Origin: Tenacibaculum pacificus
Lineage (GTDB): Bacteria; Bacteroidota; Bacteroidia; Flavobacteriales; Flavobacteriaceae
Reading direction: 5' to 3'
NCBI RefSeq assembly: GCF_027941775.1
Contig: NZ_CP115917.1
Span: 1,315,001-1,379,000, forward strand
DNA length: 64,000 nucleotides
Shown piece after piece: positions 1 to 64,000 of the stretch (its first letter is position 1; each line of letters begins with the position of its first letter). Below the pieces are notes generated by a model that was given only the letters and a program-made list of their open reading frames with translations, did no database searches and had not been told where the DNA came from. Made by a program: the position numbers and the translations under genes.

Positions 1-984
<984 letters not shown>

Positions 985-1222
985 ATATTTTAAATAATAT
1001 TAATGAATAAGTTTCAAAAGAATTTAACTTCGTTAGAAGTTGTGGTTATTCTACTCTTATTTACGCTGTCAATTTCAATATTTTCAATGAACCTAGTTTT
1101 CTTTTTAAAAAAAACCAGAGATAAGAATAATCTTATCATTTTTTGTAGAAACGTTAGAATCGAACTAACTGACTTTATATTGTCATTTCCAAATTTTCTT
1201 GATCGTTACGCTTTCTGAAAGC
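985..1222 (-). other. 16S rRNA leader (transcribed spacer)
   Basis: AT-rich region between the predicted transcription start (about 1222) and the mature 16S end. No protein gene is expected; the plus-strand ORF here is antisense to the leader. At 1089-1104 it carries a 16-base word that recurs with one mismatch at 6618-6633 in the leader of the rtcB2 unit. Confidence 0.6.
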
Positions 1223-1227
1223 GGTTG

Positions 1228-1256
1228 CAAATATACATTCTTTTATCGGTTGCAAA
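1228..1256 (-). promoter_or_regulatory. rRNA operon promoter (Bacteroidota type)
   Basis: On the minus strand a -33 TTTG (1256-1253) and a -7 TATATTTG (1235-1228) are separated by 17 bases, matching the Bacteroidota primary-sigma consensus TTTG / TAnnTTTG. Transcription should start near 1222 and run into 16S. A second perfect -7 box, TATATTTG, lies upstream at 1349-1342 without a clear -33, so tandem promoters are possible. Confidence 0.7.
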
Positions 1257-1490
1257 CAAGTTAAACTTAACTTATTTTTAAATAATTTAAAAACGGCATC
1301 TAAATGAACTACCTACACTAAAACAACCTATTAACGAGCTACAAATATAAGACTCTTTTCTGTATTTTTAAGCTTTTTTATTCATTAATTTTCAATTAAG
1401 TTAAATAACAACTGATTATCAATTGATTATTTACTTTTTTCTTTAAAAAAAGTATTTAATTATATGTCTGAAATTTAAAAATTAGTACAA

Positions 1491-1587
1491 ATGTCTAGCC
1501 CTGATTGAAGCATTTGTTTGAGCTCTTTTTTATTTTTCTTTTGAAAAAATAAAAAAAGCGAGTGCGGAAAGCAGGAAATTGCTTCAA
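1491..1587 (+). repeat. Dispersed intergenic element, copy A (structured)
   Basis: About 97 bases shared with the inverted copy at 14151-14240. Order of parts: CTAGCCCTG, TTGAAGCA, GAGCTC, an A/T-rich hairpin, GCGAGTGCGGAAAGC, CAGG, TGCTTCAA. TTGAAGCA (1505-1512) is complementary to TGCTTCAA (1580-1587), and CCTG (1500-1503) to CAGG (1572-1575). The two pairings cross, so the fold would be a pseudoknot around the central hairpin. Similar sequences are, from memory, common between genes in Flavobacteriia. Confidence 0.65.
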
Positions 1588-1605
1588 AAATTTTTATAAA
1601 CTTAA

Positions 1606-3612
1606 TTAAATCACTCGTTCATCAGCTTTATAAGCACCACGCCTGTGTAAAATCCATTGTGCTTCATCCAATGGATTTACACCTTTATAATCTCGGATTG
1701 CACCTTGATTTTTAGGACAAGCATCATAACCGTAAAACTGCAAACGCAAACGTAATTTTCCGCTAGATATCGTATTTAACTTGATACTAAAATCCAACGA
1801 AGTAGCTACAGGAATTTTTCCTTTGAGACTAAAAACATCACCTGTAAATTTTGGCGTATCAAAAGTAGCTCTTCTAGTACTTAATTCAGATGCTACTTTT
1901 CCTAATAGCGCTTCATTCGCTTTTATTTCAAAACTTAAAATTGGCTCTAGTAAATGTGTACCTCCTTTTTTTAAACCTTGCATAATTCCCATAGGAGTTG
2001 CTAAATTAAAATCACCCGGGCGAGAATGGATATTATGATCCTCACCTTTTATTAAAGTTATTTTCACATCAGTAACCTCCCACCCTAAAATTCCTTGTGC
2101 CAATGCTTTTGGAATGGTACGTTCTATTTCATTTTGATATTTAATATGTACATCGTTTTGAGAAACTATAGAACTATAATTAATCCCCGAATTTAACGGA
2201 GCAGGTTCAATTAAAAAAGTCATAATTGCCCAACAAGGTTTTGGCATCCAATAACGAATATACCCTTCAGCCTTTTTACTAATCGTTTCTTTATAGACTA
2301 CCTGTGGCTCGGTAAAAGTTGCAACAATATCAAAACGTTCTTTTAAAACATGAGATAATATTTCAATTTGCATTTGTCCCATTAATAATAACTGTAATTC
2401 TTTTTCAGCACGAAACCATTTAAAATTTAAAGAAGGGTCTTCTCTATCTAATTGTTCTAAGGCTTTTGCTAAGTCATTATAATCCGCATTATTTTCAGGG
2501 ATAACCTCGACAGTAAGTACAGGAATATGTAATTGAGGAAGTATAGGAATTCCATCAGGACTTCCTAAAACATCGCCTGCTTTTGTTCCTAAAACACCTG
2601 TAATAACGCCAATATCACCAGCAGATAAGATAATGTTATCAACATACTTTGTTTCTGATAATTGCTTAGTCTGATTTATTTTAGTTTCTAATTGCTGTGT
2701 ATGATTATATACCGTAATTTTAGATGATAATTCTCCTGAAAACACTTTTACATGTGCCATCATACCAAAAACTTTATGATGTTCTAATTTAAAAACATAT
2801 GCCGAAAGGTCTTTTGTTTTATTTATTTTAGAAGTAGGGCAAAAAGCAATAAGTCCATCTAATAATTCTGTAACACCAATATTATTTTTTGCAATTCCTG
2901 TATAAATAGGCGTAATTTTAGTATCAATAGTTAATTTACGGATACTTTTCAAATACCTTTCATCAGTAATAACTTCTGAATTTAAAAAGGATTCTAACAG
3001 TTCCTCTTCAAAATCTAATAAATGTTCTATTGTTTTCTCTCTAACCTCATCAATTTCAGAATCTGGTTCATTAACTTCATTAATAGGATTAAAAACAGAT
3101 ACAATATTAGCATTCGGAAGACCATCATTTTCAGAAGCATATAAAACTACAGGTTTTGCTTTTAAATCGGTTTCCAACTGTTTAATTACCGATTCTGTAT
3201 CAGCTCCTTGTCTATCTATTTTATTGATAAAAATAAAAGTTGGTATTTGTAGTTCTTTTAATGAATCCCAAATATTCAATGTATGAGCTTGCACACCTTC
3301 TACAGCTGAAACAAGTAATATAACAGCATCAACCACACATAAAGCACGTTCTACTTCACTTGAAAAATCAACGTGCCCTGGTGTATCTATTAAATTTATT
3401 TTGGTATTTTTCCAATCAAACGACGTTGCTGCTGCTTTTATAGAAATACCACGTTCTTTTTCAATATCTAAGCTATCAGTACTTGTTGAACCTTTATCTA
3501 CACTTCCAAGAGTTCTAATTGCTCCTGAATTATATAAAAAATGTTCTGTTAAGGTTGTTTTACCTGCATCCACGTGCGCCAAAACTCCAATATTTATAGT
3601 TGGTTTATTCAT
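1606..3612 (-). CDS. Tet(M/Q)-like ribosomal protection GTPase (EF-G family)
   Basis: A 668-residue translational GTPase resembling ribosomal protection proteins more than housekeeping EF-G; Tet(M)/Tet(Q) are about 640-657 residues. The G domain shows AHVDAGKT (residues 12-19), DTPGH (76-80) and NKID (130-133), followed by EF-G-like domains II-V. Such proteins bind the ribosomal A site in place of EF-G. It is the last gene of the rtcB2 - prfH - TPR unit, about 70 bases after the corrected end of the TPR gene and with no promoter motif seen between. I infer a role in clearing or recycling ribosomes handled by PrfH/RtcB2. Tetracycline resistance is possible but is not shown by the sequence. ATG start at 3612. 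Confidence 0.8.
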   Translation of the reverse strand: MNKPTINIGVLAHVDAGKTTLTEHFLYNSGAIRTLGSVDKGSTSTDSLDIEKERGISIKAAATSFDWKNTKINLIDTPGHVDFSSEVERALCVVDAVILLVSAVEGVQAHTLNIWDSLKELQIPTFIFINKIDRQGADTESVIKQLETDLKAKPVVLYASENDGLPNANIVSVFNPINEVNEPDSEIDEVREKTIEHLLDFEEELLESFLNSEVITDERYLKSIRKLTIDTKITPIYTGIAKNNIGVTELLDGLIAFCPTSKINKTKDLSAYVFKLEHHKVFGMMAHVKVFSGELSSKITVYNHTQQLETKINQTKQLSETKYVDNIILSAGDIGVITGVLGTKAGDVLGSPDGIPILPQLHIPVLTVEVIPENNADYNDLAKALEQLDREDPSLNFKWFRAEKELQLLLMGQMQIEILSHVLKERFDIVATFTEPQVVYKETISKKAEGYIRYWMPKPCWAIMTFLIEPAPLNSGINYSSIVSQNDVHIKYQNEIERTIPKALAQGILGWEVTDVKITLIKGEDHNIHSRPGDFNLATPMGIMQGLKKGGTHLLEPILSFEIKANEALLGKVASELSTRRATFDTPKFTGDVFSLKGKIPVATSLDFSIKLNTISSGKLRLRLQFYGYDACPKNQGAIRDYKGVNPLDEAQWILHRRGAYKADERVI

Positions 3613-3754
3613 TAAATTTGATGTAATTTTTAAAAAGCACTTATTATTTTAGTTTCATAATACCTAAAACTATTTTTTAATTATTCCGATTGTGCTTCAT
3701 TTTTATCTTCTATAATTTTCTCTGTTATTTTTGATGTTTCTTTTTTAACAGATT

Positions 3755-4246
3755 TTATTTTCTTTTTTTAGGCATCTTATCTTTAATACGTTTTTTTTGT
3801 TCGGTAATTATTTCCATAAAAGCTGTATTAAAAGTATGCTCTTTAGCTTCTTTGATAAAGTACAATGCCTTTTTATACTTTTTTAATTTTTCATACAATA
3901 CTGATTTTTTGCTATATAAAACCGCCTTATCAGCACCTTTTACAGTTAACGCAAAATCTATAAAATCTTCAGCTTCTTTCATATCTTCATTCCATAATAA
4001 AGCATTTATAAAATGCTCATAGACTTCAAAAGCATTTATTTTAATCGCTAATACTTGTTTAAAATATAAAATACCTTCTGTATAATCATATAATTTTTCA
4101 CTATATACACGTCCCATTAACGTTAATGCCATTGTGTTTTCAGCATCATAAGACAAGGCATAATTTAAAGCCACTACGGTTTCTTCCGTATCGTAATGAA
4201 AAGAATCTAATGCTTTAAAAACGTAGTTATTTGGTACTGTTCCCAT
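3755..4246 (-). CDS. Tetratricopeptide-repeat protein
   Basis: 163 residues as read, all-helical with TPR-like pairs (for example YDYTEGILYFKQVLAI and KKYKKALYFIKEAKEH). It resembles a small flavobacterial TPR family with a basic, lysine-rich tail. The tail ends at MPKKRK just after a 7-A tract (3763-3769). Adding one A continues the frame through a Lys/Glu-rich stretch to a stop at 3681-3683, which looks like the true C-terminus. It sits between prfH and the ribosomal GTPase, so it is probably co-transcribed. No signal peptide; cytoplasmic. Its partner is unknown; a scaffold role is inference only. Confidence 0.7.
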   Translation of the reverse strand: MGTVPNNYVFKALDSFHYDTEETVVALNYALSYDAENTMALTLMGRVYSEKLYDYTEGILYFKQVLAIKINAFEVYEHFINALLWNEDMKEAEDFIDFALTVKGADKAVLYSKKSVLYEKLKKYKKALYFIKEAKEHTFNTAFMEIITEQKKRIKDKMPKKRK

Positions 4247-4320
4247 TTTATTTCTTATTTATGTTCATTCAAGTAAAAAATTCAATTGAAAAAATATCAC
4301 TCAAACGAACACTTATTTAA

Positions 4321-5011
4321 TTATTCTAATTGTTTTCGTAATTCAGTTTTTAATTGATTTCTTTTTGATTTAAAAGATGCTTCTTTTTTTGATTTTTAAA
4401 ATCAACACCTGCAAAGATACGCACAGGATTCCCTCTTTCTAAATCTAAATGATTTTTCCATGCGATTTTTACAGCAGATTTTAATTCAATTGTGCTATGC
4501 TCTTTAATTTTCTCTTTTAATCGTTCAATTGCTATTTTTTTATTTTGATGTTGTGAACGACTATCCATTACCAAAACCTGAATACCACTTGGTATATGTT
4601 TTGCTCTTATAGCAGAACTTACTTTGTTTACGTGTTGTCCACCTGCACCTGAACTTCTAATTGCTTGAAATTTAATTTCAGTATCAATAATTTTTTTTGC
4701 TGATACTCCTCTAATTCGTAACAACCAATAAACCAATTTTTACGTTTATGAAATTTTCTAATTGTAGATGTTCCAACCCATTGAATAGTTCCTAACCAAT
4801 CTTTTAAAAATACGGAAAGTTCTTTTCCTTTAATTTCGATACTTACTGATTGTACAGTACCGTTTTCAATACCATCCTCTTTATGAAGAATTTGATACGT
4901 ACATTTAGTACTCATCAACTCTTTTAAAAACATTTTTAATACTTTTGCAACTACCCATGCACATTCAGCAGGACCTTTTGCAGCAGTAAATTGTATTATT
5001 TTTGTGTCCAT
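4321..5011 (-). pseudogene. prfH: Peptide chain release factor H (PrfH), frame broken twice at A-tracts
   Basis: PrfH is a class-I release-factor-like protein that hydrolyses peptidyl-tRNA on ribosomes with cleaved 16S rRNA, so that the partner RtcB can reseal the rRNA. The first frame (5011-4628) carries the PrfH N-terminus ([25 protein letters not shown]). The second (to 4350) carries [12 protein letters not shown], with the catalytic GGQ, and SRSQHQNKK. They join if one A is added to the 8-A tract at 4691-4698, or by a -1 slip on A AAA AAA. A second one-A shortfall at the 7-A tract 4384-4390 cuts the tail; correcting it gives a basic tail (FKSKRNQLK) ending at 4321-4323. The ATG is one base after the rtcB2 stop, so translational coupling is likely. 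Programmed frameshift, pseudogene and sequencing error are all open. Confidence 0.85.
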
Positions 5012-5012
5012 A

Positions 5013-6404
5013 TTATTTATCCATTCTTACAATTTTCGGTGTAAATGTTCCTAACACCTCAACTAATTCTTGTTGATTATTCATTACTTTTTCAATATTT
5101 TTGTACGCCATCGGTGCTTCATCAACTCCGCCACCAATAAGACTCACTCCATTATTTTTCAACTGTTGCTTCACCTCGCTTTTTGTAAATTTCTCTTTAC
5201 ACTTTCTACGAGAAAACAAACGCCCTGCACCATGAGAAGCCGAATTTAAACTTTCACTATTTCCTAAACCTCTAACGATATAACCTGGTGCAGTCATCGA
5301 ACCAGGAATAATTCCTAATTGTCCTTTATTTGCAGGAGTAGCTCCTTTTCTATGCACAATTAATTCCTGTCCATTTATTTGTTCTTTCCATGCAAAATTA
5401 TGATGATTTTCAATTGTAGCAATCGCCTTTGCTCCTAACAACTTTGCGATACGCTTATGAATATTATCATGACACGCTTTCGCATAATCACCCGCTAAAT
5501 TCATTGCCAACCAATACTCTTGCCCATCGTGTGTATTTAAATCTAACCAAGCTAAATGTTGCACATTTTTTGGTAATGGACATTGCTTTGTGGCTAAATA
5601 TGTATAGTGTTTTGCGATATTTGCGCCTAAACCACGGCTTCCACTATGCGTTAATAAACCAACATATTCGCCAAGCGGTAAACCGAAATTATTTTTTTCA
5701 TCTGTAATTGTTACAATTCCAAATTCTACAAAATGATTTCCTCCTCCCGAAGTTCCTAATTGTTTGTATGCTTTATTTTTTAAGCGTTTTAAAAGCGGAA
5801 TATCCTGAAATTCTGAACGTTCAAATATTTCGTGATCATGTTTTGTATTATGAGTTTCATACATTCCGAATTTTGTATGTTCAGATAATATATTTTCTAA
5901 CTGATGTACTTTTCCTTTTAAGTACGAAGCCTTTACAGGATATACCGTTAAACACATTCTACAACCAATATCTACGCCAACGCCATACGGAATTACAGCA
6001 TTTTCTGTAGCTAAAACTCCACCGATAGGCAAACCATAACCAGCATGTGCATCGGGCATTAAAGCACCTTGTACAGCTATTGGTAATTTTAAAGCATCAT
6101 ATAATTGATATTTTGCAAGCTCATCAATTTCATTTTCACCGTAAATAGAAAAAGGCGCTCGGGTATTTTTTAGTTGATGAAATTTTACATCAACAGGTTT
6201 TATTAATCCTTCTACCACTTTTCCCCAAATTGCATTTCCTTGAAATTTTTCAGGCGATAAAAGCACCTCCTTAGCTTCTTCTAAAATACGTTCTTTCTTT
6301 TCTTTTTTACGATATCTATTTATTTGACCTAATGCAATGTTGATACTATTATTCTTTGGAAAGCCTAATTTTATAAGGTCTTTTCCTTTTAACTTATTTC
6401 CCAT
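5013..6404 (-). CDS. rtcB2: RtcB-type RNA ligase, PrfH-associated (RtcB2)
   Basis: 463-residue RtcB ligase, which joins 2',3'-cyclic phosphate and 5'-OH RNA ends using GTP and Mn2+. All family motifs are intact: DIGCRM (residues 145-150), GTSGGGNH (217-224), HSGSRG (253-258), ENHHNF (332-337), HRKGAT (351-356) and SHGAGR (390-395) with the guanylylated His391. The gene ends one base before prfH. The fused or adjacent RtcB2-PrfH pair is known to repair 16S rRNA cut in the decoding centre by ribotoxins. The 5' leader is about 360 bases and contains an intrinsic terminator (6523-6554), which suggests conditional expression. Confidence 0.92.
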   Translation of the reverse strand: MGNKLKGKDLIKLGFPKNNSINIALGQINRYRKKEKKERILEEAKEVLLSPEKFQGNAIWGKVVEGLIKPVDVKFHQLKNTRAPFSIYGENEIDELAKYQLYDALKLPIAVQGALMPDAHAGYGLPIGGVLATENAVIPYGVGVDIGCRMCLTVYPVKASYLKGKVHQLENILSEHTKFGMYETHNTKHDHEIFERSEFQDIPLLKRLKNKAYKQLGTSGGGNHFVEFGIVTITDEKNNFGLPLGEYVGLLTHSGSRGLGANIAKHYTYLATKQCPLPKNVQHLAWLDLNTHDGQEYWLAMNLAGDYAKACHDNIHKRIAKLLGAKAIATIENHHNFAWKEQINGQELIVHRKGATPANKGQLGIIPGSMTAPGYIVRGLGNSESLNSASHGAGRLFSRRKCKEKFTKSEVKQQLKNNGVSLIGGGVDEAPMAYKNIEKVMNNQQELVEVLGTFTPKIVRMDK

Positions 6405-6522
6405 TATTTAATTTTGAGATGTTTTTATTTAGAATTCAACTTTTGGTTGATTTCTTTAATAGTTTTCTATTTTTAATAGAAATATAAACTTCGAAAAATC
6501 TCTAGGAAATAAACTCCATAAA

Positions 6523-6554
6523 AAAAGTCCGAAATTTTTAAACTTCGGACTTTT
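6523..6554 (-). terminator. Intrinsic terminator inside the rtcB2 leader
   Basis: On the minus strand AAAAGTCCGAA pairs with TTCGGACTTTT, an 11-bp stem with a short AT loop, followed by a run of Ts. It lies between the promoter at 6768-6799 and the rtcB2 start. It must either end a short RNA of about 240 nt or act as an attenuator for rtcB2-prfH. Confidence 0.75.
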
Positions 6555-6574
6555 CATATATATAATAGTATTTG

Positions 6575-6664
6575 CTATTTATAACAGTGAAGAAAGTCGC
6601 GAAGTAAACAAGAAAAAGAACCTAGTTCTCTTTGTATGTTTTTATTTTTTGAATATTTAAACAT
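6575..6664 (-). CDS. Possible 29-residue leader peptide upstream of rtcB2
   Basis: ATG at 6664 and TAG at 6577-6575 on the minus strand. The reading frame begins MFKYSKNKN and ends CLLRDFLHCYK. It lies about 100 bases after the predicted transcription start and ends about 20 bases before the terminator stem. The codons for LLRDF overlap the segment that can pair with the 5' arm of the terminator. Coding status is uncertain: there is no homologue I recognise and the length alone is not significant. The claim rests on its place in the leader. Confidence 0.35.
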   Translation of the reverse strand: MFKYSKNKNIQRELGSFSCLLRDFLHCYK

Positions 6665-6767
6665 TGTACTTCGTTTTTTTAATATTAAAACCTCTCGTTG
6701 GTAAATCATTAGTTAACGATTCCTAAAAGTTTTATTTCAATATTTATTTTGTTGCATAATTGCGGTA

Positions 6768-6799
6768 CAAACTTATAATGATTTTTTGAATCACACAAA
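6768..6799 (-). promoter_or_regulatory. Promoter for the rtcB2-prfH unit
   Basis: Minus-strand TTTG (6799-6796), 20-base spacer, TAAGTTTG (6775-6768): a full match to the Bacteroidota consensus. The start of transcription is expected near 6762, giving a long leader before rtcB2. Confidence 0.6.
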
Positions 6800-6978
6800 T
6801 AAAAATAAATATTATTTACCTGTAAATCAACCAATTAAACACAAGTAAATTAAAATCAAACACTAGTTTCCCTCTCCACTTTTTGCAGATTATTTAATAG
6901 ACTGATACCTTGTTATGTATGTTTTTACTAGACTATTTTAAAAGAAGAAATTCAGGATAAAATTTTCCATAAAAAAAA

Positions 6979-7002
6979 CGTCCAAAAAATTAATTTTGGA
7001 CG
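6979..7002 (-). terminator. Terminator of the S24-like gene
   Basis: CGTCCAAAA and TTTTGGACG form a 9-bp stem. On the minus strand it is followed by eight Ts (6978-6971). It lies downstream of the small gene 7166-7462. Confidence 0.75.
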
Positions 7003-7165
7003 CTTTTACTATTATTTAAAAGTTATATACCTAAAACATCAACTTAAAAAGTCGCAGTTTAGCGCCCGATTTATGTGATTTGAATAAGTTCATAGGTTTA
7101 GTTTTTTTATTATTTTTATTTATAAAATATAAAAGAGCATTTTACTGCCCTGTTTTTTTAATGTT

Positions 7166-7462
7166 TTATGACATTGTTAGTATTGCTACTACTTTTCCAT
7201 ATACATTTTTAGTCCATCCATTTATTCCTCCACGATTATTCCCTATTTGTAAACCTCTTTTATCATTTTTACCTTTTACAAGATGTGTAAAGCAGTTTCC
7301 ACGAACTTTACAATAAACAATATCTCCAACTTCGCAGGCTTCCCAATTGATGGGTTGCAATTTTACGGGTTGTTTCGATTTTAATAGCGGTAACATAGAA
7401 TTACCAGGTTCTTTTGAAATAATGGTTTCACCAGCGTTTAATTTCTGAATTTTCCAATTCAT
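7166..7462 (-). CDS. Small S24/S26 (LexA/signal-peptidase-like) domain protein
   Basis: 98 residues. GNSMLPLLKS (about residues 21-30) matches the serine box of the S24/S26 fold, and EVGDIVYCKVRGN and IGNNRGGINGW match later beta-strands of the fold. There is no DNA-binding domain and no membrane segment, so it is neither a full LexA-like repressor nor a signal peptidase. Whether it is catalytic is unclear; I do not see a convincing catalytic lysine. It has its own promoter and terminator between the two rtcB genes, so the placement suggests a link to RNA repair, but its function is unknown. Confidence 0.7.
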   Translation of the reverse strand: MNWKIQKLNAGETIISKEPGNSMLPLLKSKQPVKLQPINWEACEVGDIVYCKVRGNCFTHLVKGKNDKRGLQIGNNRGGINGWTKNVYGKVVAILTMS

Positions 7463-7549
7463 ATTTTTATATTTTATAAATTATGTAACTCAAAATTGAA
7501 TTACATATCTCATAATATAAAAAGAACCTTTTTTTATAATGAACTACTG

Positions 7550-7582
7550 CAAAGATGCGATAATTAACCTATTACCTCCAAA
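7550..7582 (-). promoter_or_regulatory. Probable promoter of the S24-like gene
   Basis: Minus-strand TTTG (7582-7579), 21-base spacer, CATCTTTG (7557-7550), one base off the TAnnTTTG consensus. The predicted start lies about 85 bases before the ATG at 7462. Confidence 0.4.
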
Positions 7583-7642
7583 TTTAATTTTTAAGCGTTA
7601 AAAAAAAATTAATAAATTACCTGCCTCTGTACGGGATATGAT

Positions 7643-9016
<1,374 letters not shown>

Positions 9017-9102
9017 TTATTTATTTTGATATTATTCAAATCAACTGATTTATATTCTTTTTATATCTTTTTCTTAACAACACTGCAAATGTTACACACA
9101 AA

Positions 9103-9121
9103 TGCGCATTCTTTTTGCGCA
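9103..9121. promoter_or_regulatory. Candidate operator: TGCGCA-N7-TGCGCA
   Basis: Two copies of the self-complementary hexamer TGCGCA (9103-9108 and 9116-9121), 13 bases apart. They form a palindrome in an otherwise very AT-rich gap between the divergent rtcB1 and HD genes. A site of this kind would suit a dimeric regulator such as the WYL protein encoded nearby; this is inference. Confidence 0.35.
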
Positions 9122-9172
9122 GTAAATATTATTTGCTATTTTTATTGAATATTTTTATATAAATTTTATAAA

Positions 9173-9808
9173 ATGGACTTAAAACAACGATTTTATCAGC
9201 TTGTTAACAGTTATACAAAAAATCAAGATTTAATTAATAATTTATGGAGTGCTATTTATTCGGTATGCCGAAAAACATAGAACGTATCATAACTTAAACC
9301 ATATTACCGAAATTTTTAAAGCTTTTGATACTTACAAATCAAAATTAGAACATCCTGACATTATTGCTTTTTCAATTTTTTATCATGATATTATTTACTG
9401 TGTTTATAAAAAAGATAATGAAGAAAAAAGTGCGCTTTTTGCCTTGCAAGAATTAGCATCGTTAAATTTTTCATTAAATACTTCTCTATATAATAATGAT
9501 ACTTTTTTAAATGATATAAAAAATCAGATTATAGCTACAAAAACACATACAGCATTAAATTATGATACAAAATGGCTCATTGATTTTGATTTAGAAATAT
9601 TAGGGAAATCTTCAGAAATATATAAAAATTACAAAAAAAAATTAGAGAAGAATATAAATTAATACCAACTATATTATATAAACAGGGACGAAAAAAAGTA
9701 TTGCAACATTTTATTGACAAACCTTTTATATATAGTACAGACACCTTTAGAAACTTATATGAAAAACAGGCAAAATTAAATTTAAGTAATGAATTACAAT
9801 CATTGTAA
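9173..9808 (+). pseudogene. HD-superfamily hydrolase gene, frame broken
   Basis: The product resembles small predicted metal-dependent HD phosphohydrolases: EKHRTYHNLNHI carries the first histidines, FSIFYHDIIY the HD pair, and IDFDLEILG follows. An N-terminal piece starts at ATG 9173 (MDLKQRFYQLV) but is out of frame with the body from about 9249. The body then stops at 9662 after a 9-A tract (9633-9641); one more A restores the tail (IREEYKLIP to a stop at 9808). Two separate lesions, the first not in a homopolymer, favour real decay, though errors cannot be excluded. It precedes the WYL gene by 59 bases. Confidence 0.65.
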
Positions 9809-9867
9809 ATTAATACGTTGACAAAAATCATCTTTAAAAATAAATTCAGAAAAAATAACAATAAAAA

Positions 9868-10887
9868 ATGGCTGCAAATAAAAATGCGCTTATCAGATAT
9901 AAAACAATTGACGAATGTTTACGAAACAATATGAAACGCTGGACACTAGTCGATTTAATTACCGCTTGCTCCGATGCTTTATACGAATATGAAAACAAAG
10001 ATGTATACGTAAGTAAACGAACTATTCAAGCAGATATTCAATTAATGCGAAGCGATAAATTAGGATACAACGCACCTATTGAAGTATATGAACGTAAATA
10101 TTATAGGTATGCAACTACAGATTATAGTATTAAAAATATTCCGATTACTGATACCGATGTAAAAATTATGAATGAAGCAATTCAGGTATTACGTCAATTT
10201 AAAGATTTTTCATTGTTTAAAGAAATGGACGGTGTTTTACAACGTTTAGAAGACTCTGTGTATGCTTCTCAAAAAACAAATAAAGCTATTATTCATTTAG
10301 AAAAAAACGAAAAATTAAAAGGTTTAAAATATATTGACCCTATTTATAATGCGATTCAAAATAAAAAAGCATTAAATATTACGTATAAATCATTTAAAGC
10401 TTTAACAGAAAGCAAAATGACTTTACATCCGCAATTATTAAAAGAATATAATAATCGTTGGTTTGTTTTATCGCTTTATAAAACAAAAAATATAACCTTA
10501 GCTCTCGATAGAATTTTAAATATTACCATTGCAGAAAATGACAGCTATAAAGATTTAAAAATTAATGGCGATACCTATTACAAAGATGTAATTGGTGTAA
10601 CAGTTTCAAATACCCGTGCACAACGTGTTCAATTTTGGGTCGATGCTATAAATGCACCTTATGTAATCACCAAACCTTTCCATAATAGCCAACGAATAAT
10701 TAAATATACCGAAGATGGCGGTGTTATATTTAATATTTTAGTTCAAATGAATTACGAATTAGAACGTTTAATTTTAGGATTTGGCGATGCTATTGAAGTT
10801 CATAAACCTATTTTTTTGCGCAAACGAATGATTCATAAATTAAAAAAGGCTAGTAATAATTATATCGAAAATAATTCTAGTTATTAG
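9868..10887 (+). CDS. WYL-domain transcriptional regulator
   Basis: 339 residues. An N-terminal winged helix-turn-helix (about 15-80; VSKRTIQADIQLMRS is the recognition region) is followed by a linker and a WYL domain (about 160-240: LNITYKSF, LHPQLLKEYNNRWFVL, LALDRILNI), then a WCX-like C-terminus. WYL proteins sense nucleic acids or nucleotides and often control defence, DNA-damage or RNA-repair genes. Its place opposite the two rtcB genes and ahead of a helicase makes it the best candidate for island control. A TGCGCA palindrome lies at 9103-9121. The second-ranked reading is that it controls only the helicase. Confidence 0.85.
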   Translation: MAANKNALIRYKTIDECLRNNMKRWTLVDLITACSDALYEYENKDVYVSKRTIQADIQLMRSDKLGYNAPIEVYERKYYRYATTDYSIKNIPITDTDVKIMNEAIQVLRQFKDFSLFKEMDGVLQRLEDSVYASQKTNKAIIHLEKNEKLKGLKYIDPIYNAIQNKKALNITYKSFKALTESKMTLHPQLLKEYNNRWFVLSLYKTKNITLALDRILNITIAENDSYKDLKINGDTYYKDVIGVTVSNTRAQRVQFWVDAINAPYVITKPFHNSQRIIKYTEDGGVIFNILVQMNYELERLILGFGDAIEVHKPIFLRKRMIHKLKKASNNYIENNSSY

Positions 10888-10960
10888 ATTCATAATAAAT
10901 TAATGTAATTTCGTTGATTATTTATCACATAATTTATAAACTCCGTACTTCTTCACAAGC

Positions 10961-13942
10961 GTGAATAACGAAAAAAATTGGTTACAATATTATAAAAACA
11001 GTTTATCTGATAGCGAAAATTTAGCAATTGATATTGATAAAATCAAAAACTTATTTCAACAAGAAACAACTGATTTAAGTAATGGACTTATCAATTCAAA
11101 ACAAGCCAATGAATTATTAGATATTGAAGAACGTCGAATTAATCGAATAAAAGGTGTTAGCAAAAAAGACGACCCAAAATGGTATAAAGTAGAAGAAACA
11201 AAAATAGTTTTATCTCCTTTTCATTTAACATATCAAACTAACGATGATTTAAAACACAAACCACGAGATATTTATCCATTTTGGATAATTGCAATGGTAA
11301 ATCGTTCGGGAGAATTAAAAGCACCTAAAGAATTATTTCCGTTAATTGTACGTAATTATTTAACGCCAATTGCTGACATCAAAAATGATTTTATTTTTTC
11401 TGAAATTGATACCGTTTTAGATGCTAAAGATATGGAAGAACCTCAAGCTGATTATGAAGATGAAACAATATCTTGGGGTGAATATTGGGCATATATAAAT
11501 GATGTATTTTCACAAATCACCACAAATAGCTTACAAAGTTATCAAGTAGAAAAATATACTACACAATATCAATTGACTTATTTTGCTCTTAGTTCAAAAA
11601 TTTCTACGGCAAAGAGTATTCTTTTTTTATATGAAAACTTATTAAAAAACACTGAAGAAATTCCTATTTTATCAAAAATAATAAATCCATTTGCTAAGGA
11701 TAAAAAAACACCTGTAACAGATGCTGATTTTTTAAATTACAATCAATTGCATTTAGGGCAAATGTCTAATAAATTTCCGTTATCTATAAGTCAACGTAAA
11801 ACATTATTATCCTATTTAACTTCCGAAGAAAATGCCATTACTGCCGTAAATGGTCCTCCTGGAACGGGTAAAACAACACTTTTACAAAGTTTAGTTGCTA
11901 CTGAATTTGTAAAATCCGCTATTGAAGGAAAAGATGCGCCCGTAATTTTGGCGTGTTCTAACAATAATCAAGCGGTTACTAATATTATTGATAGTTTTAT
12001 AAACTCTAAAAGTTCGTTAGAAGAATTATCTGCTCGTTGGATTCCAAATTTTAACGGATACGCAACTTATTTACCTTCAAATTCTAAAAATGAAAAATCT
12101 TTAAAAGATATTAATTTTTTAAAGGGAAATATATTTGGTAATGAGGGAACTTTATGTGATTTAGAAAATGAAAAATACTTAAATGAAGCTGAATATTATT
12201 TTTTAACTAATTATTGTCATTATTTTAATGCCGAAACAAATTCGTTAGAAGATGTTTGCGATTATCTGCAAGACGAAATAATTACCATTGAAAATACTTT
12301 AATTGAAGGCACCAATTTTTCAAGCGATTATATTAATAGCATCAATTATATTAATAATATTCTTTTAAATAAAGATGATTATATAAAAAAAGATATTTTT
12401 AAAATAGCAAAATTAAAAGAATGGCGTACTATAATAACTCGTTTAAAATCTACGATAAAACAAAATGATTTTTATCAAAAAATAACTCAATATTTTAAAA
12501 TTGATACTGATATTTCTGAAAATAATTCAGAAGTTATTTTTAAAATATCAGAAAAAAACATTGAAAATTATGATAACGCTATTTCGTTTATAAAAGAATG
12601 TATTGCCAACTTAAATATGGCTTTACAATCAAATTTACAGCTAAAAAATTGGAAATCTGAAAATAACATCAAAGGATTTCCATATATTTCTGAAACTCAA
12701 ATGTGGAAAAATGAATATGAGAAAATAAATTCAAATAATCATACTCCACGATTTTTTTATGATGAAATAGATATGGAACTACGTCATAAATCTTTTTTAT
12801 TCGCTGTTCATTATTGGGAAGCTCGTTGGTTAATTGCTACAAAATATGCGCTGAATAATGACACCGAAAAAGGTACTGGCGAAAATTCGATTAAAAATAA
12901 ATGGAAACGAAGAGCAATGCTAACGCCTTGTTTTGTAGCTACTTTTTATATGGCTCCTAGTCATTTTTTATACAGTCAATTTTTGGGTGAAAATGAAAAT
13001 GGAAAACCTGATTTCGACTATTTACCTTTATACAATTTTTTAGACCTTTTAATTGTTGATGAAGCTGGACAAGTAACTCCAGAGGTAAGTATTCCAATGT
13101 TTTCTTTAGCTAAAAAAGCATTTGTTATTGGCGATTTAAAACAAATTGAACCTATTTGGTCTATTCCTAATAAAATTGATATCGGAAATTTAACTACGCT
13201 TAATATGCTTCAAAATGAAGAAGATGAAGCATATTTAAAAAACATCGGATTTTTAGCTTCTAACGGAAGTATTATGAAAATGGCACAAAATGCTTGTGAA
13301 TTTGAAACTCCTTTATCCGAAGAAAAAGTACAAGGATTAGTTTTATTAGAACACCGAAGATGTAACGATGAAATTATTAATTTCTGTAATGAATTAGCCT
13401 ACAACGGTATTTTAAAACCAATGAAAGGAAAAGCTAAAGAGAATCAAATTTTCCCGTCAATGATGGCGTATCACGTGGCAGGAATTAGCGAACGTAAATT
13501 CAATAGTCGCTGTAATATTAGCGAGGTAAAAGCAATTATTACTTGGTTACAACAAAATAAAGAAAAAATTCAAGAGGCTTATAAAGTTGAAAACATTGAA
13601 AATATTTTAGGAATTATTACGCCTTTCGCTAGTCAAAAAGGAGAATTATCACAAGCTTTAACCCAAGCAGGTTTTAAAGTTAATAACATCAAACTAGGAA
13701 CAGTTCACGCCTTACAAGGTGCTGAGCGTAACATTATTTTATTCAGTTCGGTGTATTCTAACGAAGATGAGGGAACTTTATTTTTTGAAAAAGATAACAA
13801 ACCTAACATTTTAAATGTAGCGGTTTCCAGAGCAAAAGATAGTTTTATTTTATTTGGTGATACTCGAATTTTTGATGAAACAAAAAATACGCCGTCTGGA
13901 ATTTTAAAAAAACATTTAAATATTTATGAAATGGAAAAGTAA
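10961..13942 (+). CDS. Large AAA/SF1 (UPF1/Dna2-like) helicase
   Basis: 993 residues starting with GTG at 10961; an in-frame stop 24 bases upstream excludes a longer start. Walker A is GPPGTGKTT (about residue 298), Walker B is VDEAGQ (about 700), then GDLKQIEPIW, EHRRC, TPFASQKGEL, GTVHALQGAE and NVAVSRAK, which are the motifs III-VI of UPF1-like SF1B helicases. The 400-residue gap between motifs I and II is filled by a helical insert. Such proteins act on RNA or DNA 5'-3'. Located 73 bases after the WYL gene and in the same direction, so a WYL-helicase unit is likely. Its link to RNA repair is inferred from context. Confidence 0.85.
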   Translation: MNNEKNWLQYYKNSLSDSENLAIDIDKIKNLFQQETTDLSNGLINSKQANELLDIEERRINRIKGVSKKDDPKWYKVEETKIVLSPFHLTYQTNDDLKHKPRDIYPFWIIAMVNRSGELKAPKELFPLIVRNYLTPIADIKNDFIFSEIDTVLDAKDMEEPQADYEDETISWGEYWAYINDVFSQITTNSLQSYQVEKYTTQYQLTYFALSSKISTAKSILFLYENLLKNTEEIPILSKIINPFAKDKKTPVTDADFLNYNQLHLGQMSNKFPLSISQRKTLLSYLTSEENAITAVNGPPGTGKTTLLQSLVATEFVKSAIEGKDAPVILACSNNNQAVTNIIDSFINSKSSLEELSARWIPNFNGYATYLPSNSKNEKSLKDINFLKGNIFGNEGTLCDLENEKYLNEAEYYFLTNYCHYFNAETNSLEDVCDYLQDEIITIENTLIEGTNFSSDYINSINYINNILLNKDDYIKKDIFKIAKLKEWRTIITRLKSTIKQNDFYQKITQYFKIDTDISENNSEVIFKISEKNIENYDNAISFIKECIANLNMALQSNLQLKNWKSENNIKGFPYISETQMWKNEYEKINSNNHTPRFFYDEIDMELRHKSFLFAVHYWEARWLIATKYALNNDTEKGTGENSIKNKWKRRAMLTPCFVATFYMAPSHFLYSQFLGENENGKPDFDYLPLYNFLDLLIVDEAGQVTPEVSIPMFSLAKKAFVIGDLKQIEPIWSIPNKIDIGNLTTLNMLQNEEDEAYLKNIGFLASNGSIMKMAQNACEFETPLSEEKVQGLVLLEHRRCNDEIINFCNELAYNGILKPMKGKAKENQIFPSMMAYHVAGISERKFNSRCNISEVKAIITWLQQNKEKIQEAYKVENIENILGIITPFASQKGELSQALTQAGFKVNNIKLGTVHALQGAERNIILFSSVYSNEDEGTLFFEKDNKPNILNVAVSRAKDSFILFGDTRIFDETKNTPSGILKKHLNIYEMEK

Positions 13943-14000
13943 TATTTAAGAACCTGTTTAAATTTCATTTAAAAATGTTTTATAGCTAAAAAAACGAATC

Positions 14001-14086
14001 CGTCAAACTGAATTTATTTCAGTTTCGCATCCTGATTTATCTTAGTTATTAACTTTATGCGATGCTGAAATAAATTCAGCGTGACG
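14001..14086. repeat. Long imperfect inverted repeat (REP-like)
   Basis: About 30-bp arms (14001-14030 and 14057-14086) match at about 26 of 30 positions. They contain the core CTGAATTTATTTCAG and end in CGCAT/ATGCG. The element lies in the gap between the convergent helicase and aminotransferase genes. Related GTCA..CTGA..TTTCAG motifs are, from memory, common intergenic repeats in this family. It may help terminate transcription from both sides. Confidence 0.55.
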
Positions 14087-14150
14087 TTTGAATATTAAAA
14101 ACACACACTTTAATTAAAGTTTAAAGAGGCTATAAAGCTGTTATATTTTT

Positions 14151-14240
14151 TTGAAGCAATTTCCCGCTTTCCGCACTCGCTTTTTTTTGAAGAAAAATCA
14201 AAAAAAGAGCTCAAACAGATGCTTCAATCGGGGCTAGGCA
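14151..14240 (-). repeat. Dispersed intergenic element, copy B (inverted relative to copy A)
   Basis: Reverse complement of the element at 1491-1587. The two paired regions are kept: TTGAAGCA (14151-14158) with TGCTTCAA (14220-14227), and CCCG (14163-14166) with CGGG (14229-14232). Where copy A has a T-A pair in the second helix, copy B has C-G, a compensatory change that supports the crossing pairing. Confidence 0.65.
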
Positions 14241-14315
14241 TTTTTACATTATTTTTTATTATTTCAATATTGAATAATTATTTCATCCGAAGAAAAAAAC
14301 AAAAAAATTACGCAC

Positions 14316-14347
14316 AAAAAAAGGAACGATTAAAAACCGTTCCTTTT
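14316..14347 (-). terminator. Terminator of the ornithine aminotransferase gene
   Basis: AAGGAACG and CGTTCCTT form a stem with an AT loop. On the minus strand it is followed by a T-run. It lies 23 bases past the stop of the aminotransferase. Confidence 0.75.
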
Positions 14348-14369
14348 ATATATTAAAAATTTCAGAAGC

Positions 14370-15647
14370 TTATTTTTTAAACTCAGAAATAGTTTTCTTA
14401 ATAATAGCGATACAATCCATTAATTGCTCTTCAGTCATAACTAAAGGTGGTGCAAAACGGATAATATTTCCGTGTGTTGGTTTAGCTAATAATCCGTTAT
14501 CACGTAAGTTCATACAAATATCCCAAGCAGTAGAACTATCTTCAGTATCGTTAATTAAAACAGCGTTTAATAAACCTTTACCTCTTACAGATAAAACTAA
14601 ATCAGTAGTTTTAGCAAACTCAGCTAATTCAGCTCTAAATATTTCACCTAAACGTTCAGCATTTTCAGCTAATTTTTCATCTTGTACAACTTCTAAAGCT
14701 GCCATTGCTACAGCTGCAGCTACAGGATTACCACCAAAAGTAGAACCATGATTTCCAGGTTTAATAACATTCATAATACTGTTATTAGCTAATACAGCAG
14801 AAACAGGATATGCTCCACCAGAAATAGCCTTACCTAAAATTAAAATATCAGGTTTAGTTTCAGGAGAACCTGAACAATTTTTATCAGCACAAGAACAGTT
14901 ACCACAAGTAGCTAATAAACGACCTGTACGAGCAATACCTGTTTGAACCTCATCAGCAATAAATAATACATTATGTTTAGCACATAATGCTTTTGCTGCT
15001 GCTAAATATCCTTCAGTTGGCACGTAAACACCTGCTTCACCTTGAATTGGCTCTACTAAGAAACCTGCAATATTACTATCACTTTCTAAAACTTCTTCTA
15101 AAGCTTTTAAGTTGTTGTATTCTATTTTAATAAATCCGTTTGTAAATGGTCCAAAATTTGTACGAGCTACAGCATCATTAGAAAAAGAAATAATAGTTGT
15201 AGTACGTCCGTGGAAATTATTTTCACAAACAACAATTTTTGCTTGATTTTCACTAAGTCCTTTTACTTCGTATGCCCATTTTCTACATAATTTTAAAGCA
15301 GTTTCTACCGCTTCAGCACCTGTATTCATTGGTAATATTTTATCAAAACCAAAAAGCTCAGTAGCAAATTTCTCATATTTACCTAACATATCGTTATGAA
15401 AAGCACGAGAAGTTAAAGTTAATGTTTTTGCTTGGTTTACCATTGCATCAACAATTTTCGGATGACAATGTCCTTGGTTTACTGCCGAATAAGCAGATAA
15501 AAAGTCATAATACTTTTTTCCTTCAACATCCCATACATGTACACCTTCACCTTTACTTAATACCACTGGTAACGGGTGATAATTGTGTGCTCCGTGTTTG
15601 TCTTCTAATTCAATCGCTTGTTGCGAAGTTAATTGGTCTAAAGCCAT
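14370..15647 (-). CDS. rocD: Ornithine aminotransferase (ornithine-oxo-acid transaminase)
   Basis: Class-III PLP aminotransferase that converts ornithine and 2-oxoglutarate to glutamate semialdehyde and glutamate. Typical motifs: [18 protein letters not shown] near the N-terminus, [62 protein letters not shown] (PLP lysine) and [12 protein letters not shown] prefer the ATG at 15647 ([10 protein letters not shown]) over the upstream one at 15689, because homologues start with this segment. Between [11 protein letters not shown] and the PLP lysine is a short insert with the cysteines of [11 protein letters not shown], absent from most bacterial and eukaryotic OATs, perhaps binding metal. Monocistronic with its own terminator. 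Confidence 0.93.
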
Positions 15648-15815
15648 TTCAAAATAATTTTTAATTAATAAAAAACTATTCCTGTTCACCTTTATCCTTT
15701 CGAAAAAAATCGAAAATTCAGCGTGGGAAAGAAATCATCCCTAAAAAGTGTTGCAATTTACTAAATATTAAGGTTCTTTTTAAAGCTGACTCTTAATTCT
15801 TATAAAGAATTAATA

Positions 15816-15843
15816 AACTTAACAAGTTTTAAATTGTTAAGTT
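15816..15843 (+). other. Hairpin upstream of the mechanosensitive channel gene
   Basis: AACTTAACAA and TTGTTAAGTT form a perfect 10-bp stem followed by TTT. It stands about 140 bases before the start at 15984 and downstream of no plus-strand gene, so it may be a leader attenuator or a protein site rather than a plain terminator. Apart from this I see nothing in 15690-15983. Confidence 0.35.
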
Positions 15844-15983
15844 TTTCATCAAGAATAATTAATTTAATTTTATTAATTACCTATATAAGAAACATCTAAA
15901 TATTATTATTTTTTTTATATAATAATGAGTGACTAAACAATTAAATAAGTGTCTTAATTATATAACTAAAAAAACAAATAAAC

Positions 15984-17144
15984 ATGAATGAGATTTTAAA
16001 TACATACAACCAACTTACTGGCAGCTTTGGCAAACCTATTAGTGCATTATTAATTATCATACTAGGATGGTTAGTTGCTAAATTAATCAGAACACTTATC
16101 AATAAAATAAGTGACAACAGTGGATTAAACAGTAAATTAAGTAATAGTAAAATTAGTTTTGGTGATTTAATATCAAAATTAGTTTATTATTTAATAATGA
16201 TTTTTGTTTTTATGCTAGCACTAGATAAATTAGGAATGACAAGCGTTTTAGAGCCTATTAAAGGTTTATTAAATGGTTTTACTAAATTTATTCCAAATAT
16301 TGTAGGTGCAGGTCTTGTTGCTTACATCGGTTATATGTTGGCGACTATCGTTTCAGAATTAATTGGTTTATCAGGAGGAACTATTCAAAAGTTTACACCA
16401 AAATTAAACCTTCCTGAAAATATTAATTTAGTTACTATTCTTAAAAAAGTAGTTTTTATCTTTATTTTTATTCCACTTTTAATAGCTGCTTTAAATATCT
16501 TAAATATTAGTTCGATATCTGAACCTGCTACTAGCATGTTAGAAAGTTTTTTCGCTGCTATTCCTAAAATATTAGTTGCTACTTTAATATTAATTATTTT
16601 TGTTGTTGGTGGTAAATTTTTAAGTAATTTAATAAAAGATTTATTAGATAGTTTAAATCTTAACGAAATTTTAAAGAGTGCTAATTTAGACTCTTTTACA
16701 GGTAAAACAAATGTTGAAAAATTAATTGCAAATATTGTTTATGCTTTTATTGTATTATTCGGTTTAATGACTGCTATTGATAAATTAGAATTCACAAAGC
16801 TTTCTGAAATAATGAATACAGTTGTTAACCTTGCCGGAAACATCTTATTCGGACTTGTTATTTTAGCTATTGGAAATTGGATTGCTTCTATTGCATCTAA
16901 AAACTTTATAAAAAGTGATGACAATAAATTTGTCGGAGGAATTATAAAAGTAGCTATATTAACTGTATTTTTAGCAATAGGTTTACGTAGAATGGGTATT
17001 GCTGATGATATTATCAACTTAGCTTTTGGTATCACTTTAGGAGCTGTTGCTTTAACAGTTGTACTTTCTTTTGGTTTAGGTGGTCGTGAAGCCGCTGGTA
17101 AACAAATGGATAAGATATTAAACAAATTCAATAAAAAAGAATAA
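15984..17144 (+). CDS. Mechanosensitive-channel-family membrane protein (CmpX-like, TM_helix repeats)
   Basis: 386 residues with four repeated hydrophobic blocks (about residues 18-40, 65-125, 155-215 and 250-375). Each block resembles the conserved TM_helix motif seen in CmpX-type MscS relatives (GKPISALLIIILGWLVAKLI, FIPNIVGAGLVAYIGYMLAT, AIPKILVATLILIIFVVGGK). The C-terminus (GLRRMGIADDIINLAFGITLGAVALTVVLSFGLGG in part) looks like the pore-lining end of MscS proteins, but the large cytoplasmic MscS beta domain is missing. Inner-membrane location is predicted; a role in osmotic or envelope stress is inferred from the family. A terminator follows at 17166. Confidence 0.75.
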   Translation: MNEILNTYNQLTGSFGKPISALLIIILGWLVAKLIRTLINKISDNSGLNSKLSNSKISFGDLISKLVYYLIMIFVFMLALDKLGMTSVLEPIKGLLNGFTKFIPNIVGAGLVAYIGYMLATIVSELIGLSGGTIQKFTPKLNLPENINLVTILKKVVFIFIFIPLLIAALNILNISSISEPATSMLESFFAAIPKILVATLILIIFVVGGKFLSNLIKDLLDSLNLNEILKSANLDSFTGKTNVEKLIANIVYAFIVLFGLMTAIDKLEFTKLSEIMNTVVNLAGNILFGLVILAIGNWIASIASKNFIKSDDNKFVGGIIKVAILTVFLAIGLRRMGIADDIINLAFGITLGAVALTVVLSFGLGGREAAGKQMDKILNKFNKKE

Positions 17145-17165
17145 CCTCTATAAAGTATATAACAT

Positions 17166-17197
17166 AAAAAAACACCTCTTTTTAGGGGTGTTTTTTT
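17166..17197 (+). terminator. Terminator after the channel gene
   Basis: AAACACCTC and GGGGTGTTT form a stem around TTTTTA, followed by a T-run. It lies 22 bases past the stop at 17144. Confidence 0.8.
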
Positions 17198-17350
17198 ATT
17201 TAAAAAACATCTCTAAAATATTTTTCATTTTTAGGTAGAACATAAAAGCATATAATGAAGAAATGATTCAAGAAGCTAATCAATAAACAAGATAATAAAG
17301 TTACTCCAAAATGAGTAGTCTTTTTTGTATTATCAAACCATAACTTTTCA

Positions 17351-17358
17351 TAATTTTG
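17351..17358 (+). promoter_or_regulatory. -7 box of the rlmD promoter
   Basis: TAATTTTG matches TAnnTTTG. A TTTG (17324-17327) lies 23 bases upstream, longer than usual. The ATG at 17380 would follow a leader of about 15 bases. Confidence 0.45.
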
Positions 17359-17379
17359 CAAACCTATAAATAACAGAAA

Positions 17380-18831
17380 ATGCCACGTAGAGAACGAAAT
17401 AAATTTGTACACAAAAATCAAGTTTTAGAATTAAGAATTGAAGATTACGCTTTTGGAGGAAAAGGAATCGCTAGAATAAAATCCGAAGAAGGTAGTTTTG
17501 TAGTTTTTATTCCTAATACATTGCCTGGTCAGTTAGTAAAAGCTCAAATTAGTAAATCGAGTAAAAAATATGCCGAAGCAAAATTAATTGATGTTTTAGA
17601 ACCTTCTGAAAATGAAGTTGAAGTTCCTTTTCAAGATATTCCTGGAGCTCCTTATATTCAATTACCTATTGAATTACAACATCAATATAAAAAAGAAAGT
17701 ACCTTGTCTTTATTTCAAAGAATTGGGAAAGTAGAAAATATTGATGATTTATTTGATGAATTTATCACTTCTCCTAATGTATTTCATTACAGAAATAAAA
17801 TGGAGTATGGTTTTTCTGCTATTGGTTACGATAGAGTAAATAAAACAGATGCCGATTTTTTCACATTAGGATTTAAACGTCGTGGAACTTGGTGGATGGG
17901 TGATAACCTAGATAAAGATTCTGGTTTATTTGATGCTCAAGTTGAAGATAATTTAAAAGTAATTCGTGAATATTGCGAAAAAACAGGATTAGCTCCTTGG
18001 CGTGGACCTAGAAGAGAAGGTTTTTTCAGATATTTTGTTGTTCGTAAATCGTACAAAACAAATGAATTATTATTCAATTTAGTTACAACTTCACCTGATT
18101 TACCAAATTTTGATATGCAAGCTTTTGCTAGTTTATTAAAAGATATTTTTGGTGATCGTTTAGCTGGTTTATTACATACTATAAATGATGAAGTTGGTGA
18201 TAGAACTATCGCTACATCTGGAAGTATAAAACTTGTTACAGGGAAAGATAAAATTGTAGAAGAGTTATTAGGTTTAAACTTTGAAATAAGTATGAAAAGC
18301 TTTTTTCAAACAAATCCTAAATCCGCAGAAAAATTATATACAAAAGTTGTTGATTACGCTTTAGAAAATAAAGAAGCTGTTGACAATACTGTGGTTATGG
18401 ATTTATTCTGTGGAACAGGAACTATCGGACAAATTTTAGCTTCAAGAAGTGAAAATGCAAAAATAGTTGGTGTAGATATCGTAGCTTCTGCAATTGAAGA
18501 TGCAAAAGAAAATGCAAAACGAAATAAAATTGAAGGTTTACAATTTTACGCTGCTGATGTTGGTAAGTTCTTATTAGAACATCCTCAATATCAAAATAAA
18601 ATAAAAACCATTATTTTAGATCCTGCTCGTGCTGGTATTGCGCCTAAAACATTACGTAAAATTATCAGATTAAATGCTGATAGAATGGTATATGTTTCGT
18701 GTAACCCTGCAACTCAAGCTCGTGATACTGAAGAATTAATTAATGCTGGTTATAAACTGAAAAAAATTAGTTTAGTAGATCAATTTCCACACACAGCACA
18801 TATAGAAACTGTTGTTTTATTCGAAAAATAA
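17380..18831 (+). CDS. rlmD: 23S rRNA (uracil-C5)-methyltransferase RlmD family
   Basis: 483 residues. An N-terminal TRAM domain (about 10-72; LRIEDYAFGGKGIAR) is followed by a central domain and a SAM-dependent methyltransferase domain (MDLFCGTGTIGQ about 345-356, DPARAGI, and SCNPATQARD with the catalytic cysteine of the TrmA/RlmD family). E. coli RlmD binds a 4Fe-4S cluster through four cysteines after TRAM. Here that segment (PGAPYIQLPIELQHQYK) has no cysteines, as in some other Bacteroidota, so the cluster is lost. It could be RlmD or the RlmCD type; the exact target uracil cannot be read from the sequence. Confidence 0.88.
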   Translation: MPRRERNKFVHKNQVLELRIEDYAFGGKGIARIKSEEGSFVVFIPNTLPGQLVKAQISKSSKKYAEAKLIDVLEPSENEVEVPFQDIPGAPYIQLPIELQHQYKKESTLSLFQRIGKVENIDDLFDEFITSPNVFHYRNKMEYGFSAIGYDRVNKTDADFFTLGFKRRGTWWMGDNLDKDSGLFDAQVEDNLKVIREYCEKTGLAPWRGPRREGFFRYFVVRKSYKTNELLFNLVTTSPDLPNFDMQAFASLLKDIFGDRLAGLLHTINDEVGDRTIATSGSIKLVTGKDKIVEELLGLNFEISMKSFFQTNPKSAEKLYTKVVDYALENKEAVDNTVVMDLFCGTGTIGQILASRSENAKIVGVDIVASAIEDAKENAKRNKIEGLQFYAADVGKFLLEHPQYQNKIKTIILDPARAGIAPKTLRKIIRLNADRMVYVSCNPATQARDTEELINAGYKLKKISLVDQFPHTAHIETVVLFEK

Positions 18832-18837
18832 ATTTTA

Positions 18838-19314
18838 ATGAAAAAATATATCCTTCTTTTGTTTAGTTGTTTTATAGGATTTTCTTCTTGTGAAAAAGAT
18901 GATTTCTGTGTTCAAAACCCTGTAACACCTAATTTAGTGTTGCGTTTTTATGATAAAAATGATACTTCTGAAAAAAAGAAGGTTAAACGTTTTTCAATTA
19001 TAGCACAAGGTAAAGACAGTCTTTTTGTAGGTAAAGAAACTGATTCTATAAATATTCCTTTAAATACTTTAACTAAAGAAACTGTTTATACTTTAAAAAT
19101 GAATGCTACAGATAATTTAATTATCAATAATAAAATAGCGACATTAACTATAAAATACGATACCGAAGAAGCTTATGTTTCTCGTTCGTGTGGTTATAAA
19201 GTTATATTTAATGATGTAAACTTAGCACATACAGGTTGGATTAACAGCCTGTCAACTTCAGAAGTTAATACTATTGATAATCAAACAAAAGCACATGTAC
19301 AAGTATATTATTAG
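18838..19314 (+). CDS. DUF6452 family lipoprotein
   Basis: 158 residues. A short signal with lipobox-like SSC (MKKYILLLFSCFIGFSSCEKD) indicates an outer-membrane or periplasmic lipoprotein. The body is mostly beta, with NPVTPNLVLRFYDKND typical of DUF6452. It starts six bases after rlmD and its last 20 bases overlap the next gene, so all three are probably one transcript. Function unknown; in this family it travels with DUF6048. Confidence 0.8.
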   Translation: MKKYILLLFSCFIGFSSCEKDDFCVQNPVTPNLVLRFYDKNDTSEKKKVKRFSIIAQGKDSLFVGKETDSINIPLNTLTKETVYTLKMNATDNLIINNKIATLTIKYDTEEAYVSRSCGYKVIFNDVNLAHTGWINSLSTSEVNTIDNQTKAHVQVYY

Positions 19315-20014
19315 TATCTGTTTATTATTTGTGTATGCAAATGGTTTTTCTCAAGAAAATCATCAGAAAAAAACCGAACCTAAAATTGAAAAAATCAAAA
19401 AAGATTCCATTATCTACAAAACAGGTTATGGTTTACGATTAGGAATAGATATTAGTAAACCAGCTTTAGCTATCGTTGATAAAAGTTATAGCGGATTAGA
19501 ACTAGTTGGTGATTATCGTATTTCTAAAAACTGGTATGTAGCTACCGAATTAGGATTTGAAGAAGAAATAACTTTTGAAGAATTTACAAAATCAACATCA
19601 AAAGGAAGTTTTATAAAGCTTGGTGCAAATTACAATGCCTATAAAAACTGGTTAGACATGAATAACGAAATTTATGTTGGTTTCAGATATGGATTTGCTC
19701 TTTTTGATCAAACTTTAAATAGCTATAAAACAAATGTTGGTACGCCTTATTTTCCTTCAAACACAATAAAAACACCTGTTACCGAAACTGGACTTACAGC
19801 TCATTGGACAGAGATTCAATTAGGTATTAAGGTCGAAACTTTTAAAAATCTATTTTTAAGTGCAGGGTTTTCTTATAAAATAATGGTTAGTGTAGATGAT
19901 CAAAAAAACTTTAAAACACTTTATGCACCTGGTTTTAATAGAGTTTTTGAAAGTAATACTGGCTTTGGATTTAATTATACAATTTCATATCTAATACCTT
20001 TTATTAATAAGTAA
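19295..20014 (+). CDS. DUF6048 family outer-membrane-like protein
   Basis: About 239 residues from ATG 19295 (MYKYIISICLLFVYANGFSQ, a clear signal peptide); the longer start at 19274 would put seven polar residues before it. The rest alternates short beta strands ending in aromatic residues (YGLRLGIDISKP, WYVATELGFEEE, FGFNYTISYLIPF), as in a small beta barrel. It overlaps the DUF6452 lipoprotein gene by 20 bases, which suggests translational coupling and a shared envelope role. Function unknown. Confidence 0.8.
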   Translation: MYKYIISICLLFVYANGFSQENHQKKTEPKIEKIKKDSIIYKTGYGLRLGIDISKPALAIVDKSYSGLELVGDYRISKNWYVATELGFEEEITFEEFTKSTSKGSFIKLGANYNAYKNWLDMNNEIYVGFRYGFALFDQTLNSYKTNVGTPYFPSNTIKTPVTETGLTAHWTEIQLGIKVETFKNLFLSAGFSYKIMVSVDDQKNFKTLYAPGFNRVFESNTGFGFNYTISYLIPFINK

Positions 20015-20073
20015 TTTTATTGATTAAACTTGATTTTACTAACTTTACTTCTTAATAACTAAACTTATTAATA

Positions 20074-21021
20074 ATGAATAAGATTCCTAGCGTAAATTTA
20101 GAAGATTTTTTATCTGATGATAAAAACAGAAAACAAAAATTCATCAATGAAATTGGTGACGCTTATGAAAAGATAGGATTTGTAGCTTTAAAAGGTCATT
20201 TTTTAGATGATAAATTAGTTGAAAATTTATATACTGAAATCAAGAATTTTTTCGATTTACCAACTAACGTAAAAGAAAAATATGAAATCCCTGGTATTGG
20301 AGGTCAAAGAGGTTATGTTTCCTTCGGAAAAGAAAGTGCCAAAGGAAAAAAAGAAGGCGATTTAAAAGAATTTTGGCATTTTGGTCAATACGTTGATGAT
20401 GCTTCTAAATACGCTAAAGTGTATCCCGAAAATGTAACTGTTGAAGAACTTGCTAAATTTAACGAAGTAGGTAAACAAACCTATCAAATGTTAGAAAAAA
20501 CAGCTAAGTATGTTTTACGATCGTTAGCATTACACTTAAATTTAGAGGAAAATTACTTTGATAAATATATCAAAAATGGAAATAGTATTTTACGCCCTAT
20601 CCACTATCCTCCTATTTTATCTGAACCTAAAGGAGCAGAAAGAGCCGCTGCCCATGGAGATATCAACTTAATAACCTTGTTAATGGGAGCACAAGGAAAA
20701 GGATTACAAGTTCAAAATAATAAAGGAGATTGGATTGATGCAGTTGCACAACCAGATGAATTAATGATTAATGTTGGAGATATGCTCTCTAGACACAGTA
20801 ATAATAAATTAAAATCTACCATACACCGAGTTACAAATCCGCCAAAGGAATCTTGGGGAACATCTCGTTATTCTATTCCTTTTTTTATGCATCCTATTTC
20901 TGATATGAAATTAGATGTTTTAGAAAATTGTGTTGATGACAAAAACCCAAAGCAATTTGAAGATATTACAGCCGGTGAATTTCTAGATGAGCGTTTACGT
21001 GAATTAGGATTAAAAAAATAA
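20074..21021 (+). CDS. Isopenicillin-N-synthase-like 2OG-Fe(II) oxygenase
   Basis: 315 residues. The N-terminal non-haem dioxygenase domain (IPSVNLEDF, GFVALKGHFL) is followed by the jelly-roll with the metal triad in AAHGDIN (His-x-Asp) and KSTIHRV (distal His) and the 2-oxoglutarate arginine in TSRYSIPFF. It is a complete member of the IPNS family; in bacteria these act on varied small molecules, so the substrate is unknown. It is followed four bases later by the eIF1-like gene, and the pair is probably co-transcribed. Confidence 0.85.
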   Translation: MNKIPSVNLEDFLSDDKNRKQKFINEIGDAYEKIGFVALKGHFLDDKLVENLYTEIKNFFDLPTNVKEKYEIPGIGGQRGYVSFGKESAKGKKEGDLKEFWHFGQYVDDASKYAKVYPENVTVEELAKFNEVGKQTYQMLEKTAKYVLRSLALHLNLEENYFDKYIKNGNSILRPIHYPPILSEPKGAERAAAHGDINLITLLMGAQGKGLQVQNNKGDWIDAVAQPDELMINVGDMLSRHSNNKLKSTIHRVTNPPKESWGTSRYSIPFFMHPISDMKLDVLENCVDDKNPKQFEDITAGEFLDERLRELGLKK

Positions 21022-21025
21022 TACC

Positions 21026-21349
21026 ATGGATTTACAAGATCAATTAAAAAACTTATTTCCTGATCATCAAGAAACGGAAGTTGAACCAGAAAAAAAACAA
21101 GGTATTTGGCTACAAGACGATCCAATACTTTGTAAATACGAAAAGCGAAAAGGAAAACCAACTACTATTTTAGATGGATATACAGGAGCTACTGAAGATT
21201 TTAAAAAATTAGCCAAAGAAATTAAAACAAAACTAAGTGTTGGCGGTAGTTTTAAAGATGATAAAATAATTATCCAAGGTGATTATCGTGATAAGATAAT
21301 GCAAATTTTAAAAGACAAAGGCTTTAATGTAAAACGAGTTGGAGGTTAA
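21026..21349 (+). CDS. eIF1/SUI1-family translation factor (YciH-like)
   Basis: 107 residues. After a polar N-terminus, the SUI1 core (about 38-107) shows KRKGKPTTILDGYTG, LAKEIKTKLSVGGSFKDD and IIIQGDYRDKIMQILKDKGF. Bacterial YciH proteins resemble eukaryotic eIF1 and influence start-site fidelity or expression under stress. The gene directly follows the dioxygenase. Confidence 0.88.
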   Translation: MDLQDQLKNLFPDHQETEVEPEKKQGIWLQDDPILCKYEKRKGKPTTILDGYTGATEDFKKLAKEIKTKLSVGGSFKDDKIIIQGDYRDKIMQILKDKGFNVKRVGG

Positions 21350-21492
21350 AAGATTAAAATGTCAAGAATTTAAACTCTTGGCATTTTTTATTTAAAAAAA
21401 TATAATTCACTGAAAATTAACAAATTAACAATAATAACTGAAATCAACCGTTTATATTCTAAGAATTACCCCCCATTAATTCCATTTAAAAT

Positions 21493-22434
21493 ATGATTTC
21501 ACTTAAACTACATATTACAAACGGAGATACCACAAGTAAAAAACTTGAAGAACTAAATTTTGAAGGTAAAAAAATTACATGGCGAGAAATACTCTGTGAA
21601 GGAAAAACAACAACTGATGTTGGTAGTAAAAACTTCTGGAAAAACCGTTTTAATTTCTTCAAAACATATTATAGAACATCTAAACAAAAGTTTCTAAACT
21701 ACACCGTAAAAGAATACCGTGCACTTTGTAATGAAAAAAATCAAGATGAAATTGTCTTATGGTTTGATTATGATTTACTCTCTCAAATAAATATGATTGC
21801 CCTAGTTAGTTGGTTAAAACGCCATCGAAAAGGATGTCAAATATCATTAGTTTCTACTGAAAAAATCAATAATAAAAAATCAATAGAATTAAATACACTT
21901 TCTGATAATCAACTACGTCAACATTATATCAACAGAAGTATACTTTCTCAAAATGATATTGAATATGCTGATTATATTTGGCAATTATATTGTTCTGATA
22001 ACCCGTTACAATTAGAAAATGCGGTTAAACTACATACAAATAGTACTTTTAAACACTTAAATAAAGCTTTAAAAAATCATTTACAACGTTTTCCTTCTCT
22101 AAAAAATGGGTTAAATCTTATCGAAAACAGTATTTTAAAAACGATTAACAAGAATGAATTTAAAAATAAAAACCAACTTATTAATAATTTATCAATAAAT
22201 CATAAAAACTACGGATTCCTTAATAATCAATACTTTAACAAGATGAAAATATTGCATAAATTATTTACATCTTTAAATCCTATAACATTAACAAAGGCAG
22301 GAAAAGGAGTCTTAGCGCAACAAACCAATTATTATGGTAAAATACGTACTGATTTTTCGTATCTTGGAGGCGCTAAAAAATACAGCTATTTATATGTAAA
22401 TTCAACTGATAAGCTGTTAAAAATCACATCATAA
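21493..22434 (+). CDS. DUF1835 domain-containing protein
   Basis: 313 residues. LHITNGDTTSKKLEEL at the start and the following WREILCEGKT match DUF1835, and the C-terminal half is DUF3658-like in length and character. No membrane or signal sequence. Its stop touches the ATG of the nucleoside phosphorylase gene (22435), so it heads a tight operon of three to four genes. Function unknown; fusion or linkage with nucleoside enzymes suggests metabolism rather than defence. Confidence 0.8.
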   Translation: MISLKLHITNGDTTSKKLEELNFEGKKITWREILCEGKTTTDVGSKNFWKNRFNFFKTYYRTSKQKFLNYTVKEYRALCNEKNQDEIVLWFDYDLLSQINMIALVSWLKRHRKGCQISLVSTEKINNKKSIELNTLSDNQLRQHYINRSILSQNDIEYADYIWQLYCSDNPLQLENAVKLHTNSTFKHLNKALKNHLQRFPSLKNGLNLIENSILKTINKNEFKNKNQLINNLSINHKNYGFLNNQYFNKMKILHKLFTSLNPITLTKAGKGVLAQQTNYYGKIRTDFSYLGGAKKYSYLYVNSTDKLLKITS

Positions 22435-23304
22435 ATGAATATTGAACATTCTGAACTTATCTTAAATACAGATGGAAGTATTTATCATTTAAATTTAAGC
22501 CCAGAAAATGTAGCTACTGATATTATATTTGTCGGTGACCAATATCGTGTAGATAAAGTAACTCAGTATTTTGATTCGATTGAATTTACAACACAAAAAC
22601 GTGAATTTAAAACTACCACAGGTACTTATAAAGGAAAACGTTTAACAGTAATTTCTACTGGAATTGGTGCAGATAATATTGATATTGTTTTAAATGAATT
22701 AGATGCGTTATTTAATATCGATTTAAAAACACGAAAAATAAAAGAGATACATACCCAATTAAATATCATCCGTATAGGAACTTCAGGTTCTTTACAAGCT
22801 GATATTCCTGTAAATAGTTTTTTACTTAGCACACATGCTTTAGATTTAAACGGAATGTTACATTCGTATCAAATAACCGATATTTCACATCCTGTAATTG
22901 AAGAAGCTTTTATAAAACATACAAATTGGAGTATTAAAAAACCAACACCATTAGTAATAACTAATAGTAAAATTTTAGAAAAAAAATTAACGTCGAATAC
23001 TGTTTATAAAGGAATCACTGCTACGGCAGCTGGTTTTTATGGACCACAAGGACGTATACTTCGTTTAGCATTACAAGATGCTAAACTAAATAAAAAAATA
23101 GATAGTTTTAATTATAACGAAAACAGAATTACCAATTTAGAAATGGAAACTTCTGCTATTTATGGATTATCAAAATTATTAGGACATAATGCAATTTCAA
23201 TGAATGCCATTATCGCTAACAGAGCAAATGGTACTTTTAGCGAAAACCCTAATAAAGTGATTTCCGATTTGATTATATATACATTAGATAAATTAGTTGA
23301 GTAA
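22435..23304 (+). CDS. Nucleoside phosphorylase (uridine phosphorylase-like)
   Basis: 289 residues of the PNP/UDP family, which split nucleosides with phosphate to base and ribose-1-phosphate. Motifs: VGDQYRVDKV (phosphate loop, near 33-42), VISTGIGADNIDIVLNEL, IRIGTSGSLQ, TAAGFYGPQGR, and NLEMETSAIY, which contains the ribose-binding Met-Glu pair. The base specificity is not certain. ATG directly follows the DUF1835 stop, and the stop directly precedes the next ATG. Confidence 0.85.
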   Translation: MNIEHSELILNTDGSIYHLNLSPENVATDIIFVGDQYRVDKVTQYFDSIEFTTQKREFKTTTGTYKGKRLTVISTGIGADNIDIVLNELDALFNIDLKTRKIKEIHTQLNIIRIGTSGSLQADIPVNSFLLSTHALDLNGMLHSYQITDISHPVIEEAFIKHTNWSIKKPTPLVITNSKILEKKLTSNTVYKGITATAAGFYGPQGRILRLALQDAKLNKKIDSFNYNENRITNLEMETSAIYGLSKLLGHNAISMNAIIANRANGTFSENPNKVISDLIIYTLDKLVE

Positions 23305-24165
23305 ATGTTAGATTTAAAAGTAGGTGGTGTACCTGAACACTTTAATTACCCATGGTATATTACTTTAAAAAATAAAGAATTCACTAACCAAGGAATTAAT
23401 TTGCGTTGGCAAGATTTCCCTGGTGGTACTGGTGAAATGTGTAAAGCCTTGCGTTCTGGTGATGTAGATATTGCTATCGTATTAACCGAAGGAATTATTA
23501 AAGACATTAATAATGGAAATCCTTCTAAAATTACACAGACTTTTGTTAAAAGTCCTTTAATTTGGGGAATTCATGTAGGTGATAAATCCAAATTCAAAAA
23601 AATAGAAGACCTAGAAAATGCAACTGTAGCTATTAGTCGTTTTGGCTCTGGCTCGCATTTAATGGCAATTGTAAATGCTCATAATAATGGATGGGATATT
23701 GACAAATTAAAATTCAAAGTTATTGGCGATTTACAAGGTGGTATCGATGCTTTAACAAACGGAGATGCTGATTATTTTATGTGGGAACATTTTACCACAA
23801 AACCATTAGTTGATAATAATACTTTTAGACGTTTAGGTGATTGCCCTACTCCTTGGCCTTGTTTTGTAGTTGCTGTTAGAAATGAAGTGTTGGAAAACAA
23901 TTTTGAAGAAGTAAAAAAAGTATTAGATATTATTAATGATTGTACTAGTAATTTTAAAGATACTCCAAATATTGATAAAATATTAGCACATAGATATGAG
24001 CAACAATTAGAAGACATTCAAAAATGGTTATCAATAACCGAATGGAATGACGGTGAACCAGTAACTGAAAATTTAATTACCAACATACAAAATAAAATGG
24101 TTGGTTTTAACGTTATTGATTGTAAGAAAGATTCAGCTGAGTTAATCAGAAATATGTATATTTGA
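23305..24165 (+). CDS. Cytosolic substrate-binding-domain protein (ABC/NMT1-like fold)
   Basis: 286 residues with a type-2 periplasmic binding protein fold: LKVGGVPEHFNYPWYITL, FPGGTGEMCKALRSGDVDIAIVLTEG, VAISRFGSGSHLMA and IGDLQGGIDALTNGDADYFMWE. Unlike a transporter receptor it has no signal peptide or lipobox, and no permease or ATPase genes lie nearby. It probably senses or handles a small molecule in the cytosol. It is directly joined to a nucleoside phosphorylase gene, so a base or nucleoside-derived ligand is a fair guess. Homologues occur as stand-alone proteins in other Bacteroidota and in fungi, from memory. Confidence 0.7.
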   Translation: MLDLKVGGVPEHFNYPWYITLKNKEFTNQGINLRWQDFPGGTGEMCKALRSGDVDIAIVLTEGIIKDINNGNPSKITQTFVKSPLIWGIHVGDKSKFKKIEDLENATVAISRFGSGSHLMAIVNAHNNGWDIDKLKFKVIGDLQGGIDALTNGDADYFMWEHFTTKPLVDNNTFRRLGDCPTPWPCFVVAVRNEVLENNFEEVKKVLDIINDCTSNFKDTPNIDKILAHRYEQQLEDIQKWLSITEWNDGEPVTENLITNIQNKMVGFNVIDCKKDSAELIRNMYI

Positions 24166-24185
24166 TTTTTAAAAAAACATAAAAA

Positions 24186-24347
24186 ATGAAAAAAGTAATA
24201 TTTATTGCGGTTTGTGTTGTTAGTTTAGTAGGTTTTTCTTCTTGTGGAAGTACAAGTCCTTGTGGTTTAGCTAAAACTGATCAAACAAAACAAAATCAAC
24301 ATCAATCAGAAATCATTGTTGCCGATGCAACTGAAATTACTGAATAA
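24186..24347 (+). CDS. Small lipoprotein (53 residues)
   Basis: The frame encodes MKKVIFIAVCVVSLVGFSSC followed by GSTSPCGLAKTDQ and an acidic end (ADATEITE). The N-terminus is a standard signal peptide with a lipobox ending in cysteine. The gene begins 20 bases after the binding-protein gene and ends 27 bases before a strong terminator, so it is the last gene of that operon. Function unknown. Confidence 0.7.
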   Translation: MKKVIFIAVCVVSLVGFSSCGSTSPCGLAKTDQTKQNQHQSEIIVADATEITE

Positions 24348-24373
24348 ATAATTTGATATTTTTTTATTCAAGT

Positions 24374-24409
24374 TAAAAAAATCCGCTTTTAAAAAGCGGA
24401 TTTTTTTTA
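24374..24409. terminator. Bidirectional terminator
   Basis: AAAATCCGCTTTT and AAAAAGCGGATTTT form a long stem with T-runs on both sides. It separates the convergent small-lipoprotein gene and pcm, whose stop codon lies at its right end. Confidence 0.85.
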
Positions 24410-25048
24410 ATTTTTCTTTTCTAACATTGGTACAAACTTAAAATCTCCTAATTCGTGTTTCTCAAATTCTTTTGGAGATTTTCGTATAAATAAAGTCATT
24501 ACTTGATTTTTATCTCCTACAGGAATCAATAACCTTCCTCCTACTTTTAACTGACTTAATAAGGGTTTTGGTACAAAAGGAGCTCCTGCGGTTACAATAA
24601 TTTTATCAAAAGGTGCTTCTTCAGGTAAACCTATATAACCATCACCAAAAATAAAACGCTTTGGTCTATAGCCTATTTTAGGTAAAAATAAAGAAGTCCT
24701 TTTAAATAATTCGTGTTGACGTTCTATAGAATATACTTTCGCTTTTAATTCTAATAATACAGCCGTTTGATAGCCTGATCCTGTACCTATTTCAAGTACT
24801 TTTTCTCCTTGTTTTATATCTAAAACTTGAGATTGGAACGCTACCGTATATGGATGTGAAATTGTTTGTTCTGCAGCAATAGGAAATGCTTTGTCTTGAT
24901 ATGCATGTGCCTCGAAACTACTATCAATAAATAAGTGCCTCGGAATTTTACGAACTGCATTTAATACATTTAAATCTACAATACCTTTGGCTTGTAAAAC
25001 TGCTGCTAACTTATTTCTTAATCCTTGATGCTTGGTGGTGTCTTTCAT
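24407..25048 (-). CDS. pcm: Protein-L-isoaspartate O-methyltransferase
   Basis: 213 residues. PCMT repairs isoaspartyl residues by SAM-dependent methylation. Motifs: PRHLFIDSSFEAHAYQDKAF, TISHPYTVAFQSQVL, VLEIGTGSGYQTAVLLEL (SAM site) and DKIIVTAGAPFVPKPLLSQL. Length and order match the family. Monocistronic; no promoter motif is obvious in the 268-base gap to the next, divergent gene. Confidence 0.93.
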   Translation of the reverse strand: MKDTTKHQGLRNKLAAVLQAKGIVDLNVLNAVRKIPRHLFIDSSFEAHAYQDKAFPIAAEQTISHPYTVAFQSQVLDIKQGEKVLEIGTGSGYQTAVLLELKAKVYSIERQHELFKRTSLFLPKIGYRPKRFIFGDGYIGLPEEAPFDKIIVTAGAPFVPKPLLSQLKVGGRLLIPVGDKNQVMTLFIRKSPKEFEKHELGDFKFVPMLEKKN

Positions 25049-25191
25049 TAAATACTGCTATAAAAAATACTAAGCTACACTCAAAAATTAATTTACATTA
25101 GTACTCTTTTTTAACAAGTAACTACTATATCGTATCGAGTAATAGTAAAATTTCAACATGTCAAAAGTACTCATAAATATGTATAAAAGTG

Positions 25192-25199
25192 TATCTTTG
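25192..25199 (+). promoter_or_regulatory. -7 box upstream of the Gfo/Idh/MocA gene
   Basis: TATCTTTG matches TAnnTTTG. The -33 region is weak. The leader to the ATG at 25317 would be about 110 bases long and AT-rich. I see nothing else in 25049-25316. Confidence 0.4.
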
Positions 25200-25316
25200 T
25201 TTACATTGCTTTTATGGTTAAAAAAAAAGCATTAAATAAGTTAAAAATAATGTTATTTTAAAATGTAAATTTAAGTAATTTTATTATTAAAATAACCATA
25301 CAAAATCAAAAGTACT

Positions 25317-26282
25317 ATGTTAAAAGCTGGAGTTTTAGGTGCAGGTCATCTAGGAAAAATTCACTTACGTTTATTACAACAATCTGAAAAATATGAATTA
25401 GTAGGATTTTATGATCCTTTTACCGAAAATGCTGAAAAAGTAGCCAAAGAATTTGGTTATAAATTATTTAACTCTGTTAAAGAATTAATAAATGCAGTTG
25501 ATGTTGTTGATATTGTAACACCTACATTATCTCATTTTGACTGTGCTAAAGAGGCTATTCAAAAAGGAAAACATATTTTTATTGAAAAACCAATAACAAA
25601 TACTGTATTAGAAGCTGAAGCTATTAGAACCTTAGCAAGTCAGTATCATATAAAAGGACAAGTTGGGCATGTTGAACGTTTTAACCCAGCTTTTACAGCT
25701 GTAAGAGATATGATAGACACACCTATGTTTATCGAAACACATAGATTAGCTGAATTTAACCCAAGAGGAACAGATGTGCCTGTTGTTTTAGATTTAATGA
25801 TTCATGATATTGATATTATTTTATCAGTAGTAAACTCTAAAGTTAAAAGTGTACATGCAAGTGGTGTTTCAGTTATTTCTGATACTCCAGATATTGCAAA
25901 TGCACGTATTGAATTTGAAAATGGCTGTGTCGCAAACTTAACATCGAGTAGAATCTCTATGAAAAACATGCGTAAAACTAGGTTTTTTCAGAAGGATGCT
26001 TATATTTCTGTTGATTTTTTAGAAAAAAAATCTGAGGTTGTAAAAATGAAAGATGTTCCTGAAAACCCTGATGAATTTGCAATGATTCTTCAAAATGCCG
26101 AAGGTGTTAAAAAACAAATTTATTTTGATAATCCTAGTGTTATTGAAAACAATGCTATTTTAGACGAATTAGAATCGTTTGCCGATGCTATTATTAATAA
26201 AACAACGCCTATAGTATCTTTACGTCAAGGAACGGAAGCTTTACGTGTTGCTCATATGATTATTGATTGTTTTAATAAATAA
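25317..26282 (+). CDS. Gfo/Idh/MocA-family oxidoreductase
   Basis: 321 residues. The NAD(P)-binding Rossmann fold begins at once (GVLGAGHLGKIH, residues 5-16). The family EKP motif is in FIEKPITNT, and the C-terminal alpha/beta domain contains LMIHDIDIIL, with the histidine-aspartate region typical of the family. Substrates are usually sugars or sugar acids; not readable here. Very similar proteins are conserved in flavobacteria next to 3-hydroxybutyryl-CoA dehydrogenase genes, as here. Confidence 0.85.
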   Translation: MLKAGVLGAGHLGKIHLRLLQQSEKYELVGFYDPFTENAEKVAKEFGYKLFNSVKELINAVDVVDIVTPTLSHFDCAKEAIQKGKHIFIEKPITNTVLEAEAIRTLASQYHIKGQVGHVERFNPAFTAVRDMIDTPMFIETHRLAEFNPRGTDVPVVLDLMIHDIDIILSVVNSKVKSVHASGVSVISDTPDIANARIEFENGCVANLTSSRISMKNMRKTRFFQKDAYISVDFLEKKSEVVKMKDVPENPDEFAMILQNAEGVKKQIYFDNPSVIENNAILDELESFADAIINKTTPIVSLRQGTEALRVAHMIIDCFNK

Positions 26283-26300
26283 TTACCTTAATTATAAAAA

Positions 26301-28133
26301 ATGAAAAAAAACTTAACATATAAATACACATCGCTTTTATCAATAGTATTTTTGATTTCTATTACTTTTTCATTATTAACTTCTTGTTCTGAAGATGATG
26401 AAGAGCCTGAAGATCGTTCTATATATATCAATAGTATTGATGCTGAAAACATTCAATTTAATAGTGCAACTCTTAAATGGTATCCAACTGTTTCTGGAGA
26501 AAAAACTACATCAACTTTTGATATTTATTTAAATGATAAATTAATCGAAAAAGAAACTGAAAAAATTAGTTTTGAACTTACTAATTTAACACCAAACACT
26601 GAATATTCAGTGAAAATTATCGGAAATACAAATTACGATACCGAAGTTGAAAAAACATTTAGTTTTACAACTGCTGATTATCCTGAACCTTTAGGTTTTG
26701 AAGTTTATTCAACTGAAATAACTTCTGAAAGTGCAGTTATAACTTGGGTTACTCCTGAAACTTTAGACAAAGAATCTCTAACTTATAGTGTTTCTGTTAA
26801 TGGTGAAATTAAAAAAGAAAATATCGCTGAAAATGTAGCAGGAAACTCTTACAAGCTTTCTGATTTAATTCCTTATAAAGAATATATTATTCGAGTTATT
26901 GCTACAACAAGTAAAGATAAAAACACTTTTAAAGAAATTAGTTTTAGTGCTTTACCAACTAGTTTTAACGAGCTTAATGTAACATCTAAAGAAATTACAC
27001 AAAGTTCAGCAAGTATTGATTGGAATATTACTACGATAAATGATTATGTAGATCTTAATACAATTACTTATGATATCTATTTAGATGGAACTTTACTTGT
27101 AGAAAATACAACCGAAACTTCGTATATTTTACAAAATTTAGTAGCCTACAAAAATTACACGGCTAAATTAATTGCTAAATTAGCAAACGGTGATTCAAAA
27201 ACTAAAGAAATTCAGTTTAAAACATTAGGAACACCTCCTTCTGATTTTACGGTATCATTAAAAAGTGAAGCTCAAGCAAATTGGACAGAAATTGAATGGA
27301 CTATACCAACCGTTACGGACAACTCTTATGTTAAATATAATCTTTATTTAAATGATGAAATTATTGAAGAAGATATTTTATCATTCGTAAATAATCGTAC
27401 ACTTTCTGAGTTAGAAGAAAATACAAATTATAACGTTAAATTAGTAGCATTTTCAGATAATGGGACAGAAACTTTTTCAAATACTGTTAGTTTTAAAACG
27501 ATAACCTATCCTAAAATAGATGGTGATTTTACGCTTGACTTTAGTAATGTTTTAGGAACTTCTGCTATTGCTTATTGGACGCCAGCTAGCTATACTCATA
27601 ATAATGAGAATAAAACAGTTGGTTATGACGTATCAATAAAAGAATTAGATACTTATAGTAATTCTACTATTGGATTAAGTACTAAAATTTCTAGTTTAGA
27701 GCCAAAAACAACGTATACAGTTATTATAAATGCTTATGTTTATGATTCTGGTTTTAATAATTATACTCCTTCAAAAACCATTGAAAAAACCTTTACAACA
27801 GCTGATAATTACCCATTACATCCAACAATAGAAATTACGGAAGCTATTTTATATCATAAAAGTAGCACATATTTTCCAGGTCAAATTGTGGTTAAATTTT
27901 CAGAAAACATAACCAATGTTGATATCGATACTTTTTTTGCATCAACTATGTTTATAAATAATTTTCAAACTTCTTCTTCTTCTATTTTAAGTAACAAATT
28001 ATCTGACACTAAATATGATTATATCGTAAATAATTTTGGTGGCGATGTTATTGTAAATGAAGGATATGTTATATTTAATGAAAATGGAAAAACTTATAGA
28101 AGTCCATTTAATTTTTCAATTCAAAGTAATTAA
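26301..28133 (+). CDS. Fibronectin type III repeat lipoprotein
   Basis: 610 residues. The signal peptide ends in a lipobox (LLTSCSEDDEE). Five Fn3 domains of about 90 residues follow (about 35-128, 130-220, 222-312, 314-402, 405-503), each with the pattern SATLKW...LNDK...LTNLTPNTEYSVKI. The C-terminal 105 residues are unrelated and begin ILYHKSSTYFPGQIVV. It is likely an outer-membrane surface lipoprotein. The SEDDEE after cysteine is acidic, as in known Bacteroidota surface export signals. It lies 18 bases after the oxidoreductase gene and 27 before hbd, so it may share their transcript. Confidence 0.8.
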   Translation: MKKNLTYKYTSLLSIVFLISITFSLLTSCSEDDEEPEDRSIYINSIDAENIQFNSATLKWYPTVSGEKTTSTFDIYLNDKLIEKETEKISFELTNLTPNTEYSVKIIGNTNYDTEVEKTFSFTTADYPEPLGFEVYSTEITSESAVITWVTPETLDKESLTYSVSVNGEIKKENIAENVAGNSYKLSDLIPYKEYIIRVIATTSKDKNTFKEISFSALPTSFNELNVTSKEITQSSASIDWNITTINDYVDLNTITYDIYLDGTLLVENTTETSYILQNLVAYKNYTAKLIAKLANGDSKTKEIQFKTLGTPPSDFTVSLKSEAQANWTEIEWTIPTVTDNSYVKYNLYLNDEIIEEDILSFVNNRTLSELEENTNYNVKLVAFSDNGTETFSNTVSFKTITYPKIDGDFTLDFSNVLGTSAIAYWTPASYTHNNENKTVGYDVSIKELDTYSNSTIGLSTKISSLEPKTTYTVIINAYVYDSGFNNYTPSKTIEKTFTTADNYPLHPTIEITEAILYHKSSTYFPGQIVVKFSENITNVDIDTFFASTMFINNFQTSSSSILSNKLSDTKYDYIVNNFGGDVIVNEGYVIFNENGKTYRSPFNFSIQSN

Positions 28134-28160
28134 CAACAACTAATCAACAAAAGAAATAAC

Positions 28161-29048
28161 ATGAAAAACATCGCTATAATAGGAGCTGGTACTATGGGAA
28201 ATGGTATTGCACACATCTTTTCACAATTCGGTTATACGGTACATTTAATTGATATTTCTCAAAATGCACTTGATAAAGGAATGGCAACTATTGCCAAGAA
28301 TTTAGATAGAATGGTGTTAAAAGAAAAGATATCAGAAGAAGATAAAAAAAATACCTTAGATAATATTTCAACTTATACTTCTATTGAAAAAGGTGTTCAA
28401 AATGCTAATTTAGTTATAGAAGCTGCTACCGAAAATGTAGCTTTGAAATTAAAGATATTTAAAAATTTAGATGAAATCTGCCATAAAGATACCATTTTAG
28501 CAACCAATACTTCTTCTATTTCGATAACACAAATTGCGACGGTTACTAATAGATCTGAAAAAGTAATTGGAATGCATTTTATGAATCCTGTGCCAATTAT
28601 GAACTTGGTTGAAATTATCAGAGGTTATAACACCTCTGATGAAGTCATGAGTTTTACTGTTGATTTAGCAAAAAAAATAGGTAAAACTCCTGTTGAAGTA
28701 AATGATTATCCTGGTTTTGTAGCGAATCGTATTTTAATGCCAATGATTAACGAATCTATTGAAACTTTATACAATGGTGTTGCTGGTGTTCCTGAAATTG
28801 ATACTGTAATGAAATTAGGAATGGCACATCCGATGGGACCGTTACAATTAGCTGATTTTATTGGTTTAGATGTATGTTTATCAATATTAAATGTATTATA
28901 CGATGGTTTTAAAAACTCTAAATATGCGCCATGTCCATTATTAGTAAACATGGTAAATGCAGGTAAATTAGGTGTTAAATCTGGTGAAGGTTTTTACGAT
29001 TATAGCGAAAACAGAAAAGCAGAAAAAGTAGCTAAAATGTTTTCTTAA
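28161..29048 (+). CDS. hbd: 3-hydroxybutyryl-CoA dehydrogenase
   Basis: 295 residues. Rossmann motif GAGTMGNGIA (8-17), the family ATNTSSISI and GMHFMNPVPIMNLVEII (catalytic His), then VEVNDYPGFVANRI and the C-terminal dimer domain (GMAHPMGPLQLADFIGLD). It oxidises (S)-3-hydroxybutyryl-CoA to acetoacetyl-CoA with NAD(P) in fatty-acid or butyrate metabolism. Complete. Confidence 0.92.
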   Translation: MKNIAIIGAGTMGNGIAHIFSQFGYTVHLIDISQNALDKGMATIAKNLDRMVLKEKISEEDKKNTLDNISTYTSIEKGVQNANLVIEAATENVALKLKIFKNLDEICHKDTILATNTSSISITQIATVTNRSEKVIGMHFMNPVPIMNLVEIIRGYNTSDEVMSFTVDLAKKIGKTPVEVNDYPGFVANRILMPMINESIETLYNGVAGVPEIDTVMKLGMAHPMGPLQLADFIGLDVCLSILNVLYDGFKNSKYAPCPLLVNMVNAGKLGVKSGEGFYDYSENRKAEKVAKMFS

Positions 29049-29067
29049 TATTTTATTTTTTACAGAT

Positions 29068-29111
29068 AAAAACAGCGAATGTTTCAATTGAAATATTCAC
29101 TGTTTTTTTTT
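29068..29111. terminator. Bidirectional terminator
   Basis: AACAGCGAATGTTTCAA and TTGAAATATTCACTGTT form a long stem with A/T runs on both sides. It lies between convergent hbd and the minus-strand lipoprotein gene. Confidence 0.8.
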
Positions 29112-29126
29112 ATGATTAAAGGTATC

Positions 29127-29552
29127 TTAATCTAACTTTTTATAGACTTCAATATTTTGATAAATAGTATCGTTATTTTTATAAGTATTTATCTGTTTGT
29201 ATGTTTTATAACCATGTTTTACAGGGATAATATATTTATTAACATCACTTTTCATAGATTTAGACATTGATGTTAATATTTCGATAACAGTATCTTTTTT
29301 GTAAGTATACGTACCATATCCATGCCATTCAGAAGAATCTGATGCAGGATTTGTATTCCACATAACATAACCATTTAAGTAAATTTTATGTTGCACTTTA
29401 TTTTTATCAGTAATAAGTGTATCACCATTTTTAAGGTGATGAAATTCTGTTAATTCCCAAACCCCTTCCATTGGATCTAATTTTTTATTTTTTTTATCAT
29501 TTAATTTAGATTCACAAGAGAAATAAAACACTAAAATTAGTGTTATAAACAC
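29127..29552 (-). CDS. Small lipoprotein, start probably cut by an A-tract deletion
   Basis: As read the frame begins at a GTG (29552) inside the hydrophobic stretch FITLILVFYFSCES, which is a lipobox without its basic start. A better start exists at ATG 29602. With one more A in the following 9-A tract (29591-29599) it gives MKKKITFKKQKFSIIKLV and runs in frame into the hydrophobic core. The mature part (about 120 residues) contains PMEGVWELTEFHHLKNGDT, a lipocalin-like opening, and is mostly beta. No function is recognised. Confidence 0.65.
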   Translation of the reverse strand: MFITLILVFYFSCESKLNDKKNKKLDPMEGVWELTEFHHLKNGDTLITDKNKVQHKIYLNGYVMWNTNPASDSSEWHGYGTYTYKKDTVIEILTSMSKSMKSDVNKYIIPVKHGYKTYKQINTYKNNDTIYQNIEVYKKLD

Positions 29553-29760
29553 TAATTTTATAATAGAAAATTTCTGTTTTTTAAAAGTGATTTTTTTTTC
29601 ATATTTTTTTGGTTTATTTTAAAAAAATGAAGTGCTTCACTCTTTTACTTTTAAGTATAAATCAATAAATTAGTTATTAAGATAACTATAATTATTCAAC
29701 TATCACCCTAAAAAACAATCACATATAGTTATTAGTTTAAAACCTCATCAATAAAAACAT

Positions 29761-31226
29761 TTATAACATCTTTTTTTTATTCAAATCACGTCCTCTAGGT
29801 TCATTTCCTTCTTGAAGCACAACATCAGAATGTAAAAATTTTACTGCATCAGCAGAGCCTTTTACTTTAGAAGCACTTCGAGCTAACATTTCCGTTTCAA
29901 ACTCAGTTAATACATGTTTTCTAATTCCGACTTTTCTCCATTCTGATAAAGTTCCACATTTTTTTGATATTGTTCTAGCCAATGACAATGCATCTAATAA
30001 CGCTTGATTTGCTCCCTGTCCTTTAAACGGACTCATCGGATGTGCTGCATCTCCAATAAGCGTTATTTTATTTCCTTTTTCTAATAATTCTGAACTTAGT
30101 AATTCTCTATCATACACAGGATATCCAGAAACTTGAGTATCCAGCGTAGCTGATAAAATCTGAGGAATAGGATGATGCCAAGGTGTTCTGCGACAAGCTT
30201 CTTCTTTTAAGGCTTTAGCTCCTTTTTCACTTAAAGCTTTTGCTGATGTTTCTGACATTGGAAAGCTTAATTGCCACATTACAGAATCGGATGTATAAGG
30301 CATCATATAAATTCGCTCATTTCCATTAGCTGTTTGAAACACTGTTGCCGAATCTAGCAATAAACTATCAATATTATCAAGAGCATCTAAAGGACAAATA
30401 CCTAATATTACGATACAACCTAAATATCGCAAAGGAGTATTTTCGTCACCAAATAATAAGTTACGCACCGAACTACGAATACCATCTGCACCTACAATAA
30501 TATCTGCCTTAGCATTTTTAATTTCTCCATTTACTTGAAAATCTAATGTAATAGCTTCGTTTTCATCTTCCTTAAAATCAACTAACTGATATCCCCATTT
30601 TACAAGATCATTACTCCCTAACTGCTCAAGTAAAGCAAATCGTAAAGATTGCCTTGCAATATGTATATTGGTACGTTTACCTGTTTTTTTTTCTTCGGAT
30701 TTAGATGTTGAATCTAACCATTTTCTCATTCCCCACTCCCCGATTATTTTTCCATCAGTAGTATGAATAATATGTTTTGTAGAAACAACCCCTTCTTTTA
30801 ACTTAAAAATGCCCAATCCTTGAATAGCTTTACTAGCTTGTTGTAAAGTCAATCCGTAACCTTGAGAACGGGCATCGAAACTGTTATCTCTCTCATATAA
30901 TGTAAATGGAATTCCTCGATGTAAACAAGCCACCGCAAGTGCTACACCACCAATACCTCCGCCAACAATAGCAATATGTGGATATCTATATTTATCTACT
31001 AAAGGTGAGCTATCTGACTGTAATAAACCTGAGCCACTACAATTTAAGCAAGTATATAATTCTCCTTTAGGTTTAATTGGTGCTATACCTATTTTATTGT
31101 TTTTATCAAATTGAACTAATTCATTTTGATAACGAATACGTACTTTTTTACTAATTTTTCTACTTTTTTTCCTCTCCCTTTACATTCTTTACAAATAGTC
31201 CAATTAGTTCCTAAATTATTCTTCAT
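29761..31226 (-). pseudogene. FAD-dependent monooxygenase with N-terminal CxxCxGxG fingers, frameshifted
   Basis: The main frame holds an aromatic-hydroxylase-type flavoprotein: IAIVGGGIGGVALAVACLHR (FAD site, just upstream of the internal GTG at 30933), VGADGIRSSVR, and GDAAHPMSPFKGQGANQALLD. It is preceded in frame by YTCLNCSGSGLL. The true start is ATG 31226, whose frame encodes TICKECKGRGKKV but runs out of frame at a 6-A tract (31144-31149); one more A joins both parts. The two CxxCxGxG motifs look like half of the DnaJ zinc finger. The substrate is unknown. Whether the break is real is open, as for the other A-tract cases. Confidence 0.75.
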
Positions 31227-31271
31227 ATTTTTAATTACGACTTTATTTTTATCAATAATAATTTACAAATA

Positions 31272-31305
31272 AAAAACTACTTTACAATATAGTAAAGTAG
31301 TTTTT
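31272..31305 (-). terminator. Terminator after the PL6 lyase gene
   Basis: AAAACTACTTTAC and GTAAAGTAGTTTT form a strong stem. On the minus strand it is followed by Ts. It lies 45 bases downstream of the lyase stop at 31351. Confidence 0.8.
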
Positions 31306-31350
31306 GGTATATAAAATTTAACTATTTTGATTATTTATTAAAAAATAAAA

Positions 31351-33132
31351 TTAGCGTACTATCAAATTTTTTGTTATCGTTTTATTAGGAAATTGAATCT
31401 CTAAAATATAAGTTCCAGAAGCAAGAGTAGAAATATCTAATTCATATGCCGAATTTTGATATTTAAAAGAAATAGATGCTATCAAAGTTTGCATTTTATA
31501 TGCATTTATAGCTTTTACTAAGTTAGGTTTTGCTCTAAAATATACAGAACCCGATGCTGGATTAGGATATAAAGCATGCTTTACTTTATTTGCTTGTATT
31601 GGATTAGTAGGAAAAACTGCCGTATTACTTCTCGGTCCTGTAGTTAATAACGTCATTTCTGGAATTTTTCTACTAGATTGAGGGTTGAAAGCTACTGCTC
31701 CTACATGATCTGTATCTTTTAATTTTCCTAATACATCTCTTCTTACTATTGTAGCTTGCTTAGCAAAAGTGTGTATCTGAGGTAAATTAACAGGTTCATT
31801 AACATTGTTTTCTAATAAAGGATTTGCTATTGGGGTATAAATTCCTAAAGTAGCATCTAATTGCATTGCTACTGATGTTGCTGTATCTAAACCTGTTGCA
31901 GGCGTATTAATCCCCAAATTTTTATTTCCAAAAGAAAAATTATCTTTAAAAACTAGCCCCGTAACATCTGGTACATTTGAAGCTTCTGATAAATTACGAA
32001 ATGGTATTTGTTTTTTATCAGAACGTTCAAAAAAGATATTATTTCTAATAGATAAATTATAAGGCGTATATTGTTTTTGTGTAGACCCGCCTAAATAATC
32101 TTCTGTAAAATCTAAAATCATTTCACTATTAGTAATAATAGTATTGTAGGCAAAAGTTACATCATGAGCTACAGGAAAAAAAGGAACTGTTGGTCTAATT
32201 GCATTTGGACCACTTCCACAATTAAAAGAAACTGCTGCACCTTGTAGTTTACCTCCAGTGTATTTATTAGTTGTTTTTACAGGTTTTAAATCTTCAAAAT
32301 AATTATTTACGATAAAATGATGTTCACCCCAAATAGAAATCCCTTTGGTTTTTGGTACTGATTCACCAAAAAAGTAATTTCCATATACCACACAATGATC
32401 TCCATGTCGTAAAGATAACCCACCTTTAGAACGTCTAAAAGTGTTATATCTCAATAAATTATAATCATCTTTTACAGTAATAATTTCTCCCTCACCATCA
32501 CTTTCAAAAAAGTAATTATATTCTACTAAATTATAAGTAGCGCTCAAACGTATTGCTGAACCTGAATTAGCTCCTAAAATAGGTCGTGAAAACCTATTTC
32601 TACTAATTTCATTATACGAACCAGGGTTTATAGTTATATTATTACCCACACTTTGCTTCCCTATAAATTCATTATAATAAATTTTATTATAATTTGCATG
32701 ATATATATAAATATCAAAACTCGTTTTTGTTCTTGAAGGATCTCCTAAATTTAAAAAACTACAATCACTAACGGTATTGTAATCTCCTGTTATTTTTATT
32801 GTATGATCTCCTTCTTTAGCTGTTTTTCCATTCTGAAAAACAAAACCTTTGAAAACAATATGATTACCATTTAATTCTACCTTAATATTTCCTTCTATAA
32901 ATACTTGTCCTGTATTTTCTGCACGAATAATTATAGGATTTGTTGCTGTACCTGAAGTGGATAAAATTAAATTAATATTTTGATAAGTACCATCTGTTAA
33001 AACAAGTTCATCTCCTGCTCTTAAAGTTGAAGCCTTATTTTCTAAATCTCTTATCGATGTTACACTTTGTTGTGCATACCCTACTAAAGCAGTAGTAGAA
33101 AGTAATGCTGTAGCTATAATATTACAATTCAT
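31351..33132 (-). CDS. PL6 family polysaccharide lyase (alginate lyase / chondroitinase B type), T9SS substrate
   Basis: 593 residues. A signal peptide ends near GYAQQS. A right-handed beta helix follows (about 25-430) with the repeated N-x-I/V-x-x-N-x-F ladder (KIYYNEFIG, EISRNRFSR, LVEYNYFFES). The PL6 catalytic stretch SKGGLSLRHGDHCVVYGN carries the Lys and Arg bases. The last 75 residues (YPNPASGSVYF to TKNLIVR) are a type-A T9SS sorting domain, so it is secreted and anchored or released. Alginate is the likely substrate in a marine flavobacterium; chondroitin or dermatan cannot be ruled out. No PUL partners (SusCD) are present nearby. Confidence 0.85.
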   Translation of the reverse strand: MNCNIIATALLSTTALVGYAQQSVTSIRDLENKASTLRAGDELVLTDGTYQNINLILSTSGTATNPIIIRAENTGQVFIEGNIKVELNGNHIVFKGFVFQNGKTAKEGDHTIKITGDYNTVSDCSFLNLGDPSRTKTSFDIYIYHANYNKIYYNEFIGKQSVGNNITINPGSYNEISRNRFSRPILGANSGSAIRLSATYNLVEYNYFFESDGEGEIITVKDDYNLLRYNTFRRSKGGLSLRHGDHCVVYGNYFFGESVPKTKGISIWGEHHFIVNNYFEDLKPVKTTNKYTGGKLQGAAVSFNCGSGPNAIRPTVPFFPVAHDVTFAYNTIITNSEMILDFTEDYLGGSTQKQYTPYNLSIRNNIFFERSDKKQIPFRNLSEASNVPDVTGLVFKDNFSFGNKNLGINTPATGLDTATSVAMQLDATLGIYTPIANPLLENNVNEPVNLPQIHTFAKQATIVRRDVLGKLKDTDHVGAVAFNPQSSRKIPEMTLLTTGPRSNTAVFPTNPIQANKVKHALYPNPASGSVYFRAKPNLVKAINAYKMQTLIASISFKYQNSAYELDISTLASGTYILEIQFPNKTITKNLIVR

Positions 33133-33254
33133 TTTATTTATTTTTTGATTATTATTCCACCTTTAGTAGCTTTTTAAATAAAAACTTACTAATAATAATA
33201 AATAAACTCACAAAAAAAAATAAAGAATTAAAAAACAGATAGTTAAAATTAAAA

Positions 33255-33298
33255 CAAAAAATCACTATAAATATTAAAAATATTTATAGTGATTTTTT
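33255..33298 (-). terminator. Terminator after the alpha-2-macroglobulin gene
   Basis: AAATCACTATAAATA and TATTTATAGTGATTT form a 15-bp stem. On the minus strand it is followed by a T-run. It lies just past the stop at 33319. Confidence 0.85.
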
Positions 33299-33318
33299 CA
33301 TTAAAAAACTCAATTATT

Positions 33319-36300
33319 TTACTTGATAACTTTAATCCAGTTTCCTTTTGTTCTGGCTATATAATCATTATCATACATTGCTTCTACTTGCACACCTGGT
33401 AAATAATAAGTTCCTAAATACGATGCGTTTAATAACACTGTAAATGTTTTTTTCTGATGCTCTTTTAACGTAAAATAATTACTAATACTAGCATCACGAA
33501 TATCTGTAAAATCTACTTCTGAAGATGTTGTATTATTTCCAAATTCAGTAAAACGGGTATTTACAATTTCCCATCCTGACGGAATATATTGTGTTAAAGC
33601 TATATTTTCTACCTTATCATTTGTCATATTTTTTACAGTAACCTCAGCTACAAAATTTGTTCCTTGTGATAAATTATCTATAGATATCGTAGTACCTTCT
33701 TTCGTTTTATAAGAAACAGTTGTTTCTATATTTTTCTGAATCACTTTTTCTTTACCTACAGGTAAAATTCCTTTATTAAATACTCTAACATATAAAACAC
33801 CTTTACTATTATTAGAAACAGTAATTGTATTTTCTTTGTTAACATCATTTAAATCATCAGTAAATAAAGCTTTAGAAGTATTAACATTTTCTGATTTTTT
33901 ATTTAAAATATAAGTTGCATTAATACCTGAATTTTCGCCATTCTGTAAAGCATATTTACTCATTGACAATAAACTATATGATGTTGTTTGTGTACTCATC
34001 CATTTATCTCCAGATAAAATTTCAGAAATTTGTTTAGCTAATTTTATTCCTTTTATTTCATCATTTAATAAAATATAAGTTTCTAATGCCATGGCTTTAT
34101 TGCGGGTTTCAGAACCATAATTTGAATAACGTTTTTTACTATAATCATTTACTCTTAACTTACTTAAAATACCTTTTGCAATTGATTTTTTACCAATTAA
34201 TGCATATGCACTTGCTAATCTCATTTTTGCTTCATTAGAAGTACCACTTGTTTCACGCAAACGATTCATCGAGGCAATATCAGCACTATTTGCCAAACTC
34301 AATGTGTATAATCGGTACGCTTGTGATAAAGAATTGTTTCCGTAATAAGAATTATTTCGCCAATTACGTGCTTGTTGTTTTTGATAACTAATCCATTTCG
34401 ATTTAAAACCAATAGGTAACGCATATCCTTTTTTAGATGCTTCTATCATAAAATGACCTGCATAAGATGTTCCCCAACTATTTGCCGTGCTATTTCCTTG
34501 CCAATAAGACAAACCTCCATTTGATAATTGAAAACCTGATAATCGTTGAATAGTAGCTTTTATATTTCTCTCAATATCTTGTTGTTTTTCTTCGGATAAT
34601 TCAAATATCTCAGCCAAAAACAACTGAGGAAAAGCACTTGAAGTAGTTTGCTCTACACAACCATGCGGATATTGAATTAAATATTCCATACGTTTGGTAA
34701 AATTCATTGGAGGTAATGTAGATAATTCTACACTTGCCGTATTAGTGCCAGCACTACCAAATGTGATAAAATTAAGCGCACTTTTTTCATTTGATTTTAA
34801 CACTAAATCTTTTACTTCTGTACTTATAGGATTCGGATTTAAAACATCTATTTCTACTTCGTAGGATGCTTTTTCACTTCCTGAAACTGCGTCTATTTCT
34901 ACTTTTCCAATTCCTTTAAAATCATTTACTTTCAAGGTAAAATAAACCATTTTTTCATCAGGTTCATTAAAAGATAATACTTTTGTTTTATCACCCAAAA
35001 TAGTAAATGATTCATTTGGCTGTACTGTAACCTTAACCTTTTTTATAGAAGGTAACATTGCAAATACGTTAACAGGTAATGTTACAGTTTCTTGAGGCGT
35101 TATTTTACGAGGTAATGATGCTAAGATCATTACAGGTTTACGTACTAAAGCTGTTTTTTCAACACTTCCGTAAGCGTTATTTTTAACATCGGCAGCAACT
35201 ACCATGGCACGTACCGAACCGATATATTTAGGTATTTTTATTGTATGTGTTTTACTAGCTCCTTTTTCTAAATTAAAAGGACCTAAATAAGTTACCATTG
35301 GTTTAAATCTATTGGCTTTTTTATTTTTACTTCCCGCTTCTGATTCATCTCCTCCAATACTTAAAATCTGATTTACTTTTCCTCCGTAAGCACCTACTAC
35401 ATCATCAAAAACATCCCAAGTTTTTACTCCTAATGATTGACGTGCATAAAATGTATTCCACGGATTTGGTGTTTTAAATCGAGTTAAATCTAATAATCCA
35501 TCATCAACCAAAGCAATTGTATAAGTCATTGCTTTTCCTTTTTCTTCTTTAACCTTTATTTTAGTTATTGATTCGGGTCTTATTTCATCTGCTAATTCAA
35601 TTACTGGAGCTAATTTAGTTTCAGGATTATTTACTAACATAGGAATTGAACCATACATACGAATTGGTAAATCGTTAACCGTTTGACTATGTTTTTGTAA
35701 TAACGAAATATTTACAAATACATTAGGCGTATAATTCGCTAATACAGGAAATTTAAATGCTGTTTGCTTAGCTGTTGTTTCTACCCAAAAATGATCTAAA
35801 ACTTCTGTTCCATTTTCAATAGTAATTAAAGCTCTTCCTCCTTCTGATGATGGAAATTTTACTGTAGCAGTTTCATTTACTTCATAAGATTCTTTATCTG
35901 TAGTAAAAACTAGCATCGTTGCATTTGTTTTATCTTGATTTCCTCTTTTCTTTCCATACCAAGAAGGCCAATCAAAATAAACAACATTTGAAGTAACATG
36001 TTTACTTCTCTTATCTGTTACTTTAATAAGATAACGTCCCCAATCATTTTCACTTATATTTAAATCAAAATAACCTTTCCCGTTAGCATTTGTTTTTACT
36101 TGTAATGTTTTATATGCTTGATGATGACGTGTTCCATCATAATTAGAAAGCCCATTATCAGAAGTACTCCACCACCAACGCCAAGAGATTTTATATACTT
36201 TTACTTCTAAATTATTAGCAACTCCTACACCATTTTCATTTACTGATGCTACATTAAATGTATATTTTTCATCTGTAAATAAATAATTTTTAGATTGTTG

Positions 36301-38808
36301 TTCTGATGCGTTTAATAAACCAGCATAAGTTTTATAAGGTGATACTTTTTTAGAAAATACATCAGTACTAAAATCTCCACCATTTTCATAAACTTTTGTT
36401 ATAAAACTAGCCTTTAACATTCCTGGAGCTTTACTTTCTAAACTTGGTGATACTGAAAAGCTTGTTTCACCATCGTTATTTAATGTTCCATCTAATACCT
36501 TAAAATCTTCTGTTCTAAAATTTCGAGTAATATCATCAAAATTATAACTTTTAAATTTTGGAAACTCCGTTTTTATCTGTCTAAATTTACCGTTAATATC
36601 TAACTTTAAATTTCTTGCAATTGCACCATGTAACCATTTTACTTCAACATCTCCATCAATATCTGTATCAGCTTTAATAAAATCGGCTGTGGTTTTTAAC
36701 TTAATTTTTAAACGGTTTGGTTTTATAGTTTCAATTTTAAGTGTTTTATTAAAAACCGCACCACCAACGCTTACTCTTAATTTCCAATTTCCTGTAATTG
36801 CATCTTGACTGGTTTTCGGAGTATATCTATATACATTTATATTATTTTTAGAAAGTACTTTTCTTTCTGTAATTTTCCCTTGCGGATTAATCAGTTCAAA
36901 TTTAATAGGATGCTTTTCTGGTATTGGATTTGCATTATCATTTAAAACAAAAGTCAAAAATAATTGATCACCAGGTCGCCAAACACCTCGTTCACCATAA
37001 ACATATCCTTTAATTCCTTTTTGAAGTTTTGTTCCTGAAACATCAAACTTACTCATTGATAAAGCATTTCCATCATTTAACTTAATGTAAGTTGTATTTT
37101 CATCTTTAGTTACTTTTGCAAAAAATGCATTACTAATTCCGTTAAAATTAGCAATACCATCAGTATTTGTTGTTGCCGTTATAACAGCTTGTTGTTGCAA
37201 ATTATATAAGGTTACAGAAGCATTAGCAACAGGTTTTGTTGTTAATAAATTAGTAACAGCAATAAAAGTAGTTTTGTTATTTCCTTTTTTAACAATAACT
37301 CCTAAGTTAGTCGCCAAAACATTAGTACTAATATTTTTATTATAAAAATACGAATCTGTACACGGATTTTCTCTGTCACTCCATCTATAACGATCATAAT
37401 TATAATAATTAGGATTATCATATTCTCTTGTATCTACTTCTTTTTTACCATAAACAATAGTATTTGTATTAGTAGTTTCATCACAAGTGTAATTAGAGTA
37501 TTTTTTATTGAATGAAAATTCAACTCTATACATTGCGCCATTTTCTATAGATAGAATTTCAGATAAATCTATAGCAAAAGCATTTTCTTTTGTTAAGTCA
37601 ACACCTTTATCCGTAAGATTTACTGTATATTTAGCTTCAGGACGACCTACATAACGTAAATTACCTTGATTACTTAAATTATTATTTTGTAAAAACTGTA
37701 AAACATTATTTTTATATATTTTATATACCGAAACATCAACAGCTTTTAAATTAACAGCTTTAAAATTAATTTTTAAATTAGTTGAACTCGGAATTATAGT
37801 TCCGCTTTTTATAAAACTTACTAAAGGCTTTAATTGTTTAAAATGTAACGTTTGACTGTAACCATGTTTTAAAGAAAATCCTTCTGTATTTTTAATTCCT
37901 TTAAAAACTTGTAATTCTACTTTGTTTTTAAACGAACTCTTCGGATAAATAGTTACAATATTATTTGTTACTTTATATGTAAATCTTCTTTTTTGAGCAT
38001 TTTTAAAAGCTATTAATCCCTGTAAATCTTGTGATTTTTTAATAGGGTCAGAAAAACTAACTTCAATATGTTGTTTATCTGTATCAATAACTTCAATACT
38101 TAATACTTTAAAATTATTTTTACCTGTTATTGTTAAAACACGTTCTCCTTTTGAACTAGAATTAATACTACTTCCATCCCAAATAACTTTTATATCTCTA
38201 TCTTCTTCTAATCTTTTTAAATTTTTAATTTTAAAAAAAGCTTGAGAAACAAGTGTTTCTGATGTTTCAAAATTCATCGAAATATCAGAATTATTATACG
38301 TTGCTTTAACTAATTCTGATAATTTATCCGAAGCAATAACATCACTAATATTTACCACACCTTCTACAGCATATGTATTTTTACTAGAAACAATAGGTGC
38401 TGATAAGGTTACGTTAAAAAGTAGTTCTTTAGTTTTTACTTTTGTCGTAAAATTTTGTAAATCATCAGAAATATCATCATATAATTTTGATAAATGAAGT
38501 GTTACCGTATATTCTGTATTACTTTTTAATTTTTCTGAAGGAATAAAAGAAATTTTATTTCCATCTAAAAAAACCTCACCTTTCACCTGTGGATTTACCG
38601 TAATAACATCATTACTAACTGTAGTTACTTTAGGTGTTTTTTTTAATATAAATCTAAAATCAGCAACAGATGAAATTATTTCCTCAGGAAATACTGAAAC
38701 ATATTCCGTATAATTATCAACAGTACTTTTCTCTTCTACAGATTTTTCACAGGAATTAAACATCAATAGCAATAATGTTACTGCTATTATTTTCATAAAA
38801 TTATTCAT
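33319..38808 (-). CDS. Alpha-2-macroglobulin family lipoprotein (YfhM-like)
   Basis: 1829 residues. The lipoprotein signal ends MFNSC (about residue 19). N-terminal Ig-like domain, then MG domains (about 550-1150), a bait-like region, the A2M/thioester helical domain and a C-terminal Ig-like end. The thioester motif GCVEQ is present in YPHGCVEQTTSSAFPQ near residue 1380, so the protein can trap proteases covalently. Bacterial A2Ms protect the periplasm or cell surface. The PBP1C partner gene often found beside yfhM is not adjacent here. Its promoter (-7 at 38842-38835) is divergent from miaE. Confidence 0.9.
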   Translation of the reverse strand: MNNFMKIIAVTLLLLMFNSCEKSVEEKSTVDNYTEYVSVFPEEIISSVADFRFILKKTPKVTTVSNDVITVNPQVKGEVFLDGNKISFIPSEKLKSNTEYTVTLHLSKLYDDISDDLQNFTTKVKTKELLFNVTLSAPIVSSKNTYAVEGVVNISDVIASDKLSELVKATYNNSDISMNFETSETLVSQAFFKIKNLKRLEEDRDIKVIWDGSSINSSSKGERVLTITGKNNFKVLSIEVIDTDKQHIEVSFSDPIKKSQDLQGLIAFKNAQKRRFTYKVTNNIVTIYPKSSFKNKVELQVFKGIKNTEGFSLKHGYSQTLHFKQLKPLVSFIKSGTIIPSSTNLKINFKAVNLKAVDVSVYKIYKNNVLQFLQNNNLSNQGNLRYVGRPEAKYTVNLTDKGVDLTKENAFAIDLSEILSIENGAMYRVEFSFNKKYSNYTCDETTNTNTIVYGKKEVDTREYDNPNYYNYDRYRWSDRENPCTDSYFYNKNISTNVLATNLGVIVKKGNNKTTFIAVTNLLTTKPVANASVTLYNLQQQAVITATTNTDGIANFNGISNAFFAKVTKDENTTYIKLNDGNALSMSKFDVSGTKLQKGIKGYVYGERGVWRPGDQLFLTFVLNDNANPIPEKHPIKFELINPQGKITERKVLSKNNINVYRYTPKTSQDAITGNWKLRVSVGGAVFNKTLKIETIKPNRLKIKLKTTADFIKADTDIDGDVEVKWLHGAIARNLKLDINGKFRQIKTEFPKFKSYNFDDITRNFRTEDFKVLDGTLNNDGETSFSVSPSLESKAPGMLKASFITKVYENGGDFSTDVFSKKVSPYKTYAGLLNASEQQSKNYLFTDEKYTFNVASVNENGVGVANNLEVKVYKISWRWWWSTSDNGLSNYDGTRHHQAYKTLQVKTNANGKGYFDLNISENDWGRYLIKVTDKRSKHVTSNVVYFDWPSWYGKKRGNQDKTNATMLVFTTDKESYEVNETATVKFPSSEGGRALITIENGTEVLDHFWVETTAKQTAFKFPVLANYTPNVFVNISLLQKHSQTVNDLPIRMYGSIPMLVNNPETKLAPVIELADEIRPESITKIKVKEEKGKAMTYTIALVDDGLLDLTRFKTPNPWNTFYARQSLGVKTWDVFDDVVGAYGGKVNQILSIGGDESEAGSKNKKANRFKPMVTYLGPFNLEKGASKTHTIKIPKYIGSVRAMVVAADVKNNAYGSVEKTALVRKPVMILASLPRKITPQETVTLPVNVFAMLPSIKKVKVTVQPNESFTILGDKTKVLSFNEPDEKMVYFTLKVNDFKGIGKVEIDAVSGSEKASYEVEIDVLNPNPISTEVKDLVLKSNEKSALNFITFGSAGTNTASVELSTLPPMNFTKRMEYLIQYPHGCVEQTTSSAFPQLFLAEIFELSEEKQQDIERNIKATIQRLSGFQLSNGGLSYWQGNSTANSWGTSYAGHFMIEASKKGYALPIGFKSKWISYQKQQARNWRNNSYYGNNSLSQAYRLYTLSLANSADIASMNRLRETSGTSNEAKMRLASAYALIGKKSIAKGILSKLRVNDYSKKRYSNYGSETRNKAMALETYILLNDEIKGIKLAKQISEILSGDKWMSTQTTSYSLLSMSKYALQNGENSGINATYILNKKSENVNTSKALFTDDLNDVNKENTITVSNNSKGVLYVRVFNKGILPVGKEKVIQKNIETTVSYKTKEGTTISIDNLSQGTNFVAEVTVKNMTNDKVENIALTQYIPSGWEIVNTRFTEFGNNTTSSEVDFTDIRDASISNYFTLKEHQKKTFTVLLNASYLGTYYLPGVQVEAMYDNDYIARTKGNWIKVIK

Positions 38809-38834
38809 AATTAAGCATTTTTTTTGAAGTAGAC

Positions 38835-38842
38835 CAAAGTTA
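38835..38842 (-). promoter_or_regulatory. -7 box of the alpha-2-macroglobulin promoter
   Basis: Minus-strand TAACTTTG fits TAnnTTTG. It is about 27 bases before the ATG at 38808. The -33 box is not clear. Confidence 0.4.
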
Positions 38843-38968
38843 ATTGTTTTATCAATAAAATAGAACCTCTTTCTACTTTTTATCTATAAAGATTTAAAAT
38901 GATAAAAAATTAAATAATTTGTAATAAATAAACACTACATATAATTATCTCTTACATGTAATAATCCT

Positions 38969-38976
38969 TAATTTTG
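38969..38976 (+). promoter_or_regulatory. -7 box of the miaE promoter
   Basis: TAATTTTG fits TAnnTTTG. It lies 22 bases before the ATG at 38999. The -33 box is not clear. Confidence 0.45.
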
Positions 38977-38998
38977 CAATCTATATTCAATTTACAAT

Positions 38999-39580
38999 AT
39001 GTTAGGATTACAATTTGAAACCGAAACCTCTTGGGCAGATATTGCTAAAGACAACCTACAACAAATATTAACAGACCATGCTTTTTTAGAACAAAAAGCA
39101 GCTTCTAATGCTGTTTCTATAATTATTAATTATTCAGAAGAAACAGAACTTGTACAAAGTATGAGTGAAATTGCTATTGAAGAAATGCAACATTTTAAAA
39201 TGGTTCATGATTTTATGGTAAAAAGAGGAATGGTTTTAGGAAGAGAACAAAAAAACGATTATGCTATTCGTTTGCAAAAATTTTTCACAAAAACAAAAGA
39301 CCGTACAAATGCATTAGTACAACGTTTATTAATTGCTGCGTTAATTGAAGCAAGAAGTTGTGAGCGTTTTAAAGTTTTTTCTGAAAATATGGAAGATGAA
39401 GAATTATCTAAATTTTATAAAGATTTAATGATTTCTGAAGCAAACCATTATACTATCTTTTTAGGTTTTGCTCGTAAATATCAAGACAAAGAAATTGTAG
39501 ATAAAAAATGGAATGATTTAGTTGCTTTTGAAGCCGAAATGATGAAAAATAGAGGTTCTGAAGCTAAAATACACGGATAA
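38999..39580 (+). CDS. miaE: tRNA-(ms2io6A)-hydroxylase MiaE family
   Basis: 193 residues, an all-helical ferritin-like di-iron protein. Iron ligands appear as the family pattern: E in DHAFLEQKAASNA, EEMQH (about residues 60-65), EARSCERF (about 119) and EANHYTIF (about 151). MiaE hydroxylates the isopentenyl group of ms2i6A37 in tRNA using O2. It starts with ATG shortly after a TAATTTTG box and is followed three bases later by a DUF4268 gene. Confidence 0.9.
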   Translation: MLGLQFETETSWADIAKDNLQQILTDHAFLEQKAASNAVSIIINYSEETELVQSMSEIAIEEMQHFKMVHDFMVKRGMVLGREQKNDYAIRLQKFFTKTKDRTNALVQRLLIAALIEARSCERFKVFSENMEDEELSKFYKDLMISEANHYTIFLGFARKYQDKEIVDKKWNDLVAFEAEMMKNRGSEAKIHG

Positions 39581-39582
39581 AA

Positions 39583-40020
39583 ATGTTTAGCAAAGAAGAG
39601 TCAGCACAAATACGTCAAGAATTTTGGACAAGTTTTGGAAAATCTTTTCCAAGAAAATGGTTATTATATAATACAAAAATAAAAGGATTCGCTTTTAAAT
39701 TTCAAGGAGATCGTAAAACAGCTTCGGTTTGTTTAGATTTTGAACATCTTGATGAAATTGCTAATGAATTATTATATGATAAATTATTATCGTTAAAAAA
39801 TATTTTAGAAACAGAATATTTACCAGAAGTTATTTATCACGAAAACTTTGAATTAGATAACAGAAAAATTATTCGTCGTATTTATGTTCCTTATGATAAA
39901 AAATTTAGCATCCATAATAAAAATACTTGGAGAGACTGCTATGAGTTTTATGTAGCTACGATGGAACAGTTTGAAATGTTTTTCTACGAATATGAAGACA
40001 TTATTAGAGACGCTATTTAG
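39583..40020 (+). CDS. DUF4268 domain-containing protein
   Basis: 145 residues. REFWTSFGKSFPRKWLLYNTKIKGFAFKF matches the start of DUF4268, followed by the conserved RKIIRRIYVPYD and FEMFFYEYEDIIRDAI end. Starts two bases after miaE, so co-translated. DUF4268 is related to nuclease-like domains in some proteins, but this stand-alone flavobacterial form has no known function. No signal peptide. Confidence 0.8.
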   Translation: MFSKEESAQIRQEFWTSFGKSFPRKWLLYNTKIKGFAFKFQGDRKTASVCLDFEHLDEIANELLYDKLLSLKNILETEYLPEVIYHENFELDNRKIIRRIYVPYDKKFSIHNKNTWRDCYEFYVATMEQFEMFFYEYEDIIRDAI

Positions 40021-40112
40021 TTTATCTTTTCATTAACAATTCTTACTTATTTTTTTAAACGATTTTTTTAACGTATATTAAGGTGTTATTAACCCCCTAA
40101 TACAACCCCCAA

Positions 40113-40601
40113 ATGAATAACCGTCCCCTAAGGTTATTAGTAGTGCTGTGCGCACTAATTTTAACATCTTGCTCATCAAATAATGATATTGAATTAATAG
40201 AATTAGAAAGTTATAGTAAACTTAATGTAAAGACTATTGAAACAGAAATTCTAAGTCAAATTAATGACTATAGAATTAATAATGGATTCTCTCCTTTAGA
40301 AAAATCAGATACTATTAAATTACAATCAAAAAAACACACTGATTATATGATTGAAAAAGATATAGTTTCTCATGATTTTTTTAACACACGTAAAGAATAC
40401 TTAAATAAAAATATAAATGCAATAAGTGTTGCTGAAAATGTTGCTTATGGGTATTCTTCAGCTAAATCTGTAGTAAATGCATGGATTATAAGTAATGGTC
40501 ACCGAAATAATATTGAAGGAGATTTTACTCATTTTGATATTAATGCCGAAAAAAACTTAAAAGGTAAATGGTATTTTACTAATATTTTTGTAAAAAAATA
40601 A
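40113..40601 (+). CDS. CAP-domain (SCP/PR1-like) lipoprotein
   Basis: 162 residues. A signal with lipobox LTSCSSNND is followed by a single CAP domain (about 40-162): EILSQINDYRINNGFSPLE, KHTDYMIEKDIVSHD (His and Asp/Glu site), SVAENVAYGYSSAKSVVNAWIISNGHRNNI and YFTNIFVKK. CAP domain proteins are extracellular and bind lipids or act as peptidase-like proteins. It ends at a perfect palindrome shared with the convergent OmpA gene. Confidence 0.85.
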   Translation: MNNRPLRLLVVLCALILTSCSSNNDIELIELESYSKLNVKTIETEILSQINDYRINNGFSPLEKSDTIKLQSKKHTDYMIEKDIVSHDFFNTRKEYLNKNINAISVAENVAYGYSSAKSVVNAWIISNGHRNNIEGDFTHFDINAEKNLKGKWYFTNIFVKK

Positions 40602-40602
40602 T

Positions 40603-40630
40603 TAAGATAGCACTTATAAGTGCTATCTTA
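40603..40630. terminator. Perfect 28-bp palindrome, bidirectional terminator
   Basis: TAAGATAGCACTTA and its exact reverse complement. It lies two bases after the CAP stop and four before the OmpA stop on the other strand. It is flanked by A-runs on the left and Ts on the right. Confidence 0.75.
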
Positions 40631-40634
40631 AATT

Positions 40635-42518
40635 TTAGTTATAATCATTTATAATAATAAATTTTGAACGTCTATTTTTTTGATGCTCTTCTTCTGTACA
40701 GATTGCATTATTAATACACTTATTTACTAATTGTTTTTCTCCAAAACCAATAGCGCTTTCTATTCTTGAAGATTCTATACCTCTTGATAAAATATAATCT
40801 CTTGTTGATTTGGCTCTTTTATCTGATAAAGTTTCATTATAATTATCATCACCTCTACTATCTGTATGAGATTCAATTTTAATTATCATTTTAGGATGAT
40901 TTTTTAAAACTTTAACAACATACTCTAACTCAAATGCTGCATCAGATCTTATACTTGATTTATCAAAATCAAAAAATATTGGGCTTATCACTATTTCTTT
41001 ATCTATAATTAAAGGAGTTAAATATAAGTTTTTAACTATTTCTTTATTTCTAATACTTGTAGTAATTACACTTTTAAAATCCTCTTTATAATCTTTCTTA
41101 GAACCTCTTAATTTATATTTACTATTACAATCTACCTCAAATGAATAAGATGCATCTAAACCTGTTGTAAAATTATTAATTACTTTTCCTTTATTATTTA
41201 TTAACTCGACTAATGTATTTGTTAAAATTTCATCTGTTTTAATATCAAAAGTCTTACCCTTTAGAAGCTGTTTACATTTATAAGATTCAAAACCATAAAT
41301 ATCATCATGTCCTTTTCCTTTAGGTCTATTAGAAGAAAAATAACCTGTTTGATTATCTTTATTTATAAAAAAAGAAAAATCATCGTATCTACTATTAAAT
41401 GGCGCTCCCATATTAATAACCTCTGATGAATTATTTTTTAATAAATTAGATTTAAATATATCTAAAAAACCTAGATTTTGATAACCATCAGATGAAAAGT
41501 AAAACACGTACTGTTTTGATACAAATGGGAACATTTCTCTACCACTTGTATTAATACTTTCCCCCATATTTATTGGCTCACCATAAGAACCATTAGGTAA
41601 AATAGCTGTTTTATAAATATCAGTTAAACCATAACCTCCAGGCCTATCTGAAGTAAAATATAACGTTTTATCATCTGGACTTAAAGCTGGATGACCATTT
41701 GAGTGTATATCATCATTTATAGGAAGTTCTTTTATATTAGTCCAATTACCATTAATTAAAGTTGCTTTAAGTATTTTTAAATGTGATGTTCCTTTTTTAT
41801 CGTAATCTAATTTCTTTCTTTTTGTTAAGTTATTTCTTGTGAAATACATTGTTTTACCATCACTTGTAATAGCGATATTTGATTCATGAAAACTTGTATT
41901 TATTTCTGATGATTTTATAGGTGTAACATTTTTTATGTTTTTAACATCCTTAATGTCATCTATTAAAGCTTCATATAAATCTAGATAAGGCTCATTATTC
42001 CACTTATAGATTCTTCCTTTTTTATTTTTAGTTGAAGCAAATACAAATTTGTTATTATGTACGTACGCTCCAAAATCAGAATTTTTAGTATTTATAGCTA
42101 AATTACTAACTTTTACAGAATCTTTATTTAGTGTTTTTAGTTTTTCATAATCTATTTTGGTTGATGATTTTTTATTATTTGGTAACTTTTTCAACCACTC
42201 TTCAGCTTTATTATACTGTCCTGCACTTCTTAAAGATTGTGCGTATTTATAAATAGTTTCACTACTTAAGCCTTTATCAGTTTTAGCAGCTAATCGATAC
42301 CACTTTGTGGCTTTTTCAGAATTCGAATTATTATAATAACAATCACCTAAACGAGTTAATACATACGTACTACTATCTCCTTTTTCAACTGCTTTTTCAT
42401 AAAATTCAGCAGCTTTAATATAAGAGTAGTTTTTAAAAAATTTATCTGCAACTCTTTTTTGAGAAAAAGAACAAAGAACTAAAAAAAATAATATTAAGAA
42501 TGTGATTTTTGTTTTCAT
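40635..42518 (-). CDS. OmpA family protein with TPR and PD40 (WD40-like) repeats
   Basis: 627 residues. A signal peptide (to about SFSQKRV) is followed by TPR repeats (about 25-120), PD40 beta-propeller units (about 190-410; SPDDKTLYFTSDRPGGYGL), a carboxypeptidase-regulatory-like strand domain, and a C-terminal OmpA peptidoglycan-binding domain (FDFDKSSIRSDAAFEL, IESHTDSRGDDNYNETLS). It is the third gene of the sprB-like operon, 10 bases after the PorP/SprF gene. In flavobacterial adhesin clusters this protein type accompanies SprF and SprB-like proteins and ties the complex to the cell wall. Confidence 0.88.
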   Translation of the reverse strand: MKTKITFLILFFLVLCSFSQKRVADKFFKNYSYIKAAEFYEKAVEKGDSSTYVLTRLGDCYYNNSNSEKATKWYRLAAKTDKGLSSETIYKYAQSLRSAGQYNKAEEWLKKLPNNKKSSTKIDYEKLKTLNKDSVKVSNLAINTKNSDFGAYVHNNKFVFASTKNKKGRIYKWNNEPYLDLYEALIDDIKDVKNIKNVTPIKSSEINTSFHESNIAITSDGKTMYFTRNNLTKRKKLDYDKKGTSHLKILKATLINGNWTNIKELPINDDIHSNGHPALSPDDKTLYFTSDRPGGYGLTDIYKTAILPNGSYGEPINMGESINTSGREMFPFVSKQYVFYFSSDGYQNLGFLDIFKSNLLKNNSSEVINMGAPFNSRYDDFSFFINKDNQTGYFSSNRPKGKGHDDIYGFESYKCKQLLKGKTFDIKTDEILTNTLVELINNKGKVINNFTTGLDASYSFEVDCNSKYKLRGSKKDYKEDFKSVITTSIRNKEIVKNLYLTPLIIDKEIVISPIFFDFDKSSIRSDAAFELEYVVKVLKNHPKMIIKIESHTDSRGDDNYNETLSDKRAKSTRDYILSRGIESSRIESAIGFGEKQLVNKCINNAICTEEEHQKNRRSKFIIINDYN

Positions 42519-42528
42519 ATATATACGC

Positions 42529-43467
42529 TTAAAAATATCTTGGTGACCTTACTCTGTTAGAGCTATTTAACTCATACATTAATAATGCTTCATGAGTACC
42601 ATTTGAAAATTGATTTATATCAGATAAAGGATACTCATAAGCGTAACCTATTCGAAAATCATCTGATATTTGAAAATCAATCAACGCGCCCAAGGCACCT
42701 GTATACTCATTAAATCTATACGAACCTCCTAACCAAAATTTATCATTAAAAAGAAAATTTGCTGTTACATCATATGATAAAGGAGCTCCATTGGTTGCTT
42801 TAATTAAAGTTGCAGGTTTAAATTTTACGTTATTATTTAATTCAAAAACATATCCCCCGGTCAAGTAGTAACTTCTTTTATCAAGAACACCATAATTAAC
42901 TCCATCAACTGTTAAATCATTATGATTTACATTTATTAATCTTGGAGTAGATAAACCTACATACCATTTTTCTGTATGTAAAAATAAACCACTACCAATA
43001 TTAGGTTCCCATCTATTACCTACTCCACTAACTGCAGGATCTAATCCTTCTGCAATTAATAACTCATCATCTAAACTATATTGGGTAAAACCTGCTTTTA
43101 AACCAAAAGCTAATTTCAAACCATAACTTAATTGAATAGTATATGAAAAATCTCCATATAAATAAGTGAATTTTTCATAGCCTAATTTATCATTTATAAA
43201 TGATAACCCTACTCCTATTTTTTCATTTCGTAATGGTGCATTAATTGATAATGTTTGGGTTTCTGCTCCTTTTCCAAAACCCGCCCATTGACTTCTATGT
43301 AACCCCACAATACTTAATACTTCTCTACTACCTGCGTATGCCGGATTTACAGAAATTGTATTATACATATATTGAGTAAATTGAGGTAATTGTTGTCCTT
43401 GTATATTAAAAATTGATAAAATAAATAATACAAGAATTGTATATAATAATTTGTTGTTATAATTCAT
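42529..43467 (-). CDS. PorP/SprF family type IX secretion membrane protein
   Basis: 312 residues with a signal peptide (NIQGQQLPQFTQYMYN). The conserved PorP/SprF opening is QYMYNTISVNPAYAGSREVLSIVGLHRSQWAGF, seen in pieces here, followed by an outer-membrane beta-barrel with alternating aromatic strands to the C-terminal F. SprF-type proteins are needed to export and attach type-B sorting domain partners such as SprB. The gene lies 10 bases downstream of the giant adhesin gene, which carries that domain. Confidence 0.9.
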   Translation of the reverse strand: MNYNNKLLYTILVLFILSIFNIQGQQLPQFTQYMYNTISVNPAYAGSREVLSIVGLHRSQWAGFGKGAETQTLSINAPLRNEKIGVGLSFINDKLGYEKFTYLYGDFSYTIQLSYGLKLAFGLKAGFTQYSLDDELLIAEGLDPAVSGVGNRWEPNIGSGLFLHTEKWYVGLSTPRLINVNHNDLTVDGVNYGVLDKRSYYLTGGYVFELNNNVKFKPATLIKATNGAPLSYDVTANFLFNDKFWLGGSYRFNEYTGALGALIDFQISDDFRIGYAYEYPLSDINQFSNGTHEALLMYELNSSNRVRSPRYF

Positions 43468-43477
43468 AGCTTATATA

Positions 43478-46400
43478 TTACTTGGTTGCTAAATAAATTG
43501 CTCCTGTAAATGGTTTTAACCCACTATTCTCTAATATGACAATGTAATAATATGTTCCCGCAGGCAACTTCTCACCACTTCCAAAAGTTAGTCCTTCTGA
43601 GACTCCATTCCAATTATTAGTATAATTACTCGACTTGTAAACTCTTCCTCCCCAACGATTAAAAATCTTTACACTTACTCTAAATCCACATGATTCAGCT
43701 CCTGCTACTTTAAAATATTCATTCAATGAGTCACCATTTGGTGTTACTGCTTTTGATATCTTAATATCATCTTTACCACGTGGTAAAACAATACATTCAT
43801 CATTTATATTTATAATAACCTGTGTAACGAGTATACAAAAATCATTAGAAACTGTGTAGTTAAAAATATAATCACCTAAAGAAAGATTTAAAGGATCAAA
43901 AACCCCATTTGAAAGCGATAAATTATCTCCTTTTACAAGAGTCCATTTACCTTTAGATAATGAAATATTACTATCTACTAAGTAATCATTTAAATCAATT
44001 TCACCATCATCAATACATCTCGAATCTTCTATTACACTTGTATTTTTATTAACCGTAACATTTATATTTTGTGTAAAACTAGTAGTATTACCACAAGAAT
44101 CAGTCGCTATCCAATTTCTTTTAATTAAATAATCGTTACCTGTTCCATCAAATGTATTATCCTCTTCAAATTCAACCTTAATATTATTACTTGAACAATT
44201 ATCTGTAAACTCTAAAGTAGGAACTTCTGGTATATTATCACACACTACATTAATATCATTAATATCATTAATATCTGTTACTAATTCTGGTACATCATCA
44301 TCTATAACCATAATTTTTTGAGTATGACTAGAAGTATTACCTGCACAATCTTTAAGATTCCACGTTCTTATTATTTTATATTCTGAATCACATTGGTTAG
44401 GTATTCTTGTTATATTTTCTGTATAGACTAACTCTAAATCAGAAGAAAGACTACAATTATCTGATACTAATAAAATACCAACTTCTGGTACTTCATCACA
44501 ACTCACAGTTATATCCTGTGGTAATTCACCTATAAAACTGGGCTTGATAGTATCTTCTATAATAATTGTTTGGTCTTTCGTTGTCGTGTTTCCACAAGCA
44601 TCGCTTAAACTCCAAGTTCTCGTGATTACTTTTGAGCCATCACAAGTTCCTGCTGTTTCAACATCTGTAAAGGTTGCATCTAATGTGGTATCACAGTTAT
44701 CTGACTCGTCAGTTACATCTCCTGTTTTGATTACCGATACATCAAAAGTACAGTTCGTCTCTGTTGATATTGTGATATCTGAAGGAACTGTAAATGTTGG
44801 CTTGATGGTATCTTCAATCGTAATTGTTTGGTCTTTCGTGGTAGTATTTCCACAAGCATCACTTAAACTCCATGTTCTCGTGATTACTTTTGAGCCATCA
44901 CAACTTCCTACTGTTTCAACATCGGTAAAGGTTGCATCTAATGTGGTATCACAGTTATCTGACTCATCAGTTACATCTCCTGTTTTGATTACCGATACAT
45001 CAAAAGTACAGTTCGTATCTGTTGATATTGTGATATCTGAAGGAACTGTAAATGTTGGCTTGATGGTATCTTCAATCGTAATTGTTTGGTCTTTCGTGGT
45101 AGTACTTCCACAAGCATCGCTTAAACTCCAAGTTCTCGTGATTACTTTTGAGCCATCACAACTTCCTGCTGTTTCAACATCTGTAAAGGTTGCATCTAAT
45201 GTGGTATCACAGTTATCTGACTCATCAGTTACATCTCCTGTTTTGATTACCGATACATCAAAAGTACAATTCGTATCTGTTGAAATTGTGATATCCGAAG
45301 GAACTGTAAAACTTGGCTTGATTGTATCTTCAATTGTAATTGTTTGATCTTTCGTGGTGGTGTTTCCACAAGCATCGCTTAAACTCCAAGTTCTCGTGAT
45401 TACTTTTGAGCCATCACAAGTTCCTGCTGTTTCAACATCTGTAAAGGTTGCATCTAATGTGGTATCACAGTTATCTGACTCGTCAGTTACATCTCCTGTT
45501 GCTATTACCGATACATCAAAAGTACAGTTCGTATCTGTTGATATTGTGATATCCGAAGGAACTGTAAATGTTGGCTTGATTGTATCTTCAATTGTAATTG
45601 TTTGGTCTTTCGTTGTCGTGTTTCCACAAGCATCGCTTAAACTCCAAGTTCTCGTGATTACTTTTGAGCCATCACAAGTTCCTGCTGTTTCAACATCTGT
45701 AAAGGTTGCATCTAATGTGGTATCACAGTTATCTGACTCGTCAGTTACATCTCCTGTTTTGATTACCGATACATCAAAAGTACAGTTCGTATCTGTTGAT
45801 ATTGTGATATCTGAAGGAACTGTAAATGTTGGCTTGATGGTATCTTCAATCGTAATTGTTTGGTCTTTCGTGGTAGTATTTCCACAAGCATCGCTTAAAC
45901 TCCAAGTTCTCGTGATTACTTTTGAGCCATCACAAGTTCCTGCTGTTTCAACATCTGTAAAGGTTGCATCTAATGTGGTATCACAGTTATCTGACTCGTC
46001 AGTTACATCTCCTGTTGCTATTACCGATACATCAAAAGTACAGTTCGTATCTGTTGATATTGTGATATCCGAAGGAACTGTAAAACTTGGCTTGATTGTA
46101 TCTTCTATAGTAATAACTTGGTCTTTTGTTGTGGTGTTTCCACAAGCATCGCTTAAACTCCATGTACGCGTGATTACTTTTGAGCCCTCACAACTTCCTG
46201 CTGTTTCAACATCTGTAAAGGTTGCATCTAATGTGGTATCACAGTTATCTGACTCGTCAGTTACATCTCCTGTTGCTATTACCGATACATCAAAAGTACA
46301 GTTCGTATCTGTTGATATTGTGATATCCGAAGGAACTGTAAAACTTGGCTTGATTGTATCTTCTATAGTAATAACTTGGTCTTTTGTGGTGGTGTTTCCG

Positions 46401-49400
46401 CAAGCATCGCTTAAACTCCATGTTCTCGTGATTACTTTTGAACCATCACAACTTCCTACTGTTTCAACATCTGTAAAGGTTGCATCTAATGTGGTATCAC
46501 AGTTATCTGACTCGTCAGTTACATCTCCTGTTGCTATTACCGATACATCAAAAGTACAGTTCGTATCTGTTGATATTGTGATATCCGAAGGAACTGTAAA
46601 ACTTGGCTTGATTGTATCTTCTATAGTAATAACTTGGTCTTTTGTGGTGGTGTTTCCGCAAGCATCGCTTAAACTCCATGTTCTCGTGATTACTTTTGAG
46701 CCATCACAAGTTCCTGCTGTTTCAACATCTGTAAAGGTTGCATCTAATGTGGTATCACAGTTATCTGACTCGTCAGTTACATCTCCTGTTGCTATTACCG
46801 ATACATCAAAAGTACAGTTCGTATCTGTTGATATTGTGATATCCGAAGGAACTGTAAAACTTGGCTTGATTGTATCTTCTATAGTAATAACTTGGTCTTT
46901 CGTGGTGGTGTTTCCACAAGCATCGCTTAAACTCCATGTACGCGTGATTACTTTTGAGCCCTCACAACTTCCTGCTGTTTCAACATCTGTAAAGGTTGCA
47001 TCTAATGTGGTATCACAGTTATCTGACTCGTCAGTTACATCTCCTGTTGCTATTACCGATACATCAAAAGTACAGTTCGTATCTGTTGATATTGTGATAT
47101 CCGAAGGAACTGTAAAACTTGGCTTGATTGTATCTTCTATAGTAATAACTTGGTCTTTTGTTGTGGTGTTTCCACAAGCATCGCTTAAACTCCATGTACG
47201 CGTGATTACTTTTGAGCCATCACAAGTTCCTGCTGTTTCAATATCTGTAAAGGTTGCATCTAATGTGGTATCACAGTTATCTGACTCGTCAGTTACATCT
47301 CCTGTTGCTATTACCGATACATCAAAAGTACAGTTCGTATCTGTTGATATTGTGATATCCGAAGGAACTGTAAAACTTGGCTTGATTGTATCTTCAATTG
47401 TAATAACTTGGTCTTTCGTGGTGGTGTTTCCACAAGCATCGCTTAAACTCCATGTACGCGTGATTACTTTTGAGCCATCACAAGTTCCTGCTGTTTCAAT
47501 ATCTGTAAAGGTTGCATCTAATGTGGTATCACAGTTATCTGACTCGTCAGTTACATCTCCTGTTGCTATTACCGATACATCAAAAGTACAGTTCGTATCT
47601 GTTGATATTGTGATATCCGAAGGAACTGTAAAACTTGGCTTGATTGTATCTTCAATTGTAATAACTTGGTCTTTCGTGGTGGTGTTTCCACAAGCATCGC
47701 TTAAACTCCATGTACGCGTGATTACTTTTGAGCCATCACAACTTCCTGCTGTTTCAACATCTGTAAAGGTTGCATCTAATGTGGTATCACAGTTATCTGA
47801 CTCGTCAGTTACATCTCCTGTTGCTATTACCGATACATCAAAAGTACAGTTCGTATCTGTTGATATTGTGATATCCGAAGGAACTGTAAAACTTGGCTTG
47901 ATTGTATCTTCTATAGTAATAACTTGGTCTTTTGTTGTGGTGTTTCCACAAGCATCGCTTAAACTCCATGTACGCGTGATTACTTTTGAGCCATCACAAG
48001 TTCCTGCTGTTTCAATATCTGTAAAGGTTGCATCTAATGTGGTATCACAGTTATCTGACTCGTCAGTTACATCTCCTGTTGCTATTACCGATACATCAAA
48101 AGTACAGTTCGTATCTGTTGATATTGTGATATCCGAAGGAACTGTAAAACTTGGCTTGATTGTATCTTCAATTGTAATAACTTGGTCTTTCGTGGTGGTG
48201 TTTCCACAAGCATCGCTTAAACTCCATGTACGCGTGATTACTTTTGAGCCATCACAAGTTCCTGCTGTTTCAATATCTGTAAAGGTTGCATCTAATGTGG
48301 TATCACAGTTATCTGACTCGTCAGTTACATCTCCTGTTGCTATTACCGATACATCAAAAGTACAGTTCGTATCTGTTGATATTGTGATATCCGAAGGAAC
48401 TGTAAAACTTGGCTTGATTGTATCTTCAATTGTAATAACTTGGTCTTTCGTGGTGGTGTTTCCACAAGCATCGCTTAAACTCCATGTACGCGTGATTACT
48501 TTTGAGCCATCACAACTTCCTGCTGTTTCAACATCTGTAAAGGTTGCATCTAATGTGGTATCACAGTTATCTGACTCGTCAGTTACATCTCCTGTTGCTA
48601 TTACCGATACATCAAAAGTACAGTTCGTATCTGTTGATATTGTGATATCCGAAGGAACTGTAAAACTTGGCTTGATTGTATCTTCTATAGTAATAACTTG
48701 GTCTTTTGTTGTGGTGTTTCCACAAGCATCGCTTAAACTCCATGTACGCGTGATTACTTTTGAGCCATCACAAGTTCCTGCTGTTTCAATATCTGTAAAG
48801 GTTGCATCTAATGTGGTATCACAGTTATCTGACTCGTCAGTTACATCTCCTGTTGCTATTACCGATACATCAAAAGTACAGTTCGTATCTGTTGATATTG
48901 TGATATCCGAAGGAACTGTAAAACTTGGCTTGATTGTATCTTCAATTGTAATAACTTGGTCTTTCGTGGTGGTGTTTCCACAAGCATCGCTTAAACTCCA
49001 TGTACGCGTGATTACTTTTGAGCCATCACAAGTTCCTGCTGTTTCAACATCTGTAAAGGTTGCATCTAATGTGGTATCACAGTTATCTGACTCGTCAGTT
49101 ACATCTCCTGTTGCTATTACCGATACATCAAAAGTACAGTTCGTATCTGTTGATATTGTGATATCCGAAGGAACTGTAAAACTTGGCTTGATTGTATCTT
49201 CTATAGTAATAACTTGGTCTTTTGTTGTGGTGTTTCCGCAAGCATCGCTTAAACTCCAAGTTCTCGTGATTACTTTTGAGCCATCACAACTTCCTGCTGT
49301 TTCAACATCGGTAAAGGTTGCATCTAATGTGGTATCGCAATTGTCTGATTCATCCGTTACATCTCCTGTTACTATTACCGATACATCAAAAGTACAGTTC

Positions 49401-52400
49401 GTATCTGTTGATATTGTGATATCCGAAGGAACTGTAAATGTTGGCTTGATTGTATCTTCAATTGTAATTGTTTGATCTTTCGTGGTGGTGTTTCCACAAG
49501 CATCGCTTAAACTCCATGTACGCGTGATTACTTTTGAGCCATCACAACTTCCTGCTGTTTCAACATCTGTAAAGGTTGCATCTAATGTGGTATCACAGTT
49601 ATCTGACTCGTCAGTTACATCTCCTGTTGCTATTACCGATACATCAAAAGTACAGTTCGTATCTGTTGATATTGTGATATCCGAAGGAACTGTAAAACTT
49701 GGCTTGATTGTATCTTCTATAGTAATAACTTGGTCTTTTGTGGTGGTGTTTCCGCAAGCATCGCTTAAACTCCAAGTTCTCGTGATTACTTTTGAGCCAT
49801 CACAACTTCCTGCTGTTTCAACATCGGTAAAGGTTGCATCTAATGTGGTATCGCAATTGTCTGATTCATCCGTTACATCTCCTGTTACTATTACCGATAC
49901 ATCAAAAGTACAGTTCGTATCTGTTGATATTGTGATATCCGAAGGAACTGTAAATGTTGGCTTGATTGTATCTTCAATTGTAATTGTTTGATCTTTCGTG
50001 GTGGTGTTTCCACAAGCATCGCTTAAACTCCAAGTTCTCGTGATTACTTTTGAGCCATCACAACTTCCTGCTGTTTCAACATCGGTAAAGGTTGCATCTA
50101 ATGTGGTATCGCAATTGTCTGATTCATCCGTTACATCTCCTGTTACTATTACCGATACATCAAAAGTACAGTTCGTATCTGTTGATATTGTGATATCCGA
50201 AGGAACTGTAAATGTTGGCTTGATTGTATCTTCAATTGTAATTGTTTGATCTTTCGTGGTGGTGTTTCCACAAGCATCGCTTAAACTCCATGTACGCGTG
50301 ATTACTTTTGAGCCATCACAACTTCCTGCTGTTTCAACATCTGTAAAGGTTGCATCTAATGTGGTATCACAGTTATCTGACTCGTCAGTTACATCTCCTG
50401 TTGCTATTACCGATACATCAAAAGTACAGTTCGTATCTGTTGATATTGTGATATCCGAAGGAACTGTAAATGTTGGCTTGATTGTATCTTCTATAGTAAT
50501 AACTTGGTCTTTTGTGGTGGTGTTTCCGCAAGCATCGCTTAAACTCCAAGTTCTCGTGATTACTTTTGAGCCATCACAACTTCCTGCTGTTTCAACATCG
50601 GTAAAGGTTGCATCTAATGTGGTATCGCAATTGTCTGATTCATCCGTTACATCTCCTGTTACTATTACCGATACATCAAAAGTACAGTTCGTATCTGTTG
50701 ATATTGTGATATCCGAAGGAACTGTAAATGTTGGCTTGATTGTATCTTCAATTGTAATTGTTTGGTCTTTTGTTGTGGTGTTTCCACAAGCATCGCTTAA
50801 ACTCCAAATTCTCGTGATTACTTTTGAGCCATCACAAGTTCCTGCTATTTCAACATCTGTAAAGGTTGCATCTAATGTGGTATCACAGTTATCTGACTCG
50901 TCAGTTACATCTCCTGTTGCTATTACCGATACATCAAAAGTACAGTTCGTATCTGTTGATATTGTGATATCCGAAGGAACTGTAAAACTTGGCTTGATTG
51001 TATCTTCAATCGTAATAATTAATGTATCTATTCCTATTTTACCGCAAGCATCAGTAACCTTAAAAGTTCTTAAAACTTTAGTTATACAACCATTATAAGA
51101 AATAATTTCATCTTTATATGTAATCGCAACAATATTTGTATCATCACTTACAGAATATCCTATAGTATTAAAATCAACAATATTAACAAGAACTTCTGTT
51201 AAACTAAATTTATACCTAGCATTTACTGAAGTTATATTATTTTGATTACATGTTTCAATAAGTAATGCATCTGGAACAATAATTACTGGTACTTCATTAT
51301 CTAAAGAAATAAGTGTTGTTGAAATTGATTTTTCACAATCATTAGCATCAGTAACTGTAACTGTATATAAACCTGTGCTAAGATTATTAATATCTTGAGT
51401 TATTGCACCATTACTCCACAAATAACTATAGTTACCTGTTCCTCCTGTCACAGACAAATCAATACCTCCATCGATTCCGCCACAACTTAAATCACTCCCT
51501 AACAAAGATAAAGATAACTCATCAGGTGAATTAATTGTATACTTTTCATTAAAAGAACATCCTTGCTTATCGGTAATAACAACCGTATAATCTCCTGCTC
51601 CTAAATTTGATATATCTTTAGTTCTAGATCCATTACTCCAATTATATAAATAATCACCATAGCCTCCTGAAACCGTTAATTCAATACTTCCATCATTACC
51701 ATTATAACACTTAGTATTATTTATTAACTCTACAACTTTTATTGGATCTGCTAAAGCAATCGATTTTTCTTCTTTTCCTGATGACAAAGTACAACCTATG
51801 GCTGGATAAACCGAGCCATATTCTAATTCAGCTCTAAAATCACCTGTAAAATCATCACTTCCTGTATAATTAAACACTCCATCTCCAGTAGATGATGTAC
51901 CTACTAAAACATTATTTAAAAAAAAATTCCATAAATAAGTTCCTGTAACACCTCCACAGGAATCTCCACTTAAGCTAAAAGAATAATTAATTGAATTTAA
52001 ACATTTTTCTCTATTAATTTCAATATTCTTTACAGGACAAGGTATACATATGTCTGGATTATCAAAAACTTTAGTAGTTTCAATACAATCTGAATTTATA
52101 TATTTTAGAGTAGATACACTTTGAGTAACATTACCACAGTAATTAGGATCTGTTGCTAGTATCGAATATTTTAAAGTAAGTGTTTCGTTTAATACTTTAT
52201 CTATTTCCCAATTGATAGTATTATTTACAAATGAACCTGTGCCTTTATCTATATCTAAAGTACTACTTGAAGTTAAACTCCCAGGTATTATTTGATATGC
52301 ATCAGCTACTATATCTTTAACTAAAGGTTCACCAGGTAAAGATACAGCTGCAGGTATTAATTGCCCTAAAATTGTACTATAAATACTAGTTAAATCTGCT

Positions 52401-53185
52401 GCATTATCTGTGTAAAAGGCACCACTATTCTGTATATTATCTAAAGTATACTTTGAACTATTTTTTTCATCAGGATTTAACGTACCTCTAAATCCTACTG
52501 TAAATATAGATTGATTATAAGTAACTCCTTTAACGGTAGTTGTTTCAACTTCTTTTGCTGCTGAAATAGCTTGTCTCTGACAATCAGTATCAATAGCCAC
52601 AGAAGGACAATATACTGAAGAAGGAGGGTTATTATAAGAATTAGGAACACCATCTGTTAACAACACAATACTTCTTGTTGTTTTACACTTAAAAGTATTA
52701 TTTCCTTTAGAATTAGAAAACACCTCGCCAGCTTTCAGCAAAGCATCCTGCATATTAGTACCTGTCGTTGGTAATAGATTATTAATAGTAGCTTCTAATA
52801 CAGCTTGGTTTGAAGTCAATGTAGTTAAAATAGTTGCATCATAATTATAACTAACTATAGATATTTTATTCTTTCCTGTTGGATTATTTATAGGAGAAAG
52901 TAATTTCGCAACAAAATCTCTTGCGGCATCCTTTGCGAAGTCCATAATAGGCTTCGTATTTCCCGTACCATCATCTACCGGATGTTGCATACTCCCTGAA
53001 ACATCAATAAGTAAAACTACTTCTTGAGGTGCTTCAGGTGGAGTTCCTTTTATAGTAAGTGTAACGTCAAATTGCTTACAGTTTGCTGGATTATTTGCTA
53101 TTTCTTTAGATATAAAAACATCTTCTTGAGCACTTAATATCTGTAATGAGAATAGTGCTAAAATGTACATTAAATTAAATTTCAT
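43478..53185 (-). CDS. Giant SprB-like surface adhesin with VWA domain and 25 HYR-like repeats
   Basis: About 3235 residues; I prefer ATG 53185 (MKFNLMYILALFSLQILSAQ, a normal signal peptide) over 53197. Order of parts: VWA domain with MIDAS DVSGSMQ (about 60-280), unique beta region, two SprB repeats (about 490-625; GGYGDYLYNWSNG and GGTGNYSYLWSNG), 25 tandem 86-residue HYR-like repeats (about 725-2880), two diverged copies, and a C-terminal gliding-motility CHU_C/type-B T9SS domain (SKAVTPNGDSLNEYF, IFNRWGGRVYKS). Each repeat has four cysteines (NCTFD, NCDTT, C-G-S, ACGNT), so two disulfides are likely. It heads the operon with porP/sprF and ompA. It is a likely gliding or attachment adhesin. 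Confidence 0.9.
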   Translation of the reverse strand: MKFNLMYILALFSLQILSAQEDVFISKEIANNPANCKQFDVTLTIKGTPPEAPQEVVLLIDVSGSMQHPVDDGTGNTKPIMDFAKDAARDFVAKLLSPINNPTGKNKISIVSYNYDATILTTLTSNQAVLEATINNLLPTTGTNMQDALLKAGEVFSNSKGNNTFKCKTTRSIVLLTDGVPNSYNNPPSSVYCPSVAIDTDCQRQAISAAKEVETTTVKGVTYNQSIFTVGFRGTLNPDEKNSSKYTLDNIQNSGAFYTDNAADLTSIYSTILGQLIPAAVSLPGEPLVKDIVADAYQIIPGSLTSSSTLDIDKGTGSFVNNTINWEIDKVLNETLTLKYSILATDPNYCGNVTQSVSTLKYINSDCIETTKVFDNPDICIPCPVKNIEINREKCLNSINYSFSLSGDSCGGVTGTYLWNFFLNNVLVGTSSTGDGVFNYTGSDDFTGDFRAELEYGSVYPAIGCTLSSGKEEKSIALADPIKVVELINNTKCYNGNDGSIELTVSGGYGDYLYNWSNGSRTKDISNLGAGDYTVVITDKQGCSFNEKYTINSPDELSLSLLGSDLSCGGIDGGIDLSVTGGTGNYSYLWSNGAITQDINNLSTGLYTVTVTDANDCEKSISTTLISLDNEVPVIIVPDALLIETCNQNNITSVNARYKFSLTEVLVNIVDFNTIGYSVSDDTNIVAITYKDEIISYNGCITKVLRTFKVTDACGKIGIDTLIITIEDTIKPSFTVPSDITISTDTNCTFDVSVIATGDVTDESDNCDTTLDATFTDVEIAGTCDGSKVITRIWSLSDACGNTTTKDQTITIEDTIKPTFTVPSDITISTDTNCTFDVSVIVTGDVTDESDNCDTTLDATFTDVETAGSCDGSKVITRTWSLSDACGNTTTKDQVITIEDTIKPTFTVPSDITISTDTNCTFDVSVIATGDVTDESDNCDTTLDATFTDVETAGSCDGSKVITRTWSLSDACGNTTTKDQTITIEDTIKPTFTVPSDITISTDTNCTFDVSVIVTGDVTDESDNCDTTLDATFTDVETAGSCDGSKVITRTWSLSDACGNTTTKDQTITIEDTIKPTFTVPSDITISTDTNCTFDVSVIVTGDVTDESDNCDTTLDATFTDVETAGSCDGSKVITRTWSLSDACGNTTTKDQVITIEDTIKPSFTVPSDITISTDTNCTFDVSVIATGDVTDESDNCDTTLDATFTDVETAGSCDGSKVITRTWSLSDACGNTTTKDQTITIEDTIKPTFTVPSDITISTDTNCTFDVSVIVTGDVTDESDNCDTTLDATFTDVETAGSCDGSKVITRTWSLSDACGNTTTKDQVITIEDTIKPSFTVPSDITISTDTNCTFDVSVIATGDVTDESDNCDTTLDATFTDVETAGTCDGSKVITRTWSLSDACGNTTTKDQVITIEDTIKPSFTVPSDITISTDTNCTFDVSVIATGDVTDESDNCDTTLDATFTDIETAGTCDGSKVITRTWSLSDACGNTTTKDQVITIEDTIKPSFTVPSDITISTDTNCTFDVSVIATGDVTDESDNCDTTLDATFTDVETAGSCDGSKVITRTWSLSDACGNTTTKDQVITIEDTIKPSFTVPSDITISTDTNCTFDVSVIATGDVTDESDNCDTTLDATFTDIETAGTCDGSKVITRTWSLSDACGNTTTKDQVITIEDTIKPSFTVPSDITISTDTNCTFDVSVIATGDVTDESDNCDTTLDATFTDIETAGTCDGSKVITRTWSLSDACGNTTTKDQVITIEDTIKPSFTVPSDITISTDTNCTFDVSVIATGDVTDESDNCDTTLDATFTDVETAGSCDGSKVITRTWSLSDACGNTTTKDQVITIEDTIKPSFTVPSDITISTDTNCTFDVSVIATGDVTDESDNCDTTLDATFTDIETAGTCDGSKVITRTWSLSDACGNTTTKDQVITIEDTIKPSFTVPSDITISTDTNCTFDVSVIATGDVTDESDNCDTTLDATFTDIETAGTCDGSKVITRTWSLSDACGNTTTKDQVITIEDTIKPSFTVPSDITISTDTNCTFDVSVIATGDVTDESDNCDTTLDATFTDVETAGSCEGSKVITRTWSLSDACGNTTTKDQVITIEDTIKPSFTVPSDITISTDTNCTFDVSVIATGDVTDESDNCDTTLDATFTDVETAGTCDGSKVITRTWSLSDACGNTTTKDQVITIEDTIKPSFTVPSDITISTDTNCTFDVSVIATGDVTDESDNCDTTLDATFTDVETVGSCDGSKVITRTWSLSDACGNTTTKDQVITIEDTIKPSFTVPSDITISTDTNCTFDVSVIATGDVTDESDNCDTTLDATFTDVETAGSCEGSKVITRTWSLSDACGNTTTKDQVITIEDTIKPSFTVPSDITISTDTNCTFDVSVIATGDVTDESDNCDTTLDATFTDVETAGTCDGSKVITRTWSLSDACGNTTTKDQTITIEDTIKPTFTVPSDITISTDTNCTFDVSVIKTGDVTDESDNCDTTLDATFTDVETAGTCDGSKVITRTWSLSDACGNTTTKDQTITIEDTIKPTFTVPSDITISTDTNCTFDVSVIATGDVTDESDNCDTTLDATFTDVETAGTCDGSKVITRTWSLSDACGNTTTKDQTITIEDTIKPSFTVPSDITISTDTNCTFDVSVIKTGDVTDESDNCDTTLDATFTDVETAGSCDGSKVITRTWSLSDACGSTTTKDQTITIEDTIKPTFTVPSDITISTDTNCTFDVSVIKTGDVTDESDNCDTTLDATFTDVETVGSCDGSKVITRTWSLSDACGNTTTKDQTITIEDTIKPTFTVPSDITISTETNCTFDVSVIKTGDVTDESDNCDTTLDATFTDVETAGTCDGSKVITRTWSLSDACGNTTTKDQTIIIEDTIKPSFIGELPQDITVSCDEVPEVGILLVSDNCSLSSDLELVYTENITRIPNQCDSEYKIIRTWNLKDCAGNTSSHTQKIMVIDDDVPELVTDINDINDINVVCDNIPEVPTLEFTDNCSSNNIKVEFEEDNTFDGTGNDYLIKRNWIATDSCGNTTSFTQNINVTVNKNTSVIEDSRCIDDGEIDLNDYLVDSNISLSKGKWTLVKGDNLSLSNGVFDPLNLSLGDYIFNYTVSNDFCILVTQVIININDECIVLPRGKDDIKISKAVTPNGDSLNEYFKVAGAESCGFRVSVKIFNRWGGRVYKSSNYTNNWNGVSEGLTFGSGEKLPAGTYYYIVILENSGLKPFTGAIYLATK
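44550..51010 (-). repeat. Array of 25 tandem 258-bp coding repeats
   Basis: The 86-codon unit (EDTIKPSFTVPSDITIST ... KDQVITI) repeats without interruption for about 6450 bases. Units differ at a few sites only: T/S after KP, A/V/K in VIxTGDV, V/I and A/V in DVETAG, S/T-C-D/E, and T/V in KDQxITI. In the middle the variants recur every three units (774 bp); for example the rare CEGSK change is at 46181 and 46955. This implies recent duplication of three-unit blocks. Confidence 0.92.
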
Positions 53186-53550
53186 AATAAGGTGCATTAC
53201 AATGTTAAATTAAAGTTAAATATTAATGAACACATAAATAAAACAAACTTATTCACTTTTACCCTACTTAAATTTAAATCTACAATAACATAATTCAACT
53301 TAACTATAATACTCTCTACCAATAAGTTACAATAAAAAATATTATTTTTTAAAAGTGTTACAATAGTTTTTATCTTTCTTTTTTTTCAACAATTAACCCA
53401 GTTACACATTTCTTAAACTTAATAAAATATAAGTTTTGTGTATTAGTAAATGATGCTGTATTAATACACAAACATAAAAAAGTACTCATTTTTTCCATAG
53501 TTTTTATTTATCAAAATTTTAAACCCTTATAATAAAATTACAGAGTTTAT

Positions 53551-53609
53551 AGGGGACATATAAAAGGGTGGGGGAAATTTATTTTATAACACTTTTTTAA
53601 GGGGAGGGG
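53551..53609 (+). other. G-run cluster in the gap between the adhesin gene and mnmE
   Basis: The 613-base gap 53186-53798 is very AT-rich. Five G-tracts of 3-5 Gs lie within 60 bases (53552, 53566, 53570, 53601, 53606). Otherwise I see only the mnmE -7 box and, presumably, the unlocated adhesin promoter in this gap. Confidence 0.4.
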
Positions 53610-53786
53610 TATTTTTTAAATACAAAACATAAAGCTATCAGCAAAAAAGCTCAAAGTCAATGAGTTACACACAAAGGACAAATATAAACTTTTTTTTAAA
53701 AAAAATTTTTCACTAAAAAAAACATATTCACTTTTTTTGTAAAAAAATTACTATAAATAATTTATGTTTTTTTAATAGCTTATAGC

Positions 53787-53794
53787 TAATTTTG
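53787..53794 (+). promoter_or_regulatory. -7 box directly before mnmE
   Basis: TAATTTTG fits TAnnTTTG. It ends five bases before the ATG at 53799, so transcription should start at or next to the start codon. Confidence 0.45.
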
Positions 53795-53798
53795 TAAC

Positions 53799-55193
53799 AT
53801 GATACAAAATGATACTATTATTGCTATGGCAACTCCATCAGGTATTGGAGCTATTGCTGTAATTAGACTTTCTGGTGAAAAAGCTATTGAAATAGTGAAT
53901 ACTTTTTTCAAATCGATAAAATCAAAAAAATCTTTACTTACTCAAAAAACACATACCTTACACTTAGGACACCTTATAGATAATGGAATTATTTTAGATG
54001 AAGTATTGATTTCTATCTTTAAAAATCCAACATCATATACTGGCGAAAATGTCGTAGAAATTTCGTGTCATGGTTCGGTATTTATTCAGCAAGAAATTAT
54101 TCAATTATTTTTGAAAAATGGTTGTAGAATGGCTGATAATGGTGAATTTACCATGCGTGCTTTTTTAAACGGAAAAATGGATTTAAGCCAAGCCGAAGCC
54201 GTTGCCGATGTTATTGCTTCTAATTCTGCTGCAAGTCATCAAATGGCTATTCAGCAAATGCGTGGCGGAATTACCAATGAATTAAAAGACCTTCGTGTAA
54301 AATTATTAGATTTTGCAGCTTTAATTGAACTAGAATTAGATTTTTCTGGAGAAGATGTAGAATTTGCTGACAGAACTAAATTTAAAGAATTAGTCGTTAA
54401 AATCACTTTTGTTTTAAAACGATTAATTGATTCTTTTGCCTTCGGAAACGCTATGAAAAATGGAATTCCTGTAGCAATTATCGGAGAACCAAACGTTGGA
54501 AAATCAACTTTATTAAACACACTTTTAAACGAAGAAAAAGCCATCGTTTCAGACATTGCAGGAACTACTCGTGATGCCATTGAAGATGATTTAATTATTG
54601 AAGGTGTTGCCTTTCGTTTTATTGATACTGCTGGTATTAGAGAAACTGAAGACATTGTTGAAAACATCGGAATTAAAAAAACCTACGAAAAAGCAGAAAA
54701 TGCACAATTAATTATATTTTTGATTGATGCAAATAAATTCTCATATGCAAGTGAAGAATTTTTACAAGAAATCGAAACTATAAAAGAACGTTTTCCTAAC
54801 AAACGTCTGTTAGTTATCGCTAATAAAATTGATACTTTATCCTGTCATGACACAGCTATTTTAAAATCAGCTATTGATCCTTTAATTTTATTATCAGCAA
54901 AACAAAAAACAGGAATCATAGAATTAAAAGCAGAATTAACATCTTTAGTCAATACAGGTGCTTTAAGTAATAACGAAACAATTGTTACTAATTCACGTCA
55001 TTTTGAAGCATTAAACAATGCTTTAACTGCCATTACTTCTGTACAACAAGGAATTGATTTAGAAATTTCTACGGATTTATTCTCGATTGATATTCGCGAG
55101 TGTTTACGTCATCTTGGAAATATAACTGGTGAATATGATGTTGACAAAGATATTTTAGGACATATTTTTGGTAATTTCTGTATCGGAAAGTAA
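53799..55193 (+). CDS. mnmE: tRNA modification GTPase MnmE
   Basis: 464 residues, complete. N-terminal folate-binding domain (DTIIAMATPSGIGAIAVIRLSG; SYTGENVVEISCHG), a helical domain and an inserted G domain: GEPNVGKST (about 229-237), DIAGTTRD, DTAGI and NKID. It ends in FCIGK, whose cysteine is essential in the family. With MnmG it makes the cmnm5/nm5 modification of U34 in several tRNAs. The 3' end is the insertion point of the following mobile element; the final codons are intact. Confidence 0.97.
   Translation: MIQNDTIIAMATPSGIGAIAVIRLSGEKAIEIVNTFFKSIKSKKSLLTQKTHTLHLGHLIDNGIILDEVLISIFKNPTSYTGENVVEISCHGSVFIQQEIIQLFLKNGCRMADNGEFTMRAFLNGKMDLSQAEAVADVIASNSAASHQMAIQQMRGGITNELKDLRVKLLDFAALIELELDFSGEDVEFADRTKFKELVVKITFVLKRLIDSFAFGNAMKNGIPVAIIGEPNVGKSTLLNTLLNEEKAIVSDIAGTTRDAIEDDLIIEGVAFRFIDTAGIRETEDIVENIGIKKTYEKAENAQLIIFLIDANKFSYASEEFLQEIETIKERFPNKRLLVIANKIDTLSCHDTAILKSAIDPLILLSAKQKTGIIELKAELTSLVNTGALSNNETIVTNSRHFEALNNALTAITSVQQGIDLEISTDLFSIDIRECLRHLGNITGEYDVDKDILGHIFGNFCIGK
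55176..55193 (+). other. Predicted attachment site at the 3' end of mnmE
   Basis: The last codons of mnmE (TTCTGTATCGGAAAGTAA, encoding FCIGK-stop) are followed at once by an integrase-bearing element. The 3' end of mnmE (trmE/thdF) is a known integration target, for example of SGI1-type islands. The matching right end is not inside the window. Confidence 0.5.
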
Positions 55194-55235
55194 GTACACA
55201 AAACAAAGAAGTACCAAAACACAACAAACCGCATA

Positions 55236-55261
55236 AAACCCTCTATTTTAGAGGGTTTTTC
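55236..55261 (+). terminator. Terminator after mnmE
   Basis: AAAACCCTCTA and TAGAGGGTTTTT form a stem with a short loop and a T-run, 43 bases past the mnmE stop. Confidence 0.8.
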
Positions 55262-55308
55262 TATTTCTACTTAATATCTATTTATTGTTATTATCTGTTT
55301 ATTACGTA

Positions 55309-55377
55309 AATATTTGTACCTTATTTGTACCTTTGAGTAATTCGAGGTACAAAAATAGAGTTTGAGGTACAAATATT
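55309..55377. promoter_or_regulatory. Nested inverted repeats with four GGTACAAA cores
   Basis: AATATTTGTACC (55309-55320) is the reverse complement of GGTACAAATATT (55366-55377). Inside are TTTGTACC (55324-55331) and GGTACAAA (55346-55353). So two sites point one way and two the other around a 14-base centre. It lies between the attachment site and the excisionase/integrase genes and probably binds the recombinase, excisionase or a repressor. Confidence 0.55.
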
Positions 55378-55460
55378 AGTACTTTTTATCGGTAATGTTC
55401 CCCTATTTTGTCGCTTAACGATACTTAAAACTATTAAGAACTATTTAAAGCTATACTTTT

Positions 55461-55823
55461 ATGAGTAGTAATATTAGAGTACAAAAAGTTTGTTTAAACT
55501 GTAATATTGAATTTACAGCGAAAACCACCGTTACTAAATATTGTTCCAATAAATGTGGAAAAAGTGCATGGAAAAAAAGAAAACAAGCCGAAAAAGTTCA
55601 AAAAGTAAATAAAGCCACTAGAAGAAAAATAACAGCTCCAAAAATTGAAGTCAATATAAAAGACAAAGATTTTCTAACAGTTAAGGAGGTTGCAATATTA
55701 TTGAATTGTACCAACAGAACTATTTATCGCTTAATTAATACAAAGAAAATAAAAGCCGTTAATCTAGGTGAAAGAATTACTAGGATAAAACGCAATACTA
55801 TTGACAAACTTTTTACCAACTAA
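55461..55823 (+). CDS. Excisionase-like HTH protein with N-terminal zinc finger
   Basis: 120 residues. N-terminal four-cysteine finger (CLNCNIEF ... KYCSNKCGKSAWKKRK), a basic linker, and a C-terminal MerR/excisionase-type HTH (FLTVKEVAILLNCTNRTIYR, residues about 73-92, then IKAVNLGERITRIKR). This type precedes integrase genes in many Bacteroidota elements. The integrase starts 12 bases after its stop. A directionality or regulatory role is inferred. Confidence 0.8.
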   Translation: MSSNIRVQKVCLNCNIEFTAKTTVTKYCSNKCGKSAWKKRKQAEKVQKVNKATRRKITAPKIEVNIKDKDFLTVKEVAILLNCTNRTIYRLINTKKIKAVNLGERITRIKRNTIDKLFTN

Positions 55824-55835
55824 AAAAACAATACT

Positions 55836-57087
55836 ATGACAAAAGTAACATTAAGACAAAAGCCAATCAGCAAAGGGCGTAACAGTTTGTATTTAGATTT
55901 TTATCCACCATTAGCAATAGCAGGAACAGAAAAAACAACTAGGAGAGAATTTTTAGGCTTGTTTGTACTTATTGATAAAACAGCCTTTAAAAAAGAACTT
56001 GAAGCAATTGAAAATAAAGAATTAAAAAACAAAGGCAAATTATCAAAAGCCACACTACAAAAAAAAGAGTTGTTAAAAACTTTAAAACCATTAACAGCAG
56101 TACAAAAAAATACAAATAGAGAAACACTCGCAACAGCTGAAATTATCAAACAGAAACGAATTAACGAATTAAATAAACCTGAAATTTATACTGCCTTTGA
56201 ATTGGAACAACGTAAAGCAACTGAAAAAGGTAAACTATCTTTTATTACTTACTTTGAACAACAAATGGATAAAGCCAAGGGAAACAATTATAATGTTTGG
56301 TTATCAGTTTATAATTACCTTAATGAATACACCAAAGGCAACTTATTATTTATTGATTTGAATGAAAAATTTTGTAATGATTTTAGAGGTTATTTACTTA
56401 CTGCTAAAAGCAAAAGAAGTACTACTTCTACTCTATCACAAAACACTGCAAAAACCTATTTCAATAAATTTAAAGCCACGTTAAAACAAGCGTATAAAGA
56501 TGACTTCATTTCTTATGATTTAAATGCTAAAATTGATACGATTAAAGAAGCTGATACAAAAAGAGTATTTCTAACAATTGAAGAACTTAACAAATTGATA
56601 CAAGCTGATTGTGTAAACCCTATTTTAAAACAAGCCTCTTTATTTTCAGCATTAACTGGATTAAGATTTTCAGATATTGAAAAATTAAAATGGTCGGAAA
56701 TTACACACAATAAAGAACAAGGTTATTTTTTAGAGTTCAAACAACAGAAAACCCAAAGTAACGAGTATCTGCCAATATCTGAACAAGCTTATAATTTACT
56801 AGGTAAACCAAAAGAGCCACAACAAAAAGTGTTTGAGGGTTTGAAATATTCAGCACATCAAAATACATACTTGTTAAAGTGGGCAATTAATGCTGGAGTT
56901 CAAAAGCATTTAACGTTTCAATGCTTTTAGGCATACATACGCAACTTTACAACTTACAGCAGGAACTGATATTTATACAGTATCAAAAATGCTAGGGCAT
57001 AAAGATTTAAAAACTACTCAAATTTACGCAAAAGTTGTAGATGAAAGTAAAAGAGAAACCACCAATAAAATAAACCTGAAATTTTAA
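55836..57087 (+). pseudogene. Tyrosine recombinase/integrase, frameshifted before the HxxR box
   Basis: The first frame (to 56932) holds the SAM-like core-binding domain (about 135-230; SFITYFEQQMDKAKG) and the catalytic start: SALTGLRFSDIEKL carries Arg I and LEFKQQKTQSNEYLPIS the beta-strand lysine. It stops within TTTTAG at 56926-56932. Removing one T restores RHTYATLQL (HxxR box region), SKMLGHKDLKTTQIYAKVVD with the nucleophilic Tyr, and a natural stop at 57087. As read, the product lacks the box and the tyrosine and cannot recombine DNA. Unlike the other breaks, this is an extra base. The N-terminus (LRQKPISKGRNSLYLDFYPP) is typical of the flavobacterial phage-integrase family. Confidence 0.85.
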
Positions 57088-57094
57088 CAGCGTA

Positions 57095-57345
57095 AAAATA
57101 AGTTTTTGTTTAGAGGTACATTTGCTACATTAGCTACATAAATAAAAATTAACCAACTTTAAATTAACACATTAACTTTTCTAATAAAATCCATACTACT
57201 CTACTTTTTTCTAAGTAGTACGAATAATAAGTTTTTGTTTTTAGCTACATAAATTTATTTTCAATGTAAACCACGTTACCATATTTTTTACGCTGAACTA
57301 CAAAACTGTTCTTTTTTAATCTAATAGAAAATGATTATATTGATA
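57095..57345 (-). repeat. Diverged inverted copy of 62100-62365
   Basis: The minus strand here aligns with plus-strand 62100-62365 over about 250 bases. The order of shared words is the same: ATTTTCTA.TAGATTAAAAAA, TACATTGAAAATAAA, AAACAAAAACTTATTATTCGTACTACTT, AGTAGTA.GGATTTTA, and GTAGCAAATGTA..TCTAAA, each in part. It includes the end of the primase gene and the intergenic stretch behind it. Confidence 0.7.
57245..57331 (-). pseudogene. Remnant of a second primase-helicase gene (last 28 codons)
   Basis: On the minus strand the frame reads FSIRLKKNSFVVQRKK followed by YGNVVYIENKFM and a TAG stop. This matches the end of the primase at 60722-62188 (FSTRLKKNGFVIKRKM, then QGNVVYIENKLV). The rest of the gene is missing upstream. 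It shows that an older, similar element or an inverted duplication once occupied this spot. Confidence 0.7.
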
Positions 57346-57355
57346 TTTTCAATAA

Positions 57356-57613
57356 TATTCATACATTATATACGCGCGCGCGTTCTTATTAATATATCTA
57401 AATAAAATTACAAAAGCCCAACTTTCAGATATTTTAAATAACGTAGAATATAAACGATTCCAAAAAGTAACTTGGCTAGTTGTTTCTAAAAACAGAAAAC
57501 GTTCAATCAATGAAATTAAATACATCAAAAATTTAGATGATAGTGAAGTCAATGCTATTTTGAAATACTTCAAAAAAGAAGTTGATATAAACGAAGATGA
57601 AATTTTTGTTTAA
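57356..57613 (+). pseudogene. Truncated ORF of unknown family
   Basis: Open frame without a usual start codon, ending at TAA 57611-57613. Readable parts include KITKAQLSDILNN, VEYKRFQKVTWLVVSK and a lysine-rich, acidic end (KEVDINEDEIFV). It begins right at the edge of the primase remnant and crosses an alternating CG tract (57372-57383). Amino-acid use looks genuine, so it is probably the 3' part of a broken element gene. No family recognised. Confidence 0.4.
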
Positions 57614-57728
57614 GGTAGTGTTTTTCGTCTTTTTCAGTTTTTTCTCTTTTTTCAGGAAATTCAGGAAACACAAACAGCGGTAAATAAAGATGTACAAGAA
57701 TAATGCTTTAGTCTTTTTCTGCTTTTTT

Positions 57729-57773
57729 CGGTAAATTCGGTAAATTCGGTAAATTCGGTAAATTCGGTAAATT
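57729..57773 (+). repeat. Five tandem 9-bp iterons (CGGTAAATT)
   Basis: Five perfect direct copies of CGGTAAATT. Two more copies stand at about 59482-59499 on the other side of the large repeat arrays. Both places share the following sequence (AATATG.TTAAAT, then AGTATAAACAT.AATAA), so the arrays are bracketed by a duplicated segment. Confidence 0.75.
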
Positions 57774-57849
57774 AAAAATATGGTTAAATAATAAGTATAA
57801 ACATTAATAACATCTATGTATATGTTTTTTCTGTTTTTTTCTGCTCGGC

Positions 57850-59103
57850 ATCTGTTCTAGTTCTGATTTTTCTGTTCAAACCTTTTCTAATTCTGTTCGA
57901 ACCTGTTCGGCATCTGTTCGATTCTGTTCCAGTTCTGATTTTTCTATTCAAACCTTTTCTAATTCTGTTCGAACCTGTTCGGCATCTGTTCGATTCTGTT
58001 CCAGTTCTAATTTTTCTGTTCATACCTTTTCTAATTCTGTTCGAAGCTGTTTGGCATCTGTTCCGTTCTGTTCCAGTTCTGATTTTTCTGTTCAAACCTT
58101 TTCTAATTCTGTTCGAACCTGTTCGGCATCTGTTCCGTTCTGTTCCAGTTCTGCTTTTTCTGTTCATACCTTTTCTAATTCTGTTCGAACCTGTTTGGCA
58201 TCTGTTCCGTTCTGTTCCAGTTCTGTTTTTTCTATTCAAACCTTTTCTAATTCTGTTCGAACCTGTTCGGCATCTGTTCCGTTCTGTTCCAGTTCTGCTT
58301 TTTCTGTTCAAACCTTTTCTAATTCTGTTCGAACCTGTTCGGCATCTGTTCGGTTCTGTTCCAGTTCTGTTTTTTCTATTCAGACCTTTTCTAATTCTGT
58401 TCGAACCTGTTCGGCATCTGTTCCGTTCTGTTCCAGTTCTGTTTTTTCTGTTCAGACCTTTTCTAATTCTGTTCGAATCTGTTCGGCATCTGTTCCGTTC
58501 TGTTCCAGTTCTGTTTTTTCTGTTCAGACCTTTTCTAATTCTGTTCGAATCTGTTTGGCATCTGTTCCGTTCTGTTCCAGTTCTGTTTTTTCTGTTCAGA
58601 CCTTTTCTAATTCTGTTCGAATCTGTTCGGCATCTGTTCCGTTCTGTTCCAGTTCTGCTTTTTCTATTCAGACCTTTTCTAATTCTGTTCGAACCTGTTC
58701 GGCATCTGTTCGGTTCTGTTCCAGTTCTGTTTTTTCTGTTCAGACCTTTTCTAATTCTGTTCGAATCTGTTCGGCATCTGTTCCGTTCTGTTCCAGTTCT
58801 GTTTTTTCTGTTCAGACCTTTTCTAATTCTGTTCGAATCTGTTCGGCATCTGTTCCAGTTCTGTTTTTTCTGTTCAGACCTTTTCTAATTCTGTTCGAAT
58901 CTGTTCGGCATCTGTTCCGTTCTGTTCCAGTTCTACTTTTTCTGTTCAGACCTTTTCTAATTCTGTTCGAACCTGTTTGGCATCTGTTCCGTTCTGTTCC
59001 AGTTCTATTTTTTCTATTCAGACCTTTTCTAATTCTGTTCAAACCTGTTCGGCATCTGTTCCGTTCTGTTCCAGTTCTACTTTTTCTGTTCAGACCTTTT
59101 CTA
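57850..59103. repeat. 72-bp minisatellite (about 17 units) built from CTGTTC boxes
   Basis: The consensus unit holds CTGTTCGAAC, CTGTTCGGCAT, CTGTTCCGTT, CTGTTCCAGTT, CTGyTTTTT, CTGTTCAgACC and TTTTCTAATT. These are seven boxes at 10-11 base steps, so the boxes face the same side of the helix. Two units (near 57852 and 58848) lack exactly one 10-base box, which would break any protein frame. Long ORFs run through both strands only because 72 is divisible by three. On the minus strand the box reads GAACAG. Confidence 0.85.
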
Positions 59104-59450
59104 AGTCAGTGTCTGGTTGATCATAGTCAGTAACTGATCGATCATGGTCAGTGTCTGGTTGATCATAGTCAATAACTGATCGATCATGGTCAGTGTCTGG
59201 TTGATCATAGTCGGTAACTGATCGATCATGGTCAGTGTCTGGTTGATCACAGTCAGTAACTGATCGATCATGGTCAGTGTCTAGTTGATCATGGTCAGTG
59301 TCTGGTTGATCATAGTCAGTAACTGATCGATCATGGTCAGTGTCTAGTTGATCATGGTCGGTAACTGGTCGATCATTGTCAGTGTCTGGTTGATCATAGT
59401 CGGTAACTGATCGATCATGGTCAGTGTCTGGTTGATCATGGTCGGTGCAT
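59104..59450. repeat. 42-bp minisatellite (about 8 units) rich in GATC
   Basis: The unit is made of two 21-base halves, GATCATAGTCAGTAACTGATC and GATCATGGTCAGTGTCTGGTT (variants occur), so GATC sites recur at about two helical turns. It abuts the 72-bp array directly. A minus-strand frame through it would give DQPDTDHDRSVTDY repeats, but it has no recognisable start domain and I do not call it a gene. Confidence 0.8.
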
Positions 59451-59761
59451 CTGCTCGGTTTATGCTTTTTTCGGGATTTTCGGTAAATTCGGTAAATTAA
59501 GAATATGCTTAAATGGTTAGTATAAACATCAATAAAAATTAGCAATATCTATGTATCTGCTTTTTTCGGGATTTTCGGGAAAATATTTTTGATTCAAAGT
59601 TGTTACAAAAATGTTTAGAAGTTCAAAACAAAATAAAACACGTATTAACGTTTATTTTTAGTTAAACAAGAAAAAGTACACTATAAATGAGAAAATGCCT
59701 AAAACACATATTAAATTAAATAATTTACATTGTTTTTTGTTATTTATTAATTAATATGTTT

Positions 59762-59835
59762 TACCTTTGTCAAACCTTATCAAAATAAGGCACAAAAAAA
59801 AGTGCTTACAGCTTCCCAGCTAATAAACACTTTTG
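59762..59835 (+). promoter_or_regulatory. Promoter -7 box and structured leader before the HTH gene
   Basis: TACCTTTG (59762-59769) fits TAnnTTTG. Downstream are CCTTAT/ATAAGG, GCAC-A8-GTGC, AGCT-TCCC-AGCT and an AAGTG...CACTT outer pairing, a nested set of hairpins about 100 bases before the ATG at 59936. The rest of 59546-59935 is plain AT-rich sequence. Confidence 0.45.
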
Positions 59836-59935
59836 TAGTAAAATTGTATTTCTGACGTACATTTAATTACTGCAAAAGTATGAAATTAAAGGGAGTTGTA
59901 AGCATAATTTAATAACTTTTTAATATTTCAAGCTT

Positions 59936-60268
59936 ATGCTTTTATCATTTAATGATTTACCAACAGTACTAAATGAAGTACTAGAACTACAAAAAGAGCT
60001 AAAAAATTTAATCCTATCTCAGGAAACAAGCTCACAATCCGAAACGGAAATACCTCTAAATATTAAAGAGGTCGCAAAACTTACTCAGTTAAGCGTTCCA
60101 ACAATCTATCATTACGTATCGGAGCGTAAAATCCCACACTACAAACAAGGCAATAAATTAAGGTTTTTTAAATCCGAAATTATCGACTGGATTAAAAGCT
60201 CCAAAATTAAAACAGTCTCAGAAATTGAAGCTGATGCAAATGTTTTACTATCTAAAAAAGCGGTTTAA
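59936..60268 (+). CDS. HTH (excisionase/MerR-type) DNA-binding protein
   Basis: 110 residues. A leucine-rich N-terminal helix (FNDLPTVLNEVLELQKELKNL, in part coiled coil) is followed by a helix_turn_helix_17 domain (about 43-90; NIKEVAKLTQLSVPTIYHYV, then KIPHYKQGNKLRFFKSEIIDW). These small proteins sit ahead of primase genes in Bacteroidota elements and act as regulators or excision factors. The next gene starts one base after its stop. Confidence 0.82.
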   Translation: MLLSFNDLPTVLNEVLELQKELKNLILSQETSSQSETEIPLNIKEVAKLTQLSVPTIYHYVSERKIPHYKQGNKLRFFKSEIIDWIKSSKIKTVSEIEADANVLLSKKAV

Positions 60269-60269
60269 G

Positions 60270-60521
60270 ATGACTACAAACCGTAAAATTTCACAAAGAA
60301 AAAAAGTACTTAACTATCTTAAAAATAACATCGCCACAGGTACAATGGTATGCGATGCTATCGGTATAACACAAAAGAGTTTTACTAGAATTAAAAGAGA
60401 CCTCGAAAAAATAGGCTTATTGGCTGAAGTTAAAAAAAAGCGTTGCGAAAATACTAATCGTTTAGCATGGTATCTAACAACAAATAACGATCTGGTTACA
60501 GAAATAAACAATCCTTACTAA
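60270..60521 (+). CDS. Small winged-helix-like protein
   Basis: 83 residues from ATG 60270 (MTTNRKISQRKKVLNYLKNN), one base after the previous stop; the longer frame from 60225 would overlap that gene. A wHTH pattern is visible: KVLNYLKNNIATGTMVCDA, IGITQKSFTRIKRDLEKIG (recognition helix), and LLAEVKKKRCENTNRLAWYLT (wing). Likely a DNA-binding accessory protein of the element; no specific family recognised. Confidence 0.7.
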   Translation: MTTNRKISQRKKVLNYLKNNIATGTMVCDAIGITQKSFTRIKRDLEKIGLLAEVKKKRCENTNRLAWYLTTNNDLVTEINNPY

Positions 60522-60583
60522 TTGATGGAAACACCGTAAAAAGAAAGCAAAGGCTTTTCTTAACAGATGTTTACGACACCTAC

Positions 60584-60646
60584 TCTAATTACCTTGTACT
60601 TTAATTAGAATGTAAAAATATAGGGGCGTTCCTTAATACGCCCCTA
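60584..60646 (+). other. Two consecutive hairpins before the primase gene
   Basis: TCTAATTA (60584-60591) pairs with TAATTAGA (60602-60609). TAGGGGCG (60621-60628) pairs with CGCCCCTA (60639-60646). The second is GC-rich and lacks a T-run, so it may be an operator, an origin structure or a leader element rather than a simple terminator. Confidence 0.5.
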
Positions 60647-60721
60647 TTACTCAAAAACGCTTAACTCTAAGCGATACGGCATTACTTATGCCAAAATTTA
60701 ACGATAGTAAAGATAGTGAAA

Positions 60722-62188
60722 ATGCAAGATAATACAACAAACATCAATGTAAATGATGTATTAGCAACCGTAGAAAACAGCAATAAAGAACTTAAATTAA
60801 AAAAGTCAATAAAAAACAACGTAGAAAATATTTTAGCTGAAATACTAAAAAATACAGTAAGAATTGATTTCAGAAAATACTGTAATTTGGATAATGACAA
60901 AGATAAACTTCAAAAAAAACATTATTTAGTTGCATCTATTGAGATATTACTGAAAAATGTAAATGATAACGGTTTTAGTTTATGTAGAAAAAACGAACAA
61001 ATCTATTTATTTAACACAGAATACTGGGAGTTATTAAATGAAGAAAATTTTAAAGATTTTCTAGGAAAAGTATCATTAAAACAAGGCGTACAAAAATACG
61101 ATGCTAAACATCATTTATTTAAAGATGAATTGTATAAACAATTTCTGTCAGATGCTGGACTTGAAGAAATAAAATCAGATAATACAACTACATTGATAAA
61201 CTTCAATAATGGAACTTTTGAAATAACACCGCATAAACAATCATTAAGAGAATTTAAAAAGTCCGACTTCTTAACGTATCAATTACCATTTGATTACGAT
61301 GTAGAAGCCACCGCACCGCAATTTCAAAAGTTTTTAGACGAGGTTTTGCCTGAAAAAGAATTACAGGAAATACTGGCTGAATATTTAGGTTACGTATTCA
61401 CTAAAAACAGCGTTCTCAAACTAGAAAAAGTACTATTATTATACGGAACAGGTGCAAATGGTAAAAGTGTACTATTTGAAGTTTTAATGGCATTGCTAGG
61501 AACTGAAAATGTAACAAACTACTCTTTACAATCCTTAACAGCTGAAAATGGAAATTCGAGAGCAATGTTAGTAAATAAGTTACTTAATTATGCTAGTGAA
61601 ATAAACGGAAAACTAGAAAGTAATATTTTCAAATTACTTATTTCAGGTGAACCAGTAGAAGCTCGACTTTTGTATAAGAACGTACAAATTATTTCAGATT
61701 ATGCACGGTTTATGTTTAATTGTAACGAGCTACCAAAAGAAGTAGAAAATACAAATGCTTTTTTTCGTAGGTTTATAATATTGCCTTTTAGAGTAACAAT
61801 CCCACCGTATAAACAAGACAAAGGACTTTCTAAAAAAATAATTGACACGGAACTTTCAGGAGTTTTTAACTGGGTTTTAGTTGGTTTAATTAGAATACTA
61901 AAAACAAAATCATTTACAGAAAGTAAAATAGTAGAAGACGAAATAAAACAGTATCAAAAAGAAAGCGATAGTACATTGATGTTTTTAGAAGATGAAAATT
62001 ATCAAAAATCGGTAACAATTGAACGCCCACTAAAAGAGGTTTATGCTGAGTATAAAATTTACTGTTTAGAGAGCGGTTATGGTACTTGTTCCAATCGTAC
62101 ATTTTCTACTAGATTAAAAAAAAATGGTTTTGTAATTAAACGTAAAATGCAAGGTAATGTAGTGTACATTGAAAATAAATTAGTGTAG
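60722..62188 (+). CDS. P4/D5-type primase-helicase of the mobile element
   Basis: 488 residues from ATG 60722 (GTG 60716 is a weaker choice). N-terminal D5_N-like region (about 90-230), then an SF3 helicase core: LLYGTGANGKSVLFEVL (Walker A, about 238-254), EINGKLESNIFKLLISGEPVEARLLY (with the acidic B site), and ARFMFNCNELPKEVENTNAFFRRFIILPF (motif C and arginine finger), each quoted in part by name. The C-terminal winged domain (CLESGYGTCSNRTFSTRL) is that of phage/plasmid primase P4. It would open and replicate the excised element from an iteron origin; the repeat arrays upstream are candidates. Confidence 0.88.
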   Translation: MQDNTTNINVNDVLATVENSNKELKLKKSIKNNVENILAEILKNTVRIDFRKYCNLDNDKDKLQKKHYLVASIEILLKNVNDNGFSLCRKNEQIYLFNTEYWELLNEENFKDFLGKVSLKQGVQKYDAKHHLFKDELYKQFLSDAGLEEIKSDNTTTLINFNNGTFEITPHKQSLREFKKSDFLTYQLPFDYDVEATAPQFQKFLDEVLPEKELQEILAEYLGYVFTKNSVLKLEKVLLLYGTGANGKSVLFEVLMALLGTENVTNYSLQSLTAENGNSRAMLVNKLLNYASEINGKLESNIFKLLISGEPVEARLLYKNVQIISDYARFMFNCNELPKEVENTNAFFRRFIILPFRVTIPPYKQDKGLSKKIIDTELSGVFNWVLVGLIRILKTKSFTESKIVEDEIKQYQKESDSTLMFLEDENYQKSVTIERPLKEVYAEYKIYCLESGYGTCSNRTFSTRLKKNGFVIKRKMQGNVVYIENKLV

Positions 62189-62365
62189 TAAATGTAGTAC
62201 AAAACAAAAACTTATTATTCGTACTACTTGACAAAAATTTGAGTAGTACGGATTTTACCAAAAAGATAACACACTTATTTACAGTTATTTAATTTTTCAA
62301 GGTTCTAATTCCATGTAGATAATGTAGCAAATGTAGCTAAAAACAAAAACTTATTTTCGTGCCAC
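62100..62365 (+). repeat. Primase 3' end and following spacer, inverted copy at 57095-57345
   Basis: Partner of the inverted repeat described at 57095. The spacer part holds CGTACTACT...AGTAGTACG (a hairpin) and two copies of AAACAAAAACTTATT. The two copies have diverged, so the duplication is not recent. Confidence 0.65.
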
Positions 62366-62388
62366 TACAAAAAACAGCCTTTCATTTT

Positions 62389-63303
62389 ATGAATGATTAC
62401 AGATACATTTTAGAGAAATATAACGGAACAAAAAGCCGTTACCATTGCCCAAATTGTAACAAGCCTAATCAATTTACTAGATACATTGATACACAAACTA
62501 ACGAGCATTTAAACGATACTGTAGGGGTTTGCAGTAGGCTTGTAAAATGTGGTTATCATTATAAACCAAAGCAATATTTTCAGGATAATAATATTTCATT
62601 TGATAAAACTTCTTCTTCAATTCCATTTGTACGAAAGCCACCACCACCAAAACCGAAAACAACTTATTTTAATCCTGAGGTTATGGCAAAGAGTTTGAGT
62701 AGTAAAACTCCTAACTTTTTTTTAGATTATTTAACTACTCTTTGGAATGATAAAGAACTAATCTATTTTTTAGCTAAGAAATACAATATCGGAACTTCTA
62801 CTAAATGGAACGGTGCAACCACTTTTTGGCAACAAGATATTAACGGAAAAATAAGAAGTGGCAAAGTAATGTTGTACAATCCTGAAACAGGTAAACGAGT
62901 TAAGAAACCTTATAATCATATCGGTTGGGAACACTCAAAAATTGATAACTTTAATTTAGAACAATGTTATTTTGGTGAACATCTACTAAATGAAGAGAAA
63001 ACGAAAACAGTAGCAATTGTAGAAAGTGAAAAAACAGCTTTTATTTCAAGCCTTTATATTCCTGATTATGTATGGCTGGCTTGTGGTTCACTTAATAATT
63101 TGAATGAAGCAAATACAAAGGTATTAAAGGGGCGTAATGTAGTATTGTTTCCTGATGCTGGTTGTTTTGATTTATGGAATGATAAAATACCTAAACTTGA
63201 AAAAAAAGCAATCTTTGTAACTAATCAATTATTAAAAAATAAAGCCACCGATTACGAAAAAAAGCAAGGTTTTGATATTGCTGATTATTTAGTACGGTTT
63301 TAA
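62389..63303 (+). CDS. DUF6371/TOPRIM-like primase-associated protein
   Basis: 304 residues from ATG 62389; a GTG at 62359 would add ten residues. An N-terminal zinc ribbon (YHCPNCNKPNQF ... VCSRLVKCGYHY, residues about 16-60) resembles the CHC2 finger of primases. The C-terminal half has a TOPRIM-like core (KTVAIVESEKTAFIS with the acidic Glu, VVLFPDAG, then a third acidic site in FDIADYLV). It follows the helicase gene and probably supplies or supports primer synthesis. DUF6371 proteins are typical of Bacteroidota mobile elements. Confidence 0.78.
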   Translation: MNDYRYILEKYNGTKSRYHCPNCNKPNQFTRYIDTQTNEHLNDTVGVCSRLVKCGYHYKPKQYFQDNNISFDKTSSSIPFVRKPPPPKPKTTYFNPEVMAKSLSSKTPNFFLDYLTTLWNDKELIYFLAKKYNIGTSTKWNGATTFWQQDINGKIRSGKVMLYNPETGKRVKKPYNHIGWEHSKIDNFNLEQCYFGEHLLNEEKTKTVAIVESEKTAFISSLYIPDYVWLACGSLNNLNEANTKVLKGRNVVLFPDAGCFDLWNDKIPKLEKKAIFVTNQLLKNKATDYEKKQGFDIADYLVRF

Positions 63304-63333
63304 TCATTAGTAAATATTTACCAACCTTATAAC

Positions 63334-63362
63334 AGCCCTTTGCTTAATTGCAGAGGGTTTTT
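63334..63362 (+). terminator. Terminator after the DUF6371 gene
   Basis: CCCTTTGC and GCAGAGGG form a stem (one G-T pair) followed by TTTTTT. Confidence 0.7.
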
Positions 63363-63381
63363 TATTTCAATGTATTAATAA

Positions 63382-63420
63382 AAAATGAGCCGATTAAAAA
63401 ATATAATCGGCTCATTTTTT
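63382..63420 (+). terminator. Second terminator-like palindrome (GAGCCGATT arms)
   Basis: AAATGAGCCGATT and AATCGGCTCATTT form a long stem with A/T runs on both sides. Its arms share GAGCCGA/TCGGCTC with the palindrome 45 bases further on. Confidence 0.7.
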
Positions 63421-63430
63421 AACTATATTT

Positions 63431-63457
63431 GAGCCGATTAATTAAATTATTCGGCTC
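63431..63457 (+). promoter_or_regulatory. Palindrome abutting the Fic start codon
   Basis: GAGCCGAATAA-like arms: GAGCCGATTA (63431-63440) and TATTCGGCTC (63448-63457). The last base directly precedes the ATG at 63458. Likely an operator or translation-blocking hairpin. Confidence 0.6.
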
Positions 63458-64000
63458 ATGAAATATAATTGGCAACAAAAAGACTGGAGGAATTTCTCTT
63501 ATAATATTGATGAATTAGAAGATTATCTTTATAAATTCATCGAAAAAACAGGCAAAATAAAAGGTATAACCAAAGGATTGTCAAAAATATCTCATACTCA
63601 AACTACAATAAATATTTTAGTTTCAGAAGCTATTAAAACTTCCGAAATAGAAGGAGAATTTTTAAGTAGAACAGATGTAATGTCTTCCGTTAGAAATAAT
63701 CTTGATATAAATACTTCACGTGAAAACGTAAAAGACATTAAAGCTAAAGGTATTGGTGAATTAGTTACAAATGTTCAAAATAACTTTAAAGAAGAACTTA
63801 CAAAAGAAACCATCTTTAAATGGCATCGGCAATTATTACAACACGAAAACCTAATTGAAGTTGGAAAATGGAGAACACACCAAGAACCTATGCAAGTAAT
63901 TTCAGGAGCTATGGGAAGAACAAAAATACATTTCGAAGCACCTGCTTCTGCAAATGTAAATGACGAAATGAATCATTTTATAAACTGGTTTAATACAACT
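63458..64000 (+). CDS. Fic family protein, 5' part (runs off the right edge)
   Basis: 181 codons are visible. The N-terminal DUF4172-type domain (KYNWQQKDWRNFSYN) is followed by the inhibitory helix motif TSEIEGE (residues 61-67, consensus S/T-x-x-x-E-G/N) and the start of the Fic core (ETIFKWHRQLLQ, WRTHQEPMQVISG). The catalytic HxFxDGNGR lies beyond the window. Fic enzymes attach AMP or related groups to proteins; the inhibitory helix in the same chain means self-restraint rather than a separate antitoxin. It is likely cargo of the mobile element. Confidence 0.85.
   Translation, partial: MKYNWQQKDWRNFSYNIDELEDYLYKFIEKTGKIKGITKGLSKISHTQTTINILVSEAIKTSEIEGEFLSRTDVMSSVRNNLDINTSRENVKDIKAKGIGELVTNVQNNFKEELTKETIFKWHRQLLQHENLIEVGKWRTHQEPMQVISGAMGRTKIHFEAPASANVNDEMNHFINWFNTT

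Follow-up and report, generated by a model that had tools for sequence, protein, structure and literature searches.

A predicted ribosome-mediated attenuator in front of rtcB2-prfH in Tenacibaculum pacificus and its relatives

A leader with three competing pairings precedes rtcB2

PrfH and RtcB2 have been reported to release ribosomes that colicin E3 has cut in the decoding centre, and to reseal them (PMC9223846), and translational coupling of the two genes is the only control mentioned in the portions of the main RtcB2-PrfH papers drawn on here (PMC1586002, PMC9223846). The question raised by a 64,000-nt stretch of the Tenacibaculum pacificus genome (hereafter the window; contig NZ_CP115917.1, positions 1,315,001 to 1,379,000) is whether this pair might also be controlled by a leader RNA that responds to translation itself. 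A sequence-only reading of the window had interpreted the region upstream of rtcB2 as the attenuator of a ribosome-rescue operon, and the comparisons described below support that interpretation. Our search of the literature on PrfH with RtcB and on rtcB leader-peptide attenuation returned no title on a flavobacterial leader.

The first gene behind the leader is rtcB2 (5013-6404, minus strand; RtcB, 463 aa, Pfam PF01139), followed on the same strand by prfH (4350-5011), which is present as two overlapping frames (4628-5011 and 4350-4736) with the RF-1 domain in the second, and by the third gene of the unit, for a protein with a weak TPR match (3755-4246, minus strand). The two prfH frames part at a run of A bases, and prfH at locus L307 is one frame of 230 aa; the split in the window may reflect decay, slippage or an assembly error. 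Downstream of the TPR gene we also saw an EF-G-like GTPase gene (1606-3612, minus strand), no homologue of which was found in the retrieved flanks behind the 96 other leaders searched.

A promoter had been proposed at 6799-6768 (minus strand), and every one of its elements is found exactly there: TTTG at 6799-6796, a 20-nt spacer, and TAAGTTTG, of the TANNTTTG type, at 6775-6768, which together fit the Bacteroidota promoter consensus, with transcription expected to start near 6762. Next on this strand comes segment 1 (CGAAGTA, 6673-6667), directly 5' of the start of a small upstream ORF (uORF) of 29 codons (MFKYSKNKNIQRELGSFSCLLRDFLHCYK; 6664-6575, ATG 6664-6662, TAG 6577-6575), which an in-frame ATG further upstream would extend to 44 codons. 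Within the uORF lies segment 2 (TACTTCG-C-GACTTTC, 6606-6592), whose partner can be either segment 1 or segment 3 (GAAAAGTCCGAAG, 6555-6543); segment 3 is the 5' arm of an intrinsic terminator and can pair instead with segment 4 (TTCGGACTTTT, arm 6533-6523, with a T-run to 6520). The same segments had been named in the sequence-only reading, at coordinates that proved to be 2-3 bases off (6676-6670, 6608-6594 and 6557-6545 for segments 1 to 3). Calculated energies are -12.7 (1:2), -14.4 (2:3) and -15.8 (3:4) kcal/mol. At the level of sequence, 6799-6520 thereby combines a promoter, a leader RNA and an intrinsic terminator before structural genes, as an attenuator would. Ranked by antiterminator duplex energy, it is third of 41 terminator-like sites in the window; within the window alone the leader is notable, not unique, and it is the relatives that take it far beyond chance.

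The leader is kept with rtcB2 across the order

Of 59 near genomes, the window's own among them, 18 have RtcB2, and 16 of these have a similarly built leader no more than 1.5 kb upstream of rtcB2. A covariance model (R1) built from those 16 leaders gave 18 matches in the 59 genomes, one per genome, at 104-180 bits (16 of the 18 had built the model), with the next best match at 44.9 bits. The two extra leaders were in G035, 1.65 kb upstream of rtcB2, and in G004, 112 nt short of the contig end; G038 had no R1 leader although it is an rtcB2 genome. In total 17 of the 18 rtcB2 genomes near the window carry an R1 leader, 16 of these leaders being model input.

We then have an order-level sample of 395 genomes, 88 of them with RtcB2 at E<=1e-100. 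R1 matched at 72 bits or more 82 times in this sample, 76 times outside the model, and a strong single leader stood upstream of the operon in 81 of the 88 rtcB2 genomes (75 not in the model). The single exception among the 82 strong leaders is an orphan leader without rtcB2 (G348, locus L066). Under strict filters no R1 match at E<=0.01 was found in six of the 88 rtcB2 genomes (G038, G222, G252, G255, G277 and G420); for G255, a second model (R2), built from 98 leaders, gave a 50-bit match (L239) on apparently the same contig. In G368 (L078), the one genome of the 88 whose rtcB2 has an in-frame TGA, the leader is decayed (49.8 bits) and its uORF ends before segment 2, and in three genomes without RtcB2 (G347, G363 and G197) a leader of 50-61 bits precedes a TPR gene, with rtcB1 further on in G363 and G197. 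The R1 matches at 46.6 bits or below that were inspected (L070-L073) were plain terminators at gene ends and were rejected. R2 scored 65 bits or more in 57 of 80 named loci, among them loci from Tenacibaculum, Polaribacter, Flavobacterium, Aquimarina, Myroides, Chryseobacterium, Epilithonimonas, Kaistella and one Sphingobacterium; this named-locus set overlaps the first leader set, 9 of 59 being identical in leader sequence. The laboratory strain F. pectinovorum DSM 6368 (L212) is one example of a carrier.

Behind the 98 leaders, rtcB2 is found in 93 cases, 93-1652 nt away, and where other genes intervene before rtcB2 the leader remains in front; in these 93 loci a prfH match follows rtcB2 in 90 and a TPR homologue follows in 85. 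The TPR gene can itself be the first gene, behind an R1 leader in L067, L068 and L069 and behind another type of leader (leader 0, see below) in L289, all of them without rtcB2. The sequence-only reading had suggested asking of related genomes whether the pairings and the uORF are kept; they are, and the putative attenuation layout it described is retained across genera and families and travels with rtcB2-prfH.

Beyond the order, two of 10 class-level loci (L182 and L183, from f22 genomes) showed a unit that is clearly analogous, and these were also the clear cases among 23 RtcB2 upstream regions outside the leader set. Their rtcB2 leaders are unrelated in sequence to those above and have the same plan, with antiterminators of -17.8 and -18.8 kcal/mol; the uORF of L182, placed by eye, is MLKQKETYRFELLNSDIRFMPWFFS with a TGA stop. 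The scan of those 23 regions also flagged L185 (-113, GC-rich), L186 (-286) and L076 (-1759 and -1606) as candidates.

The three pairings covary

All three pairings proposed for the window covary across 98 leaders aligned to R1, a model that encodes 1:2 and 3:4 and not 2:3. For the 2:3 helix 92.9% of cells were paired, with 63 double-change cells (counts that, because the sequences are related, are not independent events) versus 24.1 in shuffles, none of 500 shuffles being as high, and shifting the partner by one base lowered pairing to 62% or less. Helices 1:2 and 3:4 together had 95.1% of cells paired (90.7% and 98.0%, respectively) and 101 double-change cells, counted in the same related leaders, versus 30.8 shuffled (0 of 500 as high). 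Single columns illustrate this, e.g., 58/174 in 1:2 has four pair types (CG 52, AU 24, UG 13, UA 8), 183/235 and 184/234 in 2:3 have GC 71 and AU 24, and UA 43 and CG 34, respectively, and in 3:4 235/263 has CG 74 and UA 24 and 234/264 has AU 48 and GC 31. Two bases of segment 3 change with both segment 2 and segment 4, in four fully matching combinations (segments 2/3/4 GT/AC/GT in 36 leaders, GC/GC/GC in 18, AC/GT/AC in 9 and AT/AT/AT in 6), with 7 more leaders matching with one G-U; in the remaining leaders there are gaps or further G-U pairs, or one helix or both contain a mismatch. The covariation in 98 leaders is that of mutually exclusive antiterminator and anti-antiterminator pairings.

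Duplex energies agree with the alignment. Segment 2 paired with its native segment 3 at -12.9 versus a cross-lineage mean of -8.6 kcal/mol, and the native duplex was the better one in all 96 leaders tested; L142 and L077, in which segment 2 was not located, were left out. Mean fold energies were -15.1 kcal/mol for 1:2 (96 leaders) and -11.9 and -16.8 kcal/mol for 2:3 and 3:4 (98 leaders). A T-run of at least 4 ends the terminator in 98 of 98 leaders, 74 of 98 have a TANNTTTG-like site no further than 150 nt upstream of segment 1, and the promoter blocks TTGTGTAATTC and TTTGCATCGCAATTA are conserved in an alignment of 18 inter-regions. Some outer pairs often fail (1:2 column 59/173 in 61 of 98; 2:3 column 187/229 in 36, with 36 gaps), and segment 1 is not clear in the rtcB1/TPR-type leaders.

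The position and length of the uORF, not its peptide, appear to be kept

The small ORF noted over segment 2 in the window recurs, as a predicted ORF of 24-29 codons overlapping the switch, in 97 of 98 leaders, with an ATG start in 95 and GTG in 2. Where both could be placed (95 leaders), the distance between the first base of segment 1 and the uORF start is 7-10 nt in 89; from the start of segment 2 to the uORF stop it is 21 nt in 83 of 97 (27 nt in the window). The N-terminal part differs between lineages, and the LR(D/G) over segment 2 is a consequence of the RNA sequence; in L080, L142 and L192 segment 2 is read in another frame with a stop still nearby, which suggests that what is kept is where the uORF lies and how long it is, and not the peptide. 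Codon-position entropy of the uORFs gave no clear sign of coding constraint.

The stop codon is TAG in 92 of the 97 uORFs, TAA in 5 and TGA in none, while TAG ends 56 of 514 long ORFs (11%) of the same material; we give no probability for this excess, the leaders being related. TAG is described as read by RF1 alone (PMC1586002). A script placed 59 uORFs in 61 named-locus leaders (one or two perhaps wrongly), ending in TAG (44), TAA (15) and TGA (0), and the 50 of these not identical to the first leader set gave TAG 35, TAA 15 and TGA 0. The TAG preference is thus weaker there; Aquimarina, for example, uses TAA. Several genus relatives have a second mini-ORF (MKSPKL) that starts in segment 3; we discarded it, as many other leaders are without its ATG.

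A probable sensor of general elongation failure

We consider it very probable that 6799-6520 (minus strand) acts as a ribosome-mediated transcription attenuator of the rtcB2-prfH-TPR operon that senses general elongation failure. The predicted parts are in place, i.e., a promoter-like site, a uORF of 24-29 codons, covarying exclusive pairings and an intrinsic terminator before rtcB2; from them we infer that the leader is transcribed and the uORF translated, and the direction of the response. With no ribosome on the leader, 1:2 would form and leave segment 3 free for segment 4, and transcription would stop. Given the usual ribosome footprint, a ribosome at the uORF stop would cover the 3' part of segment 2, so that one finishing the uORF would likewise allow 3:4 and termination. 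A ribosome stalled early in the uORF would keep segment 1 off segment 2, leaving segment 2 free to form 2:3; the terminator would then be lost and the ribosome-repair genes made. The signal would be any elongation failure (cleaved 16S rRNA, damaged tRNA, ribosome-binding drugs) and not shortage of one amino acid, and ribosomes cut by colicin E3 should stall in the uORF, an order of events that we deduce. If true, ribosome damage would be linked through the ribosome's own behaviour to its repair genes across much of the order, which would show how the RtcB2-PrfH pair can stay low until needed.

Control by a protein or small ligand acting on terminator and antiterminator (an RNA-binding protein or riboswitch), with the uORF incidental, would also account for well-kept pairings, and an apical hairpin inside the 1:2 loop is among the folds listed. 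We regard this as improbable: the length, start and stop position of the uORF are kept while its peptide changes and the segment 2 frame can shift, none of the 97 plus 59 uORFs stops in TGA, and Rfam gave no family at its gathering score over 6400-7120, where the three sub-threshold matches over the terminator were MicC (26.9 of 90 bits), HrrF (23.6 of 77) and Thr_leader (23.4 of 55).

The trp and his attenuators use the same 1:2, 2:3 and 3:4 logic as here. The rtcB2 uORF might accordingly be thought to sense the charging of one or a few tRNAs, and leader-peptide attenuation has been reported for amino-acid operons of a flavobacterium (PMC9723704), yet the listed uORF peptides contain no run of codons for one amino acid, the N-terminal peptide differs between genera, and the downstream genes are for RNA repair, not biosynthesis. 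Amino-acid sensing, for want of control codons, was rejected as very unlikely. A uORF with no one-amino-acid run and a variable N-terminal part would therefore respond to elongation trouble in general. Compared with long ORFs, the uORF set is enriched in R, F, S and H, which is partly forced by segment 2. The idea that the uORFs sample unusually many amino acids was rejected: only 4 of 16 peptides had P<0.05 (two tRNA-array uORF A peptides, 0.005 and 0.011, and rtcB2 leaders L005, 0.008, and L010, 0.047), the window uORF scoring 0.52.

An independent small RNA gene at 6762-6520, merely positioned before rtcB2, would have its own promoter-like site and terminator and would suit the orphan leader of G348, but it is hardly credible given that 81 of 82 strong order leaders are upstream of rtcB2 and that a free RNA gives no reason for a conserved 2:3 pairing.

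Comparison with known leaders

The closest known case to the general elongation sensor proposed here is the PA5471.1 leader of armZ (PA5471, RtcB-like) and prfH (PA5470) in Pseudomonas aeruginosa, a species named in the legend of an RFH alignment (PMC1586002). Full translation of PA5471.1 is reported to give the 3:4 terminator and a stalled ribosome to abolish it, and ribosome-targeting drugs or stalling to cause read-through (PMC12057347, PMC13041342). Both systems have a leader peptide and a 3:4 terminator before an RtcB-like gene adjoining prfH, an arrangement found here with rtcB2 behind 93 of 98 leaders and prfH in 90 of 93. Pseudomonas belongs to another phylum, and the likeness is one of layout. 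Unlike here, Pseudomonas ArmZ drives mexXY, and codons Q3 and F4 of PA5471.1 matter for the cca effect; the flavobacterial uORF, for its part, usually stops at TAG, and in this genus a second unit comes before it. Since the same logic is reported for the Pseudomonas pair, the principle is not new. As far as our literature search reaches, what is new is the order-wide sequence family, the covariation of three helices and the fixed stop distance with TAG, as are the second unit in series and the connection with RNA-ligase and tRNA-array operons.

The bmrB leader of bmrCD in Bacillus subtilis is described as a generic elongation sensor with a translated leader ORF (PMC4191407), with a predicted terminator, antiterminator and anti-antiterminator as here; unlike here, it controls a drug transporter and its terminator is inside the 53-codon leader ORF (PMC4191407). 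In Anabaena a tRNA array (the trn operon) and rtcB are reported to be co-induced by translational stress under the repressor TrcR (PMC10272220), a protein repressor, whereas the flavobacterial relatives have tandem attenuator-like units before tRNA arrays.

A second unit upstream, and tandem units before other operons

Upstream of the rtcB2 leader we found a second attenuator-like unit (leader 0, 7119-6980, minus strand), with the uORF MNLFKSHKSGAKLRLFKLMF-TAG and then a terminator AAAAGCGTCC...GGACGTTTTT from 7007; a stretch of leader 0 pairs with the 5' arm of this GCGTCC terminator at -14.0 kcal/mol. A covariance model of leader 0 (R3) scored 129.9 bits at 7119-6980, this copy being in the model, and gave 16 matches of at least 89 bits in the 59 genomes, most of them used to build it. 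Leader 0 precedes the rtcB2 leader in 14 of the 16; in G009 it is directly before a TPR gene, and G029 has a decayed copy. In 23 aligned copies its uORF stops are TAG 18, TAA 3 and TGA 2. Between leader 0 and the rtcB2 leader many relatives have a small hairpin and then CGGACAGG, degenerate in the window (about 6889-6866, minus strand); the stretch matched no Rfam family in related loci.

Similar tandem units precede an Rnl2-like RNA ligase in G106 and G012. At locus level, L291 (oriented 3671-5251) and L308 (716-2297) show the tandem build in front of a gene for an Rnl2-type RNA ligase (PF09414, PF18043); L291 also has nearby tRNA genes and, upstream, two genes for RlaP, an RNA repair nucleotidyltransferase. 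With the G003 leader as query we obtained 11 strong places (own included) in 97 genus genomes, each with 5-13 tRNA genes behind it in the retrieved flank, 7 of them having the GGACAG stretch. The exact GGACAGG with a second promoter was found at 9 places in 7 of 59 genomes. Tandem units stand directly before arrays of 5-17 tRNA genes in L286, L290, L306, L307 and L311-L321, with terminators GCGTCC and GCATCTC; in L311-L321 there is a uORF A of 32-38 codons in 10 of 11 loci and a uORF B of 41-43 codons in all 11. TAG ends only 2 of 21 uORFs of tRNA-array units and is thus not a general trait of such leaders. Band_7/SPFH (slipin-like) genes follow the tRNA arrays in L290 and L307.

We lean towards the view, held with far less assurance than that on the rtcB2 leader, that the genus shares a module of two serial attenuators, with hairpin-GGACAGG and a second promoter between them, as a translation-failure sensor for an RNA-damage regulon. 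Its members, on the same cautious footing, would be rtcB2-prfH, TPR genes, the Rnl2-type RNA ligase and spare tRNA arrays replacing cleaved tRNAs; the tandem units before tRNA arrays make the spare-tRNA idea testable.

Other observations in the window

Just upstream of rtcB1 in the window (9125-9103, minus strand), and of a second RtcB2 group, we noted by eye an inverted repeat like TACGCA-N7-TGCGTA (loci L159-L165, L021, L082 and L186), which may be an operator serving some other control. The window has a WYL regulator gene (9868-10887) next to rtcB1, and L067 has one next to its leader. The window further contains two Flavo-1 RNA motifs (1493-1582, plus strand, and 14156-14239, minus strand) and the 5' part of a 16S rRNA gene (1-984, minus strand).
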